A stretch of 43,167 nt of DNA from a bacterium. GTDB taxonomy: Bacteria > DUMJ01. The first letter of the stretch is position 1. Every line of letters begins with the position of its first letter. A model generated the notes under the pieces. The model made no database searches and was not told where the DNA came from. It saw only the letters and a program-made list of their open reading frames with translations. Position numbers and translations under genes: made by a program. Below, one piece after another: positions 1 to 43,167 of the stretch. The DNA lies in NCBI GenBank assembly GCA_026418035.1, contig JAOACC010000037.1, positions 1 through 43,167 on the forward strand. The letters are read 5' to 3'.

Positions 1-2
1 TA

Positions 3-782
3 AATAGAGATGAGATAAATCAACTTATATATCATGGTGTGGGTAAGCCAAGAGCTGCTACCGTAATACCACAGTCTGTATATTACGATCCATCTGTAGA
101 GAAATTATACGCGGAATATGACCCTGTTAAGGCTAATAACATTTTAGATGAGCTTGGACTTAAAAAAAGAGGACCAGATGGGTATAGATTAAGACCAGAT
201 GGTAAGACCTTTTCAGTAACAATAAACGTAGCCCCAGTCTTTGGACCTTGGATAGATGTGTGTGAAATGGTTAAGGGCTATTGGGAAAAACTTGGGATAA
301 AGACTGCAGTAAATACTATGGAGAGAGCTCTGCTTTATTCAAGGGCATATGCTGGAGATTTTGAGATGATGGCTTGGAGCGTTGACAGGTCATCTCAACC
401 TTGGTCTTATCCTTGTTGGTGGGTTCCAATGACTAATGAATGTTTCTATGCTCCTCTTACTGGTGTATGGTACACTACAGGAGGGAAAGGAGGAGAAGAA
501 CCTACAAGTCCAGAATTAAAGAAGATAATAGAATTGTATGATAAAATGAAAGTTACTACAGATGCAACAGTAAGAGCTCGTCTTGCCAAAGAAATCTTAC
601 GACTCCATGCTAAGAACGTCTTTGTAATTGGGACTGTAGGGCTTGTTCCTAGCACTATGTGCGTTGGAGTAGTAAAGAACTATTTCAAGAACGTTCCAGA
701 TGAAACCCACGGTGCAGTATCTGATGTAATATTTATGTCTCCTGGTAACGGATTTCCAGCACAGTTCTTTATAAAGAAGTAA
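3..782 (+). CDS. Extracellular solute-binding protein, family 5 (DppA-like), 5'-truncated by window edge
   Basis: Reading frame is open back to nt 3 (NRDEINQLIYHGVGKPRAATVIPQ...), colinear with the complete paralogs at 25458 and 28499 (INREEINQIAYLGLGKPRQ); shared C-terminus VVKN.FKNVP...FPAQFFIKK. Confidence 0.93.
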   Translation, partial: NRDEINQLIYHGVGKPRAATVIPQSVYYDPSVEKLYAEYDPVKANNILDELGLKKRGPDGYRLRPDGKTFSVTINVAPVFGPWIDVCEMVKGYWEKLGIKTAVNTMERALLYSRAYAGDFEMMAWSVDRSSQPWSYPCWWVPMTNECFYAPLTGVWYTTGGKGGEEPTSPELKKIIELYDKMKVTTDATVRARLAKEILRLHAKNVFVIGTVGLVPSTMCVGVVKNYFKNVPDETHGAVSDVIFMSPGNGFPAQFFIKK

Positions 783-798
783 AGATTTTTAAATTTAT

Positions 799-829
799 GG
801 GCTGGCATTCGCCAGCCCGTTTTATTTTA
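799..829 (+). terminator. Rho-independent terminator after the SBP gene
   Basis: GGGCTGGC-attc-GCCAGCCC, perfect 8-bp stem, followed by gttttatttt. Confidence 0.9.
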
Positions 830-1970
830 TCATTTTATCTTGAAGGGAGTACCAGAGGTCTAGAACTTTTTCAGGATTTTCATACCATTCTGGAAGATCA
901 GAGCTAGATGGCATAAATATTAATCCACATCTCGTTTTTCTCTCACTAAAAGGTCTTAATATTCTCTCAAAGTAATCTTTTAATGTCTCAACCTCACTTC
1001 TAGGGAAATTCCCAAAGTAGAATTTCTTGTAGTCTAGAATTAGATTCATAGTAGCGTAATAATTATATCTCTCTGGATTTCCAAAGTTTAATCCCTTTAC
1101 TTCTGGCATATCTAGCAGGTCCTTCAAGAATTGATGTCCACTACCGCAAAAATGAACCCAACCTCCACTAAACGGTCTCAGAGCTTCTGCTATGTAAGGG
1201 GAAACAAATTCCTTAAATGTCTTTGGAGAAAGTAGTGTTGTTGTGTCCTCACAACATCTTACTCCGCCATTTTCCATATAGAGAACCCCATGATATCCTG
1301 AATCTAAAGGTTCTCCTATTACTTCTTTGAGCACTTTGGAGACACTTATATAAGCATTGGTTGTGATCTTTAATAGATGATGAATGAAATCAGGGTCATC
1401 ATATATATCTATAAAGATAGTGTCTCCATATACTAGGTGAGCTATATCTAGAGGTCCCTGAGTATCGGATAAATACAAGTGAGCTTTTCCATTTAATTTT
1501 TCTTTAAAAAAGTTTATATATTCTATAGCAGTTGGAACAAGCCCTCTATCTCTAACAAAGTCTTCATCAACCTCTTCTGGGTTTATGGAAAGAATCTGCT
1601 CTTTTGTCAAATGTTCTTTTAACCAGGGCATTATATCATCAAATATTATCTGGTTAAGGCCAAAAACAGAAGCAACAAAACCGGTCCCTAAGTTAGCTCT
1701 CATAGAGAGCTGAGCATCTCCAGGTAGTCTTGCCCTTCCTATTAATTCCCATAGATGCATAACTAGCATCTTTTCTGGATTATAAAACTGTTCCTTGAGA
1801 TTATAAGAAGGGAACCTTTCTTTTTCTGGAATATAAATGGGTGGAGGAATAATTGGTATATAGTCTGGTTCATCTCCTCTCCACACACTAGCCTGCCTCT
1901 TTTTTCCCAGTTCTATCCTTTCTAAATCTGGTTGTAATAGTTCTAATACATACTCAATCTCTGATAGCAT
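822..1970 (-). CDS. Uroporphyrinogen decarboxylase (URO-D)-like / MtaA-like methyltransferase-fold protein
   Basis: 382-aa ORF with URO-D fold motifs (YLSDTQGPLDIAHLVYG, WVHFCGSGH, GLNFGNPERYN). Confidence 0.72.
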   Translation of the reverse strand: MLSEIEYVLELLQPDLERIELGKKRQASVWRGDEPDYIPIIPPPIYIPEKERFPSYNLKEQFYNPEKMLVMHLWELIGRARLPGDAQLSMRANLGTGFVASVFGLNQIIFDDIMPWLKEHLTKEQILSINPEEVDEDFVRDRGLVPTAIEYINFFKEKLNGKAHLYLSDTQGPLDIAHLVYGDTIFIDIYDDPDFIHHLLKITTNAYISVSKVLKEVIGEPLDSGYHGVLYMENGGVRCCEDTTTLLSPKTFKEFVSPYIAEALRPFSGGWVHFCGSGHQFLKDLLDMPEVKGLNFGNPERYNYYATMNLILDYKKFYFGNFPRSEVETLKDYFERILRPFSERKTRCGLIFMPSSSDLPEWYENPEKVLDLWYSLQDKMIK

Positions 1971-2018
1971 CTGTAATACCCCCTTATGTGGTTTTTAGAA
2001 ATATAAACGGATTCATAA

Positions 2019-4418
2019 TTATTCTTCCAGAAGATTTACTTCTCTTACAGATAGGTTTTTATCTTTCGGAATTGAGAAGCTTTTTATCTCGCAAGGCTTA
2101 AAAGTAGTAAACCAGATTCTATCAAACAACTTGAATTTAGCTTTTGTCTCTTTACCAATAGTCTCATATGCTCTAAGAATGATGTCATCACTGTCTTCTC
2201 CCTCTTTTATTACAGTTACTATTATGTTTTCTTTATCTACAGAGATAAAACTCTGCTCTTGGGGTAGAATCCCTGGGTGTTTATATTCTACAAAAGCTAT
2301 TACAGGATTGTTTAGGCTTTCAGCTAATTTTACAGTATCGCTGTCTCTCCAATCTCCTTTGTGTGGATAGATTATGTATGTAAAATCTTGTTCTCCCTGG
2401 TCTATATATCTATAATCCTCATGTGGATCTAACACTCTCGGGATATGATGTGCATATACAGGACTTCTTAAGACTGTTAAAGATAACACGTTGTTATCAA
2501 CATCATAGCTATATTTGGCATTATTAATGATACTTAAACCATAGTTTCCGTCTCCTACATCTACCCATTCTCCACCAGGCTCTTCTTCTCCATTGGAGGG
2601 TCTAGTTATAAACCCATAAGGAATCTGATATGTGGCGATAGGATTGTTTACATTAACTGGAAACTTAAGCTTTAACATCTTTAATTGCTCATGCCAATCT
2701 ACAGTTACTTTTACTTCTATATACTTTAATGTCCTATAGATTGTAAATTCTTGTATAAGTTTAGATTTATTGTAATGGCTTTCTACTTTTACTGTTCCCT
2801 TAATAGGCCCTGCTTCTAATACTTTGATTTTGGCATCTAAGAATCTTCCTATTTCATTCTTAAAGCTAAAAACGTTATGACTCCAAGTATCACTAGGGTC
2901 ATCTATAACTACAGGTACAGCTGAGTTTCCTAAAAAGACATCCTTTTCATTTTCTTTATCATATAATCTCTTTATATACCCTGTCTTAGTATCTATCTCT
3001 AGGTATAACCAATCATTCTCTAAGATGTTTTCTTTTACATTTAGAGAATAGGGAAGGTGAACATCATATTTTTCGGGAACTATCCTATAGACCTTGTAAC
3101 CATATGGTAAAAGTTTATCAGTAAATATGATCTTTACCCTTCCTCCTGGAGTAGTAGCGGAGGGCTTAGATATCTGTGAAGGAATTAGATTATCTTTTGT
3201 ATCTAGAATGCTTAAATTTTTATCTCCCCAAGGAATGTCGATTTCTATAGGTGTCATTCTCTCAAATGAAGTAGTGTTAAATACTATCAAAGGTTCCCCC
3301 TTGCCTTGGGTATTAATGTCATTAGCTATATTATGTGTAGCATAAACTATTATCTTACTAGCTTTATCCTCTATGCCGCCATGCATAGCCTTTATATCCT
3401 CGTATGCTTCTGGTATACTTGTACCTGCTAAGATATCGTGAAACTGAGTAAATAATAGTGTCTGCCAGATAATCCTTAAATTATCCTTAGGATAGATAAG
3501 ATTTTTTATTTCTCTTCCCATTATTGCGATCTTTTCTCCATTCAAGAGAAGATGTTCTAATTTTCTGTTGTTTTTCTTTATCCAAGAAAGAACTGAATAA
3601 CATCCACTTGCATGATGCTGTAAGTCATCCTTTACTACGGGGAAATCTAATCCTTTGCTAGATATCTCTTCAAAAAATTTATTAGGTGAACTAAAGATAA
3701 GTCTAGGTAAGTCCTCTCTTTTATCTAGTTCTATTATATTTTCTATGTTTTCTTTTGTCGGACCTCCACCATGGTCTCCTACTCCATAAAAACACATAAG
3801 GGTATCTATCTTTTCATTAAGCTTCTCTGCTACTCTTTTTACCTGACTTTCTACCTCTTTGCCCCAAGTAGCATAGGAGAAGGGGACCCTATAGGCTAGT
3901 ATCCTTGAGCCATCAGGACTTTCCCACCAGAATATATCTTCTGGTAAATCCTTTTCATGTGGTCCTGGCCTCATAAAGACATAATAATCTATTCCCATTT
4001 TCTTTAGAATTTGTGGAATCATCCAATTATGTCCAAAAGAGTCTGGGTTATAACCAACCTTTGCTTCTATACCAAACTTCTCTTCGAAATACTTTTGTCC
4101 ATATAATCCTTGTCTTACTAGTGCCTCACCAGAGGGAATATTACAGTCTGGTTCTATCCACCATCCCCCTACTATACACCATCTTCCTTCTTCTACTTTT
4201 TCTTGTATCTTTTTGAATAACTTAGGATCAGTTTCTTCTACCCACTTATATAGACAGGCACTAGATGCAGTAAATATAAACTCTGAATATTCTTCTATTC
4301 TTTCAATAGCAGATTTAAATGTTGCCCTTGTAGTTACTAACCCTTCGTCCCACTTCCACAACCAAACCGGATCAATATGGGCATTACCAATCATATGGAG
4401 AATAAATCTCTTACTCAT
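2019..4418 (-). CDS. Alpha-mannosidase, glycoside hydrolase family 38
   Basis: GH38 N-terminal motif HMIGNAHIDPVWLWKWDEGL and NPDSFGHNWMIPQI; 799 aa. Confidence 0.95.
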   Translation of the reverse strand: MSKRFILHMIGNAHIDPVWLWKWDEGLVTTRATFKSAIERIEEYSEFIFTASSACLYKWVEETDPKLFKKIQEKVEEGRWCIVGGWWIEPDCNIPSGEALVRQGLYGQKYFEEKFGIEAKVGYNPDSFGHNWMIPQILKKMGIDYYVFMRPGPHEKDLPEDIFWWESPDGSRILAYRVPFSYATWGKEVESQVKRVAEKLNEKIDTLMCFYGVGDHGGGPTKENIENIIELDKREDLPRLIFSSPNKFFEEISSKGLDFPVVKDDLQHHASGCYSVLSWIKKNNRKLEHLLLNGEKIAIMGREIKNLIYPKDNLRIIWQTLLFTQFHDILAGTSIPEAYEDIKAMHGGIEDKASKIIVYATHNIANDINTQGKGEPLIVFNTTSFERMTPIEIDIPWGDKNLSILDTKDNLIPSQISKPSATTPGGRVKIIFTDKLLPYGYKVYRIVPEKYDVHLPYSLNVKENILENDWLYLEIDTKTGYIKRLYDKENEKDVFLGNSAVPVVIDDPSDTWSHNVFSFKNEIGRFLDAKIKVLEAGPIKGTVKVESHYNKSKLIQEFTIYRTLKYIEVKVTVDWHEQLKMLKLKFPVNVNNPIATYQIPYGFITRPSNGEEEPGGEWVDVGDGNYGLSIINNAKYSYDVDNNVLSLTVLRSPVYAHHIPRVLDPHEDYRYIDQGEQDFTYIIYPHKGDWRDSDTVKLAESLNNPVIAFVEYKHPGILPQEQSFISVDKENIIVTVIKEGEDSDDIILRAYETIGKETKAKFKLFDRIWFTTFKPCEIKSFSIPKDKNLSVREVNLLEE

Positions 4419-5635
4419 GATCCCTCCTTCTTTATCATCTTATAAGGGTTTTTATAAAATTCATAGAGAGCAATTGTCGCTGCTCCAACAACACCTGTAT
4501 CTTTCCCTATATTTGAAGCAAGTATTCTAGTCTGCTCAGGGGAAATTGAGAAACTCCTTTCTCTTACTAATCTCTCTACTCTTGGTATAATGAGGTCTGC
4601 TCCATTAATAATAGCCTCTCTACCTAACACTACAGCCTGAGGACTAAATGTATTTATTACATTTACTAATCCAACACCGAGCCAGAAGCAATAATCATTT
4701 AAAATCTCAATTGCCTCAATATTTCCTTCTCTAGCGGTTCTATAAAAGATAGAGAGTGTTTCTAATGGGTCTTCTTTTATTAAATGGCTCAGTTTCTCTT
4801 TTATTCTTTCTATAAGAGAACCAACAGACGTGTAAAGTTCCAGGCATCCATAATTCCCACAACTGCATTTAGGACCGTTTATATCTACAGTAGTATGCCC
4901 TAATTCTCCTGCCAGTTCTCCAGCACCTCTATATATCTCCCCATTAATTATTATTCCAGCTCCAACGCCTGTGCCTATTGCAAGATAGACAAAATTATCT
5001 ATATCCTTACAAGAACCAAACCACTTTTCTCCTAATGCACATGCTTTAGCATCATTCTCTATAAATGTAGGTAGGTGAAACTCTCTTTCTATTATCTCTT
5101 TTAAGGGGATATTTCTCCAACCAGTGAAATTTGGCGGTGAGATAATAATCCCCTTACTTGGACTTAAAGGGCCAGGAGAACCTATCCCTATGGCAATAAT
5201 TTTTCCCCTTATCTTCGGCTCTATTTCTTCGAGAAGAGATCGCACGACATCTTTAAGTGTATTTAGCGTAATGGGAAAATGTTGATATAAATCAGAATTA
5301 ACTCTCTTTGAGGTTAATAAATTACCCCCAAGATCTACTAGTCCGCAGGATATAGAAGTCCTTGCTAAGTCTATACCTAATACATAATAAGCATCATTAT
5401 TAATACTTAGTAGGGTTCTACTCCTACCTATCTCTCCTTTTACATTTCCTACCTCTCTTACAAGTCCCTTTCTTATAAGTTCATCAACTAGGCTTGTTAT
5501 AGTAGTTGGAGTTAGAGATGTGATCTCTGTCAGCTCTATGCGAGAAATTGGTGAATATGTTCTTATGGTTTGTAGTACTAGACTTCTATTGTAATTTCTT
5601 ACTTCAGGTAGATTTCTCCCTTGTCGTTTTTTCAC
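4415..5635 (-). CDS. ROK-family transcriptional regulator (N-terminal HTH + sugar kinase fold)
   Basis: Winged-HTH N-terminus (SRIELTEITSLTPTTITSLVDELIRKGLVRE), ROK Zn motif GHTTVDINGPKCSCGNYGCLE; 4-nt overlap with the GH38 gene. Confidence 0.93.
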   Translation of the reverse strand: MKKRQGRNLPEVRNYNRSLVLQTIRTYSPISRIELTEITSLTPTTITSLVDELIRKGLVREVGNVKGEIGRSRTLLSINNDAYYVLGIDLARTSISCGLVDLGGNLLTSKRVNSDLYQHFPITLNTLKDVVRSLLEEIEPKIRGKIIAIGIGSPGPLSPSKGIIISPPNFTGWRNIPLKEIIEREFHLPTFIENDAKACALGEKWFGSCKDIDNFVYLAIGTGVGAGIIINGEIYRGAGELAGELGHTTVDINGPKCSCGNYGCLELYTSVGSLIERIKEKLSHLIKEDPLETLSIFYRTAREGNIEAIEILNDYCFWLGVGLVNVINTFSPQAVVLGREAIINGADLIIPRVERLVRERSFSISPEQTRILASNIGKDTGVVGAATIALYEFYKNPYKMIKKEGS

Positions 5636-5641
5636 TCTAAC

Positions 5642-7897
5642 CTATCTCGCCTCTTTCATAATTATCCTCAGCCATTCCTTATATCTCTCTAGGCTAAACG
5701 GTGGATATCCCAAAAGATAATGATTTAGATACTTATTTTTATCGAGTTCCCACTCTATAATAAATAATCTCTTTTCCCCTCTACTTACTTTAATCTTACC
5801 TAATATTTTCTTAGATAAAGGTGAGACTAGAAAATCTCCAGAATTTAACTCTTCTTTAGTATCAGCATCGTATATTCTATAAGTTCCTTGCATTTCTATA
5901 AAAGTATCATTTACTCCTACTACTTTCACATACCAGCTTTCTGGTTCTGTAATCATTATACAGAATGGTTCTTGAACCCTTTTTATATAATAATAGGCAA
6001 GTTTTTTATTGAAATAGTAGTCAACTATAGCGTCTGAAATCTGAGGCCAACAATCTATTACATTCCACCATATAATACCCCATATATCATCAGAAAGTCT
6101 AGCTCTCTCTATAAAAAATTTCTTTGCCTCTGCCTGTGTAATTTGACTAGCTAGGATAAAGTCCTCTATATTTTCTGGAATAATTCCAAATAACTCTCTT
6201 ATTTGATTAGCCATCAGTTCATTTCTATTGTAGCTCCTTCTCTTTGATCTCCAGTGCTCCACTGAATGTAGTCTCCAGTAGTCATTATCCCAGTGCCACA
6301 GATAATCTTCAGGTATAAATTTTTTCAAACTTTCTAGATTTGGGCACCCATGGTATCCTATTTCACTTATGAACTTTGCTTTGTTTTCAGTGTAGAATCT
6401 ACTTTTATAATAATCCCTAGGTCCCCATAGATGCTGTTCAGGTGGAGTCAATTTCCCATTTGACTTAACTACCATATCAGAAATATAAGGTGATGAAGGT
6501 AAATATGGTCTATATGGATCTAATCTCTTGCAGACAGAGGGTAAGACCTTTCTAGTTAATATGTTATCAGAAGGGAGAAGATTTTCCAAGTTATAAGCAT
6601 AATCGCACTCATTATCTCCTGACCAGAGTATCAAACTTGGATGATTCCTCAATCTTTTTACTATCTTTATAACCTCTTCTTCTACTGTCTTTTTAAATTC
6701 TTCTATCTGAGGATATCTAGCACAGGCAAAGGTAAAGTCCTGCCAAACTACTATTCCGTGAGAATCACAAAAGTCAAAGAATTCTTCTGACTCATAGACT
6801 CCTCCACCCCAGCATCTTATTATATTACAGCCTAGATCGTTAAAAAGTTCTAAAACAGGAATGACCCTTTCTCTATCTCTTGAATGGAATGCATCTAGTG
6901 GAACCCAGTTAGAACCCCTTAGTCTTACTGGAATGCTATTTATTATGAATTTAAAAGTTCCTTCTTCAGCAGTCTCAGTTCTCTCTAGATGAACAGTCCT
7001 TATACCAATTTTATTTATTTTTTCATCTAAGATTTCTCCATCATAAATAAGCTCACACTTTACTTCGTATAGATTAGGTTCACCGTAACCTTTGGGCCAC
7101 CATAGAAGAGGGTCTTTCAAGTTTATAGCAATATGTCCTGTTATAAACTCTACTGGAAATTCGAATATTTGTTTTTTACCATCTTTGTCAGTAAAGGTAA
7201 ATCTTAAAATAAACTCTTCAAAGTATTGTAGATTGGTCCTAAACTTAAAGAATATATCTAAAGTAGCAAGGTTATCTTCTACTTTTACTGTAGCATAGTA
7301 AAGTTCTTCTATCTCGTTATCTTTAATCTCCCTTAATTCTATATCCTTCCATATCCCAGAGGATACTATTCTTGGAGCTATGTCCCAACCAAATGAATGC
7401 TGAGCCTTTCTAAGCCATAATGCTTCCTCTCTTCCTTCCCAAGAGACAGTTATTGCCTCATAATTTCTATCCTTTGCCCAGAGAATAGGGGAATCTATCT
7501 TTACTATAAGGTTATTTTCCTCTTTTAAAAGACCTGTCACTTCAAATTCATACTCGATAAACATATTATTAGTCTTACCTAAAAGATTTCCATTTAGCCA
7601 TACTCTAGCAATAGTATCAATGCCATAAAAGATAAGTTTGAATTTTTTATCTAGAAACTCTTTGGGTACTTTGAAGTTCTTTTCATACCACCATTCGTAA
7701 AACTCATATTTACGTAGGTTTAAATAATTCTTTCCGAAGAATGGATCTTGTATTAACCTAGCATTTAATAGGTCTAGATATACATCTCCAGGCACAGTAG
7801 CCTTAATATGTTGAAATTTCTCCTTAGCCTCATCAATATCCTTTACCTTCCCTTGAGGACCAAAATATAAATCCCAAGTACCAGAGAGAGAAAACAT
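5642..7897 (-). CDS. Beta-mannosidase-like glycoside hydrolase family 2
   Basis: 751 aa; acid/base motif LILWSGDNECDYA, nucleophile region FISEIGYHGCPNLESL, N-terminal GH2 sugar-binding domain. Confidence 0.92.
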   Translation of the reverse strand: MFSLSGTWDLYFGPQGKVKDIDEAKEKFQHIKATVPGDVYLDLLNARLIQDPFFGKNYLNLRKYEFYEWWYEKNFKVPKEFLDKKFKLIFYGIDTIARVWLNGNLLGKTNNMFIEYEFEVTGLLKEENNLIVKIDSPILWAKDRNYEAITVSWEGREEALWLRKAQHSFGWDIAPRIVSSGIWKDIELREIKDNEIEELYYATVKVEDNLATLDIFFKFRTNLQYFEEFILRFTFTDKDGKKQIFEFPVEFITGHIAINLKDPLLWWPKGYGEPNLYEVKCELIYDGEILDEKINKIGIRTVHLERTETAEEGTFKFIINSIPVRLRGSNWVPLDAFHSRDRERVIPVLELFNDLGCNIIRCWGGGVYESEEFFDFCDSHGIVVWQDFTFACARYPQIEEFKKTVEEEVIKIVKRLRNHPSLILWSGDNECDYAYNLENLLPSDNILTRKVLPSVCKRLDPYRPYLPSSPYISDMVVKSNGKLTPPEQHLWGPRDYYKSRFYTENKAKFISEIGYHGCPNLESLKKFIPEDYLWHWDNDYWRLHSVEHWRSKRRSYNRNELMANQIRELFGIIPENIEDFILASQITQAEAKKFFIERARLSDDIWGIIWWNVIDCWPQISDAIVDYYFNKKLAYYYIKRVQEPFCIMITEPESWYVKVVGVNDTFIEMQGTYRIYDADTKEELNSGDFLVSPLSKKILGKIKVSRGEKRLFIIEWELDKNKYLNHYLLGYPPFSLERYKEWLRIIMKEAR

Positions 7898-7910
7898 AAT
7901 TTTTTACCTC

Positions 7911-8933
7911 CTATTCTATCTCCTTCAGTGGTCTACTCCACTCTTCGAATACTGCCTCTATGTTCTCTTTTGGATCTTTTAAACCCCATTCACACTGGGC
8001 AATTACACCACCTCTACCTGTATCAAGAGCCTTTCTCACTCTTCTTACCGCTAATCTTACCTCTTCTACCGTTCCAAATGGAAGTATATATTGTCTATCT
8101 ATCTCGCCCCAGAAGGTAATCTTTCCCTTATACCTTCTTCCTAGCTCTTCTATATTCATACAAAAGAGCTGTGAATTTATAGCATCTATTCCTATCTCTA
8201 TCAAGTCTTGATAAATTGCTTCTATATGACCATCTGAATGAAAGAAAACAAACTTGTTATGAGATTTTAATACTTCACAGTAGTCTTTGTATAGAGGTTT
8301 AAAGAATTCCCTCCAAAGTTTAGGAGAAATAAGGAGTGAATTTTGAGTGCCCCAATCATCCATAAAAGATACGCCATCTATATCTGTCTTTGCCCACATC
8401 TCTAATTCTTTGATGTAGAATTCATGTAACATATCACGTAACGCGTATACTTCTTTTACACCATAGGCTAGATCTAAAAATAGATTTTCTGTTCCTCTTA
8501 AAAATTGCATCCTTTCAAAAGGTCTTACCTCAGTTCCGACTTTAACGAATTTATCTGTTTCTGCACAGCTTTTATTAACTTCCGAGAGGTCCGCCTCTTC
8601 TAGTAACTCCCAAGGTGGCTGATAATTTTTGATCGCTGACCAATCTTTTAAAGGTGGTTCTTTTACCTCACCAACAACCCCTGATTCAGCAACTTTCCAG
8701 ACACAACCCCACGCGTCTACGTATTCTCCAACCACATTTGGTTTACCCTTTGCCCTTTTACTAACGCCATATCTATATCTTGGTGTTGTGAAATCAGATG
8801 GGTATTTGCCTAAGACCTCTTCTAATTCCTTTTTCCTGAACATCTCTACCCCTGGAAGATACCATAGTTCTCTTGGAACCCTATCAGGATTCTCAAATCT
8901 TAGAGCTCTTATAACTCTTTCCCTTGAAGTCAT
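7911..8933 (-). CDS. URO-D-like / MtaA-like methyltransferase-fold protein
   Basis: MTSRERVIRALRFENPDRVPREL N-terminus; DGVSFMDDWGTQ; FFHSDGHIEAIYQDLIEIGIDAINSQ. Confidence 0.85.
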   Translation of the reverse strand: MTSRERVIRALRFENPDRVPRELWYLPGVEMFRKKELEEVLGKYPSDFTTPRYRYGVSKRAKGKPNVVGEYVDAWGCVWKVAESGVVGEVKEPPLKDWSAIKNYQPPWELLEEADLSEVNKSCAETDKFVKVGTEVRPFERMQFLRGTENLFLDLAYGVKEVYALRDMLHEFYIKELEMWAKTDIDGVSFMDDWGTQNSLLISPKLWREFFKPLYKDYCEVLKSHNKFVFFHSDGHIEAIYQDLIEIGIDAINSQLFCMNIEELGRRYKGKITFWGEIDRQYILPFGTVEEVRLAVRRVRKALDTGRGGVIAQCEWGLKDPKENIEAVFEEWSRPLKEIE

Positions 8934-8953
8934 AATGTTTCCTCTGTATTTGT

Positions 8954-8981
8954 ATTATAAAAATAAAAGGGATAAACTCAA
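8954..8981 (-). promoter_or_regulatory. Sigma-A-type promoter for the mannoside operon
   Basis: Minus strand TTGAGT-16 nt-TATAAT (-35 at 8976-8981, -10 at 8954-8959), about 20 nt upstream of ATG 8933. Confidence 0.6.
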
Positions 8982-9000
8982 TAAGAGTTATCCCTTTTTC
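8960..9000 (-). terminator. Rho-independent terminator of the 9029..9586 gene
   Basis: Minus strand AAAAAGGGATAACT-loop-AGTTTATCCCTTTT (one bulge) followed by ATTTTTAT. Confidence 0.8.
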
Positions 9001-9028
9001 TATCTATATCGAGTATTCAAAGTCTGAT

Positions 9029-9586
9029 TTATTCTAAAAACTTAAAGCTTGCTATTATCTGTCTAAATGTAGCTTCCATATCCTGAAAGCTTTCAGAAAT
9101 TGTATCACAGAGAACTGCTACACCATAATTGTCCTTTACAGTATAAGCCTCCATAGTCTTTACAGGGATACTAATATTTTGACCCTTAAAGGTAAATGAA
9201 TATACCCTTAACATACCGGGAGACCCAGCTAAGTTATATTCTACTATAGAATTCTCAACATAATCAGGAAGATTATCCTTTAACCATTTACCAACTGCTT
9301 CAGCATACTGTTTAGCAGTAAATCCCTCGGGAATCTCCTCCATCATTACAATTAGTTCAGAAGAAGTTTCTTCATCATAAAACCAAGCCAAAGCGCCTTC
9401 TAGTTCTCCTTCTATCCAGCCTTCAGGGTAGGATATACTGAATCCCACTTCTGAGTCGGTATAGGTATTTTTTAATTCTTGACTTGCTGACTCTTGTGCC
9501 ATTACAGAAACTGCAGAAAAGAGAAATGAGAAGATTAACACTAAGCTAACTAAAGTTTTTTTGTAAATCATTTCAAAAACCTCCAT
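9029..9586 (-). CDS. Exported PsbP/DcrB-like protein of unknown function
   Basis: Sec signal peptide (KKTLVSLVLIFSFLFSAVSVMAQ) then YTDSEVGFSISYPEGW...; likely start is the internal ATG giving MIYKKTL. Confidence 0.6.
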   Translation of the reverse strand: MEVFEMIYKKTLVSLVLIFSFLFSAVSVMAQESASQELKNTYTDSEVGFSISYPEGWIEGELEGALAWFYDEETSSELIVMMEEIPEGFTAKQYAEAVGKWLKDNLPDYVENSIVEYNLAGSPGMLRVYSFTFKGQNISIPVKTMEAYTVKDNYGVAVLCDTISESFQDMEATFRQIIASFKFLE

Positions 9587-9683
9587 TCCTTTTTAGCCAT
9601 TAGGCTTAAATTTAATTACAACTCATTATAACATATTTTTCATTATGATAAAATAGAAGAGAGATTTTTGATAAAAGAGGTGT

Positions 9684-10724
9684 ATGATTTTGAACTATAG
9701 CACAGTTATGGAAAAAGAGATTAGGGAAGAACCAGAAATACTTCGCAATATCCTGAAAAATAATATTTCTATATTGACGAGTATTAAAAACTTCTTGAAG
9801 AAAAGAGATATAGATGGTGTGTATATATCTGCTAGAGGGACCTCAGATAATGCTAGTACGTTAGGGAAATATCTTATAGAGTCTATTCTTGGGTATGTTA
9901 CAGCTCTTTCTGCTCCTTCTTTATTTACAATATACAAAACCCCTCCATCTTTAAGGAATAAAATTGTGGTAGGGGTATCGCAGTCTGGAAAGAGCGAGGA
10001 TGTCTGTGAGGTATTAAAATGGGGTAAAAAAGAAGGGGCTTTCTGTATAGCTATAACAAACCATTTAGATAGTCCTCTGGCAAATTTGGCTGATGAAGTC
10101 CTTCCTTGCTGGGCAGGTGAAGAGAAAAGTGTTCCAGCCACTAAGACATATCTGGCTGAGATATTCAACATGTATCTATTCTGCTCAGTTATAGGAGATA
10201 AATCTGACATGCTCAATTTACTGAAGGATATGCCTTTTTATATAAGTGATATTATAGAAAAGGCTTCCCAAATAGATGTAGGTAGATTCCACTTTATGGA
10301 TAGGTGCATCTGTATTGGAAGAGGATTTAACTATTCTACAGCTATGGAATTTTCCCTAAAGCTAAAAGAAACTTCGTATGTCTTTGCAGAAGCTTATAGT
10401 TCAGCCGATTTTTTACATGGACCTTTGGCTTTGGTCTCTTATCAATTACCTATCTTTGTCTTTCTTCCTCTAGGACCTACTTACAGACATCTTAAAGAGG
10501 TTATAGATACTCTTAAAGAAAAAACTGAAGATATATTTATATTTAGCTTTGGTGAGTTAGAAATAGAAAAAGGTGGCTTTGTAATACCTTATAAGACAGA
10601 TGAGATTTTAAGTCCTATACTCTTTACTTCTGTCTTTCAGATATTTGCTAATAAATTGGCATTAGATAAAGGGTTTAACCCTGATAATCCTAGATTTTTA
10701 AAGAAGGTGACTATAACTAGATGA
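9684..10724 (+). CDS. SIS-domain sugar isomerase/deaminase (GlmS C-terminal-like)
   Basis: ISARGTSDNAS, VVGVSQSGKSEDV, CIAITNHLDSPLA: double SIS architecture, 346 aa. Confidence 0.9.
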   Translation: MILNYSTVMEKEIREEPEILRNILKNNISILTSIKNFLKKRDIDGVYISARGTSDNASTLGKYLIESILGYVTALSAPSLFTIYKTPPSLRNKIVVGVSQSGKSEDVCEVLKWGKKEGAFCIAITNHLDSPLANLADEVLPCWAGEEKSVPATKTYLAEIFNMYLFCSVIGDKSDMLNLLKDMPFYISDIIEKASQIDVGRFHFMDRCICIGRGFNYSTAMEFSLKLKETSYVFAEAYSSADFLHGPLALVSYQLPIFVFLPLGPTYRHLKEVIDTLKEKTEDIFIFSFGELEIEKGGFVIPYKTDEILSPILFTSVFQIFANKLALDKGFNPDNPRFLKKVTITR

Positions 10725-10906
10725 GAATAGTTGCTTATAAAGTAAAATGCAGTAGATTTTTACTAGTTTCTAAAGACAAGATAGCTGGAGATTGTCTTCT
10801 TAAAGAAAATATAGGTAGAGAAACCATAAAAACGTGTAAAATAGATGAAAATTGTAAGTTACCAGAGAGACTTGAAAGACTTATCTCTAGATACTTTTCT
10901 TCTTAG
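10721..10906 (+). CDS. Small ORF of unknown function, overlapping genes on both sides
   Basis: 61 codons, ATGA-coupled to the SIS gene; overlaps the start of the downstream glycosylase in another frame. No recognised domain. Confidence 0.4.
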   Translation: MRIVAYKVKCSRFLLVSKDKIAGDCLLKENIGRETIKTCKIDENCKLPERLERLISRYFSS

Positions 10907-11534
10907 TATATACTCAGCCCTTTATAAAGCATTTGGTCCACAATACTGGTGGCCAGCAGAGACTAAGTTCGAAATAGTAGTTGGGGCTATTCTTACACAG
11001 AATACTAATTGGAAAAATGTAGAAAAGGCTATAGATAATCTTAAAAAAAGCGGAATTATGAGTATTGAAGGTATTTTGGAAAATAAAGACAGAATACCAG
11101 AGTTGATAAAAAGTGTTGGATACTATAGAATAAAGACAGATAGGCTTATAAATCTTATGAATAAGATTAAAGAGTATAGGTCCTTAGAGAACTTTTTAAG
11201 TTTACCTTTAGAGAGACTTAGGGAGGAGCTACTTAGTATAAAAGGGGTTGGTAAGGAAACAGCAGACTCAATAATATTATATGCTGGAGATTATCCCATC
11301 TTTGTTGTGGATGCCTATACTAGAAGGTTATTTTCTAGGCTAGGAATAATAAAAGGTGATGAGAGTTATGATGAGATCCAGAATTTAGTGATGAATAATA
11401 CTTCAAGAGACGGATACCTATATAATGAGTTTCACGCTCTTATAGTAGAGCATTGTAAGAGATACTGTAAAAAGAAGCCTATCTGTGCTGATTGTCCAAT
11501 TAAAAATTTATGTGAGGGGGTTGATAATGGATAG
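10872..11534 (+). CDS. HhH-GPD DNA glycosylase with Fe-S loop (endonuclease III-related / MagIII-like)
   Basis: FGPQYWWPAETKFEIVVGAILTQNTNW, HhH IKGVGKETADSIILYAG...VDAYTRR, cluster C-x5-C-x2-C-x5-C. Track start is 10845; TTG 10872 behind agagag is an alternative. Confidence 0.85.
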   Translation: MKDLSLDTFLLSIYSALYKAFGPQYWWPAETKFEIVVGAILTQNTNWKNVEKAIDNLKKSGIMSIEGILENKDRIPELIKSVGYYRIKTDRLINLMNKIKEYRSLENFLSLPLERLREELLSIKGVGKETADSIILYAGDYPIFVVDAYTRRLFSRLGIIKGDESYDEIQNLVMNNTSRDGYLYNEFHALIVEHCKRYCKKKPICADCPIKNLCEGVDNG

Positions 11535-13281
11535 GTCTATAATAAAGGCTTATAGAGAGTTGTATGTCTATATAAAACCATATAAGCTACTTATATTTCT
11601 TCTTTTTCTGATTACTATTATTTTGGCTCCTTCTAGGCTTATCTTTTCCCCTATTTTGAAGTTTTTATTTGATGAAGTTTTTAATTCTCAGAAAGCCTAT
11701 AATGTGGCGTTAAGAAATCTGCATACAGCTATACTTCTTATTGTTGGTATTACTATAATCCAGGGTATAATCCAATATTGGCAGATATATATTCAGTCAG
11801 TAATAACCCAAAGAGTAATGAACGATTTACGAGTAAGAGTTTATGCTCATCTACAGAAGCTATCTATGGAATTTTATCAGAGATGGCATACAGGCGAGAT
11901 AATATCTCGTTTATCTAATGATACAACACTAATTCCGCAGGCTCTTAACTCCATCCTTATAGATGTCCCTCTGAGTGGTCTTATGCTTATTGGAGCATTA
12001 GGCTATATGGTATATCTTAATTGGAAGCTCACCCTGTTTACCTTGGCTATACTTCCTTTTATAGCGTCTGTAGTCTCATATCTTGGAAATCAGATGGTAA
12101 GAGTTACTAGACAAGTTCAACAGAGATTTGCTGAGCTAGTAAAACTTCTAGAGGAGAGAATAAGTGGGGTTCATCTGATAAAATCTTTTGGTATGGAAGA
12201 ATCTGAGATATTTAGATTTCAAAAGGTAAGTAAAGAAAGTCTAGAGGTTTCCTTAAAAAGCGCTAAAATTATAGCTACACAAACACCAATAATAACCTTG
12301 CTTCAGACTATAGGTTTGTTAGGAATCCTGTGGTTTGGCGGCTTACAGGTTCTAAATAAGAGTATGACCTCTGGTAGTCTGATGGCTTTTTTTACCGCTT
12401 TACTTATGATGGTAGACCCGATATCCTCTATATCTCGAAGCTTTAATATAATAAGCCAGAGTGCAGGGGCTATAGGGAGGATATTTGAGCTTTTTGAAGC
12501 AGAACCTTTAGTAAGAGAAAAGCCTAATGCTATTACCATCCCGATAAAAGGAGAGATAGAATTTAAAAATGTAACATTTGGATATGATGGTGGAGACCCT
12601 GTCATAAGAAATGTCTCATTCCGTGTAAATCCTGGGGAGATAGTTGCTCTTGTAGGAAGAAGCGGGGCTGGCAAGACAACTATAGTAAATCTGCTTATGA
12701 GATTTTATGACCCTCAGGAAGGTTCAATCTTGATTGATAAAGTTGATATAAGAGATTTCAGGATATATTCACTTAGGCAGCAGATGAGTATAGTTCCTCA
12801 AGATACTATACTGTTTTCTGATACAATTCTGGAGAATATAAGGTATGGGACACCATATGCGACAAGAGAGGAAGTAGTGGAAGCTGCTAAGTCTGCTAAT
12901 GCTCATGATTTTATAATGCAGTTGCCTAATGGCTATGATACTGTAATAGGTGAAGAATCCGGGGTAAGACTTTCCGGTGGACAAAGACAACGTATAGCCA
13001 TTGCAAGAGCCTTTTTGCATAATCCTAAAATTCTCATCTTAGATGAGGCTACATCTGCCTTAGATCCCGAATCAGAGTCTCTAGTAAAAGATGCTATTAT
13101 AAAACTAATGAAGGGGAGAACTACGTTTATCATATCTCACCGCTTAGGTTTTGTTAAGGAAGCTGATCTTATATTAGTGATTGAGAATGGTGAAATAATA
13201 GAGAAGGGGACTCATAAGGAACTTTTAGCTAAGAACGGTATATATAGGAGATTTTATGAAGCTGGATCGGAAACGTTATAG
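11527..13281 (+). CDS. ABC exporter, fused TMD-NBD (MsbA/LmrA type)
   Basis: GRSGAGKTT Walker A, LSGGQRQRIAIARA signature, EEMISR-type TMD. ORF track starts at 11485; MDRSIIKAY at 11527 is the better start. Confidence 0.93.
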   Translation: MDRSIIKAYRELYVYIKPYKLLIFLLFLITIILAPSRLIFSPILKFLFDEVFNSQKAYNVALRNLHTAILLIVGITIIQGIIQYWQIYIQSVITQRVMNDLRVRVYAHLQKLSMEFYQRWHTGEIISRLSNDTTLIPQALNSILIDVPLSGLMLIGALGYMVYLNWKLTLFTLAILPFIASVVSYLGNQMVRVTRQVQQRFAELVKLLEERISGVHLIKSFGMEESEIFRFQKVSKESLEVSLKSAKIIATQTPIITLLQTIGLLGILWFGGLQVLNKSMTSGSLMAFFTALLMMVDPISSISRSFNIISQSAGAIGRIFELFEAEPLVREKPNAITIPIKGEIEFKNVTFGYDGGDPVIRNVSFRVNPGEIVALVGRSGAGKTTIVNLLMRFYDPQEGSILIDKVDIRDFRIYSLRQQMSIVPQDTILFSDTILENIRYGTPYATREEVVEAAKSANAHDFIMQLPNGYDTVIGEESGVRLSGGQRQRIAIARAFLHNPKILILDEATSALDPESESLVKDAIIKLMKGRTTFIISHRLGFVKEADLILVIENGEIIEKGTHKELLAKNGIYRRFYEAGSETL

Positions 13282-13283
13282 AC

Positions 13284-13312
13284 TTGATTTATTGATTTAT
13301 AGTTGCTATAAT
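13284..13312 (+). promoter_or_regulatory. Sigma-A-type promoter of the iclR-like gene
   Basis: TTGATT (13284-13289)-17 nt-TATAAT (13307-13312). Confidence 0.7.
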
Positions 13313-13328
13313 CCATAAAAACTATAAA
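13296..13328. promoter_or_regulatory. Operator-like inverted repeat centred on the -10 element
   Basis: TTTATAGTT (13296-13304) / AACTATAAA (13320-13328), perfect 9-bp half-sites, 15-nt spacer containing TATAAT. Confidence 0.55.
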
Positions 13329-13342
13329 ATGGAGTTGCTCTT

Positions 13343-14128
13343 ATGAGAACAAAGAGGGAAAGAGGGAAAGCTTTGGATAATGTACAAAGTCTAGAGAGGG
13401 CGTTAAGAATAATAGATCTTTTGGCACACTCAGGTAAGCCTATGGGGGTTACTGAAATAGGTAAGCTTATAGGAGTCCATAAGAGTACTGCCTATAGGCT
13501 TGTAAACACTCTAAGACAGTTTGGTTATGTAGATCAGGATAAAGAGACGGAGAAATATTTTTTGGGGTTAAAGCCTTTAGAACTTTCTAGCATTATAAAT
13601 GAAAGACTTGACATAAAGGATATAATTCATCCATATTTAGAAGAACTTGCGGATAAAACAAACGAGACTGTACATCTGGCTGTTAGGGAAGGGGATGAGA
13701 TTGTATATATAGATAAGGTAGAAAGTAAGCACACTATTAGAATGTATTCTAGAGTAGGAGCTAGAGCTCCCCTTTATTGTACAGCATTAGGTAAATGTTT
13801 ACTTGCTTTTGGGCCTGAAGAGCTGATTAAAAAGTGGATATCAAAAGATACTCTTCCTCAGAGAACCCCAAATACTATAAAGACTGGAAAAGAATTAGAT
13901 GAAGAATTGGAAAAAGTTAGAGAGCAAGGATATGCTCTAGATAGGGAAGAGTTTGAGCCTGGTATAAGATGTATAGGGGTTCCTATCATTAATAGGAAGG
14001 GTAAGGCGATATCAGCAATAAGTATTTCTATCCCGTCCTTTAGGTTAACAGAGGAGAGATTACAGGAACTGATTCCGATTCTTCTCAAGACAAGAGACAC
14101 GGTTTCTGAGAAATTGAAGTATCTGTAA
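13343..14128 (+). CDS. IclR-family transcriptional regulator
   Basis: N-terminal HTH_IclR (SLERALRIIDLLAHSGKPMGVTEIGKLIGVHKSTAYRLVNTLRQFGYV) and C-terminal effector domain. Confidence 0.95.
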   Translation: MRTKRERGKALDNVQSLERALRIIDLLAHSGKPMGVTEIGKLIGVHKSTAYRLVNTLRQFGYVDQDKETEKYFLGLKPLELSSIINERLDIKDIIHPYLEELADKTNETVHLAVREGDEIVYIDKVESKHTIRMYSRVGARAPLYCTALGKCLLAFGPEELIKKWISKDTLPQRTPNTIKTGKELDEELEKVREQGYALDREEFEPGIRCIGVPIINRKGKAISAISISIPSFRLTEERLQELIPILLKTRDTVSEKLKYL

Positions 14129-14143
14129 AGGAGGAGGAATACC

Positions 14144-15292
14144 TTGCCAAATATAGAAGTAACTTATGCTGGTTTAAGACTTAAAACCCCAATTATAGTT
14201 TCTTCTGCAGGTATAGTTGGGTATGCTCATCAGATAAAAAGAGCAGAGGATTATGGTGCAGGGGCAGTGGTTATGAAGTCTTTTTTCGAAGAGGAGGTAT
14301 GTAGAAAGGCTCCAACTCCTAGATTTAAATTGATAAGAAGAGGATATAATGGTAATTCTTCTGTTATATTATATTCTTACGAGCAGGCTAGTGAACTTGG
14401 CCCAGAGGAGTATGCAGAAGAAGTTTCTAAGGCTAAGAGTATTGTAAAAATTCCTGTCTTTGCCAGTTTAAATTGTATTACTCCAGAGATGTGGAATAGA
14501 ATGGCGCACTTAGTTGAGTCTGCTGGTGCTGATGGGATAGAACTAAACGTAAGCTGTCCTCATGGTGTTCATATAATGGAGGGAAGGACATTAAGAGATG
14601 AAATAAGAAAAGCTTTAGAGGCTACCAAGGATATAAAGATTCCTCGCATTGTAAAATTAAGTCCTCAGACAAGTGATCCAATGATAGAGGCAAGTGAGGT
14701 GGAGAAGAGCGGAGGAAACGGCATAGTTGTTTTTAATAGATTTACCGGATTAGATATAGACATAGAAGCAGAAACTCCTATACTCCATGGGGGATATGCA
14801 GGGCATGGAGGGGCTTGGGCTATTCATTATGTCCTTAGATGGATATCTGCTTTGTACCCTCACATACATATACCGATTTCTGCTAGTGGTGGGGTAACTA
14901 ATGGAGCTGATGCTGTCAAATGTGTATTTGCAGGAGCAACTTCGGTTCAGATATGTACTGTTGTTATTTTGAAAGGATATGAAGTTATAGAAAAGATTAA
15001 TAAAGAGATAATCGGTTTTCTTGAAAAAAAGGGCTATGCGTCTTTAGATGATATAAAAGGTAAAATCATAGGGAAGATTTTGTCGTATAAAGAAGTAGAT
15101 AGAAGAAAATTATATGTAGCATATATAAACCAAGAGAAATGTAATCAATGTGAAGCCTGCTATAAAGCTTGTTATTCTTCTGCTATTGAAAAAGATAACA
15201 ATGGAAAATTCTATGTAAATTCAAACTGTATAGGCTGTGGGCTTTGCGTAGAACTCTGTCCAAGAAGGGCAATTGAACTAGTTAGAATATAA
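14144..15292 (+). CDS. Dihydroorotate dehydrogenase-family protein with C-terminal 2[4Fe-4S] ferredoxin domain (PreA-like)
   Basis: TIM-barrel FMN motifs (ELNVSCPHG, SASGGVTNGADAVKCVFAGA) plus two CxxCxxxC clusters (CNQCEACYKAC, CIGCGLCVELCP). TTG start behind ggaggagg. Confidence 0.88.
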   Translation: MPNIEVTYAGLRLKTPIIVSSAGIVGYAHQIKRAEDYGAGAVVMKSFFEEEVCRKAPTPRFKLIRRGYNGNSSVILYSYEQASELGPEEYAEEVSKAKSIVKIPVFASLNCITPEMWNRMAHLVESAGADGIELNVSCPHGVHIMEGRTLRDEIRKALEATKDIKIPRIVKLSPQTSDPMIEASEVEKSGGNGIVVFNRFTGLDIDIEAETPILHGGYAGHGGAWAIHYVLRWISALYPHIHIPISASGGVTNGADAVKCVFAGATSVQICTVVILKGYEVIEKINKEIIGFLEKKGYASLDDIKGKIIGKILSYKEVDRRKLYVAYINQEKCNQCEACYKACYSSAIEKDNNGKFYVNSNCIGCGLCVELCPRRAIELVRI

Positions 15293-15294
15293 AG

Positions 15295-17391
15295 TTACAA
15301 TTTTTCTAATCCTGCATACTTTGCCAAGAGGTGCTTCTTACCAATATCATTGAACACCACTACCAGTTCTGTTTCCCCGTTTTCTAGAGGACGCACCTCT
15401 TGGATAATCCCTTCTCCCCATCTAGAGTGCCAAACTCTCTCTCCTCTTTCAAAGATAACATCTACCTTTGTAACTGGTTCTATATACTCTTCTGGTATCT
15501 CTTTTACAAATCTAGAGAGCTCGTTACTGTTAGTATGTCCATAAAGTGTTCTTATTTCTGCAGAGGTAAGATATAGATACTTTTTTGCTCTAGTCATACC
15601 TACATAGCACAGTCTTCTTTCTTCCTCTAACTCTTCTCTTTCTCCCATAGATAGACTGTGGGGAAATACTCCTTCTTCCATACCAGTCATAAATACAACT
15701 GGAAACTCTAAACCCTTTGCACTATGTATCGTCATAAGGACCACTGAAGAATTTTCTTCCTCTAATGTATCTATATCTGACATTAGTGATACATAGTTTA
15801 AGAAACTCTCTAAAGTCAGATCTTCTGCCTGTTTAGAGAATTCCTTTGCTACAGATATCAACTCTTCCACATTTTCTATTCTCATCTGAGCTGTAGCTGT
15901 CTGTAGTTCTGATAGTTCTTTTATGTACCCTGTCTTATCTAGCACTTCTATAATAGTATCTTCTATAGAGTGCAATTTAGCATAAGCTATTAGTGCCTCT
16001 ATAAGTTCTATAAATTTTTCTACCTCTTTGCCTACCTTCTTCCCTAGCTCGCCTGCTTCGATTAGATTTTTCATTGCTTCTAAATAATCTATGCCCTTTT
16101 CGTTAGCATAGTCTATGATCTTAGAGATGGTAGCATCTCCTATCCCCCTTCTAGGCGTATTTATTATCCTCTTTAAGCTTATTCCATCATACTGATTTAC
16201 AAGGAATCTTAAATAGGATAAGATATCCTTTATCTCTTTTCTTTGATAGAATTTTATACCACCAATGATTCTGTATGGTATGCCATTTTTTATCATTGCC
16301 TCTTCAAGAGCTCTAGACTGCGCATGAGTTCTATAGAAAACAGCAAAATCTCCAAAATTTAAATTTTCCTTCTTTTGTAGAAGAATAATCTCTCTTGCTA
16401 CAAAATTTGCTTCAGCTATCTCATCTTTGGCTATATAGAGTTTTATCTTGCTTCCAATTCCATTGTTTGTCCAAAGATTTTTACCTTTTCTAAATTTATT
16501 GTGAGCTATAACTTTGTTTGCAGCTTCTAATATGTTTTGTGTTGACCTGTAATTTTGTTCTAGACGGATCACCTTTGCGCCAGGGAAGTCTTTCTCAAAC
16601 TCTAGGATATTTCTTATATCAGCCCCTCTCCAGCTATATATTGCTTGATCATCATCTCCCACTACTGTAACCCTACGATGCATTTGAGCCAATAGGAATA
16701 CTATTACATATTGAGCGTAATTTGTATCCTGATACTCATCAACAAGTATATATCTAAATTTGTTCTGATAATAAGATAAAATCTTTTCATTCTCTCTAAA
16801 TAGCTTGACCAGATACATAAGAAGATCGTCAAAATCTAAGGCTTGGTTCTGTATCAGTTTTTCTTGATACTTCTGATATACTTTAGCAACTACACTTTCA
16901 TAGTAGCTTTCTACAAATTCTCCATAAGTTACAGGGTCTATAAGACTTTCTTTAGCCCTGCTAATCCTTTCTATGAAACCTCCAGGTGGATACCTCTTTA
17001 TATCGAGATTTAACTCTGATATTACTTCTTTTATAAGGGTAGTTTGGTCATCTTCATCAAGAATGGAGAAATTGTTGTTTATTCCCACATATGGCCCATA
17101 TCTCCTTAGTATTTTTACCGCAGTGGCATGAAATGTTCCTAACCATACATCAGTTACTTCTTTTTGTAACAATTTGGCAACTCTAGACTTCATCTCTCCA
17201 GCTGCTTTATTAGTGAATGTAACTCCTAATATACTATCTTCTGGTACATCTAACTCTTTGACAAGATAAGCAATCTTATAAGTTATAACCCTAGTCTTGC
17301 CACTTCCAGCTCCGGCAAGAACTAAAAGTGGTGCCTCTGTATATAAAACTGCTTCTCTCTGTTGAGGATTTAATTCGTCTAGGAAAAACAT
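15295..17391 (-). CDS. pcrA: UvrD/PcrA-family ATP-dependent DNA helicase
   Basis: LNPQQREAVLYTEAPLLVLAGAGSGKTRVI, VVGDDDQAIYSWRGAD, VVLMTIHSAKGLEFPVVF. Confidence 0.95.
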   Translation of the reverse strand: MFFLDELNPQQREAVLYTEAPLLVLAGAGSGKTRVITYKIAYLVKELDVPEDSILGVTFTNKAAGEMKSRVAKLLQKEVTDVWLGTFHATAVKILRRYGPYVGINNNFSILDEDDQTTLIKEVISELNLDIKRYPPGGFIERISRAKESLIDPVTYGEFVESYYESVVAKVYQKYQEKLIQNQALDFDDLLMYLVKLFRENEKILSYYQNKFRYILVDEYQDTNYAQYVIVFLLAQMHRRVTVVGDDDQAIYSWRGADIRNILEFEKDFPGAKVIRLEQNYRSTQNILEAANKVIAHNKFRKGKNLWTNNGIGSKIKLYIAKDEIAEANFVAREIILLQKKENLNFGDFAVFYRTHAQSRALEEAMIKNGIPYRIIGGIKFYQRKEIKDILSYLRFLVNQYDGISLKRIINTPRRGIGDATISKIIDYANEKGIDYLEAMKNLIEAGELGKKVGKEVEKFIELIEALIAYAKLHSIEDTIIEVLDKTGYIKELSELQTATAQMRIENVEELISVAKEFSKQAEDLTLESFLNYVSLMSDIDTLEEENSSVVLMTIHSAKGLEFPVVFMTGMEEGVFPHSLSMGEREELEEERRLCYVGMTRAKKYLYLTSAEIRTLYGHTNSNELSRFVKEIPEEYIEPVTKVDVIFERGERVWHSRWGEGIIQEVRPLENGETELVVVFNDIGKKHLLAKYAGLEKL

Positions 17392-17400
17392 TTTACTAAA

Positions 17401-18690
17401 CTAAATTTTTTCACTTTCTGGGACTTCCTCTTCTAGATAAACCTCTTTGCTATCTTCATCGTAGACAAACAATTCAGCATATCTTCCCCAATCTATAGCT
17501 ATCTCCATTTGAGCCTGAGCTTCGCTAGTACTAAATTTTGTCTCCAACAGTTCAATAAAGAATTCTATTGGCATTCTATGATTAGATTTATTCTTTAAGA
17601 CCTGAATTATCTGTTGAATAAATGGAACATTAGCTAGTAATTGCTTTCTAAATATCTCTTTCTTTTCTAGGACGTCTGCCTCTGCAAAGATCTTTCCCAT
17701 TTCTGTAACTGATATATCTCCACCTGTTGTATCTATGAATTTTAACAATTCTGCTGCTTCTATAACTGGTTGAATATCTGCTAAGTCCATATTTAGATCT
17801 TCTGCTATTTTATAAATATCCTCTTTTCTCTCTAGTTCTGCAACAAGCTCTACAAATCCAGCTATAGCTCCTACCCTGACATGAGGAAGAGGTGTTCCAT
17901 ATCTTTCTGGCTTTGATGGCTTAGTAGCTATAGGTTTCCCCATCATAATGCTATAGATTCGATCAACTAACCTCAAAAAATCTTCTGATTCTCTATCTCT
18001 CCAATGAGGTATATTTACATAGATCTCCTGCTTTATTCTCCCGGGATTTTTATCTAAGACTATTACTCTATCTGCTAAGTATACAGCTTCTTCAATGCTA
18101 TGTGTTATTAGGAGAATTGTCTTGGTAGGAATTCTTTTCTCAATCCAAAGCTCTAAAAGGTCGTTACGAAGGTTCTCTGAAGTAAGAACATCTAAACCTG
18201 AGAAAGGTTCATCCATAAGTAGAACTTCAGGTTCCACTACTAAAGCCCTAGCAAAACCAACCCTTTGTCTCATGCCTCCAGACAATTCTTTAGGATATGC
18301 ACTTTCAAATCCATCCAAACCTATTAAGTCTATCATCTTTAAAGCTCTCTCTCTACGCTCTTTGGGTGGTATTCCTTTAGCTTTTAAACCTATCTCTACG
18401 TTTTCTAGGACTGTTAACCATGGAAAAAGTGCTGCCGTCTGAAATACCATTGATACTCCTGGATTTACTCCTTCTACTAATTTCCCTCTATACAAGACTT
18501 CTCCATGAGTTGGCTTTATAAGACCGGCAATAGCTCTTACTATGGTAGATTTTCCGGCTCCAGATGGCCCTAAGATTGCTACAAATTCTCCCTCTTCAAG
18601 AGAAAGATTTATATCCTCCACAACAGTTATCCTAGTATTATTTGGCATATCAAAAATTATTGTTAAATTCTTTGTTTCTATAATTGCCAT
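17401..18690 (-). CDS. NitT/TauT-type ABC transporter ATPase with C-terminal AAA-associated domain
   Basis: GPSGAGKST, ELSGGMRQRVGFARAL; ~150-aa C-terminal extension (GAIAGFVELVAELERKEDIYKIAEDLNMDLADIQPVIEAAELL...). Confidence 0.9.
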   Translation of the reverse strand: MAIIETKNLTIIFDMPNNTRITVVEDINLSLEEGEFVAILGPSGAGKSTIVRAIAGLIKPTHGEVLYRGKLVEGVNPGVSMVFQTAALFPWLTVLENVEIGLKAKGIPPKERRERALKMIDLIGLDGFESAYPKELSGGMRQRVGFARALVVEPEVLLMDEPFSGLDVLTSENLRNDLLELWIEKRIPTKTILLITHSIEEAVYLADRVIVLDKNPGRIKQEIYVNIPHWRDRESEDFLRLVDRIYSIMMGKPIATKPSKPERYGTPLPHVRVGAIAGFVELVAELERKEDIYKIAEDLNMDLADIQPVIEAAELLKFIDTTGGDISVTEMGKIFAEADVLEKKEIFRKQLLANVPFIQQIIQVLKNKSNHRMPIEFFIELLETKFSTSEAQAQMEIAIDWGRYAELFVYDEDSKEVYLEEEVPESEKI

Positions 18691-18705
18691 AGCTCTATTA
18701 TTATA

Positions 18706-20403
18706 TCACAATGAGTAGTGTTCTTCAGCAAGCCAGTATAACCTTCTCCAAAAGAATCTATTTATTAAAGTAACGGTTATAATCATTATAATAGTGCTAG
18801 CTGCTAGGACTCCAAAGTCTCCTTTATCAGCGGAATTACTTATTAATGCTCCTAACCCTCTTGCCATTATAGTTTTACCTCCAAAATGGACGTATTCAGA
18901 CACTATAGATGCGTTCCATGCTCCTCCAGTAGCAGTAATAGTTCCAGTTACAAGGTAAGGAAGGACTGCTGGTATAATTAACCTCCTCCATCTTTCTAGC
19001 CCCTTAAGTTGAAATATTTCTGCTGCCTCTTTTAAATCTGACGGAATAGATATCGCTCCAGCTATTACATTAAAGAGTATATACCACTGTGTCCCTAAAA
19101 GCATAAGTAGTATAGAAGCTACAGATAATCCCCCTCTTAGGTTTATTAGCCACATAAGTATAATAGGAAATACCGCTGTAGCTGGTATAGACGCTAGAAT
19201 TTGTACTACTGGTTGCATCACTGTAGATATTCTTGGATTCATACCTATAGCTACACCGACTGGTAAGGTCCAGGCTATAGATAAAACTACCGCTATAGAT
19301 ACCCTCAATAAAGTAAGAAGATCACTAATTATAATTTCTCCCCACATAAATACAGGAACCCTAGAGATGAGAAACACTAATCTTACAGAAGCATATCCTA
19401 TTATAGTTAAGAAGAGTCCAAGCAATATAATCTTTAATGTAGGGAGGGGACTAACCTTTCTTCCAATGTGTTCTCCTTTGGAGAATCTATTAGTCATTTT
19501 TTCCATAAATGTATCTATCACTTGACTAATCCTTGTTAGAATGGTAGACCTCTGTAATATCATTAAAATAGTTGAAGTTGGCACGTTATCTCTAGCAGTT
19601 AATTCTACCTTAAATTTTTGAGCCCAGGCAATTAGAGGTCTCCATATCAATTGATCTATAAGAACTATTATAGCTACCATTGTTGATAGACCCATTAGAA
19701 TAGCTCTAGTATCTCCATTTATAGCTGCTAATTGCAGGTAAGAGCCTAAGCCTGGAAGCCTAAAATCTCTATCTCCAAGTGTAAACATTTCACATGCCAT
19801 TAGGAAAAACCATCCACCAGCTACAGACATCATGGAGTTTAAAACTAACCCTATAGTAGAGTATGGGAGTTCTACATACAAAAATTTCTGGAATGGCGAA
19901 AGATTAAAAACCTCTGACGCCTCTCTTAAGTCTCTCGGCAAGGAACTCATAGATCCGTATACACTGAAAGCCATATTCCATACTTGTCCAGTAAATATAA
20001 GCACTATACTACCAAGTTCTACTCCAACTCTGCCATGAGGGAAAATAGCTATTAGTCCTAGTATAACTCCAGGCATAAAAGATAATACAGGAACAGATTG
20101 TAGTATATCTAAGAGAGCTATCATAAAAGGTTCTAAAGTTTTATTATGGCTGGCAATATAACCATAAGTTATAGAAAACGATAAAGAGAGAATATAGGCT
20201 AGAAATTGTCTTAGGATAGAAAACCATGCATAAGCTGGAAGATTTTTGGGTGACAATGATATGTTTAATGTATAAGTAGGAATTTCTCTCCAATCCTTAG
20301 CAGTATTTATAATACCGTATATAAACGCAAAAAGAAGAAAAATTATACCAATATCAATTATAGATATTCTTACTTTTCTTATGGGTATTGCTTTATAGAT
20401 CAA
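18706..20403 (-). CDS. NitT/TauT-type ABC transporter permease, two BPD_transp_1 domains fused
   Basis: 565 aa with two copies of the permease EAA-type loop (LREASEVFNLSPFQKFLYVELP; LKEAAEIFQLKGLERWRRLIIPAVLP). Confidence 0.92.
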   Translation of the reverse strand: MIYKAIPIRKVRISIIDIGIIFLLFAFIYGIINTAKDWREIPTYTLNISLSPKNLPAYAWFSILRQFLAYILSLSFSITYGYIASHNKTLEPFMIALLDILQSVPVLSFMPGVILGLIAIFPHGRVGVELGSIVLIFTGQVWNMAFSVYGSMSSLPRDLREASEVFNLSPFQKFLYVELPYSTIGLVLNSMMSVAGGWFFLMACEMFTLGDRDFRLPGLGSYLQLAAINGDTRAILMGLSTMVAIIVLIDQLIWRPLIAWAQKFKVELTARDNVPTSTILMILQRSTILTRISQVIDTFMEKMTNRFSKGEHIGRKVSPLPTLKIILLGLFLTIIGYASVRLVFLISRVPVFMWGEIIISDLLTLLRVSIAVVLSIAWTLPVGVAIGMNPRISTVMQPVVQILASIPATAVFPIILMWLINLRGGLSVASILLMLLGTQWYILFNVIAGAISIPSDLKEAAEIFQLKGLERWRRLIIPAVLPYLVTGTITATGGAWNASIVSEYVHFGGKTIMARGLGALISNSADKGDFGVLAASTIIMIITVTLINRFFWRRLYWLAEEHYSL

Positions 20404-20434
20404 GTATAAACTCCTTTAGCATTATTTTTTCTTT

Positions 20435-20462
20435 GAGGGGCGCATAAACTTATACGCCCCTC
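20435..20462. repeat. GC-rich hairpin between the Gfo/Idh gene and the ABC permease
   Basis: GAGGGGCG...CGCCCCTC, 8-bp stem plus short inner stem; no U-tract follows on the minus strand. Confidence 0.7.
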
Positions 20463-20495
20463 CTTTCTAAATCTATCAACTTCTAGTAAAACAAG

Positions 20496-21572
20496 CTACT
20501 TCTTTTTAGATATTCCTACTGTTTTCTTTGTCTCCGAAGATTTATATATCATTTCTAATATTCTAGTAACTTGTGCTGCCTCTTCTGCCTTTACTAGAGG
20601 TTCTTTATTATTTACAAGACAATCTACCCAATAGGCAATTTCTCTATCATATAGAGATTCTAAACTTCTAGTTGGTACTGGTGTTATATCCCAGAGTCTA
20701 CTATTACCCTCTTTATTTATAGTAAGAGTACTATTTACAAGTCTAGCTCCTCCCTTTGTTCCACATAGTACAGAACCATGCTCGTCCTCTTTTATATTCA
20801 GTGCCCAAGAAGCTTTTACCACCACAGTAGCACCACTTTCTAGCTTTACGAAGCCAAATGCAGAGTCCTCAACTTCAAAAGATTCTGGATCCCAAGGTCC
20901 CCACGCGTTATATCCACCTAATGGAGCTAATTCTCTATAAGAAGAACCTAAGACCTCTATAGGCTTAGAATAATCCCCCATAAGCCATAGTGTTAAATCA
21001 AGGGAGTGCGTACCTATATCTATTAGTGGACCTCCGCCTTGTTTTTCTTTAGATAAAAATACTCCCCAGGTTGGTACTCCTCTTCTTCTAAGTGCTAAAG
21101 CCTCTGCATAATATACCTTACCAAGTTCACCATCTAATATCATTCTTTTCAGAAGTTGGGCATCGTCAGAATATCTAGATTGATAACCTACACTCAGTTT
21201 AAGTCCAGTTTCTTTGGCTGTTTTTACCATTGCATCCGCTTCCTCTGATGTTATTGCCATAGGTTTCTCACAGAGGACATGCTTGCCTGCTTTTAATGCG
21301 TCTATTGTCATAGGAGCATGTAGATTATTTGGAGTACAGATACTTACAGCATCAAGGTCTTTCATTTCTAGCATTTCTCTGTAGTCAGTAAATACCTTTG
21401 CCCCTGGAGCTCCATATCTTTCTGCTCCAGTTTTTGCTCTCTCTGGAATAATATCACAAAAAGCTACAACTTCAACTAGGTCAGGAAGTTTTGCATAGCC
21501 TTCCAAATGAGCTCTGGAAATCCCACCAACTCCAATAATTCCTACTCTTAATTTCTTCTTTCCTCTTCGCAC
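20496..21572 (-). CDS. Gfo/Idh/MocA-family NAD(P)-dependent oxidoreductase
   Basis: LRVGIIGVGGISRAHLEGY Rossmann motif, HVLCEKPMA. Confidence 0.94.
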   Translation of the reverse strand: MRRGKKKLRVGIIGVGGISRAHLEGYAKLPDLVEVVAFCDIIPERAKTGAERYGAPGAKVFTDYREMLEMKDLDAVSICTPNNLHAPMTIDALKAGKHVLCEKPMAITSEEADAMVKTAKETGLKLSVGYQSRYSDDAQLLKRMILDGELGKVYYAEALALRRRGVPTWGVFLSKEKQGGGPLIDIGTHSLDLTLWLMGDYSKPIEVLGSSYRELAPLGGYNAWGPWDPESFEVEDSAFGFVKLESGATVVVKASWALNIKEDEHGSVLCGTKGGARLVNSTLTINKEGNSRLWDITPVPTRSLESLYDREIAYWVDCLVNNKEPLVKAEEAAQVTRILEMIYKSSETKKTVGISKKK

Positions 21573-21604
21573 AAGACACCTCCAATTAATAAGTTTTCTC
21601 CTAA

Positions 21605-24739
<3,135 letters not shown>

Positions 24740-24781
24740 TTATACATACTTATATATATTAGAGTCTCAAATTCTCTAACA

Positions 24782-25159
24782 CTAAATCCATCTAAATGGT
24801 AGTAACTCCTCCAGATATACAATCTTATCATAATCAACTATAACCTTTGTCCTTAAATTATTCTTATTTACTTGATACATCATTTCCCTACATCTTCCAC
24901 AGGGTGGTAAAATACTATCTCTTGTGACCGCTACTATCATCTCTATCTCCGTTTCTCTATGTTTTAACATTTCGGCAATTGCTGAATGTTCTGCACAAAA
25001 ACCAATACCACTAGGCAAATCAATACATATACCAGTGTAGATATTTCCTCTTTTTGTAATTAGAGCGCATCCTACAGAACCGGCTGATGAATATTCGTTG
25101 GAAAGCCTAAATTCTCCAACAATCTTTCTTGCCTCATCTACAAGTCTTTCTGGTTCCAT
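24782..25159 (-). CDS. cdd: Cytidine deaminase
   Basis: CAEHSAIAEML and PPCGRCREMMYQ Zn motifs. Confidence 0.88.
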   Translation of the reverse strand: MEPERLVDEARKIVGEFRLSNEYSSAGSVGCALITKRGNIYTGICIDLPSGIGFCAEHSAIAEMLKHRETEIEMIVAVTRDSILPPCGRCREMMYQVNKNNLRTKVIVDYDKIVYLEELLPFRWI

Positions 25160-25275
25160 TTTTACCTCCTAAGATATTTATTTTTTATTATAACTTAAAG
25201 GAAAACAAAATTGATGTTATAAATCTAGATTAAAGTAATATCTCCGAGCTGTAACAGTCACGTTATGTCGTATAG

Positions 25276-25304
25276 TTGACAGAATGTATTTTACAAGATA
25301 TAAT
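25276..25304 (+). promoter_or_regulatory. Consensus sigma-A promoter
   Basis: TTGACA (25276-25281)-17 nt-TATAAT (25299-25304): exact consensus and spacing. Confidence 0.92.
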
Positions 25305-25315
25305 TATAATGCAAT

Positions 25316-25329
25316 CGGTTTTAAAACTG
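25316..25329. promoter_or_regulatory. Operator-like palindrome just downstream of the predicted transcription start
   Basis: CGGTTTTAAAACTG, one mismatched position in 14 bp, starting ~11 nt after the -10 box. Confidence 0.45.
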
Positions 25330-25398
25330 GGAAAGAGGGTGATAGAGAGGAAGCTAATATGGGATATTAAAGATTATCCTAGATTGGGGTAGATAGAG

Positions 25399-25441
25399 GT
25401 TAGCATATGGTGTGGTTTTGTAAACTATAGAGAATGCTAAT
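25399..25441 (+). promoter_or_regulatory. 5'UTR stem-loop directly upstream of the SBP ribosome-binding site
   Basis: GTTAGCAT/ATGCTAAT outer stem (25399-25406 / 25434-25441) enclosing TGGTTT-tgt-AAACTA (25413-25427). Confidence 0.5.
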
Positions 25442-25457
25442 GAAGAGGAGGTAAAAT

Positions 25458-27437
25458 ATGAGAGTTTTTAAATGTTTCTTGATATTTTTATTAGTTTTGA
25501 ATTTATTTAATTTAACTTTTAGTAACTTGGCTATAGCACAGCAGAAGGTTATTAGTGTTCAGGTTTACAATAGTCTGCAGGACTATCAGAAAGCAACTGG
25601 AAAGAAGATTGATAAGTTTAATGAAGCTCCGATGTTAGCTGATCTTGTTAAACAGGGAAAGCTTCCTCCTGTAGAACAGAGACTTCCTCAAGAACCGCTG
25701 GTAGTTGCTCCTCTTGAAGAGATTGGACAGTATGGAGGAACTTGGAGGAGAGTTGCAGTTGGGGTTAGCGATGTCGGAATAATTAGTAGTAGACTCACCT
25801 ATGAGAATCTTGTCCGGTGGAGCGCTGACGGTAAGAAGGTTATCCCGAATGTGGCTACTAGGTGGAAGATAGAGGATAACGGTAGAACCTTTACTTTCTA
25901 CCTAAGAAAAGGTATAAAATGGTCAGATGGTCAGCCATTTACAGCAGAAGATATAATGTTCTGGTATAGAGACGTCTTATTAAATAAAGACCTTACACCC
26001 ACTTTTCCTGTATGGCTTACAGTAGAGGGTAAACCTGGTAAGGTTGAAAAAATAGATGATTATACCATCAGATTCAAATTTGATGCTCCTTATGGATTAT
26101 TTATGCAGATACTAGCAGGACCAAATGCCTTGGGTATTACTCAGTATCCTGCTCATTATTTAAAGCAATTTCATATTAGCTATACTCCTAAAGAAAAGCT
26201 AGAGACTATGACAAAAGAGGCTGGTTTTCAGTTATGGCATCAGTTATTCTCTAATAAACAGAGTTGGCAGAATGCAGATTGTCCGAAGATATGGGCGTGG
26301 GTAATAACTACTCCTCCCCCTTCTTCTACTGTTATTGCTACAAGAAATCCATACTATTGGAAAGTTGATACTGCTGGAAATCAGCTGCCTTATATAGATA
26401 GGATAAGCTTCAGTATAGTTGAAAATATGGAAATTCTTAATATGAGAGCTATGGCGGGAGAAATAGATATGCAATTTAGACATATATCATGGACGAACTA
26501 TACTTTGTTTATGGAGAATAAAGATAAGGGGAACTATCGAGTTTTAAAGTGGACCTCTGCTGAAGGCTCTAATGCTCTACTTATGCCTAACCTTAATCAT
26601 AAAGATCAGGTACTTCGTAAACTTTTTGAAAACATTGATTTTAGAAGAGCTCTCTCTTTGGCTATAAATAGAGAAGAGATAAATCAGATAGCTTATCTTG
26701 GTCTGGGTAAGCCTAGACAGGCAGCTGTTATTCCTCAATGTCCATATTATAAACCAGAGTATGAAAAGGCTTATGCAGAGTATGATCCAGCAAAGGCTAA
26801 TCAATTGCTAGATAAGATTGGACTAACAAAGAGAGATAAGGAAGGTTTTAGATTAAGACCCGATGGAAAGACCTTAACAGTAACTATAGAATATGCACCT
26901 ATATTTGGACCTTGGACAGATGTTGTTACAATGGTGAAAAAATATTGGGAGGCTATTGGCATAAAGACCCTCCTTAAAGAAGAGAGTAGAGACCTGTTTA
27001 CTACTAGGGCGCAAGCTGGAGAATTAGATATCGGCATATGGACTATGGACAGATGCTTTACCCCTCTGGTAGAACCACTTTACTGGGTTCCAGGTATGCC
27101 AAGTGGAACACCACCTAACAACGCCAATGAATATTGGAGATGGTATAGGACTGGAGGCAAAGAGGGAGAGAGGCCTCCTGAGGATATAGTGAAGATATAT
27201 CAGCTTTATGATAAGGCTAAGAGTACTACCAATGAGACAGCTAGAACAAACTATGCTCATGAAATTATGAGATTAAATGCTAAAAATCTCTGGGTTATAG
27301 GTATAGTTGGTGTTTTACCCCAGATAGTAATAGTAAAGAATAACTTTAGAAATGTTCCTGAAGATGCCATTCAAGATTGGCTACAGCTTACAGAAGGTAA
27401 TACTTTCCCAGAACAATACTTCTTTAAAACTAAGTAA
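25458..27437 (+). CDS. Extracellular solute-binding protein, family 5 (DppA-like)
   Basis: Sec signal peptide; KFNEAPMLADLVKQGKLPPVEQRLPQEPLVVAPLEEIGQYGGTWRR; SBP_bac_5 core FYLRKGIKWSDGQPFTAEDI; RBS gaggagg. Confidence 0.96.
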   Translation: MRVFKCFLIFLLVLNLFNLTFSNLAIAQQKVISVQVYNSLQDYQKATGKKIDKFNEAPMLADLVKQGKLPPVEQRLPQEPLVVAPLEEIGQYGGTWRRVAVGVSDVGIISSRLTYENLVRWSADGKKVIPNVATRWKIEDNGRTFTFYLRKGIKWSDGQPFTAEDIMFWYRDVLLNKDLTPTFPVWLTVEGKPGKVEKIDDYTIRFKFDAPYGLFMQILAGPNALGITQYPAHYLKQFHISYTPKEKLETMTKEAGFQLWHQLFSNKQSWQNADCPKIWAWVITTPPPSSTVIATRNPYYWKVDTAGNQLPYIDRISFSIVENMEILNMRAMAGEIDMQFRHISWTNYTLFMENKDKGNYRVLKWTSAEGSNALLMPNLNHKDQVLRKLFENIDFRRALSLAINREEINQIAYLGLGKPRQAAVIPQCPYYKPEYEKAYAEYDPAKANQLLDKIGLTKRDKEGFRLRPDGKTLTVTIEYAPIFGPWTDVVTMVKKYWEAIGIKTLLKEESRDLFTTRAQAGELDIGIWTMDRCFTPLVEPLYWVPGMPSGTPPNNANEYWRWYRTGGKEGERPPEDIVKIYQLYDKAKSTTNETARTNYAHEIMRLNAKNLWVIGIVGVLPQIVIVKNNFRNVPEDAIQDWLQLTEGNTFPEQYFFKTK

Positions 27438-27443
27438 TCTAAT

Positions 27444-27468
27444 GGAGAGAGGTTGATGACCTCTCTCC
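27444..27468 (+). terminator. Strong hairpin between SBP and URO-D-like genes (attenuating terminator or stability element)
   Basis: GGAGAGAGGT-tgatg-ACCTCTCTCC, perfect 10-bp stem, weak T-tract. Confidence 0.65.
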
Positions 27469-27491
27469 TTAAATTCAAGTATGGAGGTATG

Positions 27492-28496
27492 ATGACTAGT
27501 AGAGAAATAGTATTAAAAAGTTTAAATTTTGAAGGACCTGAAAGGATACCTATGACCTTACCATCACCATATCCGAATGATGTAATTGGGGTAGGCTTGG
27601 GACCGAATCCTTATGTGAGTGAAGAATGGGTCTATAAGGGTAATAATAGATGGGAAAGAGTAGACGAATGGGGCAATACTTGGGCTAGACTTGAAGCGTA
27701 TTCAAAGGGGGAAGTTGTGAAGGGAGCTATAGAGGATTGGAATCAGTTAGATACGTATGAATTTCCACCTCTAGACTTGGAGTCAAGATATGAACCTGCA
27801 AGGAAGATTTTTAAAGAGACGCCGGATAAGTTTCATATAGGATTTCTTCCTGGGTTTCCATTTAGTATTGCTAGATATCTGAGAAGAATGGATAACTTTT
27901 TATTAGATGTAGCTGCAGAAAAGGAAAATGTAGCTAGATTACTTAAAAGTATTGCTGACCTACTTGAAATTGTAATAGAAAAGTTTGCCAAAGTTGGGGC
28001 AGATGCTGTTATGTTCGCTGAGGATTGGGGAACTCAAGATAGACTTTTAGTTTCACCTAAATCTTGGAGAGAATTATTTAAGCCTGGTTTTGTTCAACTC
28101 TGTAATACCGCTCATAAACTTGGTCTTTATGTCTTTATGCACTCTTGTGGACATATCTATGAGATAATTCCAGACTTGATAGAGGTTGGTATAGATGTCC
28201 TTCAGTTTGATCAGCCGGCATTACATGGAGTAGATAATCTGGCTAGAGATTTTGGTGGTAAGGTTAATTTCTGGTGTCCGGTAGATATACAACAGATACT
28301 ACCTCAAAAAAATGAAAGACTAATAGAAGAGTTTGCTAAAGAAATGATAGAAAAGTTGGGTTGTTTTAATGGTGGATTTATAGCCGGTTACTATCAGTCT
28401 AACGAGGCTTTAGGCCTTGATCCTTACTGGCAGGATGTTGCCTGTAGGGCTTTTGTCAAATATGGTTATTTGAATAAAACTAAAAAGGAGGTATGA
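27492..28496 (+). CDS. URO-D-like / MtaA-like methyltransferase-fold protein
   Basis: MTSREIVLKSLNFEGPERIPM aligns with the paralog start MTSRERVIRALRFENPDRVP; AEDWGTQD; FMHSCGHIYEIIPDLIEVGIDVLQ. ORF-track start 27453 lies inside a hairpin. Confidence 0.87.
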   Translation: MTSREIVLKSLNFEGPERIPMTLPSPYPNDVIGVGLGPNPYVSEEWVYKGNNRWERVDEWGNTWARLEAYSKGEVVKGAIEDWNQLDTYEFPPLDLESRYEPARKIFKETPDKFHIGFLPGFPFSIARYLRRMDNFLLDVAAEKENVARLLKSIADLLEIVIEKFAKVGADAVMFAEDWGTQDRLLVSPKSWRELFKPGFVQLCNTAHKLGLYVFMHSCGHIYEIIPDLIEVGIDVLQFDQPALHGVDNLARDFGGKVNFWCPVDIQQILPQKNERLIEEFAKEMIEKLGCFNGGFIAGYYQSNEALGLDPYWQDVACRAFVKYGYLNKTKKEV

Positions 28497-28498
28497 GT

Positions 28499-30472
28499 AT
28501 GAGGCTTTTAAAAACTGGTTTAGTGTTATTTTTGGTCTTGGGTTTACTTGTAAGCACTTGTAGTATAGTATTTTCTCAGGAAAAAATTCTTCCTGGAGAA
28601 TACTATAACCTCTCAGATTATGAAAAGTTAACAGGAAAGAAGGTTACTAAGTTTAATGAAGCACCAATGCTAGCAGAATTAGTAAAACAAGGGAAACTTC
28701 CTTCAGTGGAACAAAGACTACCAAAGAATCCTTTAGTAGTAACACCTGTAGAAGAGATTGGTCAGTATGGTGGAACTTGGCGTAGGGCTTGGGTTGGTCT
28801 TTCCGATCAATGGGGACCAAATAAGATCTGTCATGAGCATCTAGTTATGTTCGATAAAGGCGGAACAAAGGTATTGCCAAATATAGCGGAAAGTTGGAAA
28901 GTCTCTAGAGATGCTAAGGTTTATACATTTAAGATTAGAGAAGGCATTAAATGGTCAGATGGAACCCCATTAACAACCGAAGATGTAATGTTCTGGTATG
29001 AAGATTTAATATTAAATAAAGAGCTCACACCGAATGTTCCAACTTGGCTTATGGCTGGTGGTAAACCTTGTAAGATAGTGAAGATAGATACCTATACATT
29101 TAGGGTAGAATTTGAACAGCCGAGCCCTCTATTCCTTATAAATATATGCAAATCTGGAGGCAATCAATTCTTTCTGCCAAAACATTATGGTAAGCAGTTC
29201 CATATAAAGTATGTTGCAAAAGAAGAGTTAGAAAAGAAAGCAAAAGATGCAGGATTCCAGTTCTGGTATCAATTATTTGATGCTAGAGTAAGTAACTCTA
29301 ACGCTTGGCTACAAAATCCTGAACTCCCAGTCTTACATCCTTGGAAAAACACTACCCTTCCAACCGCTACTACTATGATATTTGAGAGAAATCCATATTA
29401 CTTTAAGATAGATCCAGCAGGTAATCAGTTACCCTATATTGATAAGGTAGCTCATGCCCTCGTAGAAAATAGAGAAGTAATCACTATAAAAGCGGTTGCT
29501 GGTGAGATAGATATGCAGGCAAGACATATCAGTCTTCCCGATTATACACTCCTTATGGAGAATAGAGCTAAAGGTAATTATAGGGTTCTTAACTGGAAAC
29601 AAGGCGTAGGCTCTGATGTTATGATATGCTTAAATCAGAATGTTAAAGATCCTGTCCTTCGTAAATTATTTGAAGATAGAAGATTTAGACAGGCTTTATC
29701 TATAGCTATTAATAGAGAGGAAATCTGGAAGCTTGTATACCTAGGTATGGGTAAACCTAGACAATGTTCTTTGATTAGTGGTGTTGCTTTCTATGATCCA
29801 GAGTGGGAGAAGATCTACGCAGAGTATGATCCAAAGAAAGCTAATGAGATTTTAGATAGAATTGGCCTTAATAAAAGAGATAAAGACGGGTTTAGGTTGA
29901 GAGAGGATGGAAAGACTCTAGCTTTAACTATAACCTTCCCAAGTGGTATATTTGGTGCCTGGTCTGATGTCCTTGAGATGGTAAAGAAATATTGGGAGTC
30001 TGTAGGGGTAAAGGTTGCTCTACAGCCAGTTGAGAGGTCTCTATATGTTACTAGGTGTAATGCTGGAGATTTAGAGATTGGTGTATGGAACTTTGATAGG
30101 AATGCGGCGGTAATATCTGATCCTGGAAGACTTTTGGGAACAGTTACCGATGGACCTTGGGCTCCACTTTACGGTCAGTGGTACTCTACAGGTGGTAAAG
30201 GTGGAGAAGAACCTAAGGGGGATATTAAAAAGATTTATGAACTTTGGGACAAGGCAAAGGCAACAGCAGATGAAAAGCAAAGAAATCGATTCTTCAAAGA
30301 GATTATCAATCTTCACAAGAGGAATATCTGGATGATAGGAATTGTTGGTGAATTACCTCAACCAGTTGTAGTAAAGAATAATTTTAGAAACGTCCCCGAT
30401 GGTATTATTTGGGATGATACCCTTAGGTCTCCTAAGAATGCTAGACCTGAGCAGTTCTTCTTCAAGCAGTAA
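28499..30472 (+). CDS. Extracellular solute-binding protein, family 5 (DppA-like)
   Basis: Same architecture as the 25458 paralog (KFNEAPMLAELVKQGKLPSVEQRLP...EEIGQYGGTWRR). ATG 28499 is 7 nt after AAGGAGG; track start 28493 is only 1 nt after it. Confidence 0.95.
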   Translation: MRLLKTGLVLFLVLGLLVSTCSIVFSQEKILPGEYYNLSDYEKLTGKKVTKFNEAPMLAELVKQGKLPSVEQRLPKNPLVVTPVEEIGQYGGTWRRAWVGLSDQWGPNKICHEHLVMFDKGGTKVLPNIAESWKVSRDAKVYTFKIREGIKWSDGTPLTTEDVMFWYEDLILNKELTPNVPTWLMAGGKPCKIVKIDTYTFRVEFEQPSPLFLINICKSGGNQFFLPKHYGKQFHIKYVAKEELEKKAKDAGFQFWYQLFDARVSNSNAWLQNPELPVLHPWKNTTLPTATTMIFERNPYYFKIDPAGNQLPYIDKVAHALVENREVITIKAVAGEIDMQARHISLPDYTLLMENRAKGNYRVLNWKQGVGSDVMICLNQNVKDPVLRKLFEDRRFRQALSIAINREEIWKLVYLGMGKPRQCSLISGVAFYDPEWEKIYAEYDPKKANEILDRIGLNKRDKDGFRLREDGKTLALTITFPSGIFGAWSDVLEMVKKYWESVGVKVALQPVERSLYVTRCNAGDLEIGVWNFDRNAAVISDPGRLLGTVTDGPWAPLYGQWYSTGGKGGEEPKGDIKKIYELWDKAKATADEKQRNRFFKEIINLHKRNIWMIGIVGELPQPVVVKNNFRNVPDGIIWDDTLRSPKNARPEQFFFKQ

Positions 30473-30490
30473 TTAATGAATATACTTAGA

Positions 30491-30520
30491 GGGCGAGCAT
30501 TTTGCTCGCCCTTTTTCTTT
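30491..30520 (+). terminator. Rho-independent terminator
   Basis: GGGCGAGCA-ttt-TGCTCGCCC, 9-bp perfect stem, then tttttcttt. Confidence 0.95.
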
Positions 30521-30531
30521 TATGTTATACT
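30502..30531 (+). promoter_or_regulatory. Promoter embedded in the terminator of the preceding gene
   Basis: TTGCTC (30502-30507)-18 nt-TATACT (30526-30531) with extended -10 TGT. Confidence 0.5.
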
Positions 30532-30570
30532 AATTATTGTTATTACATATGGAAAGGAGGGATGCTTTTT

Positions 30571-31998
30571 ATGCTGGATAGGACTATCTTTCGTATGTAT
30601 GATATACGAGGTGAGTTTGGTAGAGAAATTACTCCAGAGATAATGGAAACTATAGGAAAAGCCTACAGTATATATCTAAGAAACAAAATAACTAAGGAAC
30701 AGTATACCGTATCTATTGGAAGAGATGTAAGGCTACACTCTAAGACCCTTTTTGATGGGCTTGTCAAAGGATTAAATGCAGGTGGTATTAATGTTATAGA
30801 TATTGGTGTTTGTCCGACGCCTGCTTTGTATTTCTCTCTCTTTAAGCTAGATATAGATGGAGGACTAATGATTACTGCAAGCCATAACCCTCCAGAATTT
30901 AATGGATTAAAAATATGTGTTGGGAAAGAGACTATATTTGGTGATGAGATACAGAAGCTTTATGAGATAGCAAAAGATGTTGAAAGCGAGAAGATAGATT
31001 TTAACTTCGAGAAAGGATATATAGAATCTTTTGACATATTATCTCTTTATAGAGATTTTCTTGTAGAAGAATTTAGAAAGGGGCCGCTGGGAAGGATAAC
31101 TTCTGGGTTAATAAAGATAGGAATTGATAGTGGGAATGGATGTGCTGGTCTTATAGTTCCACAGATACTTAAAGAACTAAATATATCTTTAGTTGAACTT
31201 TACTCAGAACCAGATGGTAGATTCCCAAATCATCATCCCGATCCCACATTATTGGAGACGTTAGAAGATCTAATAAAAATAGTGAAAGAACATAGGCTTG
31301 ATTTAGGGATTTCTTATGATGGTGATGTAGACAGAATAGGGATTGTAGACGAGAATGGTAATGTTGTCTATGGAGACAAATTAACTTATATATTTGCCAA
31401 AGAAGTATTAAAGAATAATCCTGGGGCAAAGATAATAAGTGAGGTTAAAGCATCTAAGACCCTGTTTGATGGGATTGAAAAGCTTGGAGGGATTCCCATT
31501 CTTTCTCCAGTAGGTCATTCTCTAATTAAAAAGAAATTAAGAGAAGAATCTGCCCTTTTGGCTGGAGAAATGAGTGGTCATATGTTCTTTAATGATAGAT
31601 ATTTTGGATATGATGATGCTATATATGCAACTCTAAGGATTCTAGAGATAATAGCTCGAGAAAAGCTTAATAATCCTAACTTTGTTTTCTCAGACCTTTT
31701 AAAGGACCTGCCAGAAGTATATGTTTCTCCAGAAATAAGGGTAGACTGTCCAGAAGAGAGAAAGTTTCAGATAGTAGAAGAATTTTTGCCAAGATTTAAG
31801 AGTAAGTTCCCAGAGGTAGCTGAGGATATAGTTAAGGTTGTAACTATTGATGGGTTAAGAGTAGAATTTCAAGATGGTTGGAGCCTTATAAGGGCAAGCA
31901 ATACACAACCTGCTCTTGTATTAAGGTTCGAGGCTAATACTAAGGAGAAATTGGAATTTTATAGAAGAATCTTTGAGGAAACTATTCATTCTTTATGA
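30571..31998 (+). CDS. manB: Phosphomannomutase / phosphoglucomutase
   Basis: FRMYDIRGEFG, GGLMITASHNPPEFNGLKI, SYDGDVDRIGIVDENG, RASNTQPALVLRFEA. Track start 30502 is inside the terminator; ATG 30571 follows aaggagg by 10 nt. Confidence 0.94.
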   Translation: MLDRTIFRMYDIRGEFGREITPEIMETIGKAYSIYLRNKITKEQYTVSIGRDVRLHSKTLFDGLVKGLNAGGINVIDIGVCPTPALYFSLFKLDIDGGLMITASHNPPEFNGLKICVGKETIFGDEIQKLYEIAKDVESEKIDFNFEKGYIESFDILSLYRDFLVEEFRKGPLGRITSGLIKIGIDSGNGCAGLIVPQILKELNISLVELYSEPDGRFPNHHPDPTLLETLEDLIKIVKEHRLDLGISYDGDVDRIGIVDENGNVVYGDKLTYIFAKEVLKNNPGAKIISEVKASKTLFDGIEKLGGIPILSPVGHSLIKKKLREESALLAGEMSGHMFFNDRYFGYDDAIYATLRILEIIAREKLNNPNFVFSDLLKDLPEVYVSPEIRVDCPEERKFQIVEEFLPRFKSKFPEVAEDIVKVVTIDGLRVEFQDGWSLIRASNTQPALVLRFEANTKEKLEFYRRIFEETIHSL

Positions 31999-33542
31999 TT
32001 AACATACATAAGCAGTCAATATTACAGGCAACAATCTTACTTACTGTTATAGCATTTGTAAGTAGAATTTTAGGCTTCTTTAGAGAGGTCGTCATAGCAA
32101 ATATATTTGGAGCTAAAGCAGTAACGGATGCATATTTGGTTGCCCAGGTACTTCCATTAACTTTAGCTGGACTGGTAAGTGGAGCCCTGACTACTGTTTT
32201 TATACCCGTATTTTTGGAGGAGAAGGAAAAGAATGGAGAAGGCAAGGCTTGGTATGCTGCAAATACTGTTCTTAGTGTGTCTTTAGTATATCTAATTATA
32301 GTATTATTCCTGTCTTACTTTTTTACAGAGCAGTTTTTAAGATTGATAGCTCCCGGCTTTCCAAGCGACAGACTAGAATTGGCTATTTTAATGACTAGAA
32401 TGCTACTTCCTTCTCTTTTATTTTATGGGCTTCTGGGAATCCTTACCGGTCTTTCTCAGTCATATAAACAGTTTTTAGTTCCTGGAATAGGCGGTCTTCT
32501 CCATAATATATGTATAATCCTCTCCATTTTAATTCTAGGTAGAAACCTTCCTCCACTTAGCCTTGCTTTGGGTAATGTTTTAGGCGTATTTTTGCAAGTT
32601 TTTTTGGTTCTTATTTATTTGAAAAGTAGACTACCGTATATAAAGTGGCACATAGATTTTTCTCATCCAGCAGTTAAGAAGACATTTTATCTTATGATTC
32701 CTATATTACTTGGGACTAGTGTTAGTTATATAAATACTATAATCGATAGGATTTTTGCCTCTGGACTGCCAGAAGGTTCTATCTCTGCACTAAATTTTGG
32801 TGCAAGGGTAAAAGACCTTCCTGTTTCACTCTTTGCCAGTTCTCTCTCTGTAGCTATATATCCTACTACTTCTGAACTGGTAGTGGAGGGCGAAAATGAT
32901 AAGATTATAGAGTTACTTAATAAAGCTATTAGATTTACCTGGATGATAGTTATTCCAGCAAGTATCGGTCTTATAGTTTTAGACAAGGAGATAATTACGC
33001 TTCTTTTTGAGAGGGGAGCTTTTGATAGTAAGGCTACGATTCTTACCGCTAGTGCACTTAGATATTATTCTATAGGTCTATTTGCCTTTTCTGCTAGTCC
33101 TATAGTTGCTAGAACTTTTTATTCTTTTCAGGATACAGTCACCCCTGTAATAGTTGGTTTTTTAGCTGTGGGGCTAAATATATGTCTTAATGCCATTTTG
33201 ATAAGGATAATGGCTCACTCTGGATTAGCTTTAGCAACTTCTATCTCCAGTATATTTTCCTTTATTCTATTATTAATTTTATTAAGAAAGAAACTTAGAT
33301 GTATAGGCGGAAGAAAATTAATTTTTGACTTTATTAAGATTTTGTTTTCTTCTCTTGTAATGGGAGTCGCTTTACATCTCTCTAAAACCTGCTTAAATTT
33401 TATTGGAAGTGAATTTTTAAAGACAGTTGTTCTTATATTGCTAGGGATATTTATTTATAGTATTATTATGTTGTTAGTTATAGGCGAAGATAGAAAGAAG
33501 TTGAGATCTATTTTAAGTAAATTTATAAAGAGCTATTCTTAG
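31995..33542 (+). CDS. murJ: Lipid II flippase MurJ (MviN family)
   Basis: SRILGFFREVVIANIFGAKAVTDAYLVAQVLPLTLAGLVSGALTTVFIPVF. Confidence 0.94.
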   Translation: MINIHKQSILQATILLTVIAFVSRILGFFREVVIANIFGAKAVTDAYLVAQVLPLTLAGLVSGALTTVFIPVFLEEKEKNGEGKAWYAANTVLSVSLVYLIIVLFLSYFFTEQFLRLIAPGFPSDRLELAILMTRMLLPSLLFYGLLGILTGLSQSYKQFLVPGIGGLLHNICIILSILILGRNLPPLSLALGNVLGVFLQVFLVLIYLKSRLPYIKWHIDFSHPAVKKTFYLMIPILLGTSVSYINTIIDRIFASGLPEGSISALNFGARVKDLPVSLFASSLSVAIYPTTSELVVEGENDKIIELLNKAIRFTWMIVIPASIGLIVLDKEIITLLFERGAFDSKATILTASALRYYSIGLFAFSASPIVARTFYSFQDTVTPVIVGFLAVGLNICLNAILIRIMAHSGLALATSISSIFSFILLLILLRKKLRCIGGRKLIFDFIKILFSSLVMGVALHLSKTCLNFIGSEFLKTVVLILLGIFIYSIIMLLVIGEDRKKLRSILSKFIKSYS

Positions 33543-33566
33543 GTAAGATCAAAAGAGAGGTGAATT

Positions 33567-35285
33567 ATGTTTTACGATAATATAGATGCTTTGGGGACAT
33601 ATATAGAGGTGTGTCTTGATAGGTATAAAGATAATACCTTCCTTTGCGAACTTGATGAAGGTGAAGTAGTTGCTTCTGTTACTTATGGAGAGGCTAAAGA
33701 TAGAATTCAGGGTATAAAGAGTATATTGAAAGAAAATGGCATAAAACCTGGAGATAAAGTTGCACTTCTTGGAGAAAATTCTATAAATTGGGGTCTTGTC
33801 TATATGGCAATTGTAACATATGGAGCTATAATCGTTCCTATCTTACATGAATTTGATAGTGTTAGTATCTCTAATATCATAAATATGTCTGAATCGCGAA
33901 TCCTTTTTGTCTCTTCTTCACTACTTGAAAAGATAGAAGAAGGCAACTTACCCTACCTAGAGAAGATCTATCTGTTAGATGATTTTAGAGAGGTAGAGAT
34001 AAAAGATGTTAAAGAGGTAAAATCACAGTTAAAGAGTAGATTTCTAGAATTTAAGAATAGAATAGATCAGCTATTTTTTGAGCGTAGAAACAAGATAAAA
34101 CTTGAGTCTAAGGAATACATCCCAAAGGCAGATGATATTGCAGCGATAGTCTATACATCTGGGACTACTGGAAGGTCCAAGGGAGTTATGCTTACACACA
34201 AAAATATCTACTGGAACATCTTGGCAGCGTTAGAATATATAGAGATTAACAGTAATGATAGATTCCTCTCTATTCTTCCGTCATCTCATACTTATGAATG
34301 TACCTTTACCTTGCTCCTCTCTATGGTTGGAGGTGCAAGTGTATACTATCTTAAGCAGAAACCTAGCCCTAAGGTTTTACTAAAAGCTTTCGAGAAGGTA
34401 AAGCCGACTATGGTTATGATGGTTCCATTAGTAATAGAGAAGATATATAAAAAGAGTGTATTACCTAAATTGCAGGATAATATTCTCTTAAAGGGAGCGA
34501 CTAAGATTAAACCTCTTAGAAAACTTCTCCATAAAAAGGCTTGCAAGTCTCTTCTGGAAGCATTTGGTGGTAATATAAAGCTTATATGTATTGGAGGAGC
34601 TCCTCTTAGCCCTGACGTAGATCTATTCCTTTTAGAAGGAGAGTTTCCTAGCGCTGTAGGATATGGTATGACAGAATGTGCCCCTCTAATCACCTTTGCT
34701 ATGCCTGATAAAAAGAGATTTCAAAGTTGTGGATACCCTATAAAGGGAGCACAGATAAAAATAGATAATCCAGACCCAGTAACTGGTGTTGGGGAAGTTT
34801 TAGTAAAAGGTCCTATGGTCACTAGGGGGTATTATAAGAATGAAGAAGAAACGAGAAGGTTATTTACTCCAGATGGTTGGATGAGAACTGGTGACTTAGG
34901 GTATATAGATAAGGATAATTATCTGTATCTTAAAGGGAGATTGAAAAATGTTATTCTAGGTCCTAGTGGAGAAAATATATATCCAGAAGAAATAGAACAG
35001 GTTCTATGTGAAAATAGAGGAGTCTTAGAGGCTTTAGTATTAGAAAGGGAAGGGAAATTAGTAGCCTATATATATCCTGATTACGATTTTTTAAATACTG
35101 AATTGAAACTTCTTGAGATCGAATCTAATCAGGCAAGAGAAAGACTTGAGAAGTATTTTGATGACCTTATAAAAGAAACGAATAAGAGACTTCCTACCTT
35201 TTCTCAGATTAAAGATTTTAACATAGTAGAAAAGGAATTTGAAAAGACCCCTACACAGAAGATAAAGCGATACATATATATGTAA
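33567..35285 (+). CDS. AMP-dependent synthetase / long-chain acyl-CoA synthetase
   Basis: AAIVYTSGTTGRSKGVMLTHKN, GYGMTECAPL, GWMRTGDLGYID. Confidence 0.92.
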   Translation: MFYDNIDALGTYIEVCLDRYKDNTFLCELDEGEVVASVTYGEAKDRIQGIKSILKENGIKPGDKVALLGENSINWGLVYMAIVTYGAIIVPILHEFDSVSISNIINMSESRILFVSSSLLEKIEEGNLPYLEKIYLLDDFREVEIKDVKEVKSQLKSRFLEFKNRIDQLFFERRNKIKLESKEYIPKADDIAAIVYTSGTTGRSKGVMLTHKNIYWNILAALEYIEINSNDRFLSILPSSHTYECTFTLLLSMVGGASVYYLKQKPSPKVLLKAFEKVKPTMVMMVPLVIEKIYKKSVLPKLQDNILLKGATKIKPLRKLLHKKACKSLLEAFGGNIKLICIGGAPLSPDVDLFLLEGEFPSAVGYGMTECAPLITFAMPDKKRFQSCGYPIKGAQIKIDNPDPVTGVGEVLVKGPMVTRGYYKNEEETRRLFTPDGWMRTGDLGYIDKDNYLYLKGRLKNVILGPSGENIYPEEIEQVLCENRGVLEALVLEREGKLVAYIYPDYDFLNTELKLLEIESNQARERLEKYFDDLIKETNKRLPTFSQIKDFNIVEKEFEKTPTQKIKRYIYM

Positions 35286-35288
35286 TTT

Positions 35289-36047
35289 TTACTCTAGTTC
35301 TTGGGAGTTAAATAAATATACCCCTATAGATACTAGCAAGATAGACAATATGATACTAGATATCGTAGTTTTTAGAGCAGAGCTCCACTTTATACCAGTT
35401 GTTATCCATTGGTTTTCCAAGGATGATAAATATATTGGATTATAGTTTTTTATAGATGGAAACATATTTAATATGCCGAGAATTATAAATATAACGATAA
35501 ATATTCCACCAGCCTGAATGATATTATTTCCTAATGAACTTGAAAATATAGTTAGAGAAACAATAAATGTCATATAGATAAAGAATAATATACAACTCTG
35601 TAAAGGTATTTCGAAGTTAGTATCAGGGAAGAGTATTACTGAGTAATAGTAACATAGGAAGAAAGCTATTAAGGTCAATATAAAGACTAAAGATATCTGG
35701 AAGAAGAACTTTGCTAGAATCCACTTTTTTCTATCTACCCCTTTACTTACAATAAGTCCTGCAGTCTTACGATTTTTCTCCTCTGCAACACTTCCAATAA
35801 AGAGTAAGACTACGATTAAAAATACCATCTGATTTAGATTCTTGAAGAATTGTAAAAATGCATCCTTCCAAGTAGGAGGAGGAACTATTATAGTAATTTC
35901 CGAACTTATAGACTTTATCAATTCTGGCATAACCTTAGCGGTTATAGGACTCATAATAGAAAAGAGAAGGAAGGTAATAATTATAGCTATGAGTTTTCCT
36001 GTTTTTTTGAACTCATAAAACTCTTTTTTTATTAATTTAAGCACCAC
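35289..36047 (-). CDS. ABC-2 type transporter permease
   Basis: Six hydrophobic segments; EEKNRKTAGLIVSKGVDRKKWILAKF motif; adjacent to ATPase gene. Confidence 0.85.
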   Translation of the reverse strand: MVLKLIKKEFYEFKKTGKLIAIIITFLLFSIMSPITAKVMPELIKSISSEITIIVPPPTWKDAFLQFFKNLNQMVFLIVVLLFIGSVAEEKNRKTAGLIVSKGVDRKKWILAKFFFQISLVFILTLIAFFLCYYYSVILFPDTNFEIPLQSCILFFIYMTFIVSLTIFSSSLGNNIIQAGGIFIVIFIILGILNMFPSIKNYNPIYLSSLENQWITTGIKWSSALKTTISSIILSILLVSIGVYLFNSQELE

Positions 36048-36942
36048 TTGTTACCTCCAAGAATATATCTTCAAGCGAAGGTTCTAGTATCTCAAGTTTT
36101 TCTAATAAAAGACCATCTTGAACAACAATTTTAGGAATCTCTTTTAGTGTATACTGGATATCTAAGACTTCTATAACAACACTACTATTTTTAACCTCTA
36201 CAGAGTTTGGCTTTAGACTTTCCTTTATCCTCTCCAAAAATTTCTCTAAGTCATCTACCTCTATCAAGATTCTTCTTTTCCAGTATCTTTTTTTAATATT
36301 CTCTATACTATCTTCTAAAAGTAATCTTCCTTCCTTTAAAATACCTATTCTATCACATATCCTTTCCACATCGGAGAGTATGTGGGTAGAAAAGAATACA
36401 GTCTTAGTGCTCTTTAATGAGTAAATTAGATCTAAAACCTCTTTCCTACCCTGTGGATCTAGGCTAGAGGTTGGTTCATCTAGTATGAGAAGTTCTGGAT
36501 CTGATAGAAGTGCTTGTGCCAAACCGAGTCTTTGCTTCATTCCCCTGGAATAAGTTCCTATTCTACTCTTTTCATTCCTTAGTCCTACCAATTCTAGAGT
36601 TTCTTCTATCCTCTTCTTTGGATTTTCTATATCTGTTATATCCGCTATAAATGAGAGAAATTCTCTTGCAGTAAAGAAGTTATAGAAGTTTGGAACATCA
36701 GGAAGAAATCCTACCTTCCTTAGATAATTCCTACTTTTTCTTATATCTTCACCTAATATATAGGCAGTTCCCCCTGTTGGTTTTGCTAAGTTTAAAAGGA
36801 CTCTTATTGTAGTTGTCTTTCCAGCTCCATTTGGACCAAGATACCCAAATATAATACCCTTAGGGATTTCTAGATTTAAATTGTCTAAAGCCTTTTTGCC
36901 CTTGAAATATTTACAGAGTCTCTCTGTAGTTATAATACTCAT
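36037..36942 (-). CDS. ABC transporter ATP-binding protein (CcmA/DrrA-like)
   Basis: GPNGAGKTTTIRVLLNL, YSRGMKQRLGLAQALLSDPELLILDEP. Likely start is MSIITTERL at 36942, ATGA-coupled to the upstream gene. Confidence 0.92.
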   Translation of the reverse strand: MSIITTERLCKYFKGKKALDNLNLEIPKGIIFGYLGPNGAGKTTTIRVLLNLAKPTGGTAYILGEDIRKSRNYLRKVGFLPDVPNFYNFFTAREFLSFIADITDIENPKKRIEETLELVGLRNEKSRIGTYSRGMKQRLGLAQALLSDPELLILDEPTSSLDPQGRKEVLDLIYSLKSTKTVFFSTHILSDVERICDRIGILKEGRLLLEDSIENIKKRYWKRRILIEVDDLEKFLERIKESLKPNSVEVKNSSVVIEVLDIQYTLKEIPKIVVQDGLLLEKLEILEPSLEDIFLEVTSGA

Positions 36943-37139
36943 TGCCTTCTTCCAAATATAAGATAGATAATTACTCCTAATATTTGAAATGCAATTATAA
37001 CTATACCCCAAAGAATCTTAGGTCCTCTAACTTCTTCTATTGAACGCTTAATTAGATCAATTAAAGCATATATTTGAAGTCCTATTTGTAAAATAAGTAT
37101 TGGAAGAAATAATTTCCAATTAGATAATACTGTCTCCAT
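36939..37139 (-). CDS. PLDc_N-type small membrane protein
   Basis: Two TM segments, ALIDLIKRS...GPKILWGIVIIAFQILGVIIYLIFGRRQ. Confidence 0.8.
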   Translation of the reverse strand: METVLSNWKLFLPILILQIGLQIYALIDLIKRSIEEVRGPKILWGIVIIAFQILGVIIYLIFGRRQ

Positions 37140-37180
37140 AGATTTTATCTACCTCCTATAGGCTCAGTTTTAGTAATCCT

Positions 37181-38863
37181 TTATTTTATCATAGACTTTA
37201 ATCTATTGATCTCACTACTTAATTCTATAAATCTTCTATTTAGATCTTCTTTATTTTCGTCCTTTTCCTTACTTAATTCGCTTATTATTTTTGAAAGCTG
37301 TACCTCTAATAAGAGTATCTTATCTTTAATCTCTCCATCTCTTAATCTAGATCTTTTAAAGAGATAATATTCGTAATCTCCAGGATAAACCGTTATTCTA
37401 CAATTCTCTATCTCCCAGATTGTATCTGCAATTTTAGACACAAAGTATCTATCATGTGAAACAAATATTATACTACCTTTATACCATTTTAATGCCTCTT
37501 CTATGACTTCTCTAGAGCTTATATCAAGGAAATTGGTGGGCTCATCCATAAGTAAGATGTTAAATCCGCCAAGAATTAATTTTGCAAGTGTAACTCTTAC
37601 TCTTTCTCCCATGCTTAATGAGCTTATAGGCTTTAAAACCTCATCCTCAAGGAATAAAAGACAACCCAAGAGTGTTCTTATAGTTGTTATATCAGAATTA
37701 GATGCTCTTTTTACCTCTTCTATAATTGTATTCTCTAGATTAAGAAGGTTAATTTCTTGTTCTAAATAACCAATCTTAGCCGATTTTGATATCCAAACTT
37801 CACCCTTAGTTGGAGATTCTTCCCCTAAAATTATACGCAGTAATGTAGTCTTTCCCGCCCCATTATTACCCAATAATGCTATCTTTTGTCCATTTTTTAC
37901 AGATAAATCGGCATTTTCAAAAAGTAGCTTATTGCCAAATGATTTAGATAAAGCAGTACATCGGATTATGGTATCTAACCCTTCATCTTTAGAGTCAAAT
38001 TCAAGTTTGATATGTTGCTCCTCAAAAGGCTTTTCTTTAGCCTCCAATCTTTCTATACGTTTTTCTATAGATTTGCCAATCTTAGCCACTTTAGAGGCTT
38101 TTCTTCCATAGAAATCTTTAGAGTACCGCCAAAAAGAGTCTTTTTTATCTTTTATCCTCCCTACAGATTGAGCTCTTTCCTTTATCTTTCTGCTAGCCTC
38201 CTCTAGTCTTTTCTTTTCTTCAGTGTATCTTTCGTATTCTTGCCAAGCTCTTTCTAGCTCTTCTTTTTTCTTTTGGGCATAGTTAGAGTAATTACCAGTA
38301 TATAAACTTATCTTGCCTCTATAGATTTCGATAATCTTATTGGTAACCTTATCTAGGAGAAACCTATCGTGAGATACTATTAATAGCGTTCCACTAAATT
38401 TATTCAGCTCTTCCTCAAGAAATTCTATTCCTTTTATATCTATGTGATTAGTTGGTTCATCCAAGATAAGAATTATTGGCTTATCTTCTAAAAGCTCTGC
38501 CAATTTTAGTTTTGTTTTCTCTCCTCCACTTAAGACTTTACAAGGAGAATCAAGTATATCTTTTCTTAGTCCCATCCGCTTTAAAATAGCGCTTGAAGAG
38601 TGGATTTTGAAACACTCTCTAACTAATTTATTTTCAGGTAGTGTTAAATCTTGAGGTAAGTATCCAATTTTCCCAGATACTTCTACATACCCCCTGTCAG
38701 GTTCCAAGATGTTAAGTATAAGCTTTAGAAGGGTAGTCTTACCTGTTCCGTTAGGGCCAACAATTCCTATTCTATCTCCAGCATGGATATCAAGAGAAAA
38801 CTTCTCAAAGAGAGTCCTTTCTCCGTAAGACTTGGAAAGGTCTCTTATTCTTATTGTTAACAA
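37181..38863 (-). CDS. ABC-F family ATPase (Uup/EttA-like translation factor)
   Basis: Two NBDs (GPNGTGKTTLLKL; GNNGAGKTTLLRI) with charged linker; TTG start behind agaggtg. Confidence 0.93.
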   Translation of the reverse strand: MLTIRIRDLSKSYGERTLFEKFSLDIHAGDRIGIVGPNGTGKTTLLKLILNILEPDRGYVEVSGKIGYLPQDLTLPENKLVRECFKIHSSSAILKRMGLRKDILDSPCKVLSGGEKTKLKLAELLEDKPIILILDEPTNHIDIKGIEFLEEELNKFSGTLLIVSHDRFLLDKVTNKIIEIYRGKISLYTGNYSNYAQKKKEELERAWQEYERYTEEKKRLEEASRKIKERAQSVGRIKDKKDSFWRYSKDFYGRKASKVAKIGKSIEKRIERLEAKEKPFEEQHIKLEFDSKDEGLDTIIRCTALSKSFGNKLLFENADLSVKNGQKIALLGNNGAGKTTLLRIILGEESPTKGEVWISKSAKIGYLEQEINLLNLENTIIEEVKRASNSDITTIRTLLGCLLFLEDEVLKPISSLSMGERVRVTLAKLILGGFNILLMDEPTNFLDISSREVIEEALKWYKGSIIFVSHDRYFVSKIADTIWEIENCRITVYPGDYEYYLFKRSRLRDGEIKDKILLLEVQLSKIISELSKEKDENKEDLNRRFIELSSEINRLKSMIK

Positions 38864-39081
38864 AAAATCACCTCTTATATTTAATGTAGTCTTTTTACTA
38901 ACTCTAAGCCCTTATATTATAACATTTAGATTCTAAGATGAATACAGTTGTAAAAGGTACACATAGTGCAGATTGGCTTTATGACAAGATAAATGATGAA
39001 TCCTTAGGGTAGAATTCAATTCTTCGCTAAAAATGAATTAATAAATTCTGATAATAGAAAACCCCTTAGATTAGGGTGGGT

Positions 39082-39110
39082 TTGACTTAAGCATATTCTT
39101 ATAGTATAGT
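39082..39110 (+). promoter_or_regulatory. Sigma-A-type promoter of the TolB-like gene
   Basis: TTGACT (39082-39087)-17 nt-TATAGT (39105-39110). Confidence 0.85.
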
Positions 39111-39113
39111 ATG

Positions 39114-39257
39114 TTTAGAGACAGGATAATGAAAGGAGTTGGGAGTGGGGAAAACGATATAAAATATGGAATATCTCTTGTTTTTCCGAGAGGATTTGGA
39201 TTTTAAGAGAAAGAGTTCTTAAGTATTCTAAAATTTATTCTTTATCTTGTCTCTAAA
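39114..39257 (+). ncRNA. Candidate structured leader RNA closed by a 16-bp stem
   Basis: TTTAGAGACAGGATAA (39114-39129) pairs with TTATCTTGTCTCTAAA (39242-39257): 15 Watson-Crick pairs + 1 G-U; inner hairpin CTCTTG-TTTTTC-CGAGAG (39175-39192). Confidence 0.55.
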
Positions 39258-39293
39258 GTTTAAAATTTTATCTTTATAGAAAGGAGAAAGAAC

Positions 39294-40205
39294 GTGAAAA
39301 GACTTATGAAATTTTTGGCATTTTTTATTGTTCCAAGTCTCTTTCTTATGGGGCTTTATGGCTGTGACAGTTGTAATCCAGAGCCTGTATTGAATTTAGG
39401 AAAGATTATATTTGCTAGTGCACGTGATACAGATGGCGACCTTGAAATCTACATAATGAATCCAGATGGATCTAATTTGACTAAAATTACTGATAACCAA
39501 GCTAATGATTATTATCCCTCATTTTCAAAGGATGGTTCAAAAATTGTCTTTGTTTCTGATCGAGATGGAAATCCAGAGATTTATACGATGAATAGAGACG
39601 GCACAAACCAAGTCAGAATTACAAATAATTCGGCTTGGGATTATTATCCCAATTTTTCTCCAGACGGAAAGAAGATAGTATTTTATTCTAATAGAGATGG
39701 GAATGGGGAAATCTATCTTTATGATTCCACAGTTATTTCCCATCCTCAATTTACTAATCTTACCAATCATTCTAGCTATGATAGATTTCCATCCTTTTCC
39801 CCAGATGGACAAAAGATTATTTTTGTATCTGACCGTGATGGGGATGATGAAATTTATACAATGAATATAAACGGTTCTAACCTGACTAAGCTTACTGACA
39901 ACAATTCTAATGATTGGTTTCCTCGTTTCTCTCTAGATGGGACAAGGATAGTTTTTACATCTATGCGTGATGGAAGTGAAGAGATTTATACGATGAATGC
40001 GAATGGCTCTAATCAAAATAGGCTTACTGAAGATTCTTATCAAGATTGGTATCCATGTTTTTCTCTAATAGGTACAAGGATTGTTTTTCAATCTAAACGT
40101 GATGGGGTTACTTGGGAGATATACACCATGGACCTTAACGGGACTAATTTGACTAGACTTACAAACCATACATCTGGTAATGCCTATCCTTTCTGGGGAC
40201 CATAA
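39294..40205 (+). CDS. TolB/PD40-type beta-propeller lipoprotein
   Basis: Lipobox LYGC; six repeats of GxKIVFxSxRDGxxEIYTMNxDGSNxxxLTxN..D..P.FS; GTG start behind aaggag. Confidence 0.88.
39399..40203 (+). repeat. Six tandem ~43-codon propeller repeats
   Basis: Recurring [21 protein letters not shown] units visible in the translation. Confidence 0.85.
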
Positions 40206-40215
40206 GATTAAGCTT

Positions 40216-40245
40216 GGGGCAGGCTAAAGCCTGCCCCTTTGTTTT
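40216..40245 (+). terminator. Rho-independent terminator
   Basis: GGGGCAGGCT-aa-AGCCTGCCCC then tttgtttt. Confidence 0.93.
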
Positions 40246-40278
40246 AGTTAGCTAGATTCCTACACGTCGCAATTATTG

Positions 40279-41016
40279 CTACTTTGCTGAATTTAAAATT
40301 CTTTTTGCATTATTTTTTAATATATTTAATTTTTCCCCCTCGGATATCTTACTACCTTTCACCCAGCCAATAGCTGGTCTTGGGTCTATAAAAGGAAAAT
40401 CTGTTCCAAAAAGAATCCTGTCACTGCCAATTCTTTCAACGTAATACTCAATTATTCCGTTATACATAGCAGAACCCGTCAGATCTAGGTAAACATTATC
40501 GACATTCTTTGCCAAATCTACTGCTAGGAGCATTGATTTTAAGTCTCCTCCTGAGTGTCCCATGATGAATATTGCATTTTGATAAGATTTAGCTACTTCT
40601 ATAAGTGTCCTTACATCTCTTTCCCCCCATGTATGTATTAAGATAGGCCATCTGTGCTCATCTGCATACTTATATGCATATAGATAATTAACCCCATCTA
40701 TGGGGTACAGATGTGTTCCCGGATGTAATTTGATTCCTATAAATCCCTGTGAAGCTCTCTTTTTGAGCTCATCTTCCATCTTACCTGCAAAGTAAGGACT
40801 CAATGTAACATATCCTTTGAACCTATCTGGAAAAGCATTCATAGCTTCAAAAACCATTTCATTACCTAATTCGTAGTCAGGCCCTATTCCTATAAGAGCA
40901 CTTATCCAGGCAAATTCCATGCCTATCCTATCCATTATTTTTACCATAGATAAGAAGTCTCCCCCATCATAGTAAAAGTTATACCACTTCCCTAGATGTG
41001 CATGTGCATCTATCAT
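40279..41016 (-). CDS. Amidohydrolase family 2 (TIM-barrel metal hydrolase), metal site intact
   Basis: MIDAHAHLG (HxH), GIKLHPG, PILIHTW, FIMGHSGG, ILFGTDFPF. Confidence 0.88.
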   Translation of the reverse strand: MIDAHAHLGKWYNFYYDGGDFLSMVKIMDRIGMEFAWISALIGIGPDYELGNEMVFEAMNAFPDRFKGYVTLSPYFAGKMEDELKKRASQGFIGIKLHPGTHLYPIDGVNYLYAYKYADEHRWPILIHTWGERDVRTLIEVAKSYQNAIFIMGHSGGDLKSMLLAVDLAKNVDNVYLDLTGSAMYNGIIEYYVERIGSDRILFGTDFPFIDPRPAIGWVKGSKISEGEKLNILKNNAKRILNSAK

Positions 41017-41759
41017 AGACTTACCTCCTGAATAAGTCTGTCAGCATTTTTATATGCTATATAATTTTTAACTTCTTCCGGTATATCTGCCTTCTCTATA
41101 TAGAATATCGTAGACCCTGGATTCTTATATGGGAGATTACTTCCAAAAAGCATACGTTCTCCACCAAATCTCTTATATAAAGTCTCTATCCCAAGAAATG
41201 TGATATATCCAGATAATTCTATATATACATTTTTATACCTTTTTAAAAGTGGGAAGATGTAAGAACTCTGTCTGTAGGTTAAATCTGTTAAGACCAATCT
41301 AATATTGGGGTGATTTTTCAACATGCTATATATATCTTTCCAGCCCGTACTATTTGGAGACATTAATATAGGGATTTTTATCTCTTCTAAAAGGGATAAT
41401 AGATCTCCTATTACTTCCTCTTCTAATAAGAAATTATGTAAGTCTGGGAAAAACCTAACCGCCTTGACATTGTTAATTTTAAGCTCTTCTAAAAGCTTAT
41501 CAGATGCGTTAATTGGGAAAATATCAATTGGTAGAAGAGTCCAGGTAACATAGAGATTAGGACAATCTTTAATCTCTTCTACCAATTTCTTATCCCCGAA
41601 ATAGGCATCATAGTCTCTGCTATAGCTGTGATAGACTAATGCTCTTTTGATATTAAATCTATTCATCTCCTCATTTAATTTGTTAACATCTAACAGATTG
41701 TCTATAGTGACAACTGTAGTTTTTCCTATCATTACGTTAAAATCGAAATATTCTCTCAT
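41013..41759 (-). CDS. Amidohydrolase-2-like protein with degenerate metal site
   Basis: Same length and C-terminal architecture (NVYIELSGYITFLGIETLYKRFGGERMLFGSNLPYKNP) but HxH replaced by FNV and GTDFPF by GSNLPY; 4-nt overlap with partner. Confidence 0.8.
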   Translation of the reverse strand: MREYFDFNVMIGKTTVVTIDNLLDVNKLNEEMNRFNIKRALVYHSYSRDYDAYFGDKKLVEEIKDCPNLYVTWTLLPIDIFPINASDKLLEELKINNVKAVRFFPDLHNFLLEEEVIGDLLSLLEEIKIPILMSPNSTGWKDIYSMLKNHPNIRLVLTDLTYRQSSYIFPLLKRYKNVYIELSGYITFLGIETLYKRFGGERMLFGSNLPYKNPGSTIFYIEKADIPEEVKNYIAYKNADRLIQEVSL

Positions 41760-41767
41760 CTATTCTT

Positions 41768-42652
41768 TCACCCTATATCTTGAATATATATTTCGGTTCC
41801 ACTAAGATAAGATACCTCAATAGCCTTTAATACTATGACTACCTCTAGCATATCATCATAATCTATTGGTAATTTGGAAGTTTTTATCATCTCTAGAAAT
41901 TTTAAAAGACCATAGTAGTATGGGGAGGGTGTTTGCTTACCATCCCAATAATTCCAACCATTTTTGCCAAAGGCTGAGATTGTAAACGTATAGACTGCAT
42001 TCCCTAACATCATAAGTTCTACTATTCTATCATCGGGATAGGTTAGAGTAACTGCTACATTATTGTTATTATTTACTGCCATAACTCTTTCAACCCCGCT
42101 ACCGAATATCTCTTGACATAGTTCCACTATATGGACTCCATAAAAAAATATTCCCTGATATTCACTGTAGATATCTGCCGGGCCACATACAAATCCGGCA
42201 GTTAAGGGACCCTTAGAAGATAGATCTTCTTTCAATTTTACTATAGGCTCATCAAATCTAAGGGTAGAAAAAGATGTTATAAGTGTACCTTTTTCTTTAG
42301 CCAAATCTATTATACGCTTAGCATTCTCTACAGATGCCTCTAGAGGTTTATCTATGAAAGTTGGTATACCAGCTTCAATAAATGGTTTTGAAAATTTATA
42401 ATGTAAGGCACCATCTCTTAATACCACCATAACTGCATCTACTTTCCCAATCATATCTTCAGGGTATTGAACTATTTCGGGAATATTACCTAGTTTAGCA
42501 ACTTCTTCTGTTCTATTTCTCTCAAATCCCCATATAGAAACAATCTTTGCTCCTTCTATTTTTAACCCCTTTATCCCTTCTGGTAGGTTAGTAAGTTGCG
42601 AAAATGCTATTGCATGAGAATTATCAGAACCTACTATGCCAATTCTTGTCAT
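41768..42652 (-). CDS. Gfo/Idh/MocA-family oxidoreductase
   Basis: MTRIGIVGSDNSHAIAFSQL, PTFIDKPLEASVENA. Track start 42706 reads through a terminator; ATG 42652 has agg-type RBS. Confidence 0.85.
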   Translation of the reverse strand: MTRIGIVGSDNSHAIAFSQLTNLPEGIKGLKIEGAKIVSIWGFERNRTEEVAKLGNIPEIVQYPEDMIGKVDAVMVVLRDGALHYKFSKPFIEAGIPTFIDKPLEASVENAKRIIDLAKEKGTLITSFSTLRFDEPIVKLKEDLSSKGPLTAGFVCGPADIYSEYQGIFFYGVHIVELCQEIFGSGVERVMAVNNNNNVAVTLTYPDDRIVELMMLGNAVYTFTISAFGKNGWNYWDGKQTPSPYYYGLLKFLEMIKTSKLPIDYDDMLEVVIVLKAIEVSYLSGTEIYIQDIG

Positions 42653-42680
42653 TAGACCCCTCCTAATTATTAATAATAAA

Positions 42681-42704
42681 GGGGGCAATATATTCATTGC
42701 CCCC
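42681..42704 (-). terminator. Hairpin terminator/attenuator after the SBP gene
   Basis: GGGGGCAAT-gaatat-ATTGCCCCC, 9-bp stem, followed on the minus strand by TTTATTATTAATAATT. Confidence 0.82.
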
Positions 42705-42714
42705 AAATATTAGA

Positions 42715-43148
42715 TTACTTTTTGATAAAAAACTGTTCTGGATTCATATATCCAGGACTCATATATGGAAATGCCAAGGTTCCCTCTCTTGGAACATTTT
42801 TAAAGTTATTTTTAACTACTACTGGAGTATAAAAGAAGCCTAATACAGGTAAAGCATATAAATTCTTTGCCCATAGATATAAAATTTCATCCGTAAGTTT
42901 ATCTATTTCTTCCTGATTTACAGAAAGTATTATTTTATCGAAGTTTGCTATCATCTTTAAAGCGTCTCCTGTTGGCTTTATAGCACCTTCAGCTTTACCT
43001 CTAGAAGTGTACCAAAGACCCCAAAGAGGTCCGTAGTAGCAGGATGTGGAATTTGGAAGTATAAACATAGAATAGGTCAGCAAGAATTTACCTGGATACA
43101 GACTTCCTAGGGTATATCCAGCTATCTGATAATCTGCACTGTTTATCC
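42715..43148 (-). CDS. Extracellular solute-binding protein, family 5 (DppA-like), 5'-truncated
   Basis: Frame stays open past the listed ORF start (INSADYQIAGYTLGSLYPGKFLLTYSMFILPN...); shared C-terminus VVVKNNFKNVP...MNPEQFFIKK. Confidence 0.9.
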
Positions 43149-43167
43149 CTGTCTCTTATACACATCT
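43149..43167 (+). other. Nextera/Tn5 mosaic-end adapter (sequencing artefact)
   Basis: CTGTCTCTTATACACATCT is identical over 19/19 nt to the reverse complement of the Tn5 mosaic end used in Nextera libraries. Confidence 0.98.

Follow-up and report, generated by a model that had tools for sequence, protein, structure and literature searches.

A conserved structured leader with a long closing stem ahead of a TolB-like lipoprotein gene, shared by two genomes of one genus

Two complementary arms that could close a stem of 16 bp lie between a promoter and a gene for a TolB-like protein, and they raise the question of whether the stem acts in the leader of the mRNA and, if so, to what end. The arms were originally noticed in a stretch of 43,167 nt, referred to here as the window, which is contig C88 of G000, an assembly of 2.13 Mb in 168 contigs. 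On re-reading of the sequence and a promoter scan, the arms, the promoter TTGACT-17-TATAGT and the gene starting with GTG were all found where the original prediction had placed them. The arms, TTTAGAGACAGGATAA (39114-39129) and TTATCTTGTCTCTAAA (39242-39257), are separated by a loop of 112 nt, and their single non-Watson-Crick position, G39124/T39247, corresponds to a G-U pair in RNA of the + strand and to an A-C mismatch in RNA of the opposite strand. Among long-range stems of the + strand with at most one G-U pair and a span of up to 180, this one is the longest in the window. In Markov-shuffled windows, stems of 16 bp or longer numbered 0.07 on average and occurred in 2 of 30 shuffles. As genomic background, 20 stretches from 20 other contigs of G000 (392 kb) were searched on both strands; stems of 16 bp or longer did occur there, but every one had a loop of 22 nt or shorter, and none enclosed 60 nt or more.

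The features of the locus are as follows, G001 being a second genome of the same genus:

39082..39110, + strand: sigma-70-type promoter TTGACT-17-TATAGT (sequence and promoter scan); from here on, G000 and G001 are homologous
39117, + strand: predicted transcription start (A at +1, G at +2), placed 6 nt past the -10 box
39117..39129, + strand: 5' arm of helix P1 in RNA, AGAGACAGGAUAA; same sequence in G001; in the leader RNA of the window, P1 pairs with probability 0.85-1.0
39131..39144, + strand: 5' side of rod helices P2-P4, including the purine-rich AAAGGAGTTGGGAG; pairs with 39227-39240 in both species with probability 0.3-0.98
39175..39192, + strand: weak apical hairpin CTCTTG..CGAGAG, terminator-like by scan; pairing probability about 0.25 in both species
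39227..39240, + strand: 3' side of rod helices P2-P4 (pair probabilities in both species)
39242..39254, + strand: 3' arm of P1 in RNA, UUAUCUUGUCUCU; same sequence in G001
39280..39286, + strand: Shine-Dalgarno sequence AAAGGAG, 7 nt before the GTG
39294..40205, + strand: PD40 beta-propeller (TolB-like) protein of 303 aa, probable lipoprotein (Pfam PD40, 6e-52); GTG start at 39294
40216..40245, + strand: intrinsic terminator after the lipoprotein gene, GGGGCAGGCTAAAGCCTGCCCC followed by a T-run; conserved in G001

Since a promoter and a conserved terminator frame the gene, the layout suggests that the lipoprotein mRNA is monocistronic; in the terminator stem of G001 one pair has been changed by compensation, from G-C to T-A. 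The PD40/TolB-like protein is a probable lipoprotein by its N-terminal signal (MKRL..LYGC, read by eye). The predicted start falls inside the 5' arm, so that only 13 of the 16 pairs would exist in RNA. Directly upstream of the -35 box, at 39061-39077 on the - strand, the window also carries a terminator-like palindrome, ACCCTAATCTAAGGGGT, with a T-rich tail, which is absent in G001.

The phylum was sampled by three genomes, all of one genus (G000, G001 and G002). The element is single-copy in G000 and in G001, and in the latter it likewise precedes the orthologous lipoprotein gene (protein identity 84% and 75% in two pieces); conservation of the paired arms in relatives, on which the original prediction was to stand or fall, was thus observed in G001. 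The whole locus is absent from G002, where both the element and a close ortholog of the lipoprotein gene are missing (best TolB-like match 49%, best match to the neighbouring amidohydrolase 32%). A two-arm pattern searched over 386 genomes and a covariance model (R1) searched over 59 genomes each matched in G000 and G001 only, and the model gave no match in G002 or at TolB-like loci from other phyla. In Rfam, the window's leader had no match at the gathering score and no credible one up to E 10, and the leader of G001 had none up to E 5, which, together with the conservation in one relative, supports the proposal of a structured leader, with a long closing stem, that belongs to no recognised class. 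The find is modest and does not amount to a new class of RNA, as only one further known genome shares the element.

Downstream of the gene, amidohydrolases and an oxidoreductase are common to G000 and G001; the upstream neighbour differs, the element in G001 being separated from a truncated ABC-F gene by about 3.6 kb of other genes. The DNA of the two genomes becomes homologous again at the -35 box (window 39081), the preceding 25 bases being unrelated (36%), and the promoter boxes of G001 read TTGACA and TATAGT. Identity in the 5' UTR is 87% versus about 61% at fourfold sites of five nearby genes (260/426); because other intergenic stretches of the locus are also about 85% identical, the overall conservation of the leader appears ordinary. 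The arms of P1 are identical at 29/29 positions, as against 120/143 for the remainder of the leader (Fisher p 0.010). From the predicted +1 (A39117) onwards, all 13 pairs, the G-U pair at G39124/T39247 among them, are unchanged, and the three outer TTT/AAA pairs are lost: the TTT of the 5' arm, which lies upstream of the predicted +1 and would thus be absent from the RNA, is TCC in G001, and the pairing is broken. Since the arms are invariant, the untranscribed outer pairs are lost and the G-U pair is kept, the comparison points to a stem that would act in RNA of the + strand, paired from nucleotide 1.

The same comparison bears on two readings without a role for such an RNA. It is possible, if rather unlikely, that the arms are an inverted repeat of no specific function, arisen by chance in an AT-rich leader or left over as a relict, and kept just through the closeness of the two genomes: with a background identity of about 85%, the probability of 29 identical arm positions is about 0.01, which is not negligible, and stems of this length did arise in the shuffled windows mentioned above. 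However, the stem is placed exactly in the interval that separates the promoter from the gene, its base falls on the predicted +1, it outlasts the loss of upstream synteny, and its changes are confined to the untranscribed outer pairs. Terminal inverted repeats around an AT-rich segment of about 144 bp could also mark a MITE (a small transposon-like repeat) or an invertible segment, which we consider extremely implausible, as each genome has one copy in the same orientation, no target duplication was seen, the outermost repeat bases are not conserved, and the internal sequence is conserved together with the gene.

The leader RNA 39117-39260 folds better than its shuffles (z -3.1, 0/200 as good), and so does that of G001 (z -2.1, 8/200 as good). 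Folding from the predicted +1, a position that is itself a prediction, pairs nucleotide 1. The pairs supported jointly in both species are P1 (13 bp), 39131-39133/39238-39240, 39136-39140/39232-39236 and 39142-39144/39227-39229, and in the predicted fold these conserved pairs make up one long imperfect rod. The multi-helix, riboswitch-like layout of the original prediction was not borne out by these folds, in which internal hairpins, including the proposed CTCTTG/CGAGAG, are weak and the rod is single. Co-transcriptional prediction gives P1 a probability of about 1 once it is transcribed, ahead of the coding region, in both species, and we infer that it also forms in the cell. Changes in the helices between the two species are all one-sided (G-C to G-U, A-U to G-U, G-U to A-U), with no compensatory change in P1, which is invariant, or in P2-P4. 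RNAalifold reported two doubly changed pairs (alignment columns 108-119 and 109-118); these, being close to an indel and vanishing with another alignment and with pair probabilities, were discarded. Single minimum free energy structures of long folds were excluded as evidence, since extensions of 60 nt shift the predicted optimum. The G-rich stretch is not conserved in G001, and a quadruplex was rejected on that ground; a leader peptide (ATG39129, 25 codons) was rejected as well, since its frame in G001 stops after 10 codons (by eye).

A rod-like predicted fold with paired ends would also suit a discrete small RNA of about 145 nt, transcribed from 39117, with a 3' end that lies close to the 3' arm or is formed there by processing, for instance by RNase III, for which the long helix could serve as a substrate. 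Such an RNA is quite unlikely here, as the Shine-Dalgarno sequence and the gene follow within 36 nt and the scan revealed no terminator past the 3' arm. 6S RNA (RF00013) is likewise a long rod-like RNA with paired ends; unlike it, the element has no RF00013 match and leads straight into a gene, and the true 6S RNA of G000 is located elsewhere, at G000:C14:22044-22221.

Riboswitch leaders in general resemble the element in that a closing helix P1 spans a larger domain of the 5' UTR, and a ligand- or temperature-responsive leader of a new class would accommodate the 144-nt leader domain, the long closing stem, the lack of an Rfam match and the possibility, in both species, that early codons compete for the 5' arm. 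Once transcripts extend to about +225 to +237, the 5' arm is predicted to pair preferentially with the signal-peptide codons in both species, and one apparent A-U to G-C change was noted by eye (A39132 with the codons CTCTTT/CTCTTC). However, equal or better leader-coding pairing was obtained in 26% (G000) and 3% (G001) of synonymous recodings, so that the competing pairing is no better than recodings in the former and marginal in the latter; on these controls it is provisionally read as a generic consequence of a purine-rich leader and U-rich codons and is not claimed as a specific feature. P1 hardly alters the predicted accessibility of the Shine-Dalgarno sequence (0.32 against 0.28 in G000, 0.46 against 0.41 in G001), which argues against a simple translational switch; the comparison in G001 is weak in that P1 is absent from that longer fold. 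Neither the scan nor the accessibility predictions revealed a terminator or a sequestered Shine-Dalgarno sequence coupled to P1. With no known class that matches, no expression platform, two members and no second locus with the element, a riboswitch or thermosensor of a new class seems distinctly improbable. A lineage-specific leader in which the 5' arm would pair either with the 3' arm of the leader or with the signal-peptide codons, thereby switching mRNA stability or translation, seems very improbable.

The element is a conserved structured leader, most likely of an ordinary kind, and we tentatively favour, at somewhat less than an even chance, a 5'-terminal stem-loop that would stabilise the monocistronic PD40/TolB-like lipoprotein mRNA against decay dependent on the 5' end. 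The promoter at 39082-39110 would initiate this mRNA at about A39117, and its first 13 nt would pair at once with 39242-39254, leaving the 5' triphosphate end within a helix with zero unpaired 5' nucleotides and P1 continuing into the imperfect rod. Such a helical 5' end may keep a pyrophosphohydrolase and RNase J/RNase Y away and thus prolong the life of the mRNA, with the ribosome loading at the Shine-Dalgarno sequence downstream of the stem. Both RNase J (565 bits against a cut-off of 400) and RNase Y (725 bits against 454) are encoded by G000, in which no RNase E/G was found above the cut-off. RppH of B. subtilis requires a 5' end with two or more unpaired nucleotides and G as the second base; hairpins at the 5' end can make an mRNA more stable in Bacilli and can shield long stretches downstream (PMC3997798). 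By analogy, a transcript that starts A-G in a blunt helix of 13 bp would be such a protected end.

The E. coli ompA and papA leaders and the 5' hairpins of Bacilli share with this leader a 5' terminus that is paired (here by prediction), a ribosome site downstream and an expected protection (PMC3997798). The element has no sequence relation to these stabilising stem-loops, and protection is here predicted from the fold. The stabilising 5' hairpins usually described are also short, whereas the stem in question closes an imperfect rod of about 110 nt. Two points count against a stabiliser: with the signal-peptide codons included, the predicted folds of both species can swap P1 for leader-coding pairing, and the comparison involves two species, in which P1 is invariant and the whole leader, at 87%, is unremarkable. 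If the stabilising role is true, 5'-end protection known from model bacteria would extend to a sparsely sampled phylum with decay enzymes of the RNase J/Y type, and even then no new class of RNA would be opened.

Several minor observations were made at the related loci. In G001, a frameshift near residue 176 divides the TolB-like ortholog (L032 954-1517 and 616-957, G001:C47), and its ABC-F neighbour is fragmented and truncated; these broken genes reflect either decay or assembly errors. The genes, about 3.6 kb in all, that separate the truncated ABC-F gene from the leader (L082 5990-9491, G001:C47) and are absent at this place in the window include those for iron-sulfur proteins with repeated QueG/reductive-dehalogenase-like stretches (named by eye). 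Upstream of the TolB-like gene of G002 (L055, G002:C40, 1210-1405), a GC-rich RNA candidate of about 200 nt folds strongly into a rod (z -7.8, 0/200 shuffles as good) with TTTTTT shortly after; its only full-length bacterial Rfam match is the Dictyoglomi-1 RNA (RF01703; 11.8 bits, E 1.6), well short of the gathering score of 150, and it is possibly a very distant relative of that RNA or an unrelated new small RNA. In the window itself, Rfam n00280 (RF03531) was matched just above threshold at 15555-15653 on the - strand, within a gene for a UvrD/PcrA-like helicase; because this family was described within a helicase gene of C. difficile, the match may simply track conserved coding sequence.
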